Source of the DNA: Trichocoleus sp. FACHB-40
GTDB lineage: Bacteria > Cyanobacteriota > Cyanobacteriia > Cyanobacteriales > FACHB-T130
Direction of reading: 5' to 3'
Length of the DNA stretch: 64,000 nt
Assembly: GCF_014695915.1 (NCBI RefSeq)
Contig: NZ_JACJPF010000035.1
Location: forward strand, 62,001 to 126,000
Shown: positions 1 through 64,000 of the stretch, piece after piece
Layout of the letters: each line of letters opens with the position of its first letter
How positions within the stretch are numbered: position 1 is the first letter of the stretch
Notes under the pieces: model-generated
Told to the model about the DNA's origin: nothing
The model's input: the letters and a program-made list of their open reading frames with translations, nothing else
Databases searched by the model: none
Translations under genes and position numbers: made by a program

Positions 1-2108
1 TTAATCCTGATACATTTTACACATTTGTAGCGAAATTATTACGACCTTTTGGATGGTTTTTTAAAGCTTTAATTTGGTTACTTATTCCGGGCGTACCTTT
101 AGCACTTTTAATTTATTTTAAAGAACAATATGCTATTTGGCAAGACATAAAAACATTTTCAGTACCGGAAGCTTACTTTGTTAAGATTCTGGTTAACATG
201 ATGTCAATAAACATAATCAGTAGACTAATTCAAGGCATAGTTTGTACTGCTTTAGGTGGAACAGTAAAAGAGTTTGCCTTGCAGCTAAGATTTGGCATTC
301 TTCCCCGTTTTCAGAACGATAGACGTGGCTATCGACAGCTTAGCCGTAGAGGGCAATTGTGGACAATTGCAAGTCCCTTATTAGCCAGACTTTTCTTTTT
401 CGTTATAGGAACATTTATTTGGTATTGCACGCATGGAACAGGAACAAGCTTGCCGCTGATGGGTCTTTTCTTTGCCCAAGCTGGTCTTTTTGGCTTCTTG
501 ATACTTATCCTTCCTATTTGGGGTGAAGGTTATAGATTTTTTGTTCTTCTTTTTAAGCTTCCCCCCCAGTTGTTGCAGCGAGCTTTGCAAACCTTTATGT
601 TTACAATCCAGGGTCGCTCCTTGCCAACAACAATATCCTCCGGTCAGAGGTGGAGTTTACTACTATATGCGCTGGTCATCATATCTTTTTGGTTCTACCT
701 GATGACAAAAGTAGTCTTTTCCACTGCCAAAGGGCTAGTACTAAGTTACCCAGATATTTTTGGTAGAAGTACCAGATTCATCTTTATCGGCGCGATCGCA
801 TCAATGGCCTTATATTGGACGAGCAGAAAATGGTCAAGGATGACGCAAAAAGGCAAAAATCCGAATCCCTCTCCCGTAGTTGATCGTGAAGTAAATGTAC
901 CGGAAAAGGCACACTTACACATAGCGAAGAAAACCCGTTCCAAAACTAATCACTTAGTCAAAGTTTTACTTCTTGTTGGCTTAGGCATTGTCCTTTTCTT
1001 GCCCTACCCCTATAAACCAGGTGGCCCCATTCAGTTAATGCCTCCCGCACAAGCAAAAATTCAAGCTCCAATTTCTGGAAAAATTACCAAAGTATTCTTT
1101 GAGGGCGGAAACGGTAAATTGATAAAATCCGGAACCGTAATTGCCACAATGGAATCAACCGATCTAAATAACTCTATCTTAACATTGCAGCAGCAAGTAA
1201 ACGAACAGCAAGCCGTTCTAGAAAAGCAGCAAGATAAAGTCAATCAACTGCTAAATACTCCCAGCAAACAAGAAGTAGAAGTGGCAAAAAAAGAACTAGA
1301 AGTTGCTAAACAAGAAGTAGAAGTTTCTAAAAGGCAGCTAGAAGTTGCCATGACCAAAGCCCAGTTTAGCGCTCGTCAAGCTGCACGTTTTGAAGGTTTA
1401 TATAAACAAGGGGCTTATTCTTTACAACTACTGGAAGAGGCACAAAAACAGGCGGAAACAGACCGCATCAATACAGAAGCAATGCGCGATATTATTGCTA
1501 GGAAGCAAAAAGATGTAGAGAAATCAGAAGCCGATCTCCAGGTAGTTTTGAGTGGAGCGCCTCCAGATGAAATAGAAGCTGCTCGTCGGGATGTTAAAGC
1601 TGCTCGCGCTAATCTGAATCGGGTACAACAACAATTGAAATATGCTAATGAGCAACTAAAAACAACCAAGCTACTAATGCCCATTGATGGTCATTTAACC
1701 ACTTCTTATCTTGGACAAAAACTAGGTACTTACCTAAAGGAAGGCGATACGTTTGCCCTCGCTGAGAACGATCGTAACTTTATCGGACAGATATCGATTC
1801 CGGAAGATAACATAGGTGAATTTGCAGTTGGCAATCAGGTGGAAATTAAGCTTTTAGCATATCCCGATAAACCTATATGGGGAAAAATAGTTTCTATTGA
1901 ACCGATTGCTACCGATGAACCTAGCCAACCCGCGACGCAAGTTGTCAAGGTTAATGTGGAAATCGCCAATTCCGATTCCCAGAGAGTTTTGAAAACCGGA
2001 ATGTCTGGTTATGCCAAGGTGAATGGAGGGACAAAGCCAGTCATTGTGGCGTTTACTCGCCCAATTGCCCGCTTCATCCAAGTGGAAGTCTGGTCTTGGC
2101 TTCCTTAG
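1..2108 (+). CDS. Membrane/HlyD-type fusion protein, 5' end outside the window
   Basis: The reading frame that ends at 2108 is open back to base 3, with hydrophobic coding-like residues before the first ATG at 198, so the gene starts upstream and about 701 residues are visible. The first ~340 visible residues hold several membrane segments. Counting from the ATG at 198, a single hydrophobic segment near residue 255 is followed by a barrel-sandwich (biotinyl-lipoyl-like) half (QAKIQAPISGKI), a long coiled-coil hairpin rich in EVEVAKKELEVAK-type heptads (about 320-470), the second half-motif and a beta-barrel domain. This is the HlyD/membrane-fusion architecture joined to a multi-pass domain, as in peptidase M50-like HlyD proteins. 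The M50 zinc motif is not in the visible part, so that identity is inferred. Probable role: periplasmic adaptor for an export system. Confidence 0.75.
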   Translation, partial: NPDTFYTFVAKLLRPFGWFFKALIWLLIPGVPLALLIYFKEQYAIWQDIKTFSVPEAYFVKILVNMMSINIISRLIQGIVCTALGGTVKEFALQLRFGILPRFQNDRRGYRQLSRRGQLWTIASPLLARLFFFVIGTFIWYCTHGTGTSLPLMGLFFAQAGLFGFLILILPIWGEGYRFFVLLFKLPPQLLQRALQTFMFTIQGRSLPTTISSGQRWSLLLYALVIISFWFYLMTKVVFSTAKGLVLSYPDIFGRSTRFIFIGAIASMALYWTSRKWSRMTQKGKNPNPSPVVDREVNVPEKAHLHIAKKTRSKTNHLVKVLLLVGLGIVLFLPYPYKPGGPIQLMPPAQAKIQAPISGKITKVFFEGGNGKLIKSGTVIATMESTDLNNSILTLQQQVNEQQAVLEKQQDKVNQLLNTPSKQEVEVAKKELEVAKQEVEVSKRQLEVAMTKAQFSARQAARFEGLYKQGAYSLQLLEEAQKQAETDRINTEAMRDIIARKQKDVEKSEADLQVVLSGAPPDEIEAARRDVKAARANLNRVQQQLKYANEQLKTTKLLMPIDGHLTTSYLGQKLGTYLKEGDTFALAENDRNFIGQISIPEDNIGEFAVGNQVEIKLLAYPDKPIWGKIVSIEPIATDEPSQPATQVVKVNVEIANSDSQRVLKTGMSGYAKVNGGTKPVIVAFTRPIARFIQVEVWSWLP

Positions 2109-2163
2109 CACAACAGGAAAATTTCGCTCGCATATTTTTTAGTTTCAGCGATTCTGATAAACA

Positions 2164-3957
2164 ATGCCTGAATATAGCAGTAGAAACGTAATACTGAAAC
2201 GATATTCTCTAGGCGAACGGGATTTTCGTAAGGTCAATCTAAGTGGTGCAAACCTAAATGATGCAGACCTCAGTAAAGTGGATTTAACTGAGTCAATTCT
2301 GAATCAGGCAACTCTATGTCAGGCGATTTTGGCTGAAGCAAAACTAACTGGGAGCAATTTGAGTCAGTCGGCTCTAATTGAGGCAAATCTAGTTAGAGCC
2401 GACCTAAGTGAAGCAAATTTGACTGATACAATCTTATGTTGGGCAGACCTAAGGAATGCCAATTTATGTAGGGCAAATTTAAGTGAGGCAAATTTAGTTA
2501 AGGCCAACTTGAATCGAGCAAATTTGAATGGGGCTTCTTTGAATCGAGCAAATTTGAATGGGGCTTCTTTGAATCGAGCAAATTTGAATGGGGCTTCTTT
2601 GAGTGGGGCATTCTTATTAGAAGCAAATCTGCTGGGAGCAAATTTGAGTGGAGCTTCTTTGCGAGAAGCTAACTTGCAACAGACAAACCTTCAAGGAGTT
2701 TTCTACGATGCTACTACCCAGTTCCCGGAAAACTTCGATCCAATTTCAGCAGGAGCGTACTTAATCGCTCCTAAAGTCCATTTAGTGGGAGTAGACTTGC
2801 CAGCAGCCAATCTCCCACAAGCCAATCTTGCATCCTCTAACTTAAGTCAAGCCAACTTCAGCAAGGCTAACCTGCAACACGCTAACCTCAGCGCCACAAT
2901 ATTAAATCAAACCAATCTCAGGGAAGCTAACCTGCAACACGCCAACCTCGCAGGAGCGAGTTTAATTGCAGCAGACCTCAGAGCAGCCAACCTGAGTCAA
3001 GCCAACCTACAACAAGCAGAATTAGCCCAAGTTCTCTACGACCAGGAAACTCAGTTTCCCAGCGATTTTGAGCCAAATACTGCTAAAGCATACTTAATCG
3101 CCCCTTTTTCTGAGTTAGTGGGAGCTAATTTAGCTCAAGCAAATCTCAACAATAGTCAGCTGTGCAAAGCTAATCTTCGCGCCGCCTGCTTGGTGGGAGC
3201 CTGTTTACGAAAGACTGATTTAGCTCAAGCAAATCTTACTGATGCTGATTTGAGTGGTACCGATTTAGCAACAGCTAACCTAGTTGGAGCTTGTTACAAC
3301 CAGCAGACGCGATTTCCCCAGGATTTTGAGCCACATCAAGCGGGAGCGTTCTTAATTGCTCCTTGTACTTCCCTTGTAGGAGTTGATTTGCAACAGCTAG
3401 ATTTGCCAAATGCTAACCTGAGTGGGGCATCTTTGAGTGCAGCCAACCTGAGTAAAAGCAATCTCACTAGGGCTAATCTTAAAGCGGTTAAGCTGGAAAA
3501 TGCGAATCTGTGCGACGCTAATCTCACAGGAGCCGACCTCAGACGCGCCGACCTAACTGGGGCTAATTTAATCGGAGCCAACTTACAGCAAGTTGTCTAT
3601 AACCCAGCTACTCGCTTTCCCCAAGATTTTGACCCGATGGCTTCAGGAGCATACTTAATTGCTCCTGAAGTATCACTCCAAAAAGCTAATTTACAGGCTG
3701 TAGATTTGACTGGGGTGAATTTAACAAAAGCTAACTTAACAAAGGCTAATCTGTGCGGTGCTAAGCTATCTGGAGCAATTCTTTTAGGAGTTAATTTGTC
3801 TGGAGCTAATCTTCAGGGAGCCGATTTAAGCGGGGCAATCTTGAAAGGAGCAGACTTGAGTAAATCAAATTTAACTAATGCTAACCTGAGAGCTGTAGAT
3901 TTAAAGCAGGTGATACTAGAAGGGGCAATCATGCCCGACGGAACAATCTACGAGTAA
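2164..3957 (+). CDS. Pentapeptide-repeat protein with four spacer modules
   Basis: 597 residues made almost entirely of A(N/D)Lxx pentapeptide repeats, predicted to form right-handed quadrilateral beta-helices. Four non-repeat spacers of about 33 residues interrupt it near residues 179, 290, 377 and 477. Each reads roughly Y(D/N)xxT(Q/R)FPx(D/N)F(D/E)P followed by A-(Y/F)-LIAP, so the protein is four beta-helix blocks, plus a fifth at the C terminus, joined by the same linker. No signal peptide or catalytic motif is seen. Three perfect 30-bp units at 2511-2600 show recent repeat expansion. It starts 55 bp after the HlyD-type gene on the same strand and may be co-transcribed. The function of most cyanobacterial pentapeptide proteins is unknown. 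Confidence 0.9.
   Translation: MPEYSSRNVILKRYSLGERDFRKVNLSGANLNDADLSKVDLTESILNQATLCQAILAEAKLTGSNLSQSALIEANLVRADLSEANLTDTILCWADLRNANLCRANLSEANLVKANLNRANLNGASLNRANLNGASLNRANLNGASLSGAFLLEANLLGANLSGASLREANLQQTNLQGVFYDATTQFPENFDPISAGAYLIAPKVHLVGVDLPAANLPQANLASSNLSQANFSKANLQHANLSATILNQTNLREANLQHANLAGASLIAADLRAANLSQANLQQAELAQVLYDQETQFPSDFEPNTAKAYLIAPFSELVGANLAQANLNNSQLCKANLRAACLVGACLRKTDLAQANLTDADLSGTDLATANLVGACYNQQTRFPQDFEPHQAGAFLIAPCTSLVGVDLQQLDLPNANLSGASLSAANLSKSNLTRANLKAVKLENANLCDANLTGADLRRADLTGANLIGANLQQVVYNPATRFPQDFDPMASGAYLIAPEVSLQKANLQAVDLTGVNLTKANLTKANLCGAKLSGAILLGVNLSGANLQGADLSGAILKGADLSKSNLTNANLRAVDLKQVILEGAIMPDGTIYE
2511..2600 (+). repeat. Three perfect 30-bp in-frame tandem repeats
   Basis: The unit beginning GAATCGAGCAAATTTGAATG is repeated three times without a mismatch and encodes NRANLNGASL each time, i.e. 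exactly two pentapeptides. It lies in the first beta-helix block of the pentapeptide protein and keeps the frame, so copy number can change by slippage without breaking the protein. Confidence 0.95.
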
Positions 3958-3993
3958 TAAGAACAATTTACAATTTATTTTTCCAGTTTTATT

Positions 3994-4935
3994 GTGTCTT
4001 ACTTGAATAAGAATATTTTAGAACTAAATCCAGTTGGAATCATAAATAATTTCATTCTTGAGCGATACACTAATAGCGCTAATGCTTTGCGCCAAGTGCC
4101 GATTAAAATTTACTACCCGCAAGCATCAGGATTATTCCCTGTCATTATTTTTTCGCATGGTTCGGGAGGGTCAAAAAATGCCTTCTCGTACCTGGGGCGC
4201 TTCTGGGCTAGTCATGGCTATATTTCCATCCATCCAACTCATTTTGGCAGCGACAAATCTGTGTTTCAGAGTGGTGGACGTGAGGCACTTGAGAACAGTG
4301 CTAAAGACCCTCAACAATGGCGCGATCGCGCTGCCGACATATCCTTCCTCATCGACTCCCTCAAGCAACTAGAAGGCAATATTCCCCCATTAACCCAAAA
4401 AATAGACTACTCCCGCATAGGTGTCTCCGGTCATTCCTATGGTGCTTACACAGCAATATTGATTGCTGGCGCGTTAGTGGACATACCCCAACAGCCAAAT
4501 ATTACTTTTCAAGACGAGCGCGCCTGCGCCTTTTTAGGGATATCTTCTCAAGGAAGTGGTACTTATGGTTTAACTAAAAGCTCTTGGAATGAAATTCAAG
4601 CGCCTGTAATGACAGTAAGTGGAACCAAGGAAACAGGAGGAAAAGGAAAACCTAAATCGTGGAGGTTGGAACCTTTTAAATATATGCCTCCAGGCAATAA
4701 ATATCATACTCTTATTCAAAATGCTGATCACTCTTCCTATAATGATTACAAACGCAGCACAGAAATATCCAAATTAGAAATACAAGCTATAAATGATATT
4801 CATACTTACCTTCAGAGCGCAAGTATTGCTTTCTGGGATGCTTACCTCAAGCAGGATAATTCAGCAAGAGAATATCTAAAATCCAAAACACTCCAAATTT
4901 ACAGTAACGGCAAGGCTTCAATTTTTGAAAGATGA
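3994..4935 (+). CDS. Alpha/beta hydrolase (dienelactone hydrolase / PAF-acetylhydrolase-like)
   Basis: 313 residues with the alpha/beta hydrolase signatures: an oxyanion-hole motif FSHGSGGS near residue 53, the nucleophile elbow GHSYG (GxSxG) near residue 147, and a late ADHSSY that could supply the catalytic His. The resemblance is to the chlorophyllase/platelet-activating-factor acetylhydrolase branch, so an esterase or lipase role is likely but the substrate is unknown. No signal peptide is visible. The start used is GTG at 3994, with no clear ribosome binding site and no nearby in-frame ATG. It follows the pentapeptide gene by 36 bp on the same strand. Confidence 0.75.
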   Translation: MSYLNKNILELNPVGIINNFILERYTNSANALRQVPIKIYYPQASGLFPVIIFSHGSGGSKNAFSYLGRFWASHGYISIHPTHFGSDKSVFQSGGREALENSAKDPQQWRDRAADISFLIDSLKQLEGNIPPLTQKIDYSRIGVSGHSYGAYTAILIAGALVDIPQQPNITFQDERACAFLGISSQGSGTYGLTKSSWNEIQAPVMTVSGTKETGGKGKPKSWRLEPFKYMPPGNKYHTLIQNADHSSYNDYKRSTEISKLEIQAINDIHTYLQSASIAFWDAYLKQDNSAREYLKSKTLQIYSNGKASIFER

Positions 4936-5154
4936 TTAATGACATTTAGCTGCGTTTAACCATGCTAACTGCACAAGTTCCAGTCCTTGTGTAAATAAAC
5001 CGATACTACCGACGGCTGGAAGATTGGCGACTTGCTGCAATTTTTGCCGATAGTCAGCAGTCATCCGATTGAGAGTCCCCTGGGATGCGAAACCCAATAT
5101 TGGTAAGGGTTTGGTGGGTAACGATAAAGCTCTACCTATCCTGCAATCCTACAA
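4936..5154 (-). pseudogene. Decayed 3' fragment of an unidentified gene
   Basis: On the minus strand one frame is open from a TAG near 5157 to a TAA at 4936-4938 and reads like protein: it includes LPTKPLPILGFASQGTLNRM and ends GLELVQLAWLNAAKCH. There is no proper start for this 70-odd-codon stretch, so it looks like the C-terminal remnant of a gene whose 5' part is gone. I do not recognise the family. It occupies most of the gap between the hydrolase (convergent, 0 bp apart) and the aminotransferase. Confidence 0.4.
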
Positions 5155-5237
5155 ATAATTAGATTGATCTACTTACTTGCACCCAGCTAACTTTAAACTC
5201 TAAGTTATTGCTCGCTCGATTAACCCAAGAATAAATA

Positions 5238-6383
5238 ATGCTAACATCCTCCATTAACAACACGACTCGACTGCAACTCGCCCCTTTAAAAATACCAACT
5301 CGTCTGCTACTGGGGCCAGGGCCTTCAAATGCCCATCCCGCCGTACTTCAGGCGATGAATACCCCGCCTGTGGGACACCTCGACCCAGCATTCCTGGGAC
5401 TGATGGACGAAATCCAGACCTTGCTGCGCTATGTTTGGCAAACGGAAAATCCACTCACCATTGCAGTAAGCGGTACGGGAACCGCCGCAATGGAAGCAAC
5501 CATAGCCAATGTTACTGAACCGGGTGATGTGGTTCTAGTTGGTGTAAATGGTTACTTCGGCAACCGTCTTGTTGATATGGCCGGACGCTATGGTGCCGAT
5601 GTGCGAACCATTACTAAACCTTGGGGACAAGTGTTCGCCCTAGACGAACTCCGCACCGCCTTGGAAACTCATCGCCCTGCTATCCTGGCTTTAGTTAATG
5701 CTGAGACATCCACCGGGGCGCGTCAACCATTGGAAGGAGTCGGCGACCTCTGTCGTGAATTTGACTGTCTGCTGTTGGTGGATACAGTCACCAGTTTGGG
5801 TGGTGTTCCCTTGTTTCTGGATGAGTGGAAGGTTGACCTAGCTTATAGTTGCAGCCAGAAAGGGTTAGGTTGTCCGCCCGGTGCTTCGCCGTTTACAATG
5901 AGTCCCCGTGCGGTTGAGAAAATGCAACAACGTCGCACTAAAGTGGCTAACTGGTATCTGGATATGACGTTGTTGAGTAAGTATTGGGGTCAAGAACGCA
6001 CTTATCACCACACTGCCCCGATTAACTTGTACTATGCTCTGCGGGAAGCGCTGCGTTTGATTGCCGAAGAAGGAATAGAAAATTGCTGGATGCGTCACCA
6101 AAAGAATGTTGAGTATCTTTGGGAGGGGTTAGAAGATTTAGGACTCACCATGCACGTTGAACGAGAGTTTCGTTTGCCTACGCTTACTACTGTTTGCATT
6201 CCAGAAGGTTTGGATGGGAAGGCGATCGCGCGTCAGCTGCTGATGGAACACAATATAGAAATTGGGGGCGGATTAGGCGAACTGGCTGGTAAAGTCTGGC
6301 GTGTGGGTTTGATGGGCTTTAACAGTCGCCCAGAAAGTGTAGATCGACTTTTGGAAGCACTGCGGCAGGTTTTAGCCAAATAG
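5238..6383 (+). CDS. Class V aminotransferase (alanine/serine-glyoxylate type)
   Basis: 381 residues, the normal length for the AGXT / serine-glyoxylate aminotransferase group of PLP fold-type I enzymes. Seen: the N-terminal LLLGPGPSNAHP, the glycine-rich SGTGTAAMEA cofactor-phosphate loop, the LVDTVTSLGG segment carrying the PLP-pyridine Asp, and SCSQKGLGCPPG with the Schiff-base lysine. Such enzymes transfer an amino group from alanine or serine to glyoxylate, which in cyanobacteria fits photorespiratory 2-phosphoglycolate metabolism. The exact donor cannot be read from sequence. It starts a three-gene plus-strand run with a P450 59 bp downstream and a GST after that. Confidence 0.9.
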   Translation: MLTSSINNTTRLQLAPLKIPTRLLLGPGPSNAHPAVLQAMNTPPVGHLDPAFLGLMDEIQTLLRYVWQTENPLTIAVSGTGTAAMEATIANVTEPGDVVLVGVNGYFGNRLVDMAGRYGADVRTITKPWGQVFALDELRTALETHRPAILALVNAETSTGARQPLEGVGDLCREFDCLLLVDTVTSLGGVPLFLDEWKVDLAYSCSQKGLGCPPGASPFTMSPRAVEKMQQRRTKVANWYLDMTLLSKYWGQERTYHHTAPINLYYALREALRLIAEEGIENCWMRHQKNVEYLWEGLEDLGLTMHVEREFRLPTLTTVCIPEGLDGKAIARQLLMEHNIEIGGGLGELAGKVWRVGLMGFNSRPESVDRLLEALRQVLAK

Positions 6384-6442
6384 TGCAGGTGGTTCCTATA
6401 GAGATTCTCAACTGCATCTAACATGACACAGCTTGCATAGTT

Positions 6443-7852
6443 ATGAACCAAGATATCGACGAGGTACTGGTACTAGAGGAAGGACAAGCACCACCAAAAG
6501 ATGCGATCGCCCCACCTCGAAAGCCAAGGTGGTTAGACACATTAAATTACATTGCCAATCCGGATCGCTTCTGTCGCCAAAATCTAGAAAAGTACGGTGC
6601 CATTTTTAACACCAGTGTCTTTGGTGGCACTACTATCTTTGTGGGTTCAGCTAAAGCTACTCAAATGACATTTAATGGGGACTTGAAATACACAGAAATT
6701 GCTTTGCCAGCGACCACGATGGATATGTTTGGCGAGTACAGTCTGTTTCAGCGTCCCGATTTGCATCGCCAGCGCAAAAGCGCACTGCGTCCCGGACTGA
6801 CTGGTCAGGTACTTGAGAGATATGCGCCGGCGATTGAGAGTGCCATTTTACTAGGCATTTCCGAGTGGCCCACCCCTAGTAAAATGGCACTGTACCCAGC
6901 AGTGGAGAAGATTTGCTTTGATGTACTCGTCCCCCTGCTGCTGGGAGTCAGCTTGAATGACGCCGACCCAACCACTTTTGAGGGACTACCTGTATCCTCC
7001 AAAGCCGAACTAAAGGCGTTGTACAAGACCTTTTTTGATGGTTTCTATGGCTTGTTGAAGTGGAAGTCACCCTTTACAGCCTACGGCAGGGGATGGAAAG
7101 CACGCGCAAGGCTAATTGACTTCATGGGTGCAGTTGTACGACGACGGCGGACACAGGGCGGAGTCCTTGACCCCACAGTAGACTTCCTATCAATGATGCT
7201 AGCCAGTCAGGAAGAAAACCCGGATGGAGTCTTTAGCGATGCCTTGATTGAAAACCAGTGTCTGCTACAGTTGTGGGCTTCACACTATGAAATTTCGGGG
7301 CTGGTTGCTTCCCTGATATACCAGCTTGGACACGACCCGCAGGTACTACAGCGGCTGCGGGAAGAACAAACTGAAGTGATGGGCAAACAAAGCAATATCA
7401 GCACGTTCTTACCCGAACATCTCAAGCAGATGGTATTCCTAGAGGCAACCATTAAAGAAACGCTACGCACGCTACCTCCTAGTTCTACTGCCAACCGCCG
7501 ACTCACTAAGTCTGTGGTACTGGATGGGGTGCTGTATAAACAGGGCTGTTCTGTGATGGCAGAACCGCGAATTGCACATATCATGCCAGAATACTTTCAC
7601 GAACCGGAGGTATTTTCTCCAGAGCGATTCCTGCCCCCTCGCAATGAAGGTAAAATGTATGAGTTCATCCCCTTTGGTGGCGGCGTACACGCTTGTTTAG
7701 GGGCGCAGTTGGCGATGGTTGTTACTAAGATATTTGCCTCTAATTTGCTGCAAAAGTTTGATTGGAAGCTGACAGGTGATGCAAAATTTGTGCAATTTCC
7801 TCTCAAGAAGATTAGGGATGATTACCAAATTGAAATAACACACCGAGTTTAA
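6443..7852 (+). CDS. Cytochrome P450 with atypical I-helix
   Basis: 469 residues. The heme-binding loop FGGGVHACLG puts the thiolate ligand at Cys418; ExxR is E339-T-L-R342; PERF is present before the heme loop. There is no N-terminal membrane anchor, so it is a soluble bacterial-type P450, probably near the CYP120/CYP26-like branch. At the I-helix, where P450s normally have (A/G)Gx(D/E)T, the sequence is WASHYEIS (residues 278-285), so the usual acid-threonine pair for O2 protonation is missing. The enzyme may use a non-standard reaction or another proton path. It lies between an aminotransferase (59 bp) and a GST (36 bp), suggesting one transcript. Substrate unknown. Confidence 0.88.
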   Translation: MNQDIDEVLVLEEGQAPPKDAIAPPRKPRWLDTLNYIANPDRFCRQNLEKYGAIFNTSVFGGTTIFVGSAKATQMTFNGDLKYTEIALPATTMDMFGEYSLFQRPDLHRQRKSALRPGLTGQVLERYAPAIESAILLGISEWPTPSKMALYPAVEKICFDVLVPLLLGVSLNDADPTTFEGLPVSSKAELKALYKTFFDGFYGLLKWKSPFTAYGRGWKARARLIDFMGAVVRRRRTQGGVLDPTVDFLSMMLASQEENPDGVFSDALIENQCLLQLWASHYEISGLVASLIYQLGHDPQVLQRLREEQTEVMGKQSNISTFLPEHLKQMVFLEATIKETLRTLPPSSTANRRLTKSVVLDGVLYKQGCSVMAEPRIAHIMPEYFHEPEVFSPERFLPPRNEGKMYEFIPFGGGVHACLGAQLAMVVTKIFASNLLQKFDWKLTGDAKFVQFPLKKIRDDYQIEITHRV

Positions 7853-7888
7853 GATTTTCTGTATTCTCCCGATACGTTCTTGAGCATC

Positions 7889-8932
7889 ATGTCACAAACC
7901 ACTGTTGGAATTAACAAAAAAAGTAAGTCCCTTCCTCCGGGAATAATTGTTAAACTCGGAAAGTTTGTCTGGACGACAATCTGGCATCTGATGATGTCTC
8001 AGCTTGCCCCATCTCAGAAATCGGGCGAGTACGTCCGCCCTAAGAGTCAGTTTCGGCATTTTGTCGGGACTGAGGAAGGTAATTTATACCAGCCAGCCGC
8101 AGGACGTTACCGCCTTTTTGTGGGGTTGGGATGCCCTTGGGCGCATCGTACATTAGTTGCGCGATCGCTTAAGAAACTGGAAGATGTGATCAGCGTGTCC
8201 ATCGCTTCCCCTTCCTCTGATGCGGGCATCTGGGTATTAGACGACCCCCACGAAGGTTGCGACACCTTACCAGAGTTGTATCAGTTGGCGCAACCAGGTT
8301 ATAGCGGGCGTTGCACGGTTCCGGTTCTCTGGGACGAACAAACAAAAACCATCGTCAACAACGAGAGTGCAGAGATTATTGTGATGCTGAACTCAGCGTT
8401 TAATGAGTTTAGTAAACATCCCGAACTGAATCTCTACCCAGAAGAACTCAAAGAAACCATTGACCTTTGGAACGACAAAATTTACGATGCTGTGAATAAT
8501 GGCGTGTACCGTTGCGGCTTTGCTCAGTCACAAGCGGCTTATGAAAAAGCCTGCGATGAGCTATTTGTCGCCCTAGATGAGATTGACGCAGTGCTGGCGA
8601 CAAGTCGATATGTGTGCGGGGACAAGGTGACACTAGCAGATGTGCGTTTGTTTACTACGCTGTTCCGCTTTGATGCTGTGTATTACGGGCTGTTCAAGTG
8701 CAACCGCAAGAGAATTAAAGACTATGAAAATCTCGGTGCCTACCTTTGCGATTTATATCAACTTCCCGGTGTTGCTGACACCTGTGATATAGACGCTGTG
8801 AAGCGGGATTACTACGGCAATCTATTTCCACTCAATCCAGGCGGGATTATCCCCTCTGGGCCTGATATGAAAAGTCTTTTTGAACCACACGATCGCGATC
8901 GCAAAACCAAAACACAATTTGTTTCAACTTGA
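7889..8932 (+). CDS. Glutathione S-transferase, glutathionyl-hydroquinone reductase type
   Basis: 347 residues from ATG 7889 (a TTG nine bases earlier is in frame but less likely). The motif VGLGCPWAHRT, with the active-site Cys near residue 82, is the hallmark of the Xi-class GSTs (YqjG/ECM4), which reduce glutathionyl-hydroquinones using glutathione. The long N-terminal extension and the helical C-terminal domain with DIDAVKRDYYGNLFPLNPGG also fit this family of ~320-350 residues. It is the third gene of the aminotransferase-P450-GST run. A P450 making a quinone-type product and a GST recycling it would be logical, but that is inference. Confidence 0.88.
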   Translation: MSQTTVGINKKSKSLPPGIIVKLGKFVWTTIWHLMMSQLAPSQKSGEYVRPKSQFRHFVGTEEGNLYQPAAGRYRLFVGLGCPWAHRTLVARSLKKLEDVISVSIASPSSDAGIWVLDDPHEGCDTLPELYQLAQPGYSGRCTVPVLWDEQTKTIVNNESAEIIVMLNSAFNEFSKHPELNLYPEELKETIDLWNDKIYDAVNNGVYRCGFAQSQAAYEKACDELFVALDEIDAVLATSRYVCGDKVTLADVRLFTTLFRFDAVYYGLFKCNRKRIKDYENLGAYLCDLYQLPGVADTCDIDAVKRDYYGNLFPLNPGGIIPSGPDMKSLFEPHDRDRKTKTQFVST

Positions 8933-8983
8933 GGATTGTCAATAAAATTTCTATTTTTAAATTTACGCATTGACAAAGGTATT

Positions 8984-9039
8984 GGGAGCTAGGGACTAGG
9001 TAAGATTTTTTGCTCTTCCCAATCCCCAATCCCCAATCT
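8984..9039. repeat. Heptameric short tandem repeats (CCCCAAT type)
   Basis: Between two convergent genes the sequence has GGGAGCTAGGGACTAGG then CCCAATCCCCAATCCCCAAT. These GGGACTA/CCCCAAT heptamers are the short tandemly repeated repetitive sequences common in cyanobacterial intergenic DNA. The same families recur at 31779-31886, 33280-33310 and 39770-39805. Confidence 0.8.
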
Positions 9040-10554
9040 CTAGCTGCGGTGCCAGCGCGTACCCTCTGGCCTATCAATTAGGGTAATGCCTTGGGCAGCT
9101 AGTTCGTTGCGAATGCGATCGCTCTCAGCAAAATTTTTCCCAATCCTCGCTTCCTGTCTCTGCTGAATCATCGCCTCAATGTCTGCATCGCTTAAACCAT
9201 GCTTTACTACAGCCTGTAAGCTAGCTTTTGAGTTGTCTGTTCGGGTGGTTGCACTTAGGGCAATTGGTTCGCGGACTTCTAACCCTAAGACTTGCGCTAA
9301 GTGGACGAGCGTGCGCCACTGCCGCTGTAACACTTGTGAAGGAGTATCTATTCGCTCTACATGGGAGAGGAGATTTCTCTCACGACGTAGATTCTTAGCC
9401 AATTCAAACAGAACTGCTAGACCACCTGGAAAATTCAAGTCATCATCAACTGCTGTCTGGAATCGCTCTACAGCATCGGAGTCTAACATTGCCAAGTTGC
9501 TGGAATCTGAATTTATGTCAGTTACCCAATTAAGTAATCGATGCGATCCCCACATATAGCCAAACAGCAGAGCTTCTTCGAGCGTATGCCAACCGTTAGT
9601 TGCCGCCTGAATTGCTTCATCGGTAAAATCAATCGGCTTGCGGTATTGAGCTGTAAGAACAAATAGCCGCACCGCCATTGGATCGACCCCTCGATCGAGT
9701 AACTCGCGAATGGTGATAAAGTTGCCCAGAGACTTAGACATCTTCTCCCCATTGACCGTCACCATCCCGTTATGCAGCCAGTAGTTCGCTAACGGCTTGC
9801 CAGTTACCGCTTCCGATTGGGCAATTTCGTTCTCGTGGTGGGGGAAAATTAAGTCAGCACCGCCAGCGTGGATATCTATAGTTTCGCCCAAGCGATCGCG
9901 CACCATAGCTGAGCATTCAATATGCCATCCCGGACGACCATCACCCCAAGGCGACTCCCAAGCAGGTTCCCCCGGTTTAGCAGCCTTCCACAAAGCAAAA
10001 TCAAACGGGTCTTTTTTCTTAGACGCTTCCGGTTCCACCTCAACCCGATTACTCGCGCCAGCCTGCATATCTTCTAACTTGCGTCCCGAAAGCTTGCCAT
10101 ACTCCGGAAATTCACGAACTGCATAGTAGACATCGCCAGCCGAAGGATAAGCAAAATCTTTCTGTTCCAACTCGTGAATCAGCCGCTTAATTCCATCTAT
10201 CGTATGAGTAGCGCGGGGATATTCATCAGCTTCTTGGATATTCAGCCGCGCCATATCCTCAAAATAAGCTTGGATATAGCGTTCTGCGACTTCCTCCATC
10301 GTTGAACCCTCAAGCCTGGCTCGATTGAGGATTTTGTCATCAATATCAGTAAAATTCTGTACGTAGCGCACATCATAGCCGCGAAATTGCAAATAGCGGC
10401 GCGTCACATCCCAAACGATACAAGCTCTAGCATGACCCAAGTGGCAGTAATCGTACACCGTTACGCCGCAGTAGTACATCCCGACTTTACCAGGTTCCAC
10501 GGGTTCAAAGGATTCCTTACGACGGGTTAGGGTGTTGTAGAGTGATAGGGTCAT
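9040..10554 (-). CDS. cysS: Cysteinyl-tRNA synthetase
   Basis: 504 residues, class I aminoacyl-tRNA synthetase that attaches cysteine to tRNA-Cys in the cytoplasm. Visible are the zinc-site region YYCGVTVYD, the HIGH motif as HLGHAR near residue 37, the WHIECSAM zinc/cysteine pocket, HHENE, and the KMSKS motif in GEKMSKSLGN. Length and C-terminal anticodon-binding part (ending RIRNELAAQGITLIDRPEGT) are normal. Convergent with the GST gene; separated from the upstream divergent cobW gene by about 270 bp. Confidence 0.97.
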   Translation of the reverse strand: MTLSLYNTLTRRKESFEPVEPGKVGMYYCGVTVYDYCHLGHARACIVWDVTRRYLQFRGYDVRYVQNFTDIDDKILNRARLEGSTMEEVAERYIQAYFEDMARLNIQEADEYPRATHTIDGIKRLIHELEQKDFAYPSAGDVYYAVREFPEYGKLSGRKLEDMQAGASNRVEVEPEASKKKDPFDFALWKAAKPGEPAWESPWGDGRPGWHIECSAMVRDRLGETIDIHAGGADLIFPHHENEIAQSEAVTGKPLANYWLHNGMVTVNGEKMSKSLGNFITIRELLDRGVDPMAVRLFVLTAQYRKPIDFTDEAIQAATNGWHTLEEALLFGYMWGSHRLLNWVTDINSDSSNLAMLDSDAVERFQTAVDDDLNFPGGLAVLFELAKNLRRERNLLSHVERIDTPSQVLQRQWRTLVHLAQVLGLEVREPIALSATTRTDNSKASLQAVVKHGLSDADIEAMIQQRQEARIGKNFAESDRIRNELAAQGITLIDRPEGTRWHRS

Positions 10555-10752
10555 AAACTTTGAATTAGATTGTAGTCAGCGCAGATGATTTTTGTTTGTG
10601 TAGCCGTAGAGACGCAATATATCATCGCATCTGTAAAATTGGAGGGTTAACACCAGCGATCGCTTGCCTCCATGTTAAACGGCATCGGCATCTTATCAGC
10701 TTCGTTATTTTCCAGGCCGTGTAACAAGCCATAATAAAGGAGGGTAGCAGGG

Positions 10753-10768
10753 ATGCAAATATCTGCAT
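10753..10768. promoter_or_regulatory. 16-bp near-perfect inverted repeat upstream of cobW-like gene
   Basis: ATGCAAATATCTGCAT is a palindrome with one mismatched pair, centred between 10760 and 10761, 57 bp before the preferred cobW start at 10826. It could be an operator for a metal-responsive repressor. It does not match the AT-rich Zur box with TGATAAT arms I would expect, so the regulator is not identified. If translation instead began at 10772, the palindrome would sit just before the start codon. Confidence 0.35.
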
Positions 10769-10825
10769 TCAATGCCCTGCCGATCTTTACAAGTTCCATT
10801 TTCTGACCTTTTCGACAGTCGCGTT

Positions 10826-11947
10826 ATGCAACCAGCAGTTAAACCTGACCAATCCCCAGCAATCGATTCCCCGAAACACGGCTTGCCTGTCACGATCATT
10901 ACAGGTTTCCTTGGCAGCGGCAAGACCACGCTCCTCAACCACATCTTAAGCAATCAGGAAGGCGTGAAAACCGCTGTTCTGGTCAATGAATTTGGTGAAA
11001 TCGGCATTGACAATGAACTGATTGTCACCACCGGAGAAGATATGGTGGAGTTGAGTAACGGTTGTATCTGCTGCACCATTAATAACGATTTGGTTGAGGC
11101 AGTTTACAAAGTTCTGGAACGCGAAGACAAAATAGATTATCTGGTAGTCGAAACAACCGGACTCGCAGATCCTTTGCCAGTTGCACTGACCTTTTTGGGG
11201 ACGGAACTGCGAGACATGACCCGCCTGGATTCTATTATCACGGTGGTAGATTCAGAAAATTTCAGTCTCGATTTGTTCAACAGCGAAGCCGCCACCAGCC
11301 AGATTACCTATGGTGATATTATTCTACTAAACAAAGCAGATTTGGTAGATGAAGCTGACTTGGATTCGCTGGAAGTTAGAATTCGGGACATGAAAACTGA
11401 TGCCAGAATTCTGCGAACCGCACGCGCACAGGTGTCATTGCCTTTGATTCTCAGCGTCGGTTTGTTTGAGTCTGACAGGTATTTAGAGGTTGAATCGGAA
11501 CACGACCACCACGACCACGACCATCACGATCATCACGACCATCACGATCATAGTGCTTGCGATCATGAACATGATGTTTGCACTCATGACCACGACCACG
11601 ACCATCACCACCACTCGCACCACCTGGAAAATGACGGGTTTACCTCAATTTCCTTTGAAAGCGACAAGCCTTTTGCTATCAAGAAGTTCCAAAATTTCTT
11701 AGATAATCAATTGCCTTCTACCGTCTTCCGTGCCAAAGGGATTCTTTGGTTTGACGAAAGCCCCAGACGGCATATTTTCCACCTCTGCGGCAAGCGCTTT
11801 AGTATTGAGGATGAAGATTGGAAAGGTCAACCGAAAACCCAGCTGGTGCTGATTGGTCAGGATTTAGATAAAGAAACCCTGCGCGACCAAATCCAGAAAT
11901 GTGTCTGTCTCCCCTCTGCAAGTCGTGGCAAAGGGTTCGGAAAGTAG
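10826..11947 (+). CDS. CobW/COG0523 GTPase with His-rich metal-binding segment
   Basis: 373 residues from ATG 10826; an in-frame ATG at 10772 would add 18 poorly conserved residues. Walker A is GFLGSGKT at 27-34, the COG0523 metal motif CxCC is Cys80-Ile-Cys-Cys83, and a GTP-specificity NKAD follows (LLNKADLVD). Residues about 225-267 (11500-11626) are almost pure His/Asp, about twenty His, then the CobW C-terminal domain ending in a basic tail. The family comprises G3E GTPases that act as metal chaperones or insertases (Zn, Co, nitrile hydratase activators); the His tract suggests zinc or another divalent ion. It is divergent from cysS. Confidence 0.92.
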   Translation: MQPAVKPDQSPAIDSPKHGLPVTIITGFLGSGKTTLLNHILSNQEGVKTAVLVNEFGEIGIDNELIVTTGEDMVELSNGCICCTINNDLVEAVYKVLEREDKIDYLVVETTGLADPLPVALTFLGTELRDMTRLDSIITVVDSENFSLDLFNSEAATSQITYGDIILLNKADLVDEADLDSLEVRIRDMKTDARILRTARAQVSLPLILSVGLFESDRYLEVESEHDHHDHDHHDHHDHHDHSACDHEHDVCTHDHDHDHHHHSHHLENDGFTSISFESDKPFAIKKFQNFLDNQLPSTVFRAKGILWFDESPRRHIFHLCGKRFSIEDEDWKGQPKTQLVLIGQDLDKETLRDQIQKCVCLPSASRGKGFGK

Positions 11948-11984
11948 CTTTTAGTCATCAGCTAATTGCTAATGGTTAATAGTT

Positions 11985-12067
11985 TATAGCGTTTCTCAGT
12001 TGGGTCGAATACATTGCGATTCTAACGTTTGGTAGGGACATGGCAATGCCATGTCCCTACAGATGTA
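11985..12067 (-). repeat. Truncated copy of MITE-like repeat (see 30005-30113)
   Basis: The sequence starts TATAGCGTTTCTCAGTTGGG and contains the perfect hairpin GTAGGGACATGGCA / TGCCATGTCCCTAC (12032-12045 and 12047-12060). It matches the reverse complement of 30005-30113 along its length, with scattered mismatches, but stops at ACAGATGTA, so the second terminal inverted repeat is missing. It lies just upstream of dtd. Confidence 0.75.
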
Positions 12068-12084
12068 ATGACTAATGACTAATT

Positions 12085-12537
12085 ATGCGCGTTGTCGTTC
12101 AGCGAGTTAAATCATCTCAAGTTGAGGTTGCAGGTAAAGTTATCGGCAAAATTGGGCGAGGACTTAACTTACTCGTAGCCATTGCCGATACGGATACCGA
12201 AGCAGAACTTGACTGGATAGCGCGAAAATGTCTGGAATTACGCTTATTTCCAGATGAGGAAAATGGGACGGGACGCTGGGAAAAATCAATTCAAGAAATC
12301 GGGGGCGAACTGTTAGTAATTAGCAAGTTCACCCTCTACGGAGATTGTCGCAAAGGTCGCCGCCCTTCCTTCGACCGTTCAGCTGCACCAGATGTTGCCA
12401 GAAAGCTTTACGAACAGTTTGTTGAGAAATTGCGCCAAAGTGTGCCAGTAGAAACTGGTGAATTTGGGGCGATGATGCAGGTAGCAATTGAGAATGATGG
12501 CCCTGTTACTTTGCTGCTGGAAAGAGAAGCATCTTAG
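12085..12537 (+). CDS. dtd: D-aminoacyl-tRNA deacylase
   Basis: 150 residues, the usual size of DTD1. It hydrolyses D-amino acids (and glycine) mis-attached to tRNA, a chiral proofreading step in translation. Seen: N-terminal [15 protein letters not shown], the SxxFTL motif as SKFTLYGDC near residue 79, and the NxGPVT motif as [10 protein letters not shown] near the C terminus; both motifs form the active site at the dimer interface. Single gene between a repeat and a convergent gene. Confidence 0.97.
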
Positions 12538-12569
12538 AGAACAATACGGTTCACTTAAGAATATTTCTA

Positions 12570-12640
12570 GGTTGGGATTACCGTGGGGAAACCCAACCAA
12601 TGCTTATGGGTGTTGAGTTGAGGAACGAAACCCAACCTAA
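12570..12640. repeat. GTTGGGTT-type intergenic hairpin repeat
   Basis: Two copies of a motif containing AAACCCAACC in the gap between convergent dtd and the exonuclease-like gene. The first can fold (GGTTGGG 12570-12576 with CCCAACC 12592-12598). A related hairpin, TGTTGGGTT/AACCCAACA, is at 54343-54372. This looks like a dispersed cyanobacterial repeat that may also end transcription. Confidence 0.5.
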
Positions 12641-12651
12641 GCTACGCTAAC

Positions 12652-13992
12652 TCAAACAATCGGTTTGCGGCGACGGCGGGAATTACCAATTATCCCTAGA
12701 ATGCTAAGGCTGAAAATTCCCAGAGTAGCGGAAGGTTCAGGTACGCTGACGCTATCATCAGCCACCTTAACATCAGCCCACACCAGGCGATGATCGGAAC
12801 TGGGGAAGGGGAACGTCCCCACTAGAGGAAACAAGGGATCGCTGCTCTTAGGCCAGAATACAGCTGCATCAACAATCTCTAAATCCTGCGATGGCAAAAC
12901 GTAATCTACGCGCAAATTACCGGGTGTACCATCAGCAAAGTCAGCTGTATCAAATGCTGGGTTGCTTTTATGGGTTAGATTAGCACCGCCTTGCAAAATT
13001 GCCTGTTCTGGGCCGCCTTCGCTGGTAGGAGTGACACTGGTATTGACAAGCGGATTATCCAGCAATTGCTGTATTGCACCGGGTAAGCTATCGCCATCAA
13101 AAGGATCTGAATTTTGGTCGCCCATAATGACAAAGCTTGAATCAGCACTAAGTCCTCCAAAGGTGCGCTGATCGTCGTAGATGTAATCGCCTTCTCCGGG
13201 TGTGATATAGTCTGCCCAAAAGCGAATTTCATCAAAATTCCGCCTACCGTTGCGGTCTTCGGGTCCGTCAAATACTGGGGGGGTAGGATGGCTAAGGAGG
13301 GCGTGAACAATCTCTCCGTTAACATTAATTGGGACATCCCAGTGACTCTTGGAGGAGAGACGAACTACCTCAAGTTCTGCTTCCGAGTACCAGTCATTGG
13401 GTTCGGGTGTCGCTGGGTTGTCGGGAAGTAAGGCTCCCGGCATATCTTTCCACAGGAAGGTTTGGAAGGTGCGGATGCTTTCTTCTAAAATTGGGTACTT
13501 GGAGTACAACGCCATGCCATACTGACCGGGGAAGAATCCGAAGCCATAGGCATCGTTTGGGCCGCCGACTGTGCCATTGTTGTCTAGGTCAAATCCGGAA
13601 GGTATGCCAGTGTTGGATGGTGCAACGTAGCGATATTGATATTCAGTGGGGGAAGCACCATTCTGGCTAACTGAAAGGTAGTTATTTTGAAATAGTTGGG
13701 CTGCTGTACCGCCTTCTACATAGTCGAATTCATTGATTAACAGCACGTCAGGGTTGACTCGTTGGATGATTTCGGCAACGGTCTTTGCCTGTACGTTGTC
13801 GGGGGTTGACAAATCGGTAATTAGTTGACCTTCACCGTTGCGGTTTAGTGAGGCGTTGAATGTGGCAAAGCGGGGGGTGGTGGCTTGGGCTGACCCAGAC
13901 GCGATCGCGATCGCTCCCATTATCCCTGCTGTCAGCAATCCTCCGGATAAAAGGCGATCGAACCGGGAAATTAGAGCTTTCTGGATCTTCAT
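12652..13992 (-). CDS. Secreted endonuclease/exonuclease/phosphatase-family protein with PEP-CTERM tail
   Basis: 446 residues. N-terminal signal peptide with basic start and a hydrophobic core ending ASGSAQA (about 1-37). The body has features of the EEP fold: an early FATFNASL (Asn), INEFDY (metal-binding Glu), ALLSHPTPP (His), MGDQNSDP (Asp/Asn) and SSDHRLVWADV with the late catalytic DH pair. The C terminus is VPEPSATLG, a hydrophobic helix and RRRRK, a PEP-CTERM sorting signal for exosortase-dependent surface export. Probable role: extracellular phosphodiesterase or nuclease. Preceded by a hairpin-rich intergenic region. Confidence 0.85.
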   Translation of the reverse strand: MKIQKALISRFDRLLSGGLLTAGIMGAIAIASGSAQATTPRFATFNASLNRNGEGQLITDLSTPDNVQAKTVAEIIQRVNPDVLLINEFDYVEGGTAAQLFQNNYLSVSQNGASPTEYQYRYVAPSNTGIPSGFDLDNNGTVGGPNDAYGFGFFPGQYGMALYSKYPILEESIRTFQTFLWKDMPGALLPDNPATPEPNDWYSEAELEVVRLSSKSHWDVPINVNGEIVHALLSHPTPPVFDGPEDRNGRRNFDEIRFWADYITPGEGDYIYDDQRTFGGLSADSSFVIMGDQNSDPFDGDSLPGAIQQLLDNPLVNTSVTPTSEGGPEQAILQGGANLTHKSNPAFDTADFADGTPGNLRVDYVLPSQDLEIVDAAVFWPKSSDPLFPLVGTFPFPSSDHRLVWADVKVADDSVSVPEPSATLGIFSLSILGIIGNSRRRRKPIV

Positions 13993-14068
13993 AGCAACCG
14001 TGTTTGTACTTAGCTTTCGTTATTCCTCACACAGTAGCGATCGCACGTTAAGACAACCCTATGAAGCT

Positions 14069-14127
14069 AATAAGCAGGTTTTAAGACGCCCCATCTTCAC
14101 GGAAGCTTCATAAAAAACCTGCTTATT
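14069..14127. terminator. Hairpin between DUF2330 gene and PEP-CTERM gene
   Basis: Arms AATAAGCAGGTTTT (14069-14082) and AAAACCTGCTTATT (14114-14127) are perfectly complementary, 14 bp, with a 31-nt loop. A second pair, GAAGCT near 14063 and AGCTTC near 14104, could compete with it. It lies downstream of the DUF2330 gene and upstream of the next minus-strand gene. It could be a terminator/attenuator, but the loop is long for a simple intrinsic terminator. Confidence 0.4.
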
Positions 14128-14160
14128 TAACAGAAATGTAAAGTTATGACACTTTAAGTG

Positions 14161-15516
14161 TCAAGGGAAAATATTTTGCCACCAAGGTCTAGAACTGCTT
14201 TGTGCCACAGGCATTTTCTTCCGAATATCCTGAATATTCCACCCTGTAAGCTTCGCTAAAGTTTGCGCTTCTTGTTCAAATCGTCCAGCCAAAGACTTTT
14301 TATATTGTTGTCCTGCTTGACATTTAACTTCCCCTGTAAAAGCATGGCGGAGGATATAGCGACCCTGGAAATTTTGGCGATTTGATGTTTCTTGGAACAT
14401 CAAATCTTCCGGAAACTTATCGCGGGTATAGCGGACGTGGAGACGAGTAATAAAAACATTACTGGAGGGAACAATGCCTCTCCGGAAGGGCGCTGACTGC
14501 TGGATACCCGAAGGGTAGTTATCTAGCCAAAATACACCAGCTTTCTTCAGTTCTTCTGGATTTAATGGTTCCGCAGAACACGGATCGCAGCTACCCATAT
14601 CCCACGCATATTCGAGAAAAGCAACTTTTTGATTTTCCCGATTGTATGCGTTTTTGAACATAGATTTGTAGAAATTAGCAAAGTCATTTTTAACGTATAC
14701 TGGTATTTCAGCATCCGAGGGAACTTTGACTGTCCGGTAGTTGGTAACTTCTGCCTGACCTTTTGGCGATAAGACATAAACAATTAAGTCTTGTTCGCTA
14801 GTAGAATTAATCATGCCTAGACGAATCGGCAACATGAATTTAGGAGATTCATAAGCCATCATCAAAGGTCGCAGAAATTGAGTCCCAGACTTTTCAAATT
14901 CTCCTAAGTTGACTTTAGCAACGAAGAATTTCATGTTTTGTCGGATGTATGGTTGCAGCAGTTGTTTAGCACCTTTGGGAATGCGATAACCGTTGCGATT
15001 TAGCCAAGTTTCTAAACCATTAGATTCTCTGGCGCTGAGGATTACAATGTCATATTCTCCGACTGTAAAACGTTCTTCTACCGTGACACCTAAAGTGCTT
15101 TCGTCTCTATTTCCCCTTGCTGCGCCAGGTTCCATCGCTGCTCTTGATACAGGTCTTGGAGCATACATGACAGGATTACACGGATCTTCGTCAAAATATT
15201 CTACCAGCCGCGGCGCACTAAAAGCATCTAAACGTTCGATAATTTTGGGTTCGCCAACGCGAACTTGGTCTTTTTTAAGTACCGTGGGAACGGGGACAAC
15301 TAAGGCGAAGTCTTTAACATCTCCTTGATAGTCATTCGCCATAGTTAAAACAGTGCGATCGCCACTCCGCGCAATCACTACTTGAGAAGCTTTGTTGTAT
15401 AATTTGGTATCTGCTTTAGCGACATAAAATCCACAAAATGCCCAGGCTGTAGGCGCAAAGCAAATAACCGCTAGACAAGTTATAAGTAAGGTTTTGAAAA
15501 TCCGAAATAATTTCAT
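14161..15516 (-). CDS. DUF2330 domain secreted protein
   Basis: 451 residues from ATG 15516, chosen because AGAGG lies 5 bases upstream; a GTG two codons earlier overlaps that ribosome site. Signal peptide to about residue 27 (FAPTAWAFCGFYV), then the DUF2330 pattern: VLTMANDYQGDVKDFALVVPVP, DEDPCNP, and later DMGSCDPCS and GEVKCQAGQQY, i.e. several paired cysteines in an exported protein. Function of DUF2330 is not established. It lies 27 bp downstream of an RnfD-like membrane gene on the same strand, so the two are probably one operon. Confidence 0.85.
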   Translation of the reverse strand: MKLFRIFKTLLITCLAVICFAPTAWAFCGFYVAKADTKLYNKASQVVIARSGDRTVLTMANDYQGDVKDFALVVPVPTVLKKDQVRVGEPKIIERLDAFSAPRLVEYFDEDPCNPVMYAPRPVSRAAMEPGAARGNRDESTLGVTVEERFTVGEYDIVILSARESNGLETWLNRNGYRIPKGAKQLLQPYIRQNMKFFVAKVNLGEFEKSGTQFLRPLMMAYESPKFMLPIRLGMINSTSEQDLIVYVLSPKGQAEVTNYRTVKVPSDAEIPVYVKNDFANFYKSMFKNAYNRENQKVAFLEYAWDMGSCDPCSAEPLNPEELKKAGVFWLDNYPSGIQQSAPFRRGIVPSSNVFITRLHVRYTRDKFPEDLMFQETSNRQNFQGRYILRHAFTGEVKCQAGQQYKKSLAGRFEQEAQTLAKLTGWNIQDIRKKMPVAQSSSRPWWQNIFP

Positions 15517-15543
15517 TGTCACCTCTTTTATTTTAGTAAGACT

Positions 15544-16410
15544 TCACGCTTGTATATACTGCTCAGGTTCAGCATTTTCAGGTTTATTTGCTGAATTCCA
15601 CCACGAGAATCTGGGCGCTTTCCAAACTAAATCCCAAATTACAGTTAAGGGTGCCAGAGCAAATAAAGCCCAGAAAACTGCGGTAGAAACAAAAAAATGA
15701 TTTCGCAGAATAAAGGTTAATACAGCGATGGAAATAGCCCATATTAAGCGGCTGATTCTGGCGTTGGGAATTGACCGAGGATCTGTAATCATAAACAAGG
15801 CAAACAGCAGTAAAGAACCACTGGTTAAACGATGGAAAAATACGTCCCATGTCCAGCCAAGCCAAAGATTGCGAATCGCTTCTAAAAGGGCATAGGAACC
15901 TAAAAAAGCAGCGGTTGTGTCCCATCGTCCGACTCGTTTTAATATCATGCCTCCGGTTCCTGCAAATAACAAGGCATACCACCAATCATCCCCCCACTGT
16001 CCAGGGGAAACCCAGGCATCGGGTGTTAAAATGAGAACTGAAATAATACCAAAATTGGCAGGATTGAAAAAATGTTTGTTATGAGTTTGAAAAATAAATT
16101 TACTAAAAATTGCTAATGAGCCTGCTAAAATCATTGTGGTGTAATTATCAGCTCTTAGCAGCAAACTTAAACCTAAAGCTGTAATTAAAGCACTGCGAAA
16201 TGAAGATTTGACGGGAGCATTGGTTGTTGATTCAGTTTCTTTGAGTAGGTTTTGTTTGATGGATGTTGCTAGCCACTGAGTAACTAGGCAAGTCACTATT
16301 ACAACTAAAATTAAATCTAGTCGTAGCGTCCAGTCTCTTGTCGAAATTCCTAAGACAAGAAATGAGGTTAGAAAGAGAATTTGGTAGTCTCGGATATCTT
16401 TTAGTAGCAT
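15544..16410 (-). CDS. RnfD/NqrB-family membrane protein
   Basis: 288 residues with about 9-10 membrane helices. It belongs to the NQR2/RnfD/RnfE family: NPANFG near the middle, and SGSLLLFALFMITDPRSIP near residue 212, which aligns with the segment where NqrB/RnfD carries covalent FMN on a Thr; here the position is Ser. No other Rnf or Nqr subunits are nearby, so this is not a complete ion-translocating complex. Cyanobacteria commonly have such a lone RnfD-like protein. Partner is likely the secreted DUF2330 protein encoded 27 bp downstream; the role is inferred to be electron transfer across the membrane. Confidence 0.8.
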   Translation of the reverse strand: MLLKDIRDYQILFLTSFLVLGISTRDWTLRLDLILVVIVTCLVTQWLATSIKQNLLKETESTTNAPVKSSFRSALITALGLSLLLRADNYTTMILAGSLAIFSKFIFQTHNKHFFNPANFGIISVLILTPDAWVSPGQWGDDWWYALLFAGTGGMILKRVGRWDTTAAFLGSYALLEAIRNLWLGWTWDVFFHRLTSGSLLLFALFMITDPRSIPNARISRLIWAISIAVLTFILRNHFFVSTAVFWALFALAPLTVIWDLVWKAPRFSWWNSANKPENAEPEQYIQA

Positions 16411-16543
16411 TGCCTGTTGATGGCAGGATTAGCCATGTCTTTGTCTGAATTTAGACGCGATAGGATGCTAGTAGTTGTCCTGTTACAGAAATTGTTACAA
16501 AAAGGTAGCAGGGGAGACACGGTTGCTACTGAAGGGGATGGGG

Positions 16544-16578
16544 GAAACGAACCGCCGAGGCGCTGAGGGCGCAGAGAG
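16544..16578. repeat. Short dispersed repeat (GAACCGC..GAG..CGCAGAG)
   Basis: The purine-rich string ACGAACCGCCGAGGCGCTGA and following GGGCGCAGAGAG resembles pieces at 27406-27430 (across the stop of the ABC ATPase) and 44989-45020 (inside the XPB helicase gene). It is a small dispersed repeat with no visible coding role here. Confidence 0.5.
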
Positions 16579-16587
16579 GGGATAACT

Positions 16588-17388
16588 TCAGGTGGCTGTC
16601 AGTGTCTTTTTACGATCGAGATGTGCTGCGCCTTCTATGATCACAACGAAAATCGCTGCTATCCAGGTGACGGCGACGTAGAACCAGAAGACTCGCAAAT
16701 CTCCCCACAGTGTGCCAAAGAAGACAAGTGTAGTATTATAGGCAGCGTGGAAGAATGCGGCGAGTAATACGCTGCCTTTTGTGTGGTTGTAGATCCACGT
16801 CATCAGAATCGCGATCGCTATCGTGGAAAGAAGGAAACCTACAAAGGGGATACTAGCTTGAGGTGTTCCTGGGATGAGAAATAAGGGAAAGTGCCATATT
16901 CCCCAGCTTAAACCCAGGATGAAACTGGCCCATAAGGCGGTAAAATTTTCCTGAAATCTTGGTAAAGCAAATCCCCTCCACCCAGGTTCTTCAGTTAACA
17001 GATGGATGATGATTTGTTCCATGAATAAGGGTAATATTCCTTGCAATGGAATTATGGTGGCGATTTGATGATTCCCGCCCAACAGGATGTGAAGACCAAT
17101 TGCTGCTAGACTAATGCCAGCTGGTATGAGGAAAGCGATCGCGTACCATTTCCCGCTGACACGCCACCTCATCAGTCGGCTAAAGAATCTGTTAATTCCA
17201 GCTTTTCCGTCTGCGATCGCGCTAATCATCACTGCTGATATGCTAATGCCAAAGAAGGCTAAGTTTTCGGGGAGTTGGAAGGAAATCCAGCCGAAGGTTG
17301 CGGCGATTTTGCTACCCCAAACTAACCATGCGATCGCATAAACCAAAATAAAGAAGGTAGCAAGCGGGTATTTTCTAATAAATGACAT
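16588..17388 (-). CDS. CPBP family intramembrane glutamic endopeptidase
   Basis: 266 residues, about 8 membrane helices. The three motifs of the CPBP/ABI (CAAX protease and bacteriocin-processing) family are present: EEPGWRGFALPRFQ (EExxxR, near residue 135), FILGLSWGIWHFPLF (second motif with His) and HAAYNTT (third, His/Asn). The family comprises membrane metal-dependent or glutamate proteases used in peptide processing, stress response or self-immunity. Single gene, flanked by gaps of about 170 bp. Substrate unknown. Confidence 0.9.
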   Translation of the reverse strand: MSFIRKYPLATFFILVYAIAWLVWGSKIAATFGWISFQLPENLAFFGISISAVMISAIADGKAGINRFFSRLMRWRVSGKWYAIAFLIPAGISLAAIGLHILLGGNHQIATIIPLQGILPLFMEQIIIHLLTEEPGWRGFALPRFQENFTALWASFILGLSWGIWHFPLFLIPGTPQASIPFVGFLLSTIAIAILMTWIYNHTKGSVLLAAFFHAAYNTTLVFFGTLWGDLRVFWFYVAVTWIAAIFVVIIEGAAHLDRKKTLTAT

Positions 17389-17554
17389 CTACTTTATTCT
17401 CCTGACTCTCCCTGAGATGGGATTTCCAGTTATACCTCACCCGTCCCTTTTTCTACAGAAGATGCGTCTTTGACTTGATCTATCTCTGGATATTTTTTTT
17501 GAGATACTATCGCCCACATCAACAAGTAAAGCACAATGCCTTGACCCCTGGTAT

Positions 17555-18277
17555 TTATACTCCAAACCACTCTAAAATGCCCTTGGCAATTTTCTTTTCC
17601 ATCAGATTAGAAGAGAGTAATCGCAATAATAACTGACGCAAAAGCCAGCGATTTAGCAATGGAAAAAATAAATATAATAGACGCTTAAATCCAATTTGCA
17701 ATAGCCACGATGTTAGCAGCGATACTAACAGGTTCAATAGATTAAGCTGCTGTATATAAACAATAACTGTAGGAAGGACAACTAATAAAGATAGCCCCCA
17801 AGATATCCACTTTAACAACAAAGCTGTTTTGAGATGCAGATTGTTTAAAAGTTGAGCGACAAGCCAGTGGTGTGCAGTTGCGATCGCTAAACACCAAGTT
17901 GAGTCAACGAGACAATCATGGCGAATTTGGTGAATGATGTCTCCATCCAGAGAAATCACACTCCTCATAACAATGTTATCAGCCACTTTCTCTCTAGTTA
18001 CATGATAGTAGTAAGTGCAGAAAGTTAAGCCAGATTGTAATCTATTTTCCGCATCTAATAAAGCATAAGAACGCAATTCCCCAAGTCTCTTTGGGGAGAT
18101 ACACAAATCTTTTCCCTTTGTTCTAGCTTGCAGAATTCTGTCTATGACATTCTGATCTAAGTTAAATCGCACGAAGCGAAACACTACTTGTCCCTTTTCG
18201 TCTTTGACTTCCTCGACTTGAATGTATGCAGTTAAATCAAGGCATTTTCTGGATGATATTGCAAAATTATTTCCCAC
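17555..18277 (-). CDS. Unrecognised membrane protein with DGDI-His module (gene 4 of cluster)
   Basis: 240 residues, no family I recognise. Residues 104-137 carry RSVISLDGDIIHQI with D111-G-D-I and His136, the same spacing (DGDI then His 20-21 residues on) as the three upstream gene products. From about 150 to 225 it has two or three hydrophobic segments, so unlike its neighbours it is a membrane protein. Start is GTG 18277, directly after a stop codon and without a clear ribosome site, so the true N terminus is uncertain. It is 172 bp downstream of the 267-aa gene. Confidence 0.7.
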   Translation of the reverse strand: MGNNFAISSRKCLDLTAYIQVEEVKDEKGQVVFRFVRFNLDQNVIDRILQARTKGKDLCISPKRLGELRSYALLDAENRLQSGLTFCTYYYHVTREKVADNIVMRSVISLDGDIIHQIRHDCLVDSTWCLAIATAHHWLVAQLLNNLHLKTALLLKWISWGLSLLVVLPTVIVYIQQLNLLNLLVSLLTSWLLQIGFKRLLYLFFPLLNRWLLRQLLLRLLSSNLMEKKIAKGILEWFGV

Positions 18278-18449
18278 TCATTTTTAGCAATATTCGGTTT
18301 AATTGGCATCAGTTTGAAAGACTGAGATTTCCACATTTATTCCCAAGAGCAACCTGGGAACCAGAATCCCGAAAACTCACTTCTTTTAAGCCTGCTTTCG
18401 CTGGATTTTTGAGCGATTGCAACTTTAGTTGCTAGGCTGTTACGCAATA

Positions 18450-19253
18450 TCAATTTCGGTTAAATATGTTTTTTATCGAACGTTGATTCACCAAAGATTC
18501 TACCATGTTTACCATAAACTCTAACAGTCCGTGCCACTGTTTTTCCCCAGCAGTTACTCCTTGTCTATGAATATCTAAAATTATGTCTTTATGCTCGTGT
18601 TGAAAAAGTTTTTCATGGTAGCGGTTGATGATATCTCCATCCAACTGAATAACCGATTGAGCATAAATAATGTCGGTTGTCACTGCCTCTTCCGGATTTT
18701 CTGATGCAGCAATTTCGCTATTCTTGAGTGCTTCGTTACGATTGTCAAGCGCCGCCTTTAGCTCATCTACCTTCCGTAAACTGCGTAAAAATCTGCCATC
18801 GTCAAGCAGACTTTGAATCCTTTTAATTTCAACAGCCGGATTAGCAGATGGGTTGAGTGGGTTAGGTAGTTTCGTCTTTTGCAAATCCAGTTCGGCTGTG
18901 GGATCGCTGAGAACTCGGACAAATTCCCTTAGCTGGGAAGCATCTTCTGCAACATCTTCAACGCGGTATAAACAATACTCTATTTCGATTTGCTTACGAA
19001 GACTCAGGTAACGCGCGTGCAGGGACGGATGAATTCCCATTCTTTCCAAATATGGCTTGCAAATGGGATAAATATCTCGATAAGCTTGCCAAGGAATGAA
19101 CTTTGTTCCGGTAATTTGATCGACAACCATTGTATTAACTTCTAGAGCCGTGATGTCGATGAGTACATCGCTTAAAGACTGTAAAAAGTTGTGAAACTTA
19201 GGTCGCAAATTAGGGATAATATCTCTACTATTTGTGTCAGGTCTATTCACCAC
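18450..19253 (-). CDS. Unrecognised protein with C-terminal DGDI-His module (gene 3 of cluster)
   Basis: 267 residues, soluble, mostly helical, starting at tandem GTG codons (19253). The last 65 residues contain QSVIQLDGDIINRYHEKLF with D205-G-D-I and His229 (DGDI-x20-H), followed by a helix WHGLLEFMVNMVESL. The N-terminal 170 residues (IPNLRPKFHNFLQSLSDVL, then a DUF-like helical region) are unlike the neighbours. It begins 21 bp after the 380-aa gene ends, which implies one transcript. No enzyme motif is recognised. Confidence 0.75.
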   Translation of the reverse strand: MVNRPDTNSRDIIPNLRPKFHNFLQSLSDVLIDITALEVNTMVVDQITGTKFIPWQAYRDIYPICKPYLERMGIHPSLHARYLSLRKQIEIEYCLYRVEDVAEDASQLREFVRVLSDPTAELDLQKTKLPNPLNPSANPAVEIKRIQSLLDDGRFLRSLRKVDELKAALDNRNEALKNSEIAASENPEEAVTTDIIYAQSVIQLDGDIINRYHEKLFQHEHKDIILDIHRQGVTAGEKQWHGLLEFMVNMVESLVNQRSIKNIFNRN

Positions 19254-19274
19254 AATTGTTAGCCTCCGGTGCTA

Positions 19275-20417
19275 TTACTTTGGTTTTTTGTTCTTCTCAT
19301 CAGTAGGATTGTTATCCCCAGGCTCGACGGGTATATCTGAAAAGAAAGGGTCTTCAAAGGTGACGGGCGTTTCCTCGTCGGGCATTTCTGAGTTAGATGG
19401 GGGCTTTTCTTCCGGTGGTATATCTCCGAACAAAACTGCCATCGGATTTGAAAGGCGATCACTTGAAGTAAAGTTTCTTTGTGGCTGATTCGGTTGGCTT
19501 TGTTCCTCTTCTCCCCAGTTGTCGAACCCTTCCCATTCGTCATCCTGTACACCAGTCTGCGACCACCCGGTGAAGCGTTGTTCTGGTTCCTCTACCTCCA
19601 CATCTTCCCACTCTTCATCGCTTCCCCAGTTCACTACAGTCTGCTGAGTAGCCGTCCACGCTGGCTCGGATGGCGGTTCCTCTAAGAGGGCTTGTTCCCA
19701 TTCCTCGGCACTCAACACAGGCTCTACAATTGTTTCCGATGTCTCTGGGGACGGGGTGGGCGCAATTGGTGGGGTTTGTGCGGGAACGGATGCTGCTAAA
19801 GGGGAAGTCGAAAAACCTGACGATTCAGCCGCTGCAAGGGGGGAAGGAAAAGAAGAACTTTTGTTCTGGGAAGGGGAATCTAGAAGCCCTTCCCCGCTTC
19901 CGGGAGGGGTTGGGGAGGGGTCAGACGGGGCTTCGCTAACAGTGTCAACCTCAATAACGGACTCAGAAGCGATCGCAACCTCTACCACAGAAACTTCAGG
20001 CTCCATAACTAAAGGAGCAGCATCGTCTGGAGGTAGTTTAGGACTCTCTACACCAGACAATTTTGGAGGATTTGAGGGTCGCATTTGCGCCCAAATTCCA
20101 AATAATTTTTGCAAACTCTTGAGGTTGTCTTGGATAATTTCGCGGCTTTGCTGAACCTGTTCTAAATGAAATTGCCGCAGTTCGCTATAGGGGCCAGTAT
20201 CGAGAAATTGGTTGCCAATTTCGTTGGTGATGTCGCCATCGACAATATTAATCCGAGTCTGCATCCGAGAGCCTGGTTCGGGCTGCTCTCGATCTGAGTC
20301 GGCTTTAGCAACCCAAGTGGTAATTTCCAACTCAATTGCCTCGCTGAGTGCGGTAGAAAGTGCCTCAACAATTTTGCCAGCTTTGAGTTTTTGCTTGAAG
20401 TCGTCGCTTGCCGCCAT
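19275..20417 (-). CDS. Unrecognised protein: DGDI-His domain plus long acidic Trp-rich tail (gene 2 of cluster)
   Basis: 380 residues from ATG 20417. Residues 1-115 are a clear paralogue of the next upstream gene: KLKAGKIVEALSTALSEAIE, ELEITTWV, TRINIVDGDI with D60-G-D-I, His84 in REFH-like LRQFHLEQV, then REIIQDNL. Residues 120-380 are low complexity and probably disordered: Pro/Ser/Glu-rich, with repeated acidic-tryptophan patches (EEWEQ, DEEWEDVE, DDEWEGF, FDNWGEE). Such patches could bind a basic partner, but this is inference. No signal peptide or membrane segment. 98 bp downstream of its paralogue. Confidence 0.75.
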   Translation of the reverse strand: MAASDDFKQKLKAGKIVEALSTALSEAIELEITTWVAKADSDREQPEPGSRMQTRINIVDGDITNEIGNQFLDTGPYSELRQFHLEQVQQSREIIQDNLKSLQKLFGIWAQMRPSNPPKLSGVESPKLPPDDAAPLVMEPEVSVVEVAIASESVIEVDTVSEAPSDPSPTPPGSGEGLLDSPSQNKSSSFPSPLAAAESSGFSTSPLAASVPAQTPPIAPTPSPETSETIVEPVLSAEEWEQALLEEPPSEPAWTATQQTVVNWGSDEEWEDVEVEEPEQRFTGWSQTGVQDDEWEGFDNWGEEEQSQPNQPQRNFTSSDRLSNPMAVLFGDIPPEEKPPSNSEMPDEETPVTFEDPFFSDIPVEPGDNNPTDEKNKKPK

Positions 20418-20515
20418 AAAGATATTTTTAGCTAAGTTTTTAGTTATTAATCAATCCGGTAAAAGGTAAAATTAAAGTAAATAATTTTACCTTTTACCTT
20501 TGCAGGAGTGCCTTT

Positions 20516-20944
20516 TTACTCAGATGGGTTGTTTGGCGTGGAAGGAGGAAAAAGGGGTTGACTATTTGAAGACAACCGCGATGTTTGCATTTGAGACAAT
20601 GTGTTAGTTAAGACTGTAAATAGCTGTTGTAAGTTTGCCAGGTTTTCTTGGATAATTTCACGACCTTCCTGAACTTGCTCTAAGTGAAATTCTCGCAATT
20701 CGGTGTAGGAACCATTGCCAAGAAATTCGCTGCCTACTTCATTTTCGATGTCACCATCTACGATGTTGATGCGGGTTCGCATAGAATGGCCGGGTAGGGG
20801 TTGATCTCCTGCCGGAGTGTCTGAATTAGCGGATGAAACCCAGGTGGTGATTTCTAATTCTATGGCTTCGCTTAGTGCCAAGGTGAGTGCTTCAACAACT
20901 TTGCCAGCTTTGAGTTGTTCTTTGAACTCTTTACTTACTCCCAC
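20516..20944 (-). CDS. Unrecognised small protein with DGDI-His domain (gene 1 of cluster)
   Basis: 142 residues from GTG 20944, preceded by a purine-rich GAGAGGGG. It consists of the domain shared with gene 2: FKEQLKAGKVVEAL, EAIELEITTWV, RTRINIVDGDI with D63-G-D-I, FLGNGSY, then LREFHLEQV with His87 and GREIIQENL. Predicted to be alpha-helical except around DGDI. The C-terminal 30 residues are Ser/Pro-rich. This is probably the minimal form of the domain and the first gene of the four-gene group. No known function. Confidence 0.75.
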   Translation of the reverse strand: MGVSKEFKEQLKAGKVVEALTLALSEAIELEITTWVSSANSDTPAGDQPLPGHSMRTRINIVDGDIENEVGSEFLGNGSYTELREFHLEQVQEGREIIQENLANLQQLFTVLTNTLSQMQTSRLSSNSQPLFPPSTPNNPSE

Positions 20945-20964
20945 AATATCCCCTCTCTTAATGT

Positions 20965-21035
20965 CTTAGTCATTGGTCATTGGTCATTAAGCCATTTGTC
21001 ATTAGCGCCGAAGACAAAGGACTAATGACTAAGGA
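20965..21035. repeat. CATTAGTC/GACTAATG short repeats
   Basis: Runs such as GTCATTGGTCATTGGTCATTA and GACTAATGACTAAGG flank the maf gene here and at 21640-21720 (CCATTAGCCATTAGCCATTA). They are short tandem repeats of the kind seen in many cyanobacterial intergenic spaces, with no visible gene content. Confidence 0.6.
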
Positions 21036-21041
21036 TAACTT

Positions 21042-21644
21042 TCATTGTTGCCAGAAGTCTGTGACATCGTATCCCAGTTCACCGAGCATTTGGCGCAGCA
21101 GGGGCAAACTAAGACCGATGACATTGGTGTGACAGCCTTCGAGTTTTTCTACAAATAGTCCGCCTCTGCCTTCGAGAGCAAAGCAGCCAGCGCATTTGAG
21201 AGGTTCGCCAGTGGCGACGTAGGCGTTTATTTCGCGATCGCTTATATTGGCAAAGTAAACTCGCGTGATGCCGCATTCTACTAGAGTTTTACCCTGCCGT
21301 TGGTCAATTAAAGCATGACCAGTATACAGGTTGCCGACAGAGGAGCGCATTTTTTGCCAACGTGCGATCGCTTCTTTCTCATCCGCTGGTTTCCCATGAA
21401 TTTCGCCGTTGACGGCTAAAACGGAATCGCACCCTAACACCAAACCATCTGGAAATTGACTAGCCACTGTTTCAGCTTTACGCAATGCTAGGGTTTGCAC
21501 CAGTTCGGCTGGATCGTTCAACTGGACTTGCGATTCATCAAAATCGCTGACTGCAACTACCGGATCGATTCCAGCAGTTTGCAACAAGCGGCGGCGGGCT
21601 GGGGACGCGGAGGCTAAGACAAAGGGAGGAATATTCATAGTCAT
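21042..21644 (-). CDS. maf: Maf-like nucleoside triphosphate pyrophosphatase
   Basis: 200 residues, normal for Maf. Seen: [13 protein letters not shown] near the N terminus (substrate-binding SxxR), SDFDES, LGCDSV with the catalytic Asp, GKP, and EGRGGLF with GLSLPLL at the C terminus. Maf proteins hydrolyse non-canonical or modified NTPs (dTTP/UTP or m5UTP types) and are linked to cell-division control and nucleotide-pool sanitation. Two in-frame ATGs (21644 and 21638) are both possible starts. Confidence 0.93.
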
Positions 21645-21717
21645 TAGTCAAGTTATCAGTTGAAGGATGGCAAATTGCTCGCTTGTTCAAAAGCCATTAG
21701 CCATTAGCCATTAGCTA

Positions 21718-22263
21718 TTAATAAACTGAGAATGAACTGACGACTTGTTTCAACATCGGCTGCATTTTCGCCCAGCGTTTTTCTGTAGTGGAGGCGTTGA
21801 AGGTGAAGAGTTTACCTCGACTGATGGCGACTGAGGCGAAATTATGGCGTTGCTGATTTGGGAGTTTGACGGCGTATTCTAAAAAGTAATAAGTTTTAGC
21901 GCCAGACTCGGCTTTTTCGGCGTTCACCAATTCGGCTTCGCGTCCCGATCCGGGGGGTGCGATCGCGCTTTTTGATAATTTGTAACCTACTTCACTAGGT
22001 GTTCCTAAGTCAGCCAGGGTTTTACCTTCAGGAACTGGGCTAATTACGACTGACACATTTTCGCTTGGCTCAATGATATCGTGCATGACAATATCTGCTG
22101 CATTGCCCACGTTGACTTCAACCCAGCCATGAGGATATAGGAACTGATAGCCGTCGGTGCTATCGACATAGCTTCTTAGCCCACTGGTGGCGCTGACAGC
22201 AGTGCAACTTTGTAAGCTCAAAGTTAATACTACAAGCAGTATTGCGGCAATTCGTTTCAGCAT
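21718..22263 (-). CDS. psbP: PsbP-family photosystem II lipoprotein (CyanoP)
   Basis: 181 residues from ATG 22263, chosen because GAGGAAGAGGGAAG lies directly upstream; an ATG 33 bases earlier adds residues with no signal character. The N terminus is a lipoprotein signal with lipobox LQSC, so it is lipid-anchored on the lumenal side of the thylakoid. Then the PsbP fold: YVDSTDGYQFLYPHGWVEV, NVSVVISPVPEG, and the C-terminal WAKMQPMLKQVVSSF. CyanoP is a PSII assembly factor rather than a stable oxygen-evolving subunit. This is the clearest photosynthesis marker in the window. Confidence 0.92.
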   Translation of the reverse strand: MLKRIAAILLVVLTLSLQSCTAVSATSGLRSYVDSTDGYQFLYPHGWVEVNVGNAADIVMHDIIEPSENVSVVISPVPEGKTLADLGTPSEVGYKLSKSAIAPPGSGREAELVNAEKAESGAKTYYFLEYAVKLPNQQRHNFASVAISRGKLFTFNASTTEKRWAKMQPMLKQVVSSFSVY

Positions 22264-22395
22264 CTTCCCTCTTCCTCTCCCTGTGTCACTAAGCATTACT
22301 CTGTTTCATTTTCCCACTTCGGGGAAACAGGACGAGCGCGCATTTTGGACGAACTTCATTCGACGTAGGGAAACAGAACAAGAGTAAGCGATCGC

Positions 22396-23466
22396 TTAGT
22401 CTTGTTCTACTTGATTTTTCATCAGTCGTTGTACGCTTACCAATGCTCGATTTAATTCATAACCCCGTCGTTCTGGATTATTCAAATATGCCTGTTGTTC
22501 TTCCTCAATCATTTGTACATCTTCAACGACTAATCCATCGAGTAATTTTTGAGCAGAACCAAATAAACTATTTTTCACAAAACGGCGAAATGCTACTGGC
22601 AATTTGTGCAACCGCCAAAAGGCATTTAATGATGTAAAATGAATGATATAAGCACGAGTTGTCGTTTCATTCACCGGGCAAAGTAGACAGTAAATTTTGA
22701 AATCCTTGCCTAACGTTGAAACCCAGTGCGGATAAATATAGCTAACATCCAACGGTTCTGGGTGTAAGCGACGCAAGGCTGGAAAAAACAACTGAGAAAT
22801 AGACCAAATCTTGTCTATTTTGTAATAACTCTGAGCTTGATAATGAGCATCTACACGATTAACTTCTTCGTGAATATCTTCAAGCACTGCATCAGTCCAA
22901 GCTTGCCAATCCTGATGTAAATGTCCGTGGTACATATCCATCAAGTTTTCAATTAAATAGGAGTAATGGGCATTACACTGAATAACTGAAACAGTAGCAA
23001 TATAGTTGAGATGATCCCATTCAGGAACGCCAAGAGGTTTTAGAGACGAGAAATTTTGCGTCTCTAAATCGGTGCTGTCCCCAGGAAAAAGCCAGATAAA
23101 ACCGTCCAATTCTTGCACAGGATAGCGGCGAATTTGGCAACTTGGTAATTTTTGATTAGCTGCTAGATAGGGAACTGCTGCACATTCACCCGCCTCATTA
23201 AAACGCCAGCCGTGATAAGCACATTCCAATTCATCGCCAGTAACTTTACCATGACTAAGTTTAACTTGACGATGAGGGCAGCGGTCTTCTAAGGCGTGAA
23301 TTTTTCCTGTGCTATCTCTATAAATTACGATTGGTTGATTCCAGATAACGACACTTAGCGGCTGGGTTTTTACTTCGGTACTGCGTGCAACTACATACCA
23401 GTAATTAAGGTTAATTCCTATCTGGCGAATGTTCTGATGTTGGGTAGTTATAGAAGAAGATTGCAT
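22396..23466 (-). CDS. cruH: Rieske non-heme iron oxygenase, CruH-like
   Basis: 356 residues from ATG 23466 (a TTG 18 bases upstream is in frame). The Rieske [2Fe-2S] ligands are C63-P-H65 and C82-x2-H85; the mononuclear iron site is in NLMDMYHGHLHQ. It belongs to the pheophorbide-a-oxygenase-like group of ring-hydroxylating oxygenases. Just upstream on the same strand is a Rieske-containing carotene desaturase-like gene. In Synechococcus 7002 the synechoxanthin pathway uses CruE (desaturase/methyltransferase) and CruH (Rieske oxygenase oxidising C-18), so CruH is the most economical reading. Another Rieske substrate, such as a chlorophyll derivative, is not excluded. Confidence 0.65.
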   Translation of the reverse strand: MQSSSITTQHQNIRQIGINLNYWYVVARSTEVKTQPLSVVIWNQPIVIYRDSTGKIHALEDRCPHRQVKLSHGKVTGDELECAYHGWRFNEAGECAAVPYLAANQKLPSCQIRRYPVQELDGFIWLFPGDSTDLETQNFSSLKPLGVPEWDHLNYIATVSVIQCNAHYSYLIENLMDMYHGHLHQDWQAWTDAVLEDIHEEVNRVDAHYQAQSYYKIDKIWSISQLFFPALRRLHPEPLDVSYIYPHWVSTLGKDFKIYCLLCPVNETTTRAYIIHFTSLNAFWRLHKLPVAFRRFVKNSLFGSAQKLLDGLVVEDVQMIEEEQQAYLNNPERRGYELNRALVSVQRLMKNQVEQD

Positions 23467-23574
23467 AGTTTCACAAAGCAACAAATATCGCCTGCGAATT
23501 TAATTCGCAGGCTAATAGCTATCGGATCAAACCGACTTTAATTTTCCTAAATTCAGTGCGGTTCTGGGAAAGGT

Positions 23575-25521
23575 TCATATCTGCAATACGCCTTCTGGAT
23601 TCACCGTCAGCAATGGTCGCCTTTGCAATCCTTCGCGGTGTAAAATTTCATTTGCTGCCAGCAACCCGCTACTAATTGCCCGTTCCATTAAGCCAGACGG
23701 GAACGGCATTTTCACCCAGTCACCAGCAAATAATAAGTTAGGAATAGCTGTGCTAGTCTCTGGTCTATCTGCGTAACTATTGGGTGGGTACCCTGAGAAG
23801 TTCTTTTGGTTCACCAGTTCCCTGTGTAACATATTGGCCGCTTTGAGTTCTGGGACAATTTCATAGAGTTCCTGTTCAAAAGTGGTAAGTAACACTTGCT
23901 GAGTAGGAAAATCCTTTTCTTTGTAGGCGTAAGCGTGTAATTCAACAACACTACCGCCCGTTTCTTTTGTCCACTCAATAAATTGATCCTGGATTCGGTG
24001 GTAAAGGCAAATGCTGTCAGTTAGCTGATAGCCGGAGAGGGAAGCAAAGTTGCTGTGTTCCCATTCAAAATCGCGGTCAAACCAGAAGCGACAAACGGCA
24101 AAGGGATCTGCTACCGCTAATTTTTCAACTTGAGATCGCACTTTTTCCTCGACATCCCCATTCATTCTATTAAACAATTGTTGTACGCCCGGTACATCGG
24201 TAGCAAATACGTAGTAATCCGCCTTTACTGTTTCCACTGATTCCTGTAGATGCAAGCTATTATTTGCTCCTACGAGTTGCAGCTGATCTTTCTGACGTTG
24301 CATTACTTTAAAACGTGATAAATCTCTAGTTGCAGGCCCTTTTATTACTTTGCCTTCGCTGTCAAAAACTGCGCCGTGGCAAGGACAGTGAAATTTACCA
24401 TCATCTGCCAGTCCAACTGTACAGCCTTGGTGAGTACAACTAAGGGAAATTGCTTCATTCCCCTGTGGTATCGCCGCAAAAACAGTATCCCCTGCACCAA
24501 AATATTCTAGTTGCTCGTTGGCAATAGCAGAATTGCGCTTCACCCAAAATGGCACATCATTACCAGCTCCCTGTTGATAGCTGAGGGAATTTATTTTGCC
24601 TTCTTGTGCCTGAATTTCGCTAACTGTTGCACCTTTAATAATCTTGCCACCGTTGCGTTCAATCGCCTTAGCAATTGGTTGCACCAGCGAGGTTCCCATA
24701 TCCTGTTTGGTGCCGTTGAAAGCTAAACCTTCTGGATTGCCAAAAAAATAGAAGTGGAAAAACTGCATTAATTCTCCCACACTCATTTTATCTGGTGCAT
24801 TTAAGCTTGATTTCGCAAAGGGGAGAAAATATAAGTCATACAACCCATGTGGGAAATCTTTTTGCACCCATTGTGCAACCGATAAATGATCTAAACGTTG
24901 GAAACTTTTTTGAGTTTGAAATCCCGTAATTGCCCGGAAAACTTCCCAATGTCCAACTTTGGTTAAATTAATCCCCCAGCGTAGTCGGTTGGGGGATGCT
25001 ACAGCTAAATCTACAATATTCCAGGGAAAAGCTGAATTGCTGGGGCGGAACACTTCTGGCTTGTAACTCCCATCCCGGTAAACAACCGAGTAGAACTTTA
25101 AATCGATGAAATTCTCAGCGATGTCGAGTTCTTCTACTATGCTCTTGAGGTTGTAATACTGAGGAAAAAACCCGTGGAAGCCATGCTCCATCATAAAACT
25201 TTCGTCCCCCACCTGGATTGGCCAGCTGGCGATTTTGCCTCCAAGTTGAGGCGATCGCTCTAAAAGCGTTACAGTAAAACCACGCTGGCTCAGTTCATAC
25301 GCACAGGCTAACCCAGCCAAGCCAGCCCCCACTACCACAACGCTCTTTGGCTGGTTTAGCATTGGTGGCAACAAAATGTTATCTTGCCGAAAAACAGTTG
25401 GCTGGGGTTTGGAGAAGCGAGAATATCCCAGTAATCCAGCAGCAGCACCGACACCAAACATTTTGATCAGCGTGCGGCGGGAGATGGACGGCAATTGTGG
25501 GGAAGTGGATAATTGACTCAT
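23575..25521 (-). CDS. cruE: FAD-dependent carotene desaturase with inserted Rieske domain, CruE/CrtU-like
   Basis: 648 residues. The N terminus has a twin-arginine-like signal (SRRTLIK, Arg15-Arg16, then a hydrophobic AAAGLLG). A Rossmann FAD motif follows, GAGLAG at 65-70, then carotene desaturase/isomerase-family sequence (MMEHGFHGFF). A Rieske domain is inserted at about 350-410 with ligands C362-T-H364 and C379-x2-H382. The C terminus has LLFAGDWVKMPFPSGLMERA, the FAD/substrate motif of phytoene desaturase relatives. This fusion is what I recall of CrtU/CruE beta-carotene desaturase/methyltransferases, which make aromatic carotenoid ends. It starts 2 bp from a divergent ABC permease ORF. 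Confidence 0.65.
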   Translation of the reverse strand: MSQLSTSPQLPSISRRTLIKMFGVGAAAGLLGYSRFSKPQPTVFRQDNILLPPMLNQPKSVVVVGAGLAGLACAYELSQRGFTVTLLERSPQLGGKIASWPIQVGDESFMMEHGFHGFFPQYYNLKSIVEELDIAENFIDLKFYSVVYRDGSYKPEVFRPSNSAFPWNIVDLAVASPNRLRWGINLTKVGHWEVFRAITGFQTQKSFQRLDHLSVAQWVQKDFPHGLYDLYFLPFAKSSLNAPDKMSVGELMQFFHFYFFGNPEGLAFNGTKQDMGTSLVQPIAKAIERNGGKIIKGATVSEIQAQEGKINSLSYQQGAGNDVPFWVKRNSAIANEQLEYFGAGDTVFAAIPQGNEAISLSCTHQGCTVGLADDGKFHCPCHGAVFDSEGKVIKGPATRDLSRFKVMQRQKDQLQLVGANNSLHLQESVETVKADYYVFATDVPGVQQLFNRMNGDVEEKVRSQVEKLAVADPFAVCRFWFDRDFEWEHSNFASLSGYQLTDSICLYHRIQDQFIEWTKETGGSVVELHAYAYKEKDFPTQQVLLTTFEQELYEIVPELKAANMLHRELVNQKNFSGYPPNSYADRPETSTAIPNLLFAGDWVKMPFPSGLMERAISSGLLAANEILHREGLQRRPLLTVNPEGVLQI

Positions 25522-25549
25522 TATGCTACTCAGCTTTTATCCTCACACT

Positions 25550-26323
25550 ATGAAATACGGGCGCGAAACGCTGGCAGTTTGCCAACGCATCTTGATTGAA
25601 CTGTTGCGGCGGCGGCGCAGCCTGATTTTTTGGTGTATTTTCCCATTTTCGGTCTTAATACTCAGTGGCTTTATTCTGGCAGAACGTGCCAAGCTGTCAA
25701 TAGCTCAGGCTTTTGAGTTCGCCGCTCCTTCTACTTTAGTAGGTGCAGCGCTGTTTTTCAGTTGTTTAGGCGGTAGTGTGGCAACCGTGGTGTCAGAAAG
25801 AGAACAGCAAACCCTCAAACGCCTTTTTATCTCACCTTTGAGCGGTACGTCCTATTTTTTAGGAATTTTTCTCGCCCATAGCTGCATCGGCATCGGTCAA
25901 ACGCTTTTAGTTTATACTATTGCTGCCTTTTGGAATGCCAGGTTTCAAGGTTCTTTGCTGTTGGGAAGTCTGATTATCTTACTAAGTATTATTTCCTATG
26001 TAGGTGTAGGATTTATTCTCGGTACGCAGTTCGCCCGTCGCACTGAGGATGTCAATGCTTTGGTAGCTGCGTTTGGAGTGCCTTTATTAATTTTGGGAGG
26101 TGCGTTTTTGCCTACTTCTCTATTTCCCCAGACGCTCTTAGACATAGCTAAATATAACCCAATTTATCATATGAATGTAGCGTTAGTCGGTGTATCTGCT
26201 AACGGCTATAGCCTGGATGAAATCGCCCCGCATTTTTGGTTTTTATGCGTGTTTGCTGTTTTCATGGTTGCAGGAGGATGGCTGTCTTATCGTCGAATGT
26301 TGAGCGTTGAAAGAAGACTTTGA
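25550..26323 (+). CDS. ABC-2 type transporter permease
   Basis: 257 residues from ATG 25550; an in-frame ATG at 25523 lies 2 bp from the divergent cruE start and would leave no room for promoters. Six membrane helices, with the ABC-2 permease signature: N-terminal basic stretch LLRRRRSLIF, SEREQQTLKRLFISPLSG (coupling helix), and a late LLILGGAFLPTSLFP re-entrant segment. It exports an unknown substrate with an ATPase; the likely partner is the gene at 26527, although a strong hairpin with a T-run lies between them. Confidence 0.85.
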   Translation: MKYGRETLAVCQRILIELLRRRRSLIFWCIFPFSVLILSGFILAERAKLSIAQAFEFAAPSTLVGAALFFSCLGGSVATVVSEREQQTLKRLFISPLSGTSYFLGIFLAHSCIGIGQTLLVYTIAAFWNARFQGSLLLGSLIILLSIISYVGVGFILGTQFARRTEDVNALVAAFGVPLLILGGAFLPTSLFPQTLLDIAKYNPIYHMNVALVGVSANGYSLDEIAPHFWFLCVFAVFMVAGGWLSYRRMLSVERRL

Positions 26324-26469
26324 ATTTTTAACGCAAAGGGTGCAAAGGTTTACGCAAAGGTACGCAAAGTAAAAGATAATATTCTGCCTAATCCGCTTAG
26401 TTTTGCGGTAGTTTACGTTAAAGAAACCTTGACAAGTTGTGGAATTTATAGTTTAATATAAGAGGATTG

Positions 26470-26505
26470 ACAGGGTAGGCATGATGCCTACCCTGTAATT
26501 TTTTT
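26470..26505 (+). terminator. Intrinsic terminator between ABC permease and ATPase
   Basis: Perfect 12-bp stem ACAGGGTAGGCA / TGCCTACCCTGT (26470-26481 and 26485-26496), loop TGA, followed by AATTTTTTT. A textbook intrinsic terminator that would end or weaken transcription after the permease, so the ATPase may need its own promoter or partial read-through. Its GGCA-TGCC apex is like other hairpins in the window. Confidence 0.8.
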
Positions 26506-26526
26506 AATCCCTTAGCAATTGTCTCG

Positions 26527-27417
26527 ATGCTCCACATCAATAAGCTAAGTAAGTCTTACGGAAAGCACCCGGTTTTACAAGATTTATCGCTGCATATCTC
26601 ACCCGGAGAGATTTACGGGTTACTGGGGCCAAATGGCGCAGGGAAGACGACGACTATTAATATAGTTTGTAATTTGAGTAAGGCTGATAGCGGTGAAATT
26701 AGGATTAATAACCAGCCTGTCTCGGAAGCAACAAAAAGGTTAGTTGGTGTAGCACCGCAAGAAAATTTGCTTTATAAAACCTTAAGCTGTGAGGAAAATC
26801 TTAATTTCTTTGCGCGAATTTACAGTTTAAATAGTGAGCAGCGTCGTCAACAGGTAAAAGCTTGTTTGGAGGCTGTCAATTTAGCAAGTCGCGCTAAAAG
26901 TCCGGTGGAAACTCTTAGCGGTGGGATGCAGCGGCGGTTGAATATTGCCGTGGCGTTGGTTCATCAGCCAAAGTTGGTAATTTTGGATGAACCAACGACA
27001 GGTTTAGATGTTGAGTCGCGTTATGAAGTTTGGGAGTTAATTCGGAGCCTCAAAGATAAGGGAATTACGGTTTTGTTGACAACGCATTTGTTAGATGAGG
27101 CTGAGCGTCTTTGTCAAAGAATTGGTATTCTAAAAAATGGTTCTATTTTGGCTGAGGGAAGTCTATCACAACTTCGGCAATTAATTCCAGCGGTGGAGGT
27201 TGTGGTGGTGCAAACGCCGGAGGAAGAGAGAGCGATCGCGCGTGCTAAAGAATATAATTTCCCTGTCCGGCGTTATGGTAATGATTTGGCTTTCTGGTTA
27301 ACGGAGCCTTTAGAATTGAAGGAGATTATTGCGCGTTTTGATGGTATTCCTCTGGATTCGATTTCGCGTCAAGCTGTGCGGTTAGAGCATATTTATGTTG
27401 AGGTGACGAACCGCTGA
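26527..27417 (+). CDS. ABC transporter ATP-binding protein
   Basis: 296 residues. Walker A GPNGAGKTTT near 35, Q-loop APQENLLY, signature LSGGMQRR, Walker B LVILDEPTTGLD and H-loop TTHLLDEAE are all intact. The C-terminal ~70 residues are the accessory domain of DrrA/CcmA-type ATPases that pair with ABC-2 permeases. The partner is probably the permease encoded 200 bp upstream. Substrate unknown; drug, lipid or polysaccharide export are typical for this class. Confidence 0.93.
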   Translation: MLHINKLSKSYGKHPVLQDLSLHISPGEIYGLLGPNGAGKTTTINIVCNLSKADSGEIRINNQPVSEATKRLVGVAPQENLLYKTLSCEENLNFFARIYSLNSEQRRQQVKACLEAVNLASRAKSPVETLSGGMQRRLNIAVALVHQPKLVILDEPTTGLDVESRYEVWELIRSLKDKGITVLLTTHLLDEAERLCQRIGILKNGSILAEGSLSQLRQLIPAVEVVVVQTPEEERAIARAKEYNFPVRRYGNDLAFWLTEPLELKEIIARFDGIPLDSISRQAVRLEHIYVEVTNR

Positions 27418-27501
27418 GACGCAGAGGGAGGGGAAGAGTAGCGAAGCCGCAGCTAGGTTGAAGAGAAATAACCGCGATCGCTACCAACGATTACAGCATA
27501 A

Positions 27502-28146
27502 TCATTCAACAGGGGAAGAATTGAGCGATCGCAATATCTCCCCGTAGCAGACATACCAAAAATAAAGGGCAATATTGATTTCGCTGAACAACTTCGGAAT
27601 CCCCTCTAGCAAGCTGGGAAATCCATCACCGCTCAACCTCAGCGAGTCCACCGCGATCGCGCTGAATAATAGACCGATGCCGCTGAGTAGCAGAATGTAG
27701 GGCGTTGATTTTAGTTTCCGCCGGAAGGCTAATCCGTATCCTAAGCTAACTGCGGCATAGACCACTATAGTCACCAGCTTAGGAATACCCGCCCTTAACA
27801 GAATAATGTGAATCCGAAAAATTTCATTAATCAGAAAACCTCCAGTTATCAGCGCCGAATATAGAATAAATAAATTTAGTTTTTTGGGTGATTGAATGGC
27901 TCGGAGCAATGCAAAAGTAAAAGTACAAATAATGGGCGGCACAGCGCATAATAATTGAAATGTATGAGTTAACAAACCCGCACTTGGATCTTGTGGGGTA
28001 ACTGGCGGCTGAAATAATATTCCTGCTGAGTCACCAAACACTTTGGTATAGACAATTAAAGCAACAACTACCAGTAGGGATAAACTATTGACCCAAAACG
28101 CAGAGCGGTAATTTTTCATAACTAACCAGAAACGCCATCGCCTCAA
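27502..28146 (-). CDS. Unrecognised multi-pass membrane protein
   Basis: 214 residues with about six hydrophobic helices (about 20-35, 60-85, 92-115, 120-140, 150-170, 188-205) and a short basic N terminus. No motif I recognise. It is convergent with the ABC ATPase gene and is followed by a region of palindrome and pseudogene debris. Composition and HIP1 sites are like its neighbours. Confidence 0.65.
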   Translation of the reverse strand: MRRWRFWLVMKNYRSAFWVNSLSLLVVVALIVYTKVFGDSAGILFQPPVTPQDPSAGLLTHTFQLLCAVPPIICTFTFALLRAIQSPKKLNLFILYSALITGGFLINEIFRIHIILLRAGIPKLVTIVVYAAVSLGYGLAFRRKLKSTPYILLLSGIGLLFSAIAVDSLRLSGDGFPSLLEGIPKLFSEINIALYFWYVCYGEILRSLNSSPVE

Positions 28147-28219
28147 TAGGGATACACCATTCGAGTTAGCAGTTACGAATTATTACCAGATGGATAAGGA
28201 ACATGGATTTATTAACCCC

Positions 28220-28270
28220 AAATTTCCTGCTCTAGGGCATGGAATTGCCATGCCCTAGAGCAGGAAATTT
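28220..28270. repeat. Perfect 23-bp-arm palindrome
   Basis: AAATTTCCTGCTCTAGGGCA plus TGG (28220-28242) is exactly complementary to 28248-28270, with a 5-base loop AATTG. A transcript would form a very stable hairpin, ending in TTTTG on the plus side. It may be a dispersed palindromic repeat or a bidirectional terminator. Confidence 0.85.
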
Positions 28271-28276
28271 TGTAAA

Positions 28277-28413
28277 TTATTTAATCCACGTTCCTAAGCA
28301 GGCTGGTAGTGCGATTGCCCCAACACTTAGCTTGCTGATCTGCGCGATCGCTCTTAATTGCTCCACATCGTGGATATAAGATATTTCCACATCAAACTTA
28401 AACTGTAAATGCA
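28277..28413 (-). pseudogene. Remnant of Rpn-type (PD-(D/E)XK transposase-like) gene, C-terminal end
   Basis: On the minus strand a 45-codon frame ending at TAA 28277-28279 reads QFKFDVEISYIHDVEQLRAI followed by AQISKL. This matches the C terminus of the broken gene at 29090-29953 (LKFGTEGLQLMPEISNIQDV then ERLKAIAQAI). No N-terminal part is present. It is an old fragment of the same family, next to the 23-bp-arm palindrome. Confidence 0.6.
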
Positions 28414-28555
28414 GATTACATGACGTTCGTTCACTCAATCTATCGAAAGAGTGAATTTGTCTAACAACTTTAAACGGCAGAACATCTATCTACAGAGCGG
28501 TTTGGCTGATGCGCTAAATGAAGTAAATATAGAATGCTAAACCTCATGGTATTGT

Positions 28556-29002
28556 ATGAAACTGAATTATTTTACAAAACGGCTTTCGACTGTAGGACGC
28601 TGGCTAGCTACAACTCTGTTTTGCGTGTCAGCGATCGCCTTCGTTTGGCAGGGTGCGTTTTTCTCGAACACCGCAGCAATGGCTTCTCCTGCTGCAAACT
28701 TGATCGCCTCAGCAGACGCGGGCGATCAAGTTAAAGAGAAATACCGTGACGACGTGGCTGAACCATCCAAGAATTTCATCGAAGATACGAAAAATAAGGT
28801 TAAGGAAGCTGCAAACAAAAATGCCAGCCGAGTTGAGCAATCAACGGATGATAGTGCCGTTGAGGGCAAAGCAAAGAGAGATAGGGATCGAATTGAGAAA
28901 AGAGCAGATGAAGATGCGGCTCGGACTGAGAAAGCAGTAGACAACGCAAAGAATGTTGTGGAACGCACTGTTGATAGCATCAAGGATGCCTTTAGCAACT
29001 AG
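28556..29002 (+). CDS. Exported LEA-like charged helical protein
   Basis: 148 residues. A signal peptide or N-terminal membrane segment (residues 1-40, ending AAMASPAA) is followed by about 100 highly charged residues with Lys/Glu/Asp/Ala heptads (DDVAEPSKNFIEDTKNKVKE, RDRDRIEKRADEDAARTEK). It lacks hydrophobic core residues, so it should be disordered or a single amphipathic helix, like group 3 late-embryogenesis-abundant or CsbD-like stress proteins. A role in desiccation or envelope stress is inferred. Its plus-strand upstream region from 28147 holds no other intact gene. Confidence 0.6.
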   Translation: MKLNYFTKRLSTVGRWLATTLFCVSAIAFVWQGAFFSNTAAMASPAANLIASADAGDQVKEKYRDDVAEPSKNFIEDTKNKVKEAANKNASRVEQSTDDSAVEGKAKRDRDRIEKRADEDAARTEKAVDNAKNVVERTVDSIKDAFSN

Positions 29003-29089
29003 AGAATAGATAATAGGAAAAAAGGTTAATGTACATTGTTTCATTCATCGCATTTACTTGTCCCTGAAGAAGCAATGTACATCTAACAA

Positions 29090-29953
29090 TTAGCTTGCTG
29101 TTATGCGCGATCGCAGTTCATCCAAAGAATTTACCGTTTTGATTGCTTGCGCGATCGCTTTCAATCTTTCCACATCCTGAATATTAGAGATTTCCGGCAT
29201 TAGCTGTAAGCCCTCAGTGCCGAATTTTAACTCTAAAGCGAGTTCAATACCTGACAGCATCCCCTGCTGCATCCCTAGTTGTTGTCCTTCTCTTAAAATC
29301 TCTTGATACCAAGGAGATTCCCTTAACACAGCCATATCCCACCTCATAATCTGTTGTACTAAACGAGTTTCTAAGACGAAACCAGCAAAGAATGCTAACA
29401 GAGGTTCTAGCTCGTTTAACTGCTCATCATCTCTTAGACACTGTACGGCGCGTCTGACTACAGACTCCTCACCTCCACCCCTCAACATTGGCACAAAAGG
29501 TAGTAAAGATGGTAGTGATGGTTGAAAAGCAAGTTCAGCGTCTACTTCCCAGAGATTAATTACTCGATAATCTTGACGCGATCGCAACCCCATAAATTCA
29601 GAGTTCTAGCGTGAGACTACAACTGTTTCTGAGGGTTGCCTAATATTAATCAGCACCGGATAAACTGGCAAGTTGTACTTTTATTCTGCTAGTGCTGCAT
29701 AAGCCCACATCCGCTTGGGCATCCGAAGTTGATAGTTTAATTGTATCTCGTTAAGCACTAAAAAGTCGCGGTGTTCCCGGCTATTCGCTTTTACCAAAAC
29801 ATCACTTTCACGGCTGAGCCACTGGAATTGTGAATCAAGAAATTCTCCAGCTACGATGTCGGGGTTTTGTTTCACCCATTGCACCCAGCCAGTCTTCGCC
29901 AAACTGATTAAACGTTTGCTGCCAATATCTGCGGCTTTTGCCATAGATTGCAA
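29090..29953 (-). pseudogene. Rpn-family (PD-(D/E)XK nuclease/transposase-like) gene with two in-frame stops
   Basis: One minus-strand frame runs from ATG 29953 to the stop at 29090 (about 287 codons) but is broken by TAA at 29681-29683 and TAG at 29606-29608. Reading through gives a continuous protein: ...MWAYAALAE, stop, KYNLPVYPVLINIR...VSR, stop, NSEFMGLRSRQDYRV... The N-terminal part has RESDVLVKA and FLVLNEIQLNY, the D/E-x-Q core of PD-(D/E)XK nucleases of the Rpn/DUF4351 type abundant in cyanobacteria. The C-terminal third has the GMQQGMLSG-type repeats of the family. Both stops are single-base changes from likely sense codons, so this is a young pseudogene. Confidence 0.8.
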
Positions 29954-30004
29954 TGTAATTAAGTAGATAGACGTAAAACACTCTGTATATAAAAACCGTG
30001 TTTC

Positions 30005-30113
30005 TATAGCAACTCAAGGGTTGGGTGCGATACATCTGTAGGGACATGGAAATCAAAAAGTCCCTACCAACATTAGAAGCGCAATATATTCTACCCAACT
30101 GAGAAACGCTATA
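30005..30113 (+). mobile_element. 109-bp MITE-like element with terminal inverted repeats
   Basis: Ends are TATAGCAACTCAAGGGTTGGGT... and the reverse complement of ...ACCCAACTGAGAAACGCTATA, imperfect inverted repeats of about 30 bp both starting TATAGC. In the middle GTAGGGAC and GTCCCTAC form an inner stem. It encodes nothing. A truncated copy in the other orientation is at 11985-12067, which shows it is dispersed. The mobilising transposase is not in the window. Confidence 0.7.
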
Positions 30114-30148
30114 TACACAGAGTATTTTACGTTTATTTTGTGTGCTAC

Positions 30149-31108
30149 TTACCAATTCCACATGATCGGATTATCATCCAAATGGTCGGTGACAATTCGC
30201 CCAATTGCGTCAATTTCTTGCACGTCATCAGCAGATAAATTAATATCACCTGCTTTAGCATTGTCTACGGCTTGTTGCTCGTTTCTTGCACCTGCGATCG
30301 CATTCCCCTGTGGTTGGGCAATTAACCAAGCTAAAGCTAACTGAGCTAGGCTACACTGATGGCGTTCGGCAATCGGACGTAGTTTGTCTAAAGCTGACTG
30401 AGCGCGATCGTAATTCTCTCCTTGAAAGAGTTTATTTTTAGCACGGTTATCTTGGGGGTCGAATTTATGTCCTGGTTCAAATTTCCCAGTTAATAATCCT
30501 TGAGCAAGAGGAGAATAGGCAACGATGGAAATATTGTTTTCGACGCAGTAAGGAGTTAAATCTTTTTCTACCGAACGCCAAAATAGAGAATAAGGCGGTT
30601 GCAAACTATCAATGCGTCCATATTGAGCGGCTTCTTCTAATTGAGTGCGGTTGAAATTAGAAACGCCGATTGTGCGAATTTTACCTTGTTCTTTCAGATG
30701 GTTCAAAGCGTTCATTGTCTCCTCAATGGGGACAATTTCACTTTTAAATGTGCCAGCAGGCCAGTGAATTTGGTATAAATCGATGTAATCGGTGTTTAGG
30801 TTTTTGAGAGAGCGAGCGCACGCCTCTATCACTTGGTCATATTTGAGATGGTTGGCAAACACCTTTGTGGCATACACTGCTTTGTCGCGCACATCTGATA
30901 GGGCTTGGGCTACAATCTGCTCAGAGTGTCCTTCTCCGTAGACTTCAGCGGTATCAACTGTTGTGATACCAGCATCAAACGCCGCCCGTATTGCTTTTAT
31001 ACTGTCCGCATCTTCAATTCCCACCCACATCTTTTTGCCAGCTTGCCATGTACCCATGATGATAGGCGTGATTTGGATTTCGGAAGTGCCAAGCGATCGC
31101 GTTTGCAT
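30149..31108 (-). CDS. Aldo/keto reductase
   Basis: 319 residues, (beta/alpha)8 NAD(P)H-dependent oxidoreductase. The catalytic tetrad is visible: Asp in TTVDTAEVYG, Tyr in the same AEVYGEGHSE, Lys in YATKVF, His in LYQIHWP. Also GVSNFN, YSPLAQGLLTGKF and the cofactor-binding end (GNAIAGARNEQQ). It belongs to the YajO/YhdN-type AKR group. Substrate unknown; general aldehyde detoxification is likely. Divergent from the DUF1802 gene 80 bp away. Confidence 0.93.
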   Translation of the reverse strand: MQTRSLGTSEIQITPIIMGTWQAGKKMWVGIEDADSIKAIRAAFDAGITTVDTAEVYGEGHSEQIVAQALSDVRDKAVYATKVFANHLKYDQVIEACARSLKNLNTDYIDLYQIHWPAGTFKSEIVPIEETMNALNHLKEQGKIRTIGVSNFNRTQLEEAAQYGRIDSLQPPYSLFWRSVEKDLTPYCVENNISIVAYSPLAQGLLTGKFEPGHKFDPQDNRAKNKLFQGENYDRAQSALDKLRPIAERHQCSLAQLALAWLIAQPQGNAIAGARNEQQAVDNAKAGDINLSADDVQEIDAIGRIVTDHLDDNPIMWNW

Positions 31109-31188
31109 TTGTTAGTCCTGACTAATAAGGTTATGCCTTCATCCTAAATGTTGGCGCTAGTCTTGAATCAGGACTCTACCCGATACTT

Positions 31189-31785
31189 ATGCAATCCACT
31201 ACAACCACTACAAATACTACTCACGCCTTCAAAGAATGGGCAACTGCTGTTGATGCTTTAGAACAAGGCAAAACGATTATGCTGCTACGCAAAGGCGGCA
31301 TCCGGGAGGAGGGGAACCGCTTTCAAGTTGCCCAAAAAGAAGTTTTGCTTTACCCAACATTTGAACATCAACAGCCGAATTTGCTGAAAGCTGAATATTC
31401 CCACCTGGTGGAAACAGTGCCGTCAGGCTGGCATCCTGAAACCATTAGAATTGGTGCCTGGGCTAAAATTACCGATATTTTCCAGGTAAGTGACGAAGCG
31501 GCTGTTAAGGCGCTGCTACCTTACCATATCTGGAACGAGCAATTTGTAAGCGATCGCCTAAAATGGAAACCGCGAACTCCCCTTTATGTGCTGCTGCTAC
31601 GCACTTACAAACTTCCCCAACCACAGATAATTACCTATAGTCCAGAATATGGCGGCTGCAAGTCATGGATCGATCTTGCCCAACCGCTAACAATTGAAGG
31701 CGCAAAACCAGTCTTGGATGATGCCCAGTATGCCGAAAAATCAGCCCAAATCCGCCAGATTGTGAATAGGGAGGCTGGGGACTAG
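31189..31785 (+). CDS. DUF1802 family protein
   Basis: 198 residues. The pattern FKEWATAVDALEQGKTIMLL then RKGGIREEGNRF, FLLYPT-like VLLYPTFEHQ and the late LLLRTYKLPQPQ with YGGCKSWIDL is typical of DUF1802, a family of unknown function widespread in cyanobacteria and some Firmicutes. No signal peptide. Its 3' end runs into a block of GGGACTA heptamers. Confidence 0.85.
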   Translation: MQSTTTTTNTTHAFKEWATAVDALEQGKTIMLLRKGGIREEGNRFQVAQKEVLLYPTFEHQQPNLLKAEYSHLVETVPSGWHPETIRIGAWAKITDIFQVSDEAAVKALLPYHIWNEQFVSDRLKWKPRTPLYVLLLRTYKLPQPQIITYSPEYGGCKSWIDLAQPLTIEGAKPVLDDAQYAEKSAQIRQIVNREAGD

Positions 31786-31886
31786 GGGCTGGGGGCTAGG
31801 GACTAGGGACTAGGGGCTGGGGACTAGGGACTAGGTAAGACTTTTTCCTCTTCCCCAATCCCCAATCCCTAATCCCCAATCCCTAT
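31779..31886. repeat. GGGACTAGG / CCCCAATC heptamer array
   Basis: About 110 bp between two convergent genes made of GGGGCTGGGGACTAGGGACT-type units and, after a short pyrimidine spacer, AATCCCCAATCCCTAATCCC units. It covers the stops of both neighbours. Same repeat family as at 8984-9039. Confidence 0.85.
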
Positions 31887-31889
31887 TCT

Positions 31890-34800
31890 TCAGGAGGATA
31901 TTAAAGGTAACTCTACGGTAAAAGTTGTTTGATTATTAGCACTTTCCACTCGCAAAGTACCTCCCAAATGCTCTGTGAGTCTCTGCACCAGTGCCAATCC
32001 TAAACCAGTTCCGCCCTGCTTCCAGCGATCGCTACTGGGAATACGGTAGAACTTTTCAAAAATGCGGCTTAGCTCCTTCTGGGGAATCTCAACACCAGAA
32101 TTGCTGACCCTCAATTGCAGCATATTCTCCTTTGCATACACAGTCACGGTAATTTGTTCTTCCGGTGGAGTATACTTGCAGGCATTATTAACCAACTCGC
32201 TCACGATCCTCTCCACACTGGTTAAATCGGAGACGAGGGGAGGCAATTCTGGCGGGATGTGAAGTTGTAAGATTTGCTGACGTTCCTGAATGCGCGAACG
32301 AAATGGTTCAAGGATGCTAGGTAGCCATTCGGGTATATTTATTGCTGTGGCAAGAAAGCTGGGATAAGACGCAGCGGCTAGGCGCTGCAAATCTAGGAGA
32401 TCGTTGATAAGCTCAGTTTCTCGATTACACTCAGCTTGCAATATCTGCAAATAGCGCTGACTTCGTTCGGCGGTAGGAGAAATTTTGAGCATTTGGATCG
32501 CCATTTTCATATTAGAAATCGGAGTCCGCAACTCGTGAGAAACTGTACTCAAAAAGTCATCTTTGAGTTGATTTAGTTTTTCGAGTTCCTGAACTTGCGC
32601 TTGTGAAGTTTGATAAAGTCGGGCTTGACGAATAGCGATCGCGCATTGATTTGCCACCTGCTGCACCAGCCGAATCTCTAAATTGTTGAAAGTGTAATCT
32701 GGGCGATGGAGTAACCACAAATCCCCCAACACTCCTTGATTATCAAAAATCGGACACGCCAGCATAGCCGCTTGACCATCATTAGAGTTCGCATTGAGCG
32801 AACAAAATTGGAAACACTTACCTTGGCGGAGGGGTTGGTAAATTTCCGGGAAGGAAGCCATCTGCAACACGCGACCTTTAGAGGAAGGCATTGAAATGGT
32901 GTATTCATAGCAGATAGTAGCGGTATCTTGCTCCAAGTTGTATAAAGAGGCATGGCAGCTGCCGACGTAGAATGAGAGAGCTAATTCTCTCACAGCAGCA
33001 AGGCAAATCTGGCTTTCGTCAAGACTATCGCGAACTTTGTCAGTGATGCGTTTCAGCACTGCTTCAAAGCCGAGAGATTGTTGTAGTTGGGTGGTACGTT
33101 TTTGGACTTGGCGTTCCAGGTTAGCGTTAAGTTCCTGCACCTGTTTGAAGAGTGCAGATTGTTCAATAGCGATCGCTACCTGTGTTGCCAATGAAGAGAG
33201 CAAATCAATTTCCCACTGCTGCCATTGTCGGGGTTCCGAACAATTATGGGCAATCAACAGTCCCCAGAATCGATTTTGGATCGGGGATTGGGGATTGGGG
33301 ATTGGGGACAAAGCTTTTTCTCCCAAGTCTGTTCCTTTGCTTGTCTGCTTGTCTGCTTGTCTGCTTGTCTGCTCTCCTCGCAAAATTGGTACTTTTAAGT
33401 CAGCCCTGATTTGAAACTGAGCCATTATATCGATGTAATCTTGATCTAAACCTGCTGTATAAATATCTTCTATTGCGATAATGTTTCCTTGTTTATAGCG
33501 TTCAAAATAGGTGTCTACCAGGGTCCTTTGGATTACTAATCCCTGCATAGATATCCAACCAGCAGAGACTGATTCTACAACTACCAGAGCATTTCCATCT
33601 GGGGAGAATCGGTAAATTACCACTCGGTCACAGGCGAGAAAATTCCGTACTTCAGTAACTGTAATATTCAGAATTTCGTCCAGATTTAAAGATTGGCGGA
33701 TGCGTTGCGCGATCGCTCCTATCAACCGCTCCCGCTCAGTTTGTTGCCTTAGCGCTGCTTCAGAGAGCTTCTGTTCGGTGATATCCCTGGTTGTGCCAAT
33801 CATCCGCACTGCCACCAAACCAGTTTCATCACAAAACAACTGGCTTTTTCCCATGATCCAGCGGATACTACCATCCGGTCTGATAATACGGTATTCCTGC
33901 TCGTAGTCCTTCTTTTCCTCAACGGCACGACTTATAACTTGATGTGTAGCTTCGCGGTCTTCAGGATGAACGCATTCTTGGAAGGCTTCATAGGTTCCCC
34001 GGAAAGTACCCGGAGCCAGACCAAATAGCTGTTCGTTCTTATCCGACCAGGTAACTTCATTAGTTAGGATATTCCAGTCCCAAGTACCCATCTCGGCAGC
34101 TTTTAGAGCTATTTTCAGCCTTTGTTCACTCTGCTGCAATGCTTGTTCCGTCTGCTTGCGTTCAGTGATGTCGAATCGAATTGCTAAATATTGAAACGGT
34201 CTTCCTTGGCTATTTAGAAAAGGAACAATCGTGGTATTTACCCAGTAATAAGTGCCATCTTTGGCTTGGTTTTTAATTTCTCCTTGCCAAATTCTTCCGT
34301 TAGAAATTGTCTGCCACAGGTTTTGAAAGAATTCTTTTGGATGAAAACCGGAATTAATCAGGCGATGGTTTTGTCCTATCAGTTCTTCTCTGGAATATTG
34401 AGAAATTTGACAAAACTTATCGTTTACATAGTTAATAATTCCTTTCTCGTCTGTCACGACGACAATCGCAGCTCGATCTATCGCCTGCTTGATGTCTGAC
34501 AATTCCTTAAGGGATTTTTGTAATGCACTCTCAGCTTGCTTGCGTTCATTAATGTCTTCAACAACAGAAAAGAAATATTTAGGCTTACCGTCAGGTTCTC
34601 GTACCAAAGAAACGGTTAAATTAATCCAGATGTGGGAACCATCTTTGCGGATGTAGCGTTTCTCCATTGAATATGTCTGAAGCTCTGATGCCAACACTCG
34701 GCGGACATATTCAATATCTGTATTTAGGTCATCGGGGTGGGTAATATCCTGAAAAGTTCGCGTTAGCAATTCCTCTTGCGTATAACCCACAATGTCGCAG

Positions 34801-35504
34801 AGTTTTTGGTTAACCAGTAGCCACTGTCCGTTTATTCCTACGTGCGCGATGCCAACAGCCACCTGCTCAAATGTTGCTTGGAATAGCCCTTGGAATAGCC
34901 TGTCGCTCTCTTTTAGAGCCTCTTGTGCCTGCTTGCGGCTAGTAATATCTGTAAACATACCGAGAACGCCCTGAAATTGACCGTTCTCATCGAAAATTGG
35001 ATTAGTGCTAGCGAGTACCCACGCTTCTTGACCATTTCGGCAACGCCAACGCCATTCGTACTGCTCTTTGATTCCCTGTAGCATCCGCGGGTAATACCAC
35101 TGTGCTTGTGGCAAATCTTCTTCAAAGAGAAAATCAAAGGCAGAACGACCAATCATCTCGGCTGTAGTGTAGCCAAGTATATCGGCTGTTTGCTGGTTAA
35201 CGTAAGTCGTCCGCCCTTCGGCATCGACTAGCCAAATGCTTTCGCTGGTAGTGTCTAGTAGGCGAAGATAAAGCTGTTCCCTTTCCCGCAGCGCTGCTTC
35301 TGCTTGCTGGCGCTTATTGATTTCTTGATTCAGTTCTTCATTAGCTAGCGCTAGTTGGGCTGTCCGCTCCCTCACCAGTCTTTCTAATTCTTCATAAGTC
35401 ATTGGCAATGTCGTTTCAGTCGGCAACGCCTGACGAGCTTTGAGAAGCTGGACAGTGCGCCGATTAACGTGTAATTCTAACTTTTTGCGCTTAAATCTGC
35501 TCAT
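31890..35504 (-). CDS. Multi-PAS/GAF sensor histidine kinase
   Basis: 1204 residues from ATG 35504 (a TTG 21 bases earlier is in frame). Order: coiled coil (about 20-80), four PAS domains (about 80-600, each with PAC-type end such as DITERKQ), GAF (about 600-785), coiled coil, second GAF (about 805-955), HisKA with [12 protein letters not shown] (phospho-accepting His), HATPase with [11 protein letters not shown] (N box) and GGTGLGLAL (G box). No membrane segment, so it is cytoplasmic. The first GAF is interrupted by a repeat-derived insertion (plus-strand 33280-33377) giving ADKQTSK and PIPNPQSPI. No cognate regulator is adjacent. Signals unknown; no conserved bilin Cys seen. Confidence 0.93.
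33280..33377. repeat. Repeat insertion inside the GAF domain of the kinase gene
   Basis: GGGGATTGGGGATTGGGGAT (CCCCAAT heptamers) and TGCTTGTCTGCTTGTCTGCT (8-bp TGTCTGCT units) lie in frame. Together they encode about 34 residues, including [10 protein letters not shown] and QADKQTSK, between VPILRGEQ and [10 protein letters not shown], which in related GAF domains are nearly adjacent. Confidence 0.85.
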
Positions 35505-35525
35505 TTTGACTAGCCGCGTTGCCAA

Positions 35526-36649
35526 CTAGAGTGCCGCGATTAGTGAACTATTAGTTTTGTGTGGTACGCGAACCCATCGATTTCAATTTCTTTAAATGTA
35601 AAGGATTGTCGGGAAACTTTTGATAATTAATATTTTCTAGCTTCCTCGGACGGTTTGTGGGGGCTGCGATGCCAAAGGCTTGCTGTAGGCGCTACTAGGC
35701 TGTCTTTTCGCTAAGAAGCGCTACTCGGATTGCACTTGGCAACAGATACACCTACTTAATATTGATATCGTTATGAGTCCTCTGAGATACTCTAGGTAGC
35801 TGGATAATTCCGCACTATTTGGTAGATTCAGCTTTGTGCATCATCAATTTATTAGCTCCTCTAAAGCTTTGGTATACTTACACCTTCTCGCTTTGCGTAA
35901 TTCTCATCTTACTGTGCGACATCTTTTTACAGTAATCTTACAACTTAAATTTTATCAAAAGCATCACACTTTCTGCGGATTTATACTGAATTAATGTGGA
36001 TTAGGCAGTATTATTACTGGTTGGCGTGCCTTGGAGGCGAGAGATTGTGCGCCCGGTGAAGTGTAGCAAGGCTTACCAGACTAGGTGAATCCACTTCCCT
36101 ACCAAAATCATGTTTTACCACAAGCGGCTGCTAACAACCTTAGATTGTGAACAATTATATCTAGAGGTGAAAGGCATTTAGTTGTGGGAGTGAAGAATTA
36201 GTTTCACTCGGTTCTACCGGGACGATGGTTACTCGTATAGGGAATTAGAATTCAAATCTACAAAATAACTGATTGTAAAATTCCCAATTTGGACAACCAG
36301 ATTTATCCACTAATTTATCTTAATTTATGGCAATAAGTCAAAAAAACGAATACTGTAAAATTTTAACTTAACAGCTTTTGTAAACAAAATTAGACTAATA
36401 AACTTGAGAAACATCAGTAGTTTTTGACTAGTTTGGATAGATAGTTGTTAATCTAAAGTTGCTTATTTTAACCATTTATTTAAACAAAGGTTCATTAAGG
36501 GTTCAGCACTATTGTTTAAATAAAAGTCTGGGAAAACTTACGGGAAGCTAATGCAATCGTGTTGGACTTTAATAATTAATAGGACAAGCGATCGCCAAGA
36601 ATTTAAAATTTTAAAAAGACTTATTTTAAATTCTACATTTTTAATTTAT
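35526..36649. other. 1.1-kb gap without an identifiable gene
   Basis: AT-rich in its right half, no ORF of convincing composition on either strand. It should contain the promoter of the minus-strand kinase (35504). Around 36028-36072 the plus strand can fold: GCCTTG (36028-36033) with CAAGGC (36067-36072), enclosing GGCG/CGCC. I see no match to RNase P RNA, tmRNA or a known riboswitch. The sequence AGCGCTACT occurs twice near 35690-35725. Confidence 0.5.
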
Positions 36650-38449
36650 CTAATAACCACTAGGCGCACCTTCACCGCGAGGATCGGCTGCGCCTTCTAA
36701 AAATCCGTCTGGTGTTACTACGATCGCGTTAGCATTACCCCAAGGCGATCGCTCTTCGATTTTGTGACCGCGACGACGCAGTTCTGCGATGGTAGCGACA
36801 TCTAAACCAAAAGGTTCTACACTCACCTGGTCGGGAAGCCATTGATGATGGATGCGAGGGGCGGACACAGCTTGTCCGGCATCCATGCCGTATTCTAAAA
36901 CGTTGAGAACGACTTGCAGGACGGTGGTAATAATGGTGCTACCTCCGGGCGCACCAACAGCCATGCGGAGTTTACCATTTTCGGTGACAATGGTGGGTGT
37001 CATGCTGGAGAGGGGAATTTTGCGGGGCGCGATCGCATTCGCCTCACCACCCACCAAACCATAGGCGTTAGGCACTCCAGGCGCAGCAGCAAAGTCGTCC
37101 ATCTCGTCGTTTAAGAGAATCCCGGTACCGGGTACAACTACCCCAGAACCAAAGCCGTAGTTAACGGTAAAGGTAAGGCTGACTGTGTTGCGATTCTCAT
37201 CTACCACCGTTAAATGTGTCGTATCGTTTGATTCGCGGGCATGGCGTTGTAGAGTTTCTTTATCTGCTGGTTTCACTTCGCTGGATAATCTAGCCCTATT
37301 CATACTAATTTCCTGCCGTCTTTCAGCAGCATAGGCAGGATTAATTAGTGATGAGACTGGGACTTTCACAAAATCAGGATCGCCTAGATATTCTGCACGA
37401 TCTGCATAGGCAATTCGCATCGCTTCGATCATTAGATGCAGCGTGTCGGGATGATGCCATCCTTTAGATTTCAGGTCGTTCGCCTCCCCGTCAACTAACG
37501 TAGCTTTCACGTCGCCAGACCCCTCAATTAACCGGGGGTTGGGGGATGGGGTTCCCCCAATAATATTTAATATTTCTAGTAGGTGAACGCCTCCGGAGGA
37601 AGGCGGCGGCATTGAACAAATACGAGATTGGCGGAAATTTCCGCAGACTGGGGTACGCCAAGTGGTTTTGTAGGTTGTGAGGTCTTCGAGTGTAATTAAA
37701 CCACCGTTTTTTGCCATGTCGTCGGCTATAGCCCTGGCAATGTTGCCAGTGTAGAAGCTTTGGGGATTTTGCGCGATCGCTTGTAATGTTTTGGCTAAAT
37801 CTGTTTGTATCAGTTTTTCTCCCGGCTGATACATTGCCCCATTGCGCGTAAAAACTTGACGCGCCGCCGGATTTTTTAATAACGGTTCCTTTCTGCGTTC
37901 AGCAGCGGCGACAAAGCGGCGGCTAACAATAAAACCATCTTGCGCCAACTTAACCGACGGTGCCACAACTTCCTGCCAAGATAACTTACCGTACTGGCGA
38001 TGAATTTCATACAGCCCTGCTACCGTTCCCGGCACCGCCACCGACAGATGTCCATCTACACTGACATTGGGACGCACTTTTCCCGCCGCATCCAGGTACA
38101 TATCGCGGGTCGCTTTCAAGGGGGCGCGTTCCCGAAAGTCGAGGGCTTTTATTTCGCCAGTTTTCTCCAAGCGCAGCAACAAAAACCCACCGCCACCGAT
38201 ACCTGCGGAAAAAGGTTCTACCACAGAGATAGCGAAAGCTGTAGCCACTGCTGCATCAACCGCGTTACCGCCTTTGCGTAGCATGGAAACTCCCGCTTCA
38301 CTACCTAATGGATGGGCGGAGACAACCATACCCTGCTTGCTTCTGAGGGGTTGGACAAATGCCGCTGGTGCTGTATGGCACCAAGCAACCGTTACAGAGA
38401 CAGCAATTGTGATAGATGCAATTCGTTTAGATGGGAGAAAACTTGGCAT
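36650..38449 (-). CDS. ggt: Gamma-glutamyltransferase precursor
   Basis: 599 residues from ATG 38449, which gives a proper signal peptide (MPSFLPSKRIASITIAVSVT, ending near TAPA); the longer frame adds 17 unlikely residues. Glutathione hydrolase/transpeptidase of the periplasm, made as a precursor that cleaves itself. The autocatalytic Thr is in ESNDTTHLTVVD; other family motifs are GGNAVDAAVA, GGGGFLLLR, PPSSGG, NDEMDDF and APGGSTIITTV. Length is normal for the family. It contributes to glutathione turnover. Divergent from the Uma2 gene. Confidence 0.95.
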   Translation of the reverse strand: MPSFLPSKRIASITIAVSVTVAWCHTAPAAFVQPLRSKQGMVVSAHPLGSEAGVSMLRKGGNAVDAAVATAFAISVVEPFSAGIGGGGFLLLRLEKTGEIKALDFRERAPLKATRDMYLDAAGKVRPNVSVDGHLSVAVPGTVAGLYEIHRQYGKLSWQEVVAPSVKLAQDGFIVSRRFVAAAERRKEPLLKNPAARQVFTRNGAMYQPGEKLIQTDLAKTLQAIAQNPQSFYTGNIARAIADDMAKNGGLITLEDLTTYKTTWRTPVCGNFRQSRICSMPPPSSGGVHLLEILNIIGGTPSPNPRLIEGSGDVKATLVDGEANDLKSKGWHHPDTLHLMIEAMRIAYADRAEYLGDPDFVKVPVSSLINPAYAAERRQEISMNRARLSSEVKPADKETLQRHARESNDTTHLTVVDENRNTVSLTFTVNYGFGSGVVVPGTGILLNDEMDDFAAAPGVPNAYGLVGGEANAIAPRKIPLSSMTPTIVTENGKLRMAVGAPGGSTIITTVLQVVLNVLEYGMDAGQAVSAPRIHHQWLPDQVSVEPFGLDVATIAELRRRGHKIEERSPWGNANAIVVTPDGFLEGAADPRGEGAPSGY

Positions 38450-38601
38450 GGTGTGTTTTGGAGGTAAGAGCGATCGCACTCCTGGCCACCAAATTACCAC
38501 GGAAATAAACGCGATCGCTTGTGGGCGTGCCAGTCGTTGATAAATTTTGTAATTAGATCACAATAGAAGCAAAAGTCTACTTTATCTTCACCAAAAGAAA
38601 A

Positions 38602-39324
38602 GTGTCTCCGATCACTCAAACCCCCCTGCCGCAACTATCAATTACCTGGCCTCTGCTGCCAGAAGATTTTACCCTACCAGACGATCCTGTGGAAAATACA
38701 GATCAACCACCATTAGCTGCTGCTTTGCGCCAGCCTTTGACCGCTTTTCCTAACTTAATACAAGATGCCCTCATCGTGTCTAACTTTGCCTTGTGTGCCG
38801 CCATTGAGGGGCGAATCATCTGCAAAGCACCAGACTGGATGTATGTGCGTTCGGTGCAACCTTGGACTCGTTCTTATCCGCGTCGCAGCTACACGCCACA
38901 TACTGAGGGAACAATTCCCCAAGTGGTGATGGAGTTTCTTTCTGCTACTTATGGCGAAGAATATTCGGTGGAATTTACCGAAGGTGTGGGTAAGTGGTTC
39001 TTTTATGAAAGAGTAGTTCAAGTGCCTCGCTATATTATCTTTCGACCAGATACGGGGCGCGTCGAAGTTTATGGGCTAGAGTCGCAGCGTTACCAACTGC
39101 AAACACCCGATGAAGCAGGACGTTACTGGATTCCCGGATTAGATTTATTTCTGGGAGTTTGGCAAGGAAGCCATGAAGGTAGAGACGGCTATTGGCTGCG
39201 GTGGTGGAATGCCCAAGGAGAGTTGTTGCTGTGGTCAGAAGAACGCGCCGAACAAGAACGTCTTCGGGCTGAAAGATTAGCAGAACGGCTGCGTCAGATG
39301 GGGGTTGACCCAGATCAATTGTGA
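38602..39324 (+). CDS. Uma2/DUF820-like protein
   Basis: 240 residues from GTG 38602, after AAAAGAAAA. It has the C-terminal pattern of Uma2 (DUF820) proteins: a PD-(D/E)XK-like core (IPQVVMEFLS with Glu, then VVQVPRYIIF), YQLQTPDEAGRYWIPGLDLFLGVW, and the coiled-coil end LRAERLAERLRQMGVDPDQL. The family is greatly expanded in cyanobacteria and predicted to be a nuclease, but its function is not established. A usual catalytic PD is not obvious here, so activity is uncertain. Confidence 0.85.
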   Translation: MSPITQTPLPQLSITWPLLPEDFTLPDDPVENTDQPPLAAALRQPLTAFPNLIQDALIVSNFALCAAIEGRIICKAPDWMYVRSVQPWTRSYPRRSYTPHTEGTIPQVVMEFLSATYGEEYSVEFTEGVGKWFFYERVVQVPRYIIFRPDTGRVEVYGLESQRYQLQTPDEAGRYWIPGLDLFLGVWQGSHEGRDGYWLRWWNAQGELLLWSEERAEQERLRAERLAERLRQMGVDPDQL

Positions 39325-39385
39325 TGCAGGAAGAGAAGATGCGTAGGACGGAGTCCGAGGCGAAGCCATCGCACTCTAAAATTAC

Positions 39386-42300
39386 TCAAACTTTTCCAGT
39401 GCGTCCGGCGAGGTTGGCAATTACCGCAGCTAACTCGGCTGGATCAACTGGCTTGGGGACGTGTAGCTGGAAACCTGACAAAAGAGCCTGCGTGCGGTCT
39501 TCTGCTCTAGCATAAGCTGTCAGCGCCACAGCGGGAATATTTCTCGACGCGGTATCGAGCGCCCTAATTTTGCGAATCAGGCTGTAGCCATTTTCTTCCG
39601 GCATCCCAATATCGCTGACGAGGACATCAGGGTTTAAACGTTGTAGTGTTTCAAGTGCAACGCCCGCAGACGGAACAGCGGTGACTTCGGCTCCATACTC
39701 TGCAAGCATTGTAGAGAGTAAATCTCGTGCATCTGCCTCATCATCTACGATTAGCACCCGCAAACCATTTAGGGGGATTGGGGATTGGGGATTGGGAATT
39801 GGGGTAGGGTGTGCTTTCTGTGTCCCTAGTCCCTTGTCCTTAGTCGCCTGTGCCTTATCGATGAGTGGCAACCGGACTGTAAATGTTGCTCCTTGTCCTT
39901 CTCCTGGGCTGTCGGCGTGGACTGTGCCGCCTTGCAGTTCTACTAGATGGCGGACGATTGCCAAACCGAGTCCGAGTCCACCATGCGATCGCGTTGTTGT
40001 TCCATCAGCTTGTCGGAAGCGTTCAAAAACGTAGGGGAGAAAATCGGGACTAATTCCCGCGCCTGTGTCGCTTATCTGAATTTGAGCATAGTTGTCTGTT
40101 GACAACGTTTCAATTTGACGACTTGACAATTGTTCCCTGACTACTGACAGTTTAATTGTCACCCGACCTTTGCTGGGTGTGAACTTGACGGCGTTAGAAA
40201 GCAAGTTCCAGACAATTTGCTGTAAACGAGTGGAATCTCCCAAGATTGATATCACTGAGCGGTCTAATATGGATTCAATGTAAATTTCCTTGGCGTTAGC
40301 TGCTGGTAGGACAATATCAATTGCTGCCTCAATAACTGGTAGAAGTTCTACTGGATAAACATTCAGACGCAGTTTACCTGTAATGATGCGTGAGACATCT
40401 AGAACATCCTCGATGAGTTGAGAAAGCGATCGCGTGTTCCGGTCAATTGTCTCTAGCGCTTTGGCGGTGGTGGTGGGGTCGAACTGGCGGTTACGGAGTA
40501 GCTGAGTCCAACCAAGCATGGCGTTAAGCGGCGTTCGCAGTTCGTGGGACAGTGTGGCTAGGAACTCGTCTTTCATCCGGTTCGCCTGCACAGAGTGGTT
40601 GTAGAGGCGGGCGTTGTCAATTGCTAAGGCGGCTCGATCTGCCAAATCTTGCAGAAATACCTGGTCATTAATAGTATACGGGTTGTCGCTCTTGTCGCGG
40701 GAAAGAGCGATTGTACCAATGATCCGACCCCGCACCCGCAGTGGTGCGACCAGAAGGCTGTAGACACTAAAGCGTTCCAAACACGGTACATACTCTGGTT
40801 TGATTGAGGCGCGTAGCTGCTCTTGTGATACAACTGGGATGAGCAGCGACTCTCCTGTTTCAAACACACGCGCGGTTAATCCTTCATCGACGCGCTGGGG
40901 TGCAGCAGCTGACAACTCCCGGACAAAGGCGATCACTTCTGGGTTACGGTGATAAACGGCAACTATATTCAACCACTGTCCATCGTCCGACACTAGGCGA
41001 ATAGTGCAAGTATCGCCAACTAACTCGACTGTGCGCTGACAGATTGTATCCAAGGCAGTTTGATAATCTAGGATTGCTTCAGCAAAAGTTCGCGAAGCCT
41101 CGGCTAGAACTTGTAAGCGATTGGCATAGCGAAGGATTTGCTTTTCTGCCCGCTTGCGTTCTGTAATATTGGTATTTACGCCGATCCATTTTATCGGTTT
41201 ACCATTTTCGTTTTTGATAGCTGTGGCGCTATCTGTCCAATACAGGTAGATGCCATCTTTTCGCTGGACGCGGTATTCTTGGAAAAATGGTTCGCCTGTT
41301 TGCAGATGTTGGTCTACCGCCGCTATGACGCGATCGCTATCGTCCGGATGCAGCATAGTTTTCCAAGCTTGTAGCGTTCGGGGAAACTCTCCCGGTTCGT
41401 ATCCCAGGTGTTCGTCTATTTTACCGAACCACTCCATGCGATCGCTCTCGATATCCCATTCATAAATCACATCTGTAGCGCATTGTGCCGCTATTCTAAA
41501 CCGTTTTTCGCTCTCGCTGAGTGCGGTTTCTGCTTGCTTGTCTAGAGTGATGTCGTTTTGAGTTCCCCACGCTCTTACTAATTGACCATTTTCCACAATT
41601 CCCACCAAGTTATTCACAAAATATTTGAAATTACCTTGCTTATCAATTTCATAAGATTCTGCTTGGTGTAGTCGGTAGCCAGAACGAATAAATGCCCGCA
41701 GGTATTCAATATTATTTATATCTTCAGAAACGATAAAATTTTCCAGTCTTGTTCCTACAATTTCTTCGGCACTGTCATAGCCATACATCTGTGCCATAAC
41801 ATTGTTACATTCCGCTAAGTATCCATATTGATAAAACTGCTCAATTTGCTCATCTTCTGGAGAGTTTATATAAACTGGCTGCTCAATTTCAAACCGCCAA
41901 ATTCCTTCTGAACTTTGTTCTACAAAAGCTCGGTAGCGTTCCTCGCTTTTCCGTAATGCTTCTTCTGCTTGCTTGCGTTCAGTAATGTCATTGACGAGAA
42001 CAAAAAATCCTTTAACTTCTCCCCCTTCTCCGAAATGGGGAACGTAAGTACCCTGAACATAACGCTGGTCTCCATTGCTGCGTGTAAAGGCGCTTTCGTA
42101 ACTTACTTTTTGTCCAGACAATGCCGCTTCTATAAACTTTTGAACTGACTGATAAATCGACTCACCCATAACTTCCTTAAGGTGCTTTCCGGTAATCTGG
42201 CTGCGCGAATATCCAAACCATTCTTCGTATGCCCGATTATTAAAGCGATAACGCTGTTCTGAATCAACGTAAGAAATGTATATCGGCACCGAGTCTGTTA

Positions 42301-43438
42301 TCAGACGAATTTGTTCTTCACTATCCTGTAGCGACTGTTGAGTTTGCTTGCGAAGAGTGATGTCGAGGAAGTAAACAGCTAAACCATCTTTGGATGGATA
42401 AATACGGACTAATATCCATTTTTGAAAGCGCTGATTCAACTCTTCATACTCGACAGCCACCTGCTCGGAAAGTGCATGATGAGCATAAATATAAAATTGC
42501 GAGTTAGGGAGTGGAGGAAATACTTCCCACACGATTTTGCCGATTAACTCTTCGCGGGGTTTCTGGAAAAACTGCTCTGCACGAGTGTTTACGTAGGTGT
42601 ACCGCCATTCGCTATCTAAGGCAACAAAAGCATCGGAAATGCTTTCTAAAGTATTAGTAATTTGTTCTTTAGCCGCTTGTTCTTTATTGAGTAGTTGAAT
42701 GCGTTCTTCTTCAGCTTGCTTGCGGAGGGTGATATCAGTAATCATAGCGATCGCGCCCATAAATTGACCGCGTTCGTCTAAAATTTGGCTAGTGGAGACA
42801 ATCGTCCAAAGCGTTGAACCATCTTTGCGACGGTAACGAAAGTCAAACTGATCTTTATTTGGCTGCTTGCGTTGCTTAATCCTCGCTTGAGCTTCGATTT
42901 GAGCTTCGTCATCCATAAAGTCAAAAATCGAGTGTCCCAGCATTTCGTCTACGCTGTAGCCGAGAAGGTGCGCCATCCGCTGGTTGACATACTCGGTTTT
43001 AAACTCAGCATTAGTTGTCCAAATACCTTCGTAAGCGGTATCGACAATGCGACGATATTGCTCCTCACTGGCTTGCAGTTTTAGCATACTCGTCTCCAGC
43101 CGCTGTTTCGCAGTGCAAAGTTCCGAGTTGAGTGTGCTAATCAGTAGCGTTACCAGCACGAACACGCCTAGCCGCAAGATATCGTTCAAACTAGCGATCG
43201 CCAGCGAGTAAACTGGAGCTATAAAGAAGTAGTTGATGACTAAAGTAGACAAAATTGTAGCCAGCAACCCCGGTTTCATCCCGCCATACCAAGCACTAAC
43301 CGTCACGGCGGCATAAAACAGTGGCAAAATGGTAGGCGCGATTAGTGGCTTTAGCAGTAATGTCAGTTGTAGCGCGATACCTGTACTAATTACAGCAACA
43401 CCGTAGCGCCGCAGTCGGGGATGCGTTACTCTCCACAT
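39386..43438 (-). CDS. Membrane hybrid histidine kinase: DUF4118, five PAS, GAF, kinase, receiver
   Basis: 1350 residues. N-terminal membrane domain of the KdpD DUF4118 type (about 10-105; YAAVTVSAWYGGMKPGLLAT), five PAS domains (about 125-245, 260-360, 370-490, 500-640, 650-770), GAF (about 785-950), HisKA with FLATLSHELRTP, HATPase with NLLSNAVKFTP and GGLGLGLAI, and a C-terminal receiver with Asp in DVLVSDIGMPEENG and Lys in HVPKPVD. The linker before the receiver contains [10 protein letters not shown], encoded by CCCCAAT heptamers (39770-39805). Signals and output partner unknown; no response regulator with DNA-binding domain is adjacent. Confidence 0.93.
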   Translation of the reverse strand: MWRVTHPRLRRYGVAVISTGIALQLTLLLKPLIAPTILPLFYAAVTVSAWYGGMKPGLLATILSTLVINYFFIAPVYSLAIASLNDILRLGVFVLVTLLISTLNSELCTAKQRLETSMLKLQASEEQYRRIVDTAYEGIWTTNAEFKTEYVNQRMAHLLGYSVDEMLGHSIFDFMDDEAQIEAQARIKQRKQPNKDQFDFRYRRKDGSTLWTIVSTSQILDERGQFMGAIAMITDITLRKQAEEERIQLLNKEQAAKEQITNTLESISDAFVALDSEWRYTYVNTRAEQFFQKPREELIGKIVWEVFPPLPNSQFYIYAHHALSEQVAVEYEELNQRFQKWILVRIYPSKDGLAVYFLDITLRKQTQQSLQDSEEQIRLITDSVPIYISYVDSEQRYRFNNRAYEEWFGYSRSQITGKHLKEVMGESIYQSVQKFIEAALSGQKVSYESAFTRSNGDQRYVQGTYVPHFGEGGEVKGFFVLVNDITERKQAEEALRKSEERYRAFVEQSSEGIWRFEIEQPVYINSPEDEQIEQFYQYGYLAECNNVMAQMYGYDSAEEIVGTRLENFIVSEDINNIEYLRAFIRSGYRLHQAESYEIDKQGNFKYFVNNLVGIVENGQLVRAWGTQNDITLDKQAETALSESEKRFRIAAQCATDVIYEWDIESDRMEWFGKIDEHLGYEPGEFPRTLQAWKTMLHPDDSDRVIAAVDQHLQTGEPFFQEYRVQRKDGIYLYWTDSATAIKNENGKPIKWIGVNTNITERKRAEKQILRYANRLQVLAEASRTFAEAILDYQTALDTICQRTVELVGDTCTIRLVSDDGQWLNIVAVYHRNPEVIAFVRELSAAAPQRVDEGLTARVFETGESLLIPVVSQEQLRASIKPEYVPCLERFSVYSLLVAPLRVRGRIIGTIALSRDKSDNPYTINDQVFLQDLADRAALAIDNARLYNHSVQANRMKDEFLATLSHELRTPLNAMLGWTQLLRNRQFDPTTTAKALETIDRNTRSLSQLIEDVLDVSRIITGKLRLNVYPVELLPVIEAAIDIVLPAANAKEIYIESILDRSVISILGDSTRLQQIVWNLLSNAVKFTPSKGRVTIKLSVVREQLSSRQIETLSTDNYAQIQISDTGAGISPDFLPYVFERFRQADGTTTRSHGGLGLGLAIVRHLVELQGGTVHADSPGEGQGATFTVRLPLIDKAQATKDKGLGTQKAHPTPIPNPQSPIPLNGLRVLIVDDEADARDLLSTMLAEYGAEVTAVPSAGVALETLQRLNPDVLVSDIGMPEENGYSLIRKIRALDTASRNIPAVALTAYARAEDRTQALLSGFQLHVPKPVDPAELAAVIANLAGRTGKV
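39770..39805. repeat. CCCCAAT heptamers inside the linker of the hybrid kinase
   Basis: GGGGATTGGGGATTGGGGAT followed by TGGGAATTGGGG encodes [10 protein letters not shown] in the minus-strand gene, in the linker between the ATPase domain and the receiver. In frame, tolerated; same repeat as in the other kinase. Confidence 0.85.
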
Positions 43439-43617
43439 CTTTGTTCAGTTCTCCTCTGTCGCTACCGTAAACACGCTGTTTGTTAAGGAAGCATTCCCAT
43501 TAAAAAAATCTAGCTGGCGATTAAAAATCATCAAGTGCAAGATGTCAGGCGAACTACCATTCTGCATTATGCCTTGACTCTTCTAAAATTATCGGGGACA
43601 GAGAATTCAAAAAACAA

Positions 43618-45147
43618 ATGGCTCGTACCCCTACATTATCTTTTGATCGAGGAACTTTAATTTTGCATCCGCCGCCAAGGGGGAAATCTTGGGTAGAATA
43701 CGCTACTTGGGATGACAGAGTGGAAAAGTTCCGCATCCAGGCGATACATTATCGCCAATTGGTGGAAGTGCTGCAAGCGGAAGGCACTAATTTTATCGAT
43801 GAGGCGAAGGGTTTTGAGTCTCTCTCCCTGGTGGCGAGTATGGAGATGGAACCTTATCCGCATCAGAGGGAGGCTCTGTTGGCTTGGAAGCAAGCAGGTA
43901 GGCAGGGGGTTGTGGTGTTGCCAACGGCGGCGGGAAAGACTTATCTGGCGCAAATGGCGATACAATCGACACCGCGCAGTACGTTGATTGTGGTGCCGAC
44001 TCTGGATTTGATGCACCAGTGGTATGCTCACTTAACAGCGGCTTTTCCGGATGCGGAGGTGGGGTTGTTGGGTGGCGGTTCGCGGGATAAAACGCCGATA
44101 CTGGTTGCTACTTACGACAGTGCGGCTATTCACGCGGAGACTTTGGGAAACAAGTATGCTTTGTTAGTGTTTGATGAGTGTCACCACTTACCTACAGATT
44201 TTAGTCGGGTAATTGCTGAGTATGCGATCGCGCCTTATCGTCTCGGACTTAGCGCTACTCCTGAGCGTTCTGATGGCAAGCACACTGATCTTAATATGTT
44301 AATCGGTGCGGAAGTTTATCGCAAAACTGCTGAGGAATTAGCAGGTGCGGCTTTAGCTAATCATGAGGTGGTGCAGATTAAGGTAAAGTTATCGCAACTT
44401 GAACGCGATCGCTACAACGAGCTGATTCAACTCCGCAACAATTTTTTGCGAGAATCAAATATTTCTTTAGGCAGTAATCAAGGGTGGCAGCAGTTTGTCA
44501 TGGTGAGTGCGCGATCGCAAGCTGGACGACGTGCCATGTTAGCTCACCGCGAAGCTAAAGATATTGCCCTTGGTACTGATGGTAAACTGCGAATATTATC
44601 TAATATTTTAGCGCAACATTATCCGGAACGCACGTTGATTTTCACTACCGATAATGCTACTGTTTATCGCATTTCTCACGAGTTTTTAATTCCGGCAATT
44701 ACCCATCAAACGCCTATCAAAGAACGGCACGAGATATTAACTAAATTTCGGGAGGGAGAATACAAAAATCTGATTGCTTCTCACGTTCTGAATGAAGGGG
44801 TTGATGTTCCGGCTGCAAGTGTGGCAATAATATTATCTGGTACGGGTTCGCAGCGAGAGTTTATTCAGCGATTAGGGCGAGTTTTGCGTAAGGGGAATGA
44901 TGCTAATAAACGCGCTATGCTTTATGAGGTTGTGGCGGAAGATACGAGTGAGGAAGGTACTTCTAGTAGGCGACGGGGTGAGAAGAGGAATGAACCGCGA
45001 AGACCCAAAGAGCGCGAAGGAGGAGCAAGAGAGAAGAAAGGGCAGTTGGAGATTTTTTATGGGGCAAATTCTAATGTTACGAAGAAAGCAGCGGAATCAC
45101 CAGCAAAGTGGGGAGACGATGATGAGGAAAATCTCCCTGAATCTTAG
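43618..45147 (+). CDS. XPB/RAD25-type DEAH helicase
   Basis: 509 residues, superfamily 2 DNA helicase of the XPB branch: N-terminal damage-recognition-like region (1-75), Q/EPYPHQREAL, Walker A PTAAGKT with Lys107, motif II DECH (Asp186), motif III GLSATPERSDG, motif V-like LNEGVDVP, and motif VI QRLGRVLRKG. The C-terminal ~60 residues are basic and partly encoded by a dispersed repeat (GEKRNEPRRPKEREGGAREK). In archaea XPB works with the nuclease Bax1 in nucleotide excision repair; here a DUF790/Bax1-type gene follows by 29 bp, so the pair is probably co-expressed. Confidence 0.9.
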   Translation: MARTPTLSFDRGTLILHPPPRGKSWVEYATWDDRVEKFRIQAIHYRQLVEVLQAEGTNFIDEAKGFESLSLVASMEMEPYPHQREALLAWKQAGRQGVVVLPTAAGKTYLAQMAIQSTPRSTLIVVPTLDLMHQWYAHLTAAFPDAEVGLLGGGSRDKTPILVATYDSAAIHAETLGNKYALLVFDECHHLPTDFSRVIAEYAIAPYRLGLSATPERSDGKHTDLNMLIGAEVYRKTAEELAGAALANHEVVQIKVKLSQLERDRYNELIQLRNNFLRESNISLGSNQGWQQFVMVSARSQAGRRAMLAHREAKDIALGTDGKLRILSNILAQHYPERTLIFTTDNATVYRISHEFLIPAITHQTPIKERHEILTKFREGEYKNLIASHVLNEGVDVPAASVAIILSGTGSQREFIQRLGRVLRKGNDANKRAMLYEVVAEDTSEEGTSSRRRGEKRNEPRRPKEREGGAREKKGQLEIFYGANSNVTKKAAESPAKWGDDDEENLPES

Positions 45148-45176
45148 TTATTTCTCTTTTTTGCGGTTCATTCATC

Positions 45177-46391
45177 ATGCTACCAACTGACCTGCTAATC
45201 CACAGACATAATGGCGAAACGATAGTCCCAAAACGCCTAAGTATTGATGCGAAAAATTTAGCGGTTGCCAATGAGTTGATTATTTGCTTCCAAGAGGCAT
45301 TAGGCAACACTCAAGGAGAACTAGATCGTCAATTATCAGAATTAGAAGGTGATAGTCCAGATTATCGCTTAAAGCGAGGATTAGCTCATATTCTCAAAAG
45401 CAGCTTGTCTACTTTTGAAGTAGTTAGTCCTCTGGAACCGCCAGAATTACGAGAGCGAGTTTTTGCCCTTTCTGCACAATCAATTCCGAGTCCGCAAGCT
45501 TCTGGTGCAACACTTAATATATTAGCTGACAAACTCAGTCAGGAACTAGAAAGAGAAGTTTTACCAAGTCAAATTCAGGCTGGACTTTACGCAGATTTAG
45601 CCGAGAATCGCATCTTAACTCAGTTTGATGGGATTACTCCAGAAGATTTGCTACACCGCTACAATTTATCTCAAGTACAAGGCGTTTTCTATCGCGCTAG
45701 TCAAATTACTTTGAATGCTCACCGCAACGTCCCAGGAGAGTATAAACTGTTATTTCGCTATCTGAAACTGTTTCAATTGATGGCGTATATTGAGGGCGAT
45801 GCGGATCATGGGTTTACGATTACAGTTGATGGCCCGACCAGTTTATTTAAGCCTAGTACAAGGTATGGGTTAGCGATCTCTAAACTCCTCCCCGCTTTAC
45901 TCCACGTTACAAAATGGAGTCTATCCGCCATCCTCCAAAACCGCGACACCTACACCGGAACCTGGAAAACGGGACGCTTTACCCTCAATTCTGACTGTGG
46001 CTTGGTTTCCCACTATCCCCCTGGTAAGCCTTACGATAGTATGCTGGAAGCATCTTTTGCTGACCGCTGGGACTCGCTGAAATCAGATTGGGTATTAGAA
46101 CGAGAAGTAGACCTGATTCCAATTCCTGGTAGTGTGATGATTCCCGACTTTCGCTTAGTACATCCTGATGGTCGCACCTTCTTACTAGAAATTGTCGGCT
46201 ACTGGCGACCGGAATATTTGCAAAAGAAATTTTCTCAGGTACGTCGTGCTGAATGCGATAACTTAATTTTAGCGATTTCGGAACGGCTGAATCTAGAAAA
46301 AGCAGGAGTAAACTTGAAGGATGTACCAGCAAGAATTATTTGGTTTAAAGATAAATTAATACCCAAGGCGGTATTAGCTGCGCTTGATTAA
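45177..46391 (+). CDS. DUF790 (Bax1-type) nuclease
   Basis: 404 residues, DUF790 family, whose archaeal member Bax1 is a structure-specific nuclease that binds XPB. N-terminal MLPTDLLIHRHNGETIVP matches the family start. C-terminal nuclease-like core: E291 in SMLEASFA, D324 in IPDF, E338 in LLEIVGYW, consistent with a PD-(D/E)XK-type metal site, although the usual Lys is not clear. It overlaps nothing and lies 29 bp after the XPB-type helicase on the same strand. Predicted to cut DNA around bubbles or damage opened by the helicase. Confidence 0.85.
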   Translation: MLPTDLLIHRHNGETIVPKRLSIDAKNLAVANELIICFQEALGNTQGELDRQLSELEGDSPDYRLKRGLAHILKSSLSTFEVVSPLEPPELRERVFALSAQSIPSPQASGATLNILADKLSQELEREVLPSQIQAGLYADLAENRILTQFDGITPEDLLHRYNLSQVQGVFYRASQITLNAHRNVPGEYKLLFRYLKLFQLMAYIEGDADHGFTITVDGPTSLFKPSTRYGLAISKLLPALLHVTKWSLSAILQNRDTYTGTWKTGRFTLNSDCGLVSHYPPGKPYDSMLEASFADRWDSLKSDWVLEREVDLIPIPGSVMIPDFRLVHPDGRTFLLEIVGYWRPEYLQKKFSQVRRAECDNLILAISERLNLEKAGVNLKDVPARIIWFKDKLIPKAVLAALD

Positions 46392-46653
46392 GCATCACTA
46401 TATGAATCCGATTAATCTACTTTGAAATATTTTTCGCACTCGTACTAGGCTTTCTTCTTTCCAGCTTAAATGTGGCGCTATAGCAGGATAAAAGAATAAT
46501 TTTCTCAGGTGCAATCGCGCCTAAATTGGTGACATTACCCATCATTCCATCCCTTAGGAAGCACTACTTCTATCTATAGTATGACGACTATGATGTTGAG
46601 GATGAGATTTAATCAAGTGCGACCTGATACTGGTAAGAGCCAAATAGAAACTG
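46392..46653. other. Gap after the Bax1-type gene, possible gene debris
   Basis: No intact gene. On the minus strand a 39-codon stretch between stops reads LHLRKLFFYPAIAPHLSWKE then ESLVRVRKIFQSRLIGFI, which looks like a C-terminal fragment but has no start and no recognised family. Otherwise only AT-rich sequence and the upstream region of the next gene. Confidence 0.25.
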
Positions 46654-47094
46654 ATGAATACATCTCTGAAAACTCAAATTAAAAAAGGCGTTGGTATGAT
46701 GTCGGTGGTTACAACTGCTGGAATTTTTCTGGCTTTTCCAGCATTAGCACAAGTTAATAGCGTTAATTCTATTAATGGCAATGCTCGTATTGACTCCTCC
46801 GCAAGCAGCCAACAATTATTCGCTCAAACCCAAACACCCGGCACCGCACCTGGAGCTGGCACCACCGACGACAGCGCACCCGCACCTGGAGCTGGCACCA
46901 CCAACGACAGCGCACCCTCCACTACACCCGGCACCACCAACGACAGCGCACCCGCATCTGGCACCGGCACTACGCCTGCACGCACACCCACCACTAATAC
47001 ACCACAAAGCACTACTGGAGATAGCAATCTTCGTCCAGGAAGTTGGGATTGTTTACATAATCCAAATCCAGTCTGTATGAATCCTAGAAGATAG
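46654..47094 (+). CDS. Secreted Thr/Pro/Gly-rich repeat protein
   Basis: 146 residues. Signal peptide to about residue 32 (FLAFPALAQ). Residues 55-105 are tandem repeats of about 10-15 residues (APGAGTTNDSAP type). The C-terminal 20 residues hold two cysteines (SWDCLHNPNPVC) that could form a disulfide. The repeat region is GC-rich and, in other frames, also open, which makes long false ORFs on the opposite strand. Function unknown; a cell-surface or matrix protein is plausible. Confidence 0.6.
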   Translation: MNTSLKTQIKKGVGMMSVVTTAGIFLAFPALAQVNSVNSINGNARIDSSASSQQLFAQTQTPGTAPGAGTTDDSAPAPGAGTTNDSAPSTTPGTTNDSAPASGTGTTPARTPTTNTPQSTTGDSNLRPGSWDCLHNPNPVCMNPRR

Positions 47095-47154
47095 TTAAAC
47101 TCTTTGCGTGTATGGCGTGGGAAGGTAGCGATCGGACGCCATTGACATAACCAA

Positions 47155-47178
47155 AAAGCCCCTATATTTGGGGGCTTT
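47155..47178 (+). terminator. Terminator after the secreted repeat protein
   Basis: AAAGCCCC (47155-47162), loop TATATTTG, GGGGCTTT (47171-47178), then CGCTTTC. An 8-bp GC-rich stem 60 bp after the stop codon; T-run is short, so termination in the plus direction is likely but not strong. Confidence 0.65.
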
Positions 47179-47339
47179 CGCTTTCTGCTAAGTCAGGCTA
47201 AGGAAAGCTGTTTTTTTCCAAACATGAGAGGTCACTAATAGTTCAACAACATCAATTTGGCACGATGACATATAATTAATCTTAATGACAATAATCTGTC
47301 ACAGATGACAAACAATTAGTTACTCTACAACTAAATATA

Positions 47340-47411
47340 TGGGCGATACTGGATTTGAACCAGTGACCCCATCCGTGTGAAGGATGTGCGCTACCACTGT
47401 GCTAATCGCCC
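47340..47411 (-). tRNA. tRNA-Val (anticodon CAC)
   Basis: On the minus strand a full cloverleaf: acceptor GGGCGAT/ATCGCCC, D arm with AGTGGTA, anticodon stem CATCC/GGATG around TTCACAC (anticodon CAC, reads GUG), T arm ACTGG-TTCAAAT-CCAGT, discriminator A. The CCA end is not encoded. Intergenic, 430 bp from the nearest gene end on its own strand. Confidence 0.95.
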
Positions 47412-47529
47412 AAGCTTTCTAAGTATATCACAGGCATTCACAGCCAACAACCATTTTTAATTTTGAAGTCTCTGAGCAATGTTCAATTAACCTAGTTTTT
47501 ATGGGGTATATGAACATCAAGGAGAAACA

Positions 47530-47901
47530 ATGCCTGAAAATAGCGAAATCAATATTAATAGTGGTGATAGCATCAACCAAGAGGTGACAAATGCGGTTGA
47601 ACAGTTACCTGAGTCCAATCAAGGCGGTTTACCTGGAATCAGGGAATTGCTGACTCAATTGCAAACAGTAATTCAGGCTGACGATAGCTTGCAACCAGAG
47701 AAGAAAACCAAAGCACTTCAGCAAGTGCAGATTTTAGCCGAAGCCGGGAAAAATCCTCAAGTATCCCAACACCAAACGCAAGCAGAAACAGATATGGGTG
47801 TTTTGAGAGAAATAAGCGCCGAGTTACCCAAGACGACTACTTTAATTACAACGTTTAATCAGGTATTGCCTAATATAGCCGAGATATTCGCTTTGCGATG
47901 A
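47530..47901 (+). CDS. Small helical protein, cyanobacterial module
   Basis: 123 residues, ATG 47530 preceded by AAGGAGAAACA, a good ribosome site. Acidic N terminus, then a helical stretch LTQLQTVIQADDSLQPEKK, ALQQVQILAEAGKNP, and a C-terminal hydrophobic helix (LITTFNQVLPNIAEIFAL). A similar module appears as the C-terminal part of larger cyanobacterial proteins such as pentapeptide-repeat proteins, to my knowledge without a function. Here it stands alone. Confidence 0.6.
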   Translation: MPENSEININSGDSINQEVTNAVEQLPESNQGGLPGIRELLTQLQTVIQADDSLQPEKKTKALQQVQILAEAGKNPQVSQHQTQAETDMGVLREISAELPKTTTLITTFNQVLPNIAEIFALR

Positions 47902-47982
47902 AGCCAACAGATCGCTTTGTAACAAGAGCGCGATCGCTTTAATATTGTAGAACGCGATCGCGTTCTACTTTTAAACCCAAAA

Positions 47983-48912
47983 TTAACCCTTTGGGTGAAT
48001 TTCTAACCAACTCACCAAATCTGCTGTATCCGCAAAGTCTAACAACACCTCAGCTAAATCTTCTAATTGGGTGAGAGATAACTGGCGAATTTGCTCTTGC
48101 AACTCAGGCGCCACTGTACCAATTCGACGGTTGAGTAGCCGCATAATTACTGCCAACTCTCCCTCTTGTCTACCTTGTTCCAACCCTCGTTCTATCCCTT
48201 GCTGCATCCAACTGGTAACGATTTCCATAACTACCTCAATTTCAACTGGTTCAAAGGAAGCAATCTCAGCCTGAAAAATTTCTTCTTCTGCTGTATTCAA
48301 CTGGATATAAGTATCAACAAACCCAGAAATCATTTTCATCTGTGCTGGATTTAGTCGCAGAGTTGCCAGCAGGCGCAGACATTCTGATTTAACTTTAGGA
48401 CGGTCTTCAGGCGCTATGTTCATTTTAGCCATCAGCGCACTGGCTACTGGATTTTGGTGTTGCAGAAAATCTCGCCAATTCAGGCGATTTAATTGAATCA
48501 GCTGATAGTTAAACTCCAAAACCACTGTATCGGGAAATTCTACCCGGTGAAAGTTTGGCTGTGGAAGTTTGGGAGAATTGTACGAAAAGATAGCGATTGG
48601 ATACACGGGGATGGCAAATTTTTCATACAACCGGGCGAAGTAACGAAACATTCGCCGCCCAAAATCTGCTTGTGGTTGCGCTTGGTGTTATAAGTGAATT
48701 AGAAAGTATGATTCTTGTTCTCTGAATCTAGCCTTTACTAATAAATCAGCTTCATATTTTTCGCCAGCCGTGACATCAGTATATATTTCTTTTGGTTCAA
48801 AGCTGATTGAATTTGGTTCCAGATAAGCAACTATGTCTGGAAAGAATAAATCTAGAAATTCTATAAAAAACTCAGTGAGTAGTTCTTTAAATAAACGGTC
48901 ATGGTCAATCAT
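47983..48912 (-). pseudogene. Rpn/PD-(D/E)XK transposase-like gene with one in-frame stop
   Basis: A single minus-strand frame (ATG 48912 to stop 47983, about 309 codons) is interrupted only by TAA at 48688-48690: ...ESYFLIHL, stop, HQAQPQADFGRRMFRYFARLY... In relatives this reads FLIH(V/I)EHQAQ, so GAA has become TAA. The N-terminal part has FKELLTEFF and ADLLVKARFREQ; the C-terminal part has MQQGIERGLEQGRQEGELA. The ATG overlaps the recG stop (ATGA), so it was probably translated with recG. The 222-residue distal part could still be made from an internal ATG (48651). Confidence 0.8.
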
Positions 48913-51395
48913 GTTAAAATCGCGCCACCCATTAAGCGCTGGTAGCGATAGTCTAACTCAGCTTTCATTAAAGGATGTTGCTCTAATTTTTTATCTTGCA
49001 ATATCACCTTTTCAGCTGCATCCCGCGCTATATTTAAAACTTCTTGATCTTCCACTAAACTTGCCAAAGCTAAATCTTGCACCCCAGACTGGCGAGTACC
49101 TAACACTTGACCGGGGCCGCGTAACCGCATATCCATTTCCGCAATGAAAAAGCCGTCTTGGGATTGTTCCAACACGTTCAACCGATAACGTGCATCTGCG
49201 GTTTTACTGCTGCTCATCAAGAGACAGTATGATTGGTGAGAACCCCGACCAACGCGGCCCCGCAACTGGTGCAACTGAGATAAGCCGAAACGCTCCGCAT
49301 TTTCAATTAGCATCACCGTAGCATTAGGCACATCGACACCAACTTCAATCACGGTGGTGGAGACAATGATTTGAGTTTGGTTGTCGCGAAATAAGTTAAT
49401 TGCCTCGTCTTTCTCGGCTGAAGTCATACGGCCGTGTAGCAACCCTACCTGAAACTGGGGGAAAATACTCTCAGAAAGGCGCTGATGCTCCTCCACTGCT
49501 GAGCGCACATCCAGCTTTTCTGATTCTTCAATTAAGGGTAAAACGATATACGCTTGCCGTCCCTGAACGATTTCGCGGCGGATCAGGTCATAGGCGTTGG
49601 TGCGTTCCCTCCCGGTTAAAACTGTCGTGTGTATCGTCTGACGGCCGGGTGGTAGTTCGTCAATCTGACTGACATCCAAATCGCCATGCACTGTTAGCGC
49701 CAAGGTTCGGGGAATCGGGGTGGCTGTCATAGTTAATACATGGGGATGTTCGCCTTTTTGCTGCAAAAGCGCCCGTTGTTCTACACCAAAACGGTGTTGT
49801 TCGTCAATTACTACTAAACCCAGCTTATGGAAATTAACTTTGTCTTGAATTAAGGCATGAGTACCTACTAATAGAGGTAATTCTCCTGTTTCTAATTGGG
49901 AGTGAATTTCCCGACGTTTGGCGGTTTTGGTGGAACCTGTCAGCAGTTCTACTGGTAAATGTAGGAGGTTGAACCAACCGACTAATTTGCGGTAGTGCTG
50001 TTCTGCTAAAACTTCCGTGGGAGCCATCAACGCTGCTTGGTAGCCGGATTGGATGGCGGCGAGGATGGCAATTACTGCTACAACAGTTTTACCAGAACCG
50101 ACATCCCCTTGTACCAACCGATTCATCGGGCTGGATGATTGCAAATCGTTGAGGATGTCGTTAAGAACTCGCTGCTGGGCGTTAGTTAGCTTGAAAGGTA
50201 AAACTTTGTGGAATTGCTCGATGAGTTTACCTCTGGGAGCTAAAATTGCACTTGCTTGCTTTTGGCGTTGGGCTTGACGACGCATGAGGAAACCCAACTG
50301 GAGGTAGAAAAATTCATCAAAGACTAAGCGACGACGGGCGGCTTCCTTGGCGGCACTGTCTGGGGGAAAATGGATATTAGCGATCGCTTCGGGTAACTTC
50401 ATTAACCCATACCCATCCCGCAAAGCAGCAGGTAAAGGGTCTTTTAGCTGTTTAGCAGCAGGTAAAGCGGCAATTACCGCACTCCTGACCATATCAGCCG
50501 CCACACCCTCAGTGAGCGCATACACTGGCACCACCCGACCAATCGACATAGAATCAATCGTGTCTCCTGGGTGTGCCAAAACTTCCATTTGTGGTTCTTC
50601 GAGAGTAATACCGTATTGACTCTTTTTCACCAAGCCAGATGCCGCCACGATTGTCCCCACCGGATACCGACTCTTTTGACCTTCCTGCCAGCCGCGATTG
50701 CTGTAGCGATTGCCCGCAAAAAAGCGGCTGAGGGTGATTTGGCCGGTTCTATCTTTCAGAACCACTTGGAAAATCGTTAATTTCTGGTTTTTGGGACTAC
50801 TAAAGCACGTACAGCGCTTTACAGTTCCCACGACTGTCACCGTCTCGCCTGCTTCGAGTTCGCAGATATTCACTTGGCGGGCATAGTCGATGTGGTCGCG
50901 GGGGTAGTAGAAAAGGACATCCCGCACCGTCTGTAAACCCAGCTTGGCTAAATATCCGCTTTTTCTCACCCCCACATCCGGCAAATGCGAGAGCTGTTGG
51001 TCGAGAGATACACCTACATTAGACTGAACTAGGGGAGCCGTTAGCGGGGCTTTGTAGTTGGGGTTTTCAATAGTATATTGTTCTCTGTTTTCCCTTGTTT
51101 GTTCTTGGATTTGTTTGTTGCTACATTGTTGCATCTGGTGAAGAAACCGCCGAGTTTCTGCTACCAAATGTTGTCGTTCTTCAAGTGGGAAGTCAGGATA
51201 ACGGGCAAATTTGTTTGCCATTTCTTGCCACCTGCGGCGTTCCATAGGTATTAAGGTAGCTGGAGGTTTGCCAAACTCCAAACACAAGAATTCACTGAAA
51301 CGATATTGTTTTCCCATCAAGTCCGTGAAGCCCCGTTCTGCTTCCACCGCCAGGGCTTTTTGCAATCGCAACCAATCCGGTGATTCTGTTTCCAT
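48909..51395 (-). CDS. recG: ATP-dependent DNA helicase RecG
   Basis: 828 residues; a ~120-residue N-terminal extension (METESPDWLRLQ...) precedes the wedge/OB domain (VNICELEAGETVTVVGTVKR), as in other cyanobacterial RecG. Helicase motifs: QGDVGSGKTVVA (Walker A), PTEVLAEQH, VIDEQHRFG (DEQH), TMTATPIPRTL, VGVDVPNATVM and QLRGRVGRG. RecG remodels stalled replication forks and Holliday junctions. Downstream, an inactivated Rpn-type gene overlaps its stop codon by 4 bp. Confidence 0.97.
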   Translation of the reverse strand: METESPDWLRLQKALAVEAERGFTDLMGKQYRFSEFLCLEFGKPPATLIPMERRRWQEMANKFARYPDFPLEERQHLVAETRRFLHQMQQCSNKQIQEQTRENREQYTIENPNYKAPLTAPLVQSNVGVSLDQQLSHLPDVGVRKSGYLAKLGLQTVRDVLFYYPRDHIDYARQVNICELEAGETVTVVGTVKRCTCFSSPKNQKLTIFQVVLKDRTGQITLSRFFAGNRYSNRGWQEGQKSRYPVGTIVAASGLVKKSQYGITLEEPQMEVLAHPGDTIDSMSIGRVVPVYALTEGVAADMVRSAVIAALPAAKQLKDPLPAALRDGYGLMKLPEAIANIHFPPDSAAKEAARRRLVFDEFFYLQLGFLMRRQAQRQKQASAILAPRGKLIEQFHKVLPFKLTNAQQRVLNDILNDLQSSSPMNRLVQGDVGSGKTVVAVIAILAAIQSGYQAALMAPTEVLAEQHYRKLVGWFNLLHLPVELLTGSTKTAKRREIHSQLETGELPLLVGTHALIQDKVNFHKLGLVVIDEQHRFGVEQRALLQQKGEHPHVLTMTATPIPRTLALTVHGDLDVSQIDELPPGRQTIHTTVLTGRERTNAYDLIRREIVQGRQAYIVLPLIEESEKLDVRSAVEEHQRLSESIFPQFQVGLLHGRMTSAEKDEAINLFRDNQTQIIVSTTVIEVGVDVPNATVMLIENAERFGLSQLHQLRGRVGRGSHQSYCLLMSSSKTADARYRLNVLEQSQDGFFIAEMDMRLRGPGQVLGTRQSGVQDLALASLVEDQEVLNIARDAAEKVILQDKKLEQHPLMKAELDYRYQRLMGGAILT

Positions 51396-51418
51396 ACTTT
51401 CTCCTTAGTGCCTAGTCC

Positions 51419-52201
51419 CTATTCTTCAAACCAACACGCACGCCAAGCGGCTTGAGCATCTGCAACGGTACGCTCACGCTGCTTTTTCTGAAATTCCCGG
51501 CGGAGTGTAGTGAACTGTGCGTTGAGGTTGCGAATTTGGTTGCGAAACGCCATTACAGTTGAGTCAGCAAACTCAATTTCCGATAACCGCAAATGAATTG
51601 CCACGATTGGCGTGACATTGGAGTTTTGGATAGTTGGAAATTCTGGCATTTCTATGTCATCATTGGCGATTTCGATCGCCAATTTTATGATATTGGGTCG
51701 TCCTCCCACTGGTTGAGCTGATGGCTCTGTTTTGACAGCAGCTTCCAGAACCGCGGGCGGGAATTTGTTGGGTAAAATACCAGTTTCCTGTAATAGGCTA
51801 TTGATGTCGCAAGAGACTGAGATCAAGGTTTCGCTAATGGCGCTTTCTAGCTGATCTTGCCACTTAGCGATATCTTCCAGGTTTGTTGTCGGGACGCTGT
51901 TGGCTGCTGTCTCGATGGGGCGAGGCTCCAAGTGCAACAACATCTGTGTTTGAGCTTTACGTGCTAGTTGCAGGAGGTTCTGCTGTAATTTCTGTCTTGC
52001 GTCAACAGGCAAGCTTAGGAAGGCTTCTGGGTAAGCCTGAGTGCAAAGATAATAAATAGCTTGGATTAACTGCTGGCGCATTGCTTGCTCCAAGGCAGTC
52101 AGGTATTGGTTGTAGGTGTTGTGGAATTCAGACGCGATCGCGTCAGTCGCTTCTTGCAGCACTGCCATATCCCGCTCTATTTGCTCTACTGTTCTCGCCA
52201 T
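51419..52201 (-). CDS. Conserved-looking cyanobacterial helical protein, function unknown
   Basis: 260 residues from ATG 52201 (an upstream ATG adds 15 unconvincing residues). Soluble, predicted coiled-coil at both ends (EQIERDMAVLQEATDAIASE near the start; FRNQIRNLNAQFTTLRREFQ and KKQRERT near the end), with a middle segment KLAIEIANDDIEMPEFPTIQ. No motif I recognise. It lies 23 bp upstream of recG on the same strand and may share its transcript; tsf is about 220 bp further upstream. Confidence 0.65.
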   Translation of the reverse strand: MARTVEQIERDMAVLQEATDAIASEFHNTYNQYLTALEQAMRQQLIQAIYYLCTQAYPEAFLSLPVDARQKLQQNLLQLARKAQTQMLLHLEPRPIETAANSVPTTNLEDIAKWQDQLESAISETLISVSCDINSLLQETGILPNKFPPAVLEAAVKTEPSAQPVGGRPNIIKLAIEIANDDIEMPEFPTIQNSNVTPIVAIHLRLSEIEFADSTVMAFRNQIRNLNAQFTTLRREFQKKQRERTVADAQAAWRACWFEE

Positions 52202-52421
52202 AGCATCATCTAGACAGCTGCTTATCTGAACGTTACTTGCGTACAACTGTACTACTCTAATTTAGAATAACGGCTTATCGTCATTAGTCAATCGTCAACA
52301 TCAGGTCTCAGGACTAATGATAAAAGACAGGTCAGCCATGTGAGGGGTTGACCTGTCTTTTCGACTCTTGATAGCAGCTCTAGAACCTAGTAGCTGCTAT
52401 CAAGGGGAGTGATCGCGCTGA

Positions 52422-53369
52422 TTATTTATTGCCGCCCATTTGAGCTGCAACTTCCTCAGCAAAATTGCTTTCTTGCTTTTCTAGCCCTTCGCCCAGGATA
52501 TACCGGACAAACTGACGCACTTCGATGTTTCCACCTAACTGGCTAACGTGCTGCTTCACCAAATCTTCCACCGCGATGCTTTGGTCGCGAATGTAAGGCT
52601 GATCCATCAAGGTCATCTCTTGCAGGCGCTTGTCAATTCGCCCTTGAACAATCTTTTCCTTGATGTTCTGCGGCTTATTCCCCAGGTCATCCCGCCCCAT
52701 TTCAATTCCCTTTTCCCTCTCAACGACTTCGGCGGGGATGTCGCTGACTTTCACATATTCCACGTTGGGACAAGCAGCAATTTGCATAGCAACGTTCTGC
52801 ACCAGAGTTTTGAATTCTTCACTGGCCGCAACCTCATCGCTTTGGCAGTTAACTTCCACCAAAACGCCAACTCGTCCCCCTGTGTGGATGTAGCTCCCGA
52901 CTAGCCCGGAAGTTCCTTCATCCAGCACAAACCGCTCAAAGCGGCGCACCTGAATGTTTTCACCCAACTGGCTGATGTTTTGCTTCACCAACTCTTCGAC
53001 CGTAATATTCTGGTCGTGAATGTACGGCTGAGACATCAGCGAATTGACATCTGAAGCGTCCGCTGCTTGCATTGCAATGTTCTGCACCAGGGTTTTAAAC
53101 GCTTCGTTGCGGGCAACAAAGTCGGTTTGGCAGTTAACTTCCACCAAAACGCCAACTCTTCCCGCAGTGCCAATGTAGCTGCCGATCAACCCATCGGTGG
53201 CGGCGCGGGTTTCCATCTTCCCCGCCTTGATCATATTTTTCTGGCGCAGCCATTCAATGGCTTTGTCCATGTCACCGTCGGTTTCTTTGAGCGCTTTTTT
53301 GCAGTCCATCATGCCGACACCTGTTTTTTGGCGCAGCTCTTGGACGACTTTTGCAGATATTTCCGCCAT
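52422..53369 (-). CDS. tsf: Elongation factor Ts
   Basis: 315 residues, longer than the ~200-220 of many cyanobacterial forms. N-terminal UBA-like [20 protein letters not shown], the TDF motif as [10 protein letters not shown], then an internal duplication: [19 protein letters not shown] occurs near 65 and 162, and QPYI(H/R)DQ with LVKQ near 114 and 262. So the core and the C-terminal module are each present twice. It catalyses GDP release from EF-Tu. Downstream of rpsB by 43 bp, the usual rpsB-tsf operon. Confidence 0.97.
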
Positions 53370-53412
53370 TGCTTGGTGTTCCTACTAAGATATTGATGTT
53401 TCCAACGCTGAA

Positions 53413-54213
53413 TTACTCCTGGGTTTCCTCTTCCTCTTCATCTGGAATGGGTGAGTCGGATTCCTCATAATCGAGGTCGTCTTCAGCGCCTTCGTAATCT
53501 TCGTAATCGTCTTCTGCTTCTGCGTCTAGCTGACCGTGACGCCCTTCATAGATGGCATCCGCCAACTTACCCACTATTAGCTTAATTGACCGGATGGCAT
53601 CATCATTGGCTGGGATGGGAATATCTACCACATCAGGATCGCAGTTTGTATCAAGAAGAGACACAATGGGAATCCCCAGCTTCTGGCATTCCTGAACAGC
53701 GTTATATTCCCGACGCTGATCCACGATTACCACGATATCAGGAACTTTCCGCATCAATTTGATGCCGCCCAGATACTTCTGCAATTTTGTCATTTCCCGA
53801 CGCAGCATGGAAGCTTCTTTTTTGGGCAACAAGTCGAGGACTCCGGTTTCTTCCCGCCGCTCCAAATCCTTCAGGCGCTCTACGCGGGTTTTAATCGTCG
53901 CCCAGTTGGTGAGCATTCCCCCTAACCAACGTTGGTTAATGTAGTAGGAACCACAACGAGCAGCTTCTTGTGCCACAATACCCGCAGCCTGACGCTTGGT
54001 GCCAATGAAGAGAAACTTCTTGCCCTTCTCGGCTTCCGAACGCATATAGTTATAAGCATCTTCCATCAAATGCGCTGTCTGCACCAAGTCGATGATGTGG
54101 ACACCATTGCGGGAAGTGTAGATATATGGAGACATTTTCGGGTTCCACCGTCGGGTCTGATGCCCAAAGTGAACTCCAGACTCCATCATTTGAGCCAAAG
54201 AGACGACTGACAT
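53413..54213 (-). CDS. rpsB: Ribosomal protein S2
   Basis: 266 residues. Family motifs MLESG-like [52 protein letters not shown] and [11 protein letters not shown] are intact. A C-terminal acidic tail of about 45 residues ([20 protein letters not shown] and on) is present in many cyanobacterial S2 proteins. First gene of the rpsB-tsf operon; its 5' UTR contains a predicted pseudoknot. Confidence 0.98.
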
Positions 54214-54225
54214 ATTTTTTTCTCC

Positions 54226-54284
54226 TTTCGGGTTAATCCTCCATCCAGACGTATTTCCTGCGGAAACACCCGAAACCCTGGATG
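54226..54284 (-). promoter_or_regulatory. Predicted pseudoknot leader of rpsB
   Basis: In the rpsB 5' UTR (minus strand): P1 is CATCCAG/CTGGATG (54278-54284 with 54242-54248); inside it P2 is TTTCC/GGAAA (54262-54266 with 54254-54258); and TTTCGGGT (54268-54275) in the P1 loop pairs perfectly over 8 bp with ACCCGAAA (54226-54233), directly before the ribosome site GGAG (54222-54225). The result is an H-type pseudoknot abutting the Shine-Dalgarno, fit for S2 autoregulation. Confidence 0.6.
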
Positions 54285-54306
54285 TGCGAATTGAGACAAC
54301 TCTTCT

Positions 54307-54335
54307 AGTATATCATAAGTTAGGCTCAGATGCAG
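54307..54335 (-). promoter_or_regulatory. Likely rpsB promoter
   Basis: Minus strand: -10 TATACT (54307-54312) with a weak -35 CTGCAT (54330-54335) at 17-bp spacing. Transcription would start near 54300, giving a ~87-nt leader that begins just upstream of the P1 stem of the predicted pseudoknot. Confidence 0.5.
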
Positions 54336-54342
54336 TTAAAAG

Positions 54343-54372
54343 TGTTGGGTTGAACGAAAGTAAAACCCAACA
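54343..54372. repeat. GTTGGGTT hairpin
   Basis: TGTTGGGTT (54343-54351) and AACCCAACA (54364-54372), 9-bp perfect arms, loop 12 nt. Related to the repeat at 12570-12640; sits between SDR and the rpsB promoter. Confidence 0.6.
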
Positions 54373-54454
54373 AATGTTTAGAATACTTGGCTGAAGTTCC
54401 CTGGAAACCTACGCTGGTTTTATATTTTTAGCTCTAAGTTAACCATATTAGGTT

Positions 54455-55216
54455 TTAAATTCGATTAACTAAAGTGGCAGTAGCTTGATCGGTTGGCACT
54501 AAAAGTATCTCGCTAATATTAACGTGGGCGGGTCGAGTGACGCAGAAAAATATCACGTCCGCAATGTCTTCTGGTGTCAAAGGTGTTAATCCTTGATAAA
54601 CTTTTTTAGCTCGGTCAGTATCACCGTGAAAACGGACATTACTAAATTCAGTTTCGACTAAACCAGGATCTACCGAAGTTACGCGCACTGGCGTTCCCAA
54701 AAGGTCTTGTTTCAAGCCTTCAGAAATTGCTTTGACGGCGGCTTTAGAGGCACAGTAAACATTACCGCTTGGATAAGTTTGATGTCCAGCAATTGAGCCA
54801 AGATTTACTACATGACCCCGCCCACGATTAACCATTCCTGGTACGAGGAATCGGGTACAGTATAGTAAACCTTTGATGTTTGTGTCGAGCATTTCTTCCC
54901 AATCTTGAATGCTGCCTTCATGGAGTTTATTTAAACCGCGACTTAAGCCCGCATTGTTAATCAAAATGTCTACATTAGACCAGTCGGCGGGTAGGGAAGA
55001 AAAAGCAGATTCAACAGAAACGCGATCGCGCACATCCAGAGGTAACAAATGCACAGCAGTTCCCTTCAACATCTGTGCAAGTTCTTCTAAGCGCTCTTGC
55101 CGTCGAGCCACCAAAATTAGTTTGGCACCAGCTTCAGCAAATATTTTGGCACAAGCAGCACCAATGCCACTACTAGCGCCTGTAATTAACACAATTTGGT
55201 CTTTGATTGAAACCAT
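54455..55216 (-). CDS. Short-chain dehydrogenase/reductase (YdfG-like)
   Basis: 253 residues. Classical SDR: TGASSGIG cofactor loop near 15, NNAG, catalytic Ser in LGSIAGHQ, and YCASK (Tyr-x3-Lys). The C-terminal part (VTSVDPGLVETEFSNVRFHGD) matches the YdfG/NADP-dependent 3-hydroxy acid dehydrogenase group. Cytoplasmic; substrate unknown. Single gene. Confidence 0.93.
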   Translation of the reverse strand: MVSIKDQIVLITGASSGIGAACAKIFAEAGAKLILVARRQERLEELAQMLKGTAVHLLPLDVRDRVSVESAFSSLPADWSNVDILINNAGLSRGLNKLHEGSIQDWEEMLDTNIKGLLYCTRFLVPGMVNRGRGHVVNLGSIAGHQTYPSGNVYCASKAAVKAISEGLKQDLLGTPVRVTSVDPGLVETEFSNVRFHGDTDRAKKVYQGLTPLTPEDIADVIFFCVTRPAHVNISEILLVPTDQATATLVNRI

Positions 55217-55227
55217 AGAATTTTAGA

Positions 55228-55360
55228 TTTTGGTTATCTCGTTCCTAGGCTCCCGCTTGGGAATGCAATTCAGGAGGCTCCCGCCTCCTTTCACCGATAG
55301 CACTACAGGCGGGAGCCTCACATACTGCGTTCCCAGGCGGGAGGCTGGGAACGCAGTAGA
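55228..55360. repeat. Inverted-repeat element with GTTCCCAGGCGGGAGG hairpin
   Basis: Several overlapping hairpins: GGAGG..CCTCC near 55271-55290 and a 13-bp perfect stem ACTGCGTTCCCAG (55324-55336) / CTGGGAACGCAGT (55345-55357). The words GTTCC, TGGGAACG and GAGGCTCC recur at 63738-63788. A non-coding dispersed element, probably also a terminator for the convergent/tandem neighbours. Confidence 0.65.
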
Positions 55361-56149
55361 TTACTTAGTTCCCGCGTTGCCTTCTACAACTCGCAGGCGC
55401 TGAGTTACCATTGTGGTGCCTTCCTCCCGGATTAACACCGTTGACACCCAGTAGTTACCTTGAGAAAGGGGCGCGCGACCTACTTTAAAAATCCCACCAG
55501 AGGATAGTAACTCTAAATCCACAGGCGCAGGTTTGACAAAGCGCTCCGCCTTGACAGGTTCCTCCACGGCTGCTCCCAGCATAAGATCGTCGCCCAGAGG
55601 TTCCTGCACAACAGCATCCAAATTATAAGACTGACCAACACGTACCTGCTCTGGCAACTTCATATTCACCGTAGGAGGCTTTGCGCCAGTCGTCATCTGA
55701 GTGCGTTCTGCTAAGATTTCCTGCTGGACAATTTTTTGATTTTGAAAACGCTGGCGCGATCGCACAGTAGACTCAATTTTCGTATCTTTGCCATCCACTT
55801 TCCCTGCACCAGTGATAGTAGTCACCGTCTCGGCCACAATCTCATCTCCCTTCGCTTCCCAAGATGTGAGTTCTGTTCGGTAGTTCAGTTTTGGGTAGCG
55901 CTGCCAGATTTGAGATAAACTCTGTTGCATACTTTGGCGATTTAAGCCGTCAGAATGGGTAAAATTCTGGCTATAGAACTGCATCACCGTCTTCACATCC
56001 TGGCGATTGGCAGCAGCATCAATTTGCGCTAAAGCATTTTTTAGCTCAGCGGGTGCTGTTTCTGGACTAGCGGCGCGGACGGTAGCAGGATGAAGCACCG
56101 AAAGCGTAAAAAGTATAAAAGCAAAAATTTTCAACTTTTGCTTAACCAT
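55361..56149 (-). CDS. Exported NTF2/SnoaL-like protein
   Basis: 262 residues from ATG 56149, which gives a clean signal peptide (MVKQKLKIFAFILFTLSVLH, cleavage near VRAAS); the frame extends 41 residues upstream but without signal character. Residues 30-150 resemble the NTF2-like/DUF4440 fold (DVKTVMQFYSQNFTHSDGL, WQRYPKLNYRTEL). Residues 155-262 form a second, beta-rich domain (VNMKLPEQVRVGQSYNLDAV, GNYWVSTVLIREEG). Periplasmic; function unknown. Divergent from murG. Confidence 0.7.
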   Translation of the reverse strand: MVKQKLKIFAFILFTLSVLHPATVRAASPETAPAELKNALAQIDAAANRQDVKTVMQFYSQNFTHSDGLNRQSMQQSLSQIWQRYPKLNYRTELTSWEAKGDEIVAETVTTITGAGKVDGKDTKIESTVRSRQRFQNQKIVQQEILAERTQMTTGAKPPTVNMKLPEQVRVGQSYNLDAVVQEPLGDDLMLGAAVEEPVKAERFVKPAPVDLELLSSGGIFKVGRAPLSQGNYWVSTVLIREEGTTMVTQRLRVVEGNAGTK

Positions 56150-56335
56150 AGAGAGTCGAAAGTTGTTAGAAAGAGTTATCGAGTTAGGCATCGGGGACGT
56201 GTTTGAATAGTGGGATAAAGGAAACGGATATTGAGCAAGGTGCAGGGAGTAGAAATCCTGGCTACTCTCCAAAGCTAACTTACAACTAATTTTTGATCTT
56301 ATCCGCGCCAGGACAGCCAGTAGGAGAAAGAAACT

Positions 56336-57394
56336 TTGGCAAATGAACTGAAAAAATTGCTAATAGCCGCGAGTGGTACTGGGGGGCATCTATTTCCCGC
56401 ACTTGCTCTAGCCGAACAACTGCCAGACTACCAAATTGAGTGGCTTGGTGTCCCTAACCGCCTGGAAAACCAGTTGGTTCCTGCTCAATATCCCCTCAAT
56501 ACCATAGCTATAGAAGGCTTTCAGGAACGCTTCGGATTGGGGACACTGGGAATTTTGCTGCGCCTTAGCAGTTCCATCCGCGAGGTGCGACAGATAATTA
56601 AAGAAAAGAATTTTCAAGGCGTATTCAGCACTGGCGGTTATATTGCCGCACCAGCGATTATTGCTGCGCGATCGCTTGGAGTGCCAGTTATCCTCCACGA
56701 ATCCAACGCCCTCCCTGGCAAAGTAACTCGCTGGCTGAGTGGGTGGTGTACTAGCGTCGCTTTAGGATTTGAATACGGAGCACATTATCTACCCCGCACT
56801 GGAACAGCATACACAGGCACTCCAGTTCGCGCCCAGTTCCGCACCCAGCAAAAGCTGGCTCTGCCAATTCCGGAAAACGTGCCTTTAATTGCCGTTGTCG
56901 GAGGCTCACAAGGCGCTGTCGCTGTCAATCAATTAGTGCGCCAGTGTGCGATCGCGTGGTTAGATGCAGGTGCCTGGATCGTCCATCTAACGGGCGATAA
57001 TGACCCAGATGCCCAAAGCCTCCAGCACCCTCAATATTTTGCTATGCCTTTCTATGACAACATGGCGGCACTCTTCCAACGAACTAACCTGGCAATTAGC
57101 CGCGCTGGTGCTGGCACACTCACGGAACTGGCAGTAACTCATACACCCGCTATTCTCATTCCCTACCCCTACGCCGCCGAAGATCACCAAGTCTACAACG
57201 CGGCAATCTTTGACTCAGCGGGTGCTGGTTTGGTATTTCGTCAGGCAGAACTGACACCCCAGTTACTACAAAGTAAAGTGTTGAATTTATTGCATTCACC
57301 CGATTTGCTGCAACAAATGGCACAAAAAGCTGGCAAGTTGGGATTTCCTGATAGTGCCGAGCGTTTAGCCGATTTAGTACGTCAGACCCTGTAG
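56336..57394 (+). CDS. murG: UDP-GlcNAc:lipid I N-acetylglucosaminyltransferase
   Basis: 352 residues, start TTG 56336 preceded by TAGGAGAAAG. MurG makes lipid II, the last cytoplasmic step of peptidoglycan synthesis, at the membrane. Seen: ASGTGGHLFPALALAE (first G-loop), STGGYIAAPAI, HESNALPGK, GGSQGA (third G-loop), ISRAGAGTLTELA, and PAILIPYPYAAEDHQ with the UDP-GlcNAc contacts. Normal length. No other mur or fts gene is adjacent. Confidence 0.97.
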   Translation: MANELKKLLIAASGTGGHLFPALALAEQLPDYQIEWLGVPNRLENQLVPAQYPLNTIAIEGFQERFGLGTLGILLRLSSSIREVRQIIKEKNFQGVFSTGGYIAAPAIIAARSLGVPVILHESNALPGKVTRWLSGWCTSVALGFEYGAHYLPRTGTAYTGTPVRAQFRTQQKLALPIPENVPLIAVVGGSQGAVAVNQLVRQCAIAWLDAGAWIVHLTGDNDPDAQSLQHPQYFAMPFYDNMAALFQRTNLAISRAGAGTLTELAVTHTPAILIPYPYAAEDHQVYNAAIFDSAGAGLVFRQAELTPQLLQSKVLNLLHSPDLLQQMAQKAGKLGFPDSAERLADLVRQTL

Positions 57395-57411
57395 GGACTA
57401 GAGACTAAGAG

Positions 57412-57434
57412 AATGGTGGGCAATGCCCACCATT
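57412..57434 (+). terminator. murG terminator-like hairpin
   Basis: AATGGTGGGCA (57412-57422) and TGCCCACCATT (57424-57434) form an 11-bp stem around one A, 17 bp after the murG stop. It is one of the GCAATGC-apex hairpins. No T-run follows in the plus direction, so it may be a repeat rather than a strong terminator. Confidence 0.5.
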
Positions 57435-57632
57435 AAAGTCATTGGTGGCATTCCTGTAAGTTTTTAAGGAGGTTCGGGGTTTAATTACGACTAAGCGAAC
57501 AGTAGTGGGCGCTCAGCAGGAAAGATTGGGTGCATCTACACGTTGGCAGAGCAAGTGTTTTGTGCAGAATTGTTAGTTTTGAGTAGGAGCAACTTTCTCA
57601 AAAGTTGTCCTTAAAGTTGTTATTGGTAAGCC

Positions 57633-57989
57633 ATGAAACTCATACTTTTGGCCACAGCTACCCTATTAGCTACATTTGGCTTTTTGGCTCCACTCAAAGC
57701 TCAAAATACCGAACCTTTCAACTCAACAACGCCCTCTTCTCAAACGCCACCAACTTCAGATCAAGTTTTGGAAGCTTGTTCTAGAGATGCTGGGGATACT
57801 TTGCCAAACCCTTATAGGGATGTGTCACCCTCAGACTGGGCATATAAAGCGGTTCTCAGTATGTACTATTGTGGCGCTTATAGAGGGTCAATTTCACCCG
57901 CCAAAGTTAAACCATTTCTGGAACAACAAGTTCCCAGAAGCAGCAACCCAACTGAAACTAGAGGAGAAGTTCCCCAACTTGAAGCCTAA
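57633..57989 (+). CDS. Small exported protein with partial SLH-like motif
   Basis: 118 residues. Signal peptide to about 22 (LLATFGFLAPLKAQ), a Ser/Thr/Pro linker, then NPYRDVSPSDWAYKAVLSMY followed by YCGAYRG, which resembles half of an S-layer homology (SLH) repeat (F.DV..WAY.AV..L...G...G), plus two conserved-looking cysteines. Possibly a cell-wall-associated protein or a truncated member of the cyanobacterial SLH/OprB family. Single gene after murG. Confidence 0.6.
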   Translation: MKLILLATATLLATFGFLAPLKAQNTEPFNSTTPSSQTPPTSDQVLEACSRDAGDTLPNPYRDVSPSDWAYKAVLSMYYCGAYRGSISPAKVKPFLEQQVPRSSNPTETRGEVPQLEA

Positions 57990-57990
57990 C

Positions 57991-58098
57991 GACTAAAGTT
58001 TCGGCTATGCAAACAAAGCGTGCGTAGACAGGCTTATTCTAGCCCGTGCAGGTAGGCTTTGTTTGTATAGCCTCAGGCTTCAGCCTGGAGGTTCTAAC
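57991..58098. repeat. Dispersed inverted-repeat element
   Basis: GGCTATGCAAACAAAGC (58003-58019) and GCTTTGTTTGTATAGCC (58056-58072) form a 17-bp stem with one G-T, with a second stem in the loop. A further CCTCAGGCT/AGCCTGGAGG hairpin follows (58071-58091). The flanking GACTAAAGT is typical of a MITE-like family in cyanobacteria. Confidence 0.65.
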
Positions 58099-58156
58099 CA
58101 ACGCATTTCCCGCCCTACAATATAATTGGTCTATGCACAGGTGAGGTCAACTGACA

Positions 58157-58672
58157 ATGACTCAAGAACTCACAGATTTAAGAAATTATATTCTTGAAGG
58201 TCGCTATGAAGATGCTTTATCCCTATTAGATGAATTGGAGGGGATGAGTAAAAAAGCTATTTTGCAGACTATCGAAAGCTTTCTGATTCGGCTGCTCGTT
58301 CACTTGATAAAGAACCAAGTTGAGCAGCGTTTAACTAATTCTTGGGCTGCTTCCATTCGAGATTCGATTCTCAAAATTCAATCTTTAAATCTCAAAGAGA
58401 ATCAAACCTCATATTATATTAAGCCAGAGGAATGGGACTCTTACCTCGAAACTGCTTTTGAAGATGCAATTTTTACAGGTAGTGTGGAAGTTGCTAATGG
58501 TGCCTATAAGCCAGCTCAACTAATGAGAATAGTAGACCAAACACAGATTATAATTATAGCCAATAAATTATTAAATTTAACTTATTCTCATGCTAAAAAA
58601 GCATTACGTGATGCTATTTCGGAAGAATTTAGTCAATTACCAGGTGGGGAAGATTGGAATTTAGAAGTATGA
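58157..58672 (+). CDS. DUF29 family protein
   Basis: 171 residues. DUF29 pattern: TDLRNYILEGRYEDALSLLD, AILQTIESFLIRLLVHLIK, then WAASIRDSILKIQSL. The family is abundant in cyanobacteria, of unknown function, often near toxin-antitoxin or transposase-like genes. Convergent with the holin-like gene. Confidence 0.8.
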   Translation: MTQELTDLRNYILEGRYEDALSLLDELEGMSKKAILQTIESFLIRLLVHLIKNQVEQRLTNSWAASIRDSILKIQSLNLKENQTSYYIKPEEWDSYLETAFEDAIFTGSVEVANGAYKPAQLMRIVDQTQIIIIANKLLNLTYSHAKKALRDAISEEFSQLPGGEDWNLEV

Positions 58673-58733
58673 AATTGAGGTTTGATGATGATAAGCGATC
58701 GCTAAGATATCGTATCTTATATATGCACACGCA

Positions 58734-58764
58734 AACCGCCTGAATGTTTCACATCCAGGCGGTT
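58734..58764. terminator. Bidirectional terminator hairpin
   Basis: AACCGCCTG (58734-58742) and CAGGCGGTT (58756-58764), 9-bp perfect stem with a 13-nt loop, between convergent DUF29 and holin-family genes. Flanked by A/T on both sides. Confidence 0.65.
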
Positions 58765-58796
58765 CAATTATAGGGTTATATTTTCAACTAGAGCGT

Positions 58797-59153
58797 CTAG
58801 ATAAAGTTGTAGATCAGGTTGCTCACGAAAGAAAGCGCGATCGCACCGATTACCGCACTCCAGATCCCCAACCGCAAGCGGAATCCATGTACCAGAGACG
58901 CTGCGAGCATGAAAGTTGCAACCGTAACAATAAACGTGAAAAGCCCTGACAGCAAGTTAAACGTCAAAAAGTTAGGAATTGCAAACACAAGTCCCATAAT
59001 TGGTCTAACTATAGCAGCAACAATTCCTAGCACTGCTGCTGAAACAAATGCTTTCGGGGTGCTATCAATTTCAACACCTACAGGTATTTGGGAAATAATC
59101 AGTAAGCTAGAAGCTGATACCAGCCATGCAATCAAAAGATCAATAAAATCCAT
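58797..59153 (-). CDS. Four-helix membrane protein (phage holin 4-2 / YvlD family)
   Basis: 118 residues with four hydrophobic helices (about 3-22, 33-55, 62-85, 92-115). IVRPIMGLVFAIPNFLTFNL matches the conserved region of the phage-holin-like/YvlD membrane family (PF04020). Despite the name it is a chromosomal membrane protein family of unknown function. No phage genes are adjacent. Confidence 0.85.
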   Translation of the reverse strand: MDFIDLLIAWLVSASSLLIISQIPVGVEIDSTPKAFVSAAVLGIVAAIVRPIMGLVFAIPNFLTFNLLSGLFTFIVTVATFMLAASLVHGFRLRLGIWSAVIGAIALSFVSNLIYNFI

Positions 59154-59261
59154 ATTTTTATTACTCCCTTTCTAGAAGTAGAGGCGTGAAAAATTATCTT
59201 TATAATTACTACCGTAAGTTAAAGATCGCGCCTCTACCTCTATAAATTGGCAGAATCAACT

Positions 59262-59918
59262 CTACCTCTTGGGAACAGAATCAGCCTTTGGCGGAGCAAT
59301 AGTAGCACCAGGGACTGGGACAGCGGGTGCAGTAGGATTAATACCTGGTTGTCCGGGTACAACAGGTAATTGCGGCTGACCTGGATTGTAAGGGTAAGTG
59401 GGAGCTGGTGCAGCGTAGGGATTATACGGCTGGATGGGAGCAGTACCGGAGTAAGGTGTAACTCCCGGAGCAACAGGAACCTGCGTATTAGAGCCAGAAG
59501 TCCCGTCACCGGAACCGGGTAAAGTTGCTAAAGACACGCGATCGCCTCCTACCTCGCGTAGCAAATCCAACACCTGAATCACATCGTTGTAACTCGCAGT
59601 CCGTGACGCATACAGCACCATCAAACCATTGGGATTTGTCGAGCGATAATTCTTTAGTGCCACAGATAGCTGATCTTTTGAGCCGATCGGCTGTTGTTCG
59701 ATATAAACTTGACCCACATCATCCAAACTTACCATCAACATCTCTCGCATTTGCGGAGTGCCGCTGCTAGCTTTAGGCAAATCCACACTGATAGCTTGCT
59801 GACGAGTTAGCTGCAAACCAGCTAACAGAAAAAACGTCAGGATACAAAAGATGACATCTATCAGAGGAATAATCTCAATCCGCGCTTCTTCAGACGGAGT
59901 ATCCAAATTTACTTTCAT
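59262..59918 (-). CDS. exbD: ExbD/TolR-family proton-channel component
   Basis: 218 residues. One membrane helix after the cytoplasmic N terminus, with the essential Asp21 in IPLIDVIF; then a periplasmic domain (ISVDLPKASSG, VYIEQQPIG, DVIQVLDLLREVG). A Pro/Gly/Ala-rich tail of about 75 residues (YNPYAAPAPTYPYNPGQP...) is longer than in E. coli ExbD. With ExbB it uses the proton motive force, usually to energise TonB-dependent import or envelope maintenance. 80 bp downstream of exbB; no tonB is adjacent. Confidence 0.93.
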   Translation of the reverse strand: MKVNLDTPSEEARIEIIPLIDVIFCILTFFLLAGLQLTRQQAISVDLPKASSGTPQMREMLMVSLDDVGQVYIEQQPIGSKDQLSVALKNYRSTNPNGLMVLYASRTASYNDVIQVLDLLREVGGDRVSLATLPGSGDGTSGSNTQVPVAPGVTPYSGTAPIQPYNPYAAPAPTYPYNPGQPQLPVVPGQPGINPTAPAVPVPGATIAPPKADSVPKR

Positions 59919-59998
59919 TGTTGGAAAAAAGAAGAGAATTGCTAATTGAAGTATCGCTAATTGTTAAAAATCCATTAGCCATTGACTAAGGACTAATT

Positions 59999-60709
59999 TT
60001 AGCGATCGCTAGGCTCGGCGCTGTCGATTTTCGGTTTGATGGCATTACTATGACGGTTAATGCCAAATTTCGGCCATTCCTGCCTGTAAAGTAACTCCAA
60101 GTCATTCCCGGCTTTGCGGAAAATTTTGATTTGATTAAACAAAAAAGCTTGAAACAGCCGATAGAAGACCAGAGTAGTAATTGCAACCACCAGTCCAGCC
60201 GCCGTACTGATGAGAGATTCACTAATTCCCAAAGTTACTCCAGCAGTCGAAGACGTTCCCAAATCGCCCAAACGAATACCACTCAGGGAGCGGATCAAGC
60301 CCAAAACTGTACCCAGCAAACCTAGTAGAGGCGCGAGGGCAATTACAGCTTCTAAAAGTTTGTCGCCTTGGCGCATCGCAGCCAATTCCTCGTCCGCTGA
60401 TGACTCCAGCGCCAGCTTAAACACCTCTGGATCGGGGCTAGCCAGCCGCAAGGGAGCATACAAAAAGCGCCCAATAGGTTGTCTTCTCGCCTGTCCGGCA
60501 ATCTCTGCGGCAACGTCCCAGTTGCGGCTCGCCGCCTCCAGTATGCGATCTACAATCTCTCTTTCCTTGGTTAAGATTCTCGCCCAAAACCACAGGCGCT
60601 CCAAAATTGTTCCTAAAGATAGCAGCGATAAAGCCAGCAGGGGCCACATCGCAGGTCCGCCCTTTTCAATCAGTTCTTGAAATGTCACAGTGGATTCTTT
60701 CCTCCTCAC
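59999..60709 (-). CDS. exbB: ExbB/TolQ/MotA-family proton-channel component
   Basis: 236 residues, three membrane helices: near residue 20, about 125-145 ([18 protein letters not shown]) and about 165-185 ([16 protein letters not shown]), the last two with the family's conserved Gly/Thr. Forms the ion-conducting core with ExbD, encoded 80 bp downstream. Inner membrane. Nearby genes do not reveal the energised transporter. Confidence 0.95.
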
Positions 60710-60891
60710 TCCCCGGCTTAGGTTTTCTTTATTCTGTTAAAGCCATTCCAATTCTAGTTAAGCATTGTCATTCATAAGAGATACCTTCTCCTGCTGTTGT
60801 CGCATCATAAGCGTCAAACTTCGGGGGGATATCCACACCTGCATACTGCTGGTAGATTTGTCAATATTAAAAATAGATCGAGGGTTAAAGA

Positions 60892-61206
60892 ATGAATTTT
60901 TCAATCCAATCACTTTACAACTGGTATCGCAACACAATTCGTAATCCCAAGTATCGCTGGTGGTTGATTCTGGGGACAGTGGCCTATCTGTTCAGCCCGA
61001 TTGACATTGCTCCGGATTTTATTCCTGTTGTGGGACAGATTGACGATGCCTTGCTTTTGACACTGCTGGTTTCTGAGATATCCCAGATGCTGTCGCAGCG
61101 TCTCAAGTCTCGTAACGAGGAAACAGTTAGCGAAGCTGATGCTGCTAACCAAGCTTCAACAGCTTCTTCAGACACCGTTGATGTTAAGGCTGTTCCCATC
61201 AAGTAG
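60892..61206 (+). CDS. DUF1232 (YkvA-like) membrane protein
   Basis: 104 residues. The DUF1232 signature YLFSPIDIAPDFIPVVGQID is present, with one or two membrane segments (about 22-42, 55-75) and a hydrophilic C-terminal tail. Family of unknown function, common in bacteria and plastids. Single gene. Confidence 0.9.
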   Translation: MNFSIQSLYNWYRNTIRNPKYRWWLILGTVAYLFSPIDIAPDFIPVVGQIDDALLLTLLVSEISQMLSQRLKSRNEETVSEADAANQASTASSDTVDVKAVPIK

Positions 61207-61366
61207 ATTACGTAATTGACAAGTTTTTCTTAGGCTCCCTGGGAAAAGGGCTTCGGGCGATCTTCGATGTGAGCTACATAAAGTGAGATCCCCCTTTGCC
61301 TCCATTAAAAGGCAGGGTGGTTTCATACAATCGAAGAAAATATCGTATCGTAAATTGCGACATTTT

Positions 61367-61395
61367 GTAGGGGCATGGCAATGCCATGCCCCTAC
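61367..61395. repeat. GTAGGGGCATGGCA hairpin
   Basis: GTAGGGGCATGGCA (61367-61380) and TGCCATGCCCCTAC (61382-61395), 14-bp perfect arms around one A. Same type as 12032-12060 (GTAGGGACATGGCA). Intergenic. Confidence 0.8.
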
Positions 61396-61509
61396 CGCCA
61401 ACCGAAATCAACGTTACAGAATTTTCTTTTAACAAATGCAACCACCCTGCTTTGCCTCCCTAGGAAGGAGGGTAGTATGCCAGTAGCTTAGACTTGACAA
61501 CCAAATATT

Positions 61510-61543
61510 AAAAGACGCCTCGGCCACAGCCGAGGCGTCTTTT
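61510..61543. terminator. Strong bidirectional terminator between DUF1232 gene and tRNA-His
   Basis: AAAAGACGCCTCGGC (61510-61524), loop CACA, GCCGAGGCGTCTTTT (61529-61543), perfect 15-bp stem followed by T on both strands. It would end plus-strand transcripts from the DUF1232 side and minus-strand transcripts of tRNA-His. Confidence 0.85.
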
Positions 61544-61562
61544 TGTGTGGTGTTAAGATGAG

Positions 61563-61636
61563 GGCGAACGATGGGACTTGAACCCACGAATGGTGGAACC
61601 ACAATCCACTGCCTTAACCACTTGGCTACGCTCGCC
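61563..61636 (-). tRNA. tRNA-His (anticodon GTG)
   Basis: Minus strand. Acceptor GCGAGCG/CGTTCGC with an encoded extra G at -1 opposite C73, the identity element of tRNA-His; U8-A9; anticodon stem GTGGA/TCCAC around TTGTGGT (anticodon GTG); T arm with GGGTTCAAGTCCC. CCA is not encoded. Confidence 0.95.
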
Positions 61637-61754
61637 ATTCCAGTTTCTAACTATAGCATAACTTTCTGGTTTGATCCAGTGATCCAAAAATTACCCCGGA
61701 ACTCAGGAGCCAGCAGGCGTAGTCTTAACCATAAAGATAAGTCGTAGGCGTACC

Positions 61755-62135
61755 ATGAAGGGTTTGCAGGTTGTTCAAACAATTGGGACAGTCGTCCTAG
61801 CTGGGCTGGGCGTGGCGATGGCTATGACTAATCCGAGTCAGGCTGAGTATGAAGAGTTTGCCTTACAGCAGCTGACGGTGTATTTAAAAGAGAATGTTTG
61901 TGCAAAAGCGTCCGAAGATTTCGGTGGCTTTTTGAAGCGTCAATGTAATTTACTGGTAGAAACTGGAAGTCCCCAAGTTAAGCAACTTATTGCTGAAACT
62001 ACAGAAAGGCATAATTTTATTTTCTTTAGTATTTACCGAACGGATTTATCGGTGAGTTCGTTTTTGCCGTCTTATCATTTTGAGTCGGTGGGAGTTTTTA
62101 ATAATATTTATATCTACCAAGCCCAAAAACAATAA
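61755..62135 (+). CDS. DUF4359 protein
   Basis: 126 residues. N-terminal hydrophobic segment (IGTVVLAGLGVAMAM), then TNPSQAEYEEFALQQLTVYL, a Cys pair (NVCAKA, KRQCNLL) and the end IDLS-like YRTDLSVSSFLPSYHFESVG. This is the DUF4359 pattern of small membrane-anchored cyanobacterial proteins of unknown function. Confidence 0.8.
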   Translation: MKGLQVVQTIGTVVLAGLGVAMAMTNPSQAEYEEFALQQLTVYLKENVCAKASEDFGGFLKRQCNLLVETGSPQVKQLIAETTERHNFIFFSIYRTDLSVSSFLPSYHFESVGVFNNIYIYQAQKQ

Positions 62136-62254
62136 GGCGATCGCTACTTCCTTTTTCAGCCAAACCGTGTCACCTCACCCGCAGATGGTCAACGAGGAGG
62201 GGGCGAAGAAAAAGACTGACTTTATCCTCGTTATAGTCACAGGCTAATAACGTC

Positions 62255-62397
62255 AATGCCTTATGTGAAGCGGAACTTCCCATAACCCATTCTCAGCTGA
62301 CGGGGTGACAGCCCGTCAGCTCACGGACTTCATTGATGCTCTACTCCAAGAACAAGACAATAAAAAGCTGTCCTAGAAGGACAGGGCTTGCATCCCA
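62255..62397 (+). pseudogene. Gene remnant and possible IS200/IS605-type end
   Basis: After a TGA near 62263 a plus-strand frame reads SADGVTARQLTDFIDALLQE then QDNKKLS and stop (TAG near 62374), like a C-terminal fragment. It overlaps two hairpins: AGCTGACGGG/CCCGTCAGCT (62295-62321) and CTGTCC-TAGA-AGGACAG, followed by GGCTTGCATCCC. The last words resemble the ends of tnpB-type elements in cyanobacteria, but no transposase is present. Confidence 0.35.
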
Positions 62398-63657
62398 TTA
62401 TTTTCGGTCATTTTGGACAGAATTTACAACAGCTGACTGAGGCAGAAATTTTTCATAAAAATCAAGTAAAAGTGTTTCCTTGAGTTCCCAATCAAATACT
62501 TCCTGCACTCGCTTTCGTCCCGCTTGTCCCATGCGAATTCTAACTTGTGGTTCAGCTAAACGAATCATCGCCTTAGCTAAATCGTGTACTGTCTGTTCGG
62601 GATTTTCAGCAGCAACTTTAATCCCAGTTTCTTCAGTCACTTGTACCGCGGGCCCTCCCAAATTTAAGCAAATTACTGGACGACCCGCCGCCATCATTTC
62701 CGCACATACAAAACCGCCAGATTCGTGTAAGCTGGAGTGAACGAGGACGTGACTCTGTCCAATTTTAGACAGTGTTTCTTGGCGCGGCAAAGCTCCCCAG
62801 AAGCGGATTTTATCCCCAATTCCCAGCGAGTGCGCTAATGCTTCTAATCGTTGCCGTTCCCCTCCATCTCCGACTATCCAGTATTCGGCTTCGGGGATGT
62901 GGTTGAGAGCGATCGCAAAAGCGCGAATCCCCAAATCTACGCCTTTCCAATGTATCAGGCGACCAACACTAATAAAGCGCACTGGACTACCGTCAGGTAG
63001 GCCATATTGCGCCAAACTGTTAATTTCTTCTTTAGACAAACCCACTTGGGAAGCGATTTGGACATTTTTTACCCCAAGCGATCGCAACCGTTCCGCCGTC
63101 TCGTGCGTAGTTGCTAAACCCACCCTACTCCGAAGAGCCGTCAGCCGCACAAACGGATCGCACTCACCCACAGATTGAGCTAAATTTCGCAGCACTTCAT
63201 AAACCTGGCCACGCCGACTAAAATCTTTCCAGAAAGCCTTTGGTGCAGCTTCCGCGCCTCCCACAGGCCCCCAAATAAAAGGTACTGGAAGCAAGGCTAA
63301 GAAACTCGGCGACCAGTGCTTAACATAAGTAACGTGACGCACTATGTCAAAGGAAATCTCTTGATGCAGTCGTCTTGCCAAAAAATAAGCTTGAATTTGC
63401 CAAAGGTAGTAGTGAAGTTGCACCAACCCTTGCTTATTTCGCCAATCCTCAGTCCAGTTGAAGGGATCGAAGTAAACAAAGTGCAAATTTGGCACCGGGT
63501 TGCGTTCTAATTCTGCCTCAATAGCTCGACGAAAACCAATACGAGTCAACACCCAAACTTTGTGATCATTTGCTACGTGTCGCACCGTATTCCAACCTAC
63601 TCCTTCTTCAGAGCCACAACCAGGCTCACAAGCATAAGCGGACAAAAGGATTTTCAT
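62398..63657 (-). CDS. Glycosyltransferase family 4
   Basis: 419 residues from ATG 63657 (an upstream in-frame start adds 9 residues). Start MKILLSAYACEPGCGSEEGV is the typical N-terminal loop; the C-terminal half has VRFISVGRLIHWKGVD (GT4 acceptor/donor hinge), IVGDGGERQRLE, VLVHSSLHESGGFVCAEMMA with the E(x7)E motif, and GRPVICLNLGG. A GT-B retaining enzyme using a nucleotide sugar, probably for surface polysaccharide or lipid glycosylation. The next minus-strand gene upstream is another GT4. Confidence 0.92.
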   Translation of the reverse strand: MKILLSAYACEPGCGSEEGVGWNTVRHVANDHKVWVLTRIGFRRAIEAELERNPVPNLHFVYFDPFNWTEDWRNKQGLVQLHYYLWQIQAYFLARRLHQEISFDIVRHVTYVKHWSPSFLALLPVPFIWGPVGGAEAAPKAFWKDFSRRGQVYEVLRNLAQSVGECDPFVRLTALRSRVGLATTHETAERLRSLGVKNVQIASQVGLSKEEINSLAQYGLPDGSPVRFISVGRLIHWKGVDLGIRAFAIALNHIPEAEYWIVGDGGERQRLEALAHSLGIGDKIRFWGALPRQETLSKIGQSHVLVHSSLHESGGFVCAEMMAAGRPVICLNLGGPAVQVTEETGIKVAAENPEQTVHDLAKAMIRLAEPQVRIRMGQAGRKRVQEVFDWELKETLLLDFYEKFLPQSAVVNSVQNDRK

Positions 63658-63737
63658 AGGTTTTTCATCTCTTGATATTAGCAACTTTCTATTTATATAG
63701 TTCCCATTTATTTTTCTATAATACTCATTTCCCCTAT

Positions 63738-63788
63738 AATTTCGTTTCCATGCTGAGCCTGGGAACGAAATTATAGAGGCTCCGCCTC
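63738..63788. repeat. GTTTCC / GGGAACG intergenic repeat
   Basis: TTTCGTTTCCATGCTGAGCC then TGGGAACGAAATTATAGAGG contains a stem TTTCGTT..C / GGGAACGAAA, with GAGGCTCCGCCTC after it. Same vocabulary as 55228-55360, so the same dispersed family. Confidence 0.5.
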
Positions 63789-63810
63789 ATTCAATGGCGG
63801 CCCCAGCCAA

Positions 63811-64000
63811 TCATTTTTTTTCTATTACATTTATTGCCACTTCTGCCATTTCTTTGGCTGCCGCTTCTGGAGAATATTGTGCTATCAGTTGCTGCGATTT
63901 TTTACCCATTGAGGCAATTAAATCTGGATTATCTATAAAACGGCGCATACCTTCAGTAATTTCTTCCGGTTTCAGAGGATCGAATAGATAACCATTTTCC
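63811..64000 (-). CDS. Glycosyltransferase family 4, C-terminal end only
   Basis: Partial: the 3' end of a minus-strand gene that begins beyond the window. The last 63 codons (stop TGA 63811-63813) read ENGYLFDPLKPEEITEGMRR, FIDNPDLIASMGKKSQ, QYSPEAAAKEMAEVAINVI. This is the C-terminal signature of GT4 enzymes (GxLFDPxxPEEIxEAM..LIDNPELRxxMG). It sits about 150 bp upstream of the other GT4 gene in the same orientation, suggesting a polysaccharide locus that continues past the window. Confidence 0.85.
   Translation of the reverse strand, partial: ENGYLFDPLKPEEITEGMRRFIDNPDLIASMGKKSQQLIAQYSPEAAAKEMAEVAINVIEKK

Follow-up and report, generated by a model that had tools for sequence, protein, structure and literature searches.

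The element at positions 30005-30113 of the window, by which we mean the whole 64-kb stretch of DNA analysed, is very probably a non-autonomous MITE of the IS630 family (Tc1/mariner superfamily), belonging to an old family whose GTAG-type core serves as a landing site for an IS4-like element. The preliminary description had called it MITE-like, and this identity was borne out: the element is non-coding, about 119 bp long in its family form, bounded by inverted ends, present in dozens of dispersed copies and inserted at a 2-bp target, and its ends are akin to those of IS630 elements. As a MITE it is ordinary; what it adds is a family mapped together with its empty sites, a transposase class inferred for it and copies common to genera. 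Its palindromic core offers a natural, many-site test of DNA-symmetry recognition by an IS4-type transposase, and a place where small elements stack and swap halves in gene-free DNA.

Structure of the two copies in the window

The genome searched (G000) comprises 6.38 Mb in 126 contigs, and the window corresponds to C56:62001-126000. The first copy, on the forward strand, is present as had been described, with a length of 109 bp and imperfect terminal inverted repeats that begin with TATAGC. It opens with TATAGC and closes with GCTATA; the left repeat, TATAGCAACTCAAGGGTTGGGTGCGATACAT, occupies 30005-30035 (forward strand) and the right one, TATAGCGTTTCTCAGTTGGGTAGAATATATT, 30083-30113 (reverse strand), and each represents the genome-wide pattern of its end. 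The two repeats are offset by one base, match without gaps at 13 of the 30 outer bases, and pair when the DNA is folded as a single strand (MFE -16.7 kcal/mol, z -4.2, equalled by 0 of 200 shuffles). The outermost TA on both sides is presumed to be the target duplication. An alignment of 30 loci suggested a family consensus of 119 bp, to which this copy is 88% identical and of which it is a shortened variant.

The inner palindrome attributed to the first copy exists (30038-30067), but in a damaged state: only the outer eight pairs remain (30038-30045 with 30060-30067; GTAGGGAC ... GTCCCTAC), the centre having been replaced. It has a half-and-half look, with GTAGGGACATGG joined to AATCAAAAAGTCCCTAC, and in the damaged palindrome of another copy (L003, C125:43314) GGGGCTTTTTGATT is joined to GCTATGCCCCTA; both hint at an exchange between two palindrome types. 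The first copy lies within a 19-bp inverted repeat spanning 29971-30132 (left arm 29971-29989, forward; right arm 30114-30132, reverse; 17 of 19 bases matching), and therefore its insertion was probably into one arm of a stem-loop. The exact 17-base form of this flanking repeat was found at one of 321 loci, namely that of the first copy itself (L001). No empty site for this copy was found in the related genomes G003 and G004, where the locus diverges over about 2 kb. A 108-aa frame that runs through it (29835-30161) had no family match and was taken as chance rather than as a gene.

The reverse-oriented second copy, said to lack one end, was confirmed at 11985-12067 (reverse strand), between a CobW-domain gene (10772-11947) and a D-aminoacyl-tRNA deacylase gene (12085-12537). 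It matches bases 27-109 of the first copy at 86%, the left end being the one lost, and its inner hairpin is as perfect as had been claimed: the intact core palindrome GTAGGGACATGGCAATGCCATGTCCCTAC at 12032-12060 is a stem of 14 bp (GTAGGGACATGGCA) closed by a single-nucleotide loop. The argument that two copies 18 kb apart demonstrate mobility fails, however, since the second copy occupies the orthologous place in G003 and G004 with a nearly identical truncation (it is absent in G002); it is therefore old and inherited, and gives no evidence of recent transposition.

Family size, age and placement

Further copies, for which a genome-wide search had been proposed and whose absence would have refuted the description, are numerous. 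The 109-bp copy gave 41 matches in G000 at E<=0.001, and the consensus at least 69, made up of at least 40 element places and at least 29 reverse palindrome matches; these consensus counts are lower bounds, with 40 of 143 first-look candidates scored. At up to three mismatches, the left-end 21-mer was found at 52 genome sites and the right-end 21-mer at 68, the latter including relatives with other cores. The reversed control patterns gave 0 and 0, so the abundance of the ends is not due to chance. When up to 7 mismatches of 23 were allowed per end, 59 two-ended copies were obtained, of which 57 were kept after two overlapping ones had been dropped: 43 in G000 and 14 in G002-G004, at the loci examined. 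Exactly 119 bp was the length of 17 of the 43 copies in G000. The identity of these 43 to the consensus is 81-95% (median 88%), which implies that the family is old; it is mostly decayed.

At E<=1e-8 the consensus was found in four of 60 genomes (G000, G002, G003 and G004), all of one taxonomic family. At this threshold there was no match in G001, which belongs to the same taxonomic family as G000, or in 55 genomes outside it, and plasmid and phage collections gave none at E<=1e-3. Several copies are shared by descent, as judged from matching flanks: the one at C66:190559 is common to G000 and G002, and at least two more (L265/L275 and L269/L272) are common to G003 and G004. With the element removed, 2 of 41 sites (two of the 43 copies were left out because of short flanks) fall in an open frame of 150 codons or more, compared with 138 of 164 positions 400-500 bp away. 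This result shows a strong absence of the MITE from genes, whether by targeting or by selection.

Insertion target and kinship with IS630 elements

Both outer ends carry TA in 34 of the 43 copies in G000, and longer direct repeats do not exceed chance. The target-site duplications that the preliminary description had proposed to look for were found as a 2-bp target in empty sites, which were sought with joined flanks in relatives, at loci chosen by eye among the matches listed. Two extra bases were present at three of three cleanly aligned copies (five alignments) among the matches listed. For the copy at C66:190559 the junction can be aligned so that they read TA in both empty sites (G003:C4, TTCC-TA-ACTTC; G002:C36, CTCA-TA-AATTG), this being a manual gap placement one to three bases away from the BLAST gap. 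No TA is readable in the relatives at the other two of the three clean loci: the two bases are CT and TT in G003 and G004 for the copy at C66:69089, and of ambiguous identity in G003 for the copy at G004:C47. The copy at C107:6201 (L022) aligns to empty sites in G002-G004 with no simple 2-bp difference, and the L067 and L004 matches gave no full empty site. The empty sites of these other copies, and not the second copy in the window, show the mobility of the family.

A 2-bp target is consistent with the IS630/Tc1-mariner elements, as is the case for ISY100, a cyanobacterial IS630 element of Synechocystis that is described as inserting into TA and duplicating it (PMC2170065). The likeness extends to imperfect inverted ends (24 bp in ISY100, about 30 bp in the MITE), to the cyanobacterial host and to the DDE_3-type transposase, which is present in the IS630 elements sharing the MITE ends. 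Unlike ISY100, the present MITE has no gene and has TATAGC... ends, and no full-length parent was found for it.

As to the suggestion that an IS might share the TATAGC ends, two IS630 elements have the outer 14 or 11 bases in common with the MITE, but neither matches a complete end. One of them (L302, G002:C60) is 1024 bp long with ends TATAGCGTTTCTCA..., the first 14 bases of which are identical to the MITE right end, and overall its ends agree with those of the MITE at 20 and 22 of 31 positions. Its transposase matches the profiles DDE_3 (115 bits) and NF033545 IS630 (119 bits), with HTH_32 just below the cut-off; it is split over two frames and may therefore be inactive. The other, an IS630 element of G000 (L086; 1033 bp, broken frames), has ends TATAGCAATTCTC with 11 terminal bases common to the MITE left end. 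Since the inner parts of their ends differ from those of the MITE, L302 and L086 are kin of the parent rather than proven parents. Of the DDE_3 matches in G000, L086 and L083 are bounded by TATAGC ends on both sides and L091 on one side; a full match is seen in none of them. An autonomous IS630 element with a whole end of about 30 bp was found neither among the nine DDE_3 matches of G000 nor at 30 loci (of 60 matches) in 10 further genomes; about a third of the IS630 loci examined lacked any pair of ends. Among 82 loci, pairs of TATAGC-type ends that face each other at a distance above 300 bp were considered as traces of an autonomous parent in G000 and ruled out: they proved to be two independent short copies (L002/L013) or else weak matches with 6-7 mismatches.

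In the mechanism that we propose, an IS630 transposase from an element with TATAGC...TTCTC-type ends would bind the inverted ends of the MITE, cut it out and paste it into TA, which would be duplicated; the MITE would thus be mobilised in trans, presumably by cut-and-paste. Its core is a GTAG-type palindrome module common to other repeat families, and here the IS4-like element and its short derivatives land by preference, at or near the centre, duplicating 9-10 bp. The sequence gives no hint that the IS630 transposase depends on this palindrome. Nezha, reportedly described by Zhou et al. in 2008, is likewise a MITE family of cyanobacteria. For Anabaena sp. 90, 147 MITEs are given (PMC3542288).

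Two other origins of the repeat were weighed. Like a REP, the core palindrome starts with the GTAG tag, and it also occurs without the present MITE; moreover, GTAG-15 dimers are described as lying inside TATAGGA...TCCTATA palindromes in Anabaena variabilis (PMC3733652). These points would suit a REP/REPIN-like repeat moved by a single-strand (RAYT, IS200/IS605-type) transposase, with the TATAGC arms as old flanks. Such an origin is nevertheless very unlikely, as the duplicated unit is the whole of about 119 bp with both TATAGC ends included, the empty sites reveal a 2-bp target, which RAYT elements are not known to make, and the GTAG of the core pairs with a CTAC at the opposite end, so that the tag is paired at both ends rather than unpaired at one. 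We regard it as extremely unlikely that the repeat functions as RNA or in transcription (as a terminator, mRNA stabiliser or regulator), having multiplied by chance and been kept by selection. Its scarcity in frames of at least 150 codons and the retention of the second copy, upstream of the deacylase gene, in three genomes would agree with such a function, but avoidance of genes is equally expected from selection against broken genes, and the only Rfam matches in the window are two tRNAs. Furthermore, compensatory changes are not clear: within the MITE family 500 palindrome pairs were counted versus 485 expected from shuffling, the best of 500 shuffles also reaching 500. Changes in the palindrome are thus hardly compensated, and selection on the hairpin itself is not apparent. 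An IS630-type MITE remains the reading that we prefer, and the palindrome is discussed below as its core.

The core palindrome and the IS4-like element

The core palindrome GTAGGGACATGGCANTGCCATGTCCCTAC occurs at at least 78 genome sites (up to three mismatches; reversed control 0) and is also found in three other repeat families, one of them within the window. There, a palindrome module outside the TATAGC family (GTAGGGGCATGGCAATGCCATGCCCCTAC, 61367-61395) is surrounded by a different MITE-like element (61313-61449) with ends CAGGGTGGTTTCATA ... GCAACCACCCTG. Among the matches listed, 20 palindrome sites that were not strong MITE hits were compared on both flanks with the halves of four families. 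Seven (L125, L130, L132, L135, L136, L139 and L141) were of the TATAGCAATCCTA type, which has only the outermost bases in common with the present MITE; two (L131 and L138) were of the GGACTTA(G/C)GCAGTTAATTAG type, three (L133, L137 and L140) resembled the element at 61313-61449, and four carried the left half of the present MITE family, clearly in L127-L129 and weakly in L126. L123 had its own ends, L134 and L142 were in no named family, and the last of the 20, L124, is a hybrid. The variants ACACGG/CCGTGT and GGGGC/GCCCC keep the pairing between families.

Two hybrids, L124 (C74:9932) and L045 (C79:29974), have a half of the present MITE and a half of the 61313 type on either side of the palindrome. 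The half scores are 31 and 32 for L045 and 18 and 34 for L124, compared with a median of 9 and a 95% point of 18 for random stretches of the same loci, which themselves contain these families; the weak side of L124, equal to that 95% point, rests on reading by eye. Both loci look as if two families had recombined at their common palindrome.

In G000 an IS4-like element has this palindrome as its main target. At C125:206342, C57:12416, C66:55552, C92:66434 and several contig ends, the palindrome is split at its centre by this element, the ends of which are CATTGGTGTCAACTTAA. When ends with up to two mismatches were considered, an arm (GTAGGG[AG], up to one mismatch, within 26 nt) lay beside 27 of 31 IS4-like ends versus 2 of 31 control positions 54-80 nt away. 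A scan of public genomes by end pattern (up to one mismatch), blind to the target, yielded at least 111 stretches. The records were mainly cyanobacterial, with five others among the 80 matches listed (three Chlamydiae, one Blastocatellia and one of the PS1 clade), and the arm was present at 79 of 154 distinct ends versus 7 of 154 controls among the matches listed. In these arm counts the two ends of a single insertion are counted separately.

Insertion sites were rebuilt by trying duplication lengths of 8-10 and dropping pairs with more than one mismatch, which left 7 sites in G000 and 42 elsewhere. Among the matches listed, the duplication is 9 bp in 43 of the 49 paired sites and 10 bp in six. 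It lies at or near the palindrome centre, and the duplicated centres differ widely (GGCANTGCC, AGCANTGCT, ACAGCTGTG, GCATCCTTGC and GTTTGAAAC). At least 11 of 13 palindrome pairs were present in 5 of 7 rebuilt empty sites in G000 and in 12 of 42 elsewhere, among the matches listed, whereas none of the shifted positions (42 and 252, respectively) reached this number. As about half of the public ends lack the arm and 30 of the 42 public sites are not strong palindromes, the preference for the palindrome is strong, not absolute. The frequency of GTAGGG beside the ends in G000 could also mean that these arms are the outer ends of the IS4-like element itself, a bare palindrome being an excised or collapsed relic; this is very unlikely, however, because armless flanks with an exact 9-10 bp duplication occur at L108, L120, L213 and L189 and the arm sequences vary widely among sites.

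Taking the palindrome, then, as a target, the element that lands in it is mostly small: the paired IS4-like elements measure 111-776 bp, with one exception of 1413 bp, among the matches listed, and the 111 stretches obtained held no paired element 900-2400 bp long with a 250-codon frame. Among the matches listed, one transposase stretch was seen beside such an end, on the Nostoc sp. UHCC 0926 plasmid NZ_CP117772 (L092). Its 276 aa score 109.4 bits with NF033592 IS4 (cut-off 115) and 22.6 bits with PF01609 (cut-off 23), and short frames at the starts of contigs C108 and C73 of G000 resemble its tail. The IS4 family duplicates 9-12 bp of target, a range that includes the 9-10 bp of this second element. 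We infer that its transposase is of the IS4 type and may recognise symmetry.

A search of titles and abstract openings, largely outside subscription journals, found no description of an IS4-like element paired with a MITE palindrome. Elhai et al. in 2008 are said to have described very small repeats, some of them embedded in mini-transposons of Nostoc. REP palindromes are known targets of IS, and ISRm22, of the IS4 family, is described as inserted at their axis in Sinorhizobium meliloti (PMC1525189); there, as here, an IS4-type element lands at the centre of a repeated palindrome. In contrast to what is described for ISRm22, the present palindromes often lie inside MITEs and vary in sequence by site, and the two-ended inserted copies are mostly short derivatives. 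The A. variabilis repeats resemble ours, by description, in that a GTAG-tagged palindrome is nested in a longer TATAG-ended one; their outer sequence is different, and the cited part of that report describes no IS insertion (PMC3733652). As IS4 elements at REP palindromes and GTAG repeats in MITE-like palindromes have each been published, their pairing here is a new instance and not a new kind.

A wider reading, which we put forward tentatively as possible rather than probable, is that the GTAG palindrome amounts to a portable landing pad, spread into MITE families partly by recombination, that is, by family exchange at the palindrome itself as in the hybrids L045 and L124. This pad would be used by a symmetry-recognising IS4-like element that, with its own short derivatives, would live largely off such pads across cyanobacteria. 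If true, the elements would be nested in three layers, each of them keeping the following one away from genes.

Other repeats were noted in passing. At 28220-28270 the window contains a 23-bp perfect palindrome (AAATTTCCTGCTCTAGGGCATGG / CCATGCCCTAGAGCAGGAAATTT, 5-nt loop) that is similar, in its centre, to the GGGCATGG...CCATGCCC core. MITEs of further types, in which TATAGCGGTTCTCGGTTGGATGAGG-like ends enclose other cores, were seen at L039 (C80:59095-59338), L071, L073, L074 and L077; at L039, one such MITE has inserted at a TATA stretch within a copy of the present family. An element beginning GGGAGCATCCCGGTTTTGCGC occurs at L034 (C67:19398), L064 and L090, and at L034 it has inserted into a MITE copy, close to the palindrome. 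A stretch of about 48 bp at 26325-26372, with many recurrences in G001, G003 and G004, is another intergenic dispersed repeat. Finally, the genome is marked as cyanobacterial by the HIP1 octamer GCGATCGC, of a kind linked to cyanobacteria, which occurs 69 times in the 64 kb, versus 0.65 expected from composition.
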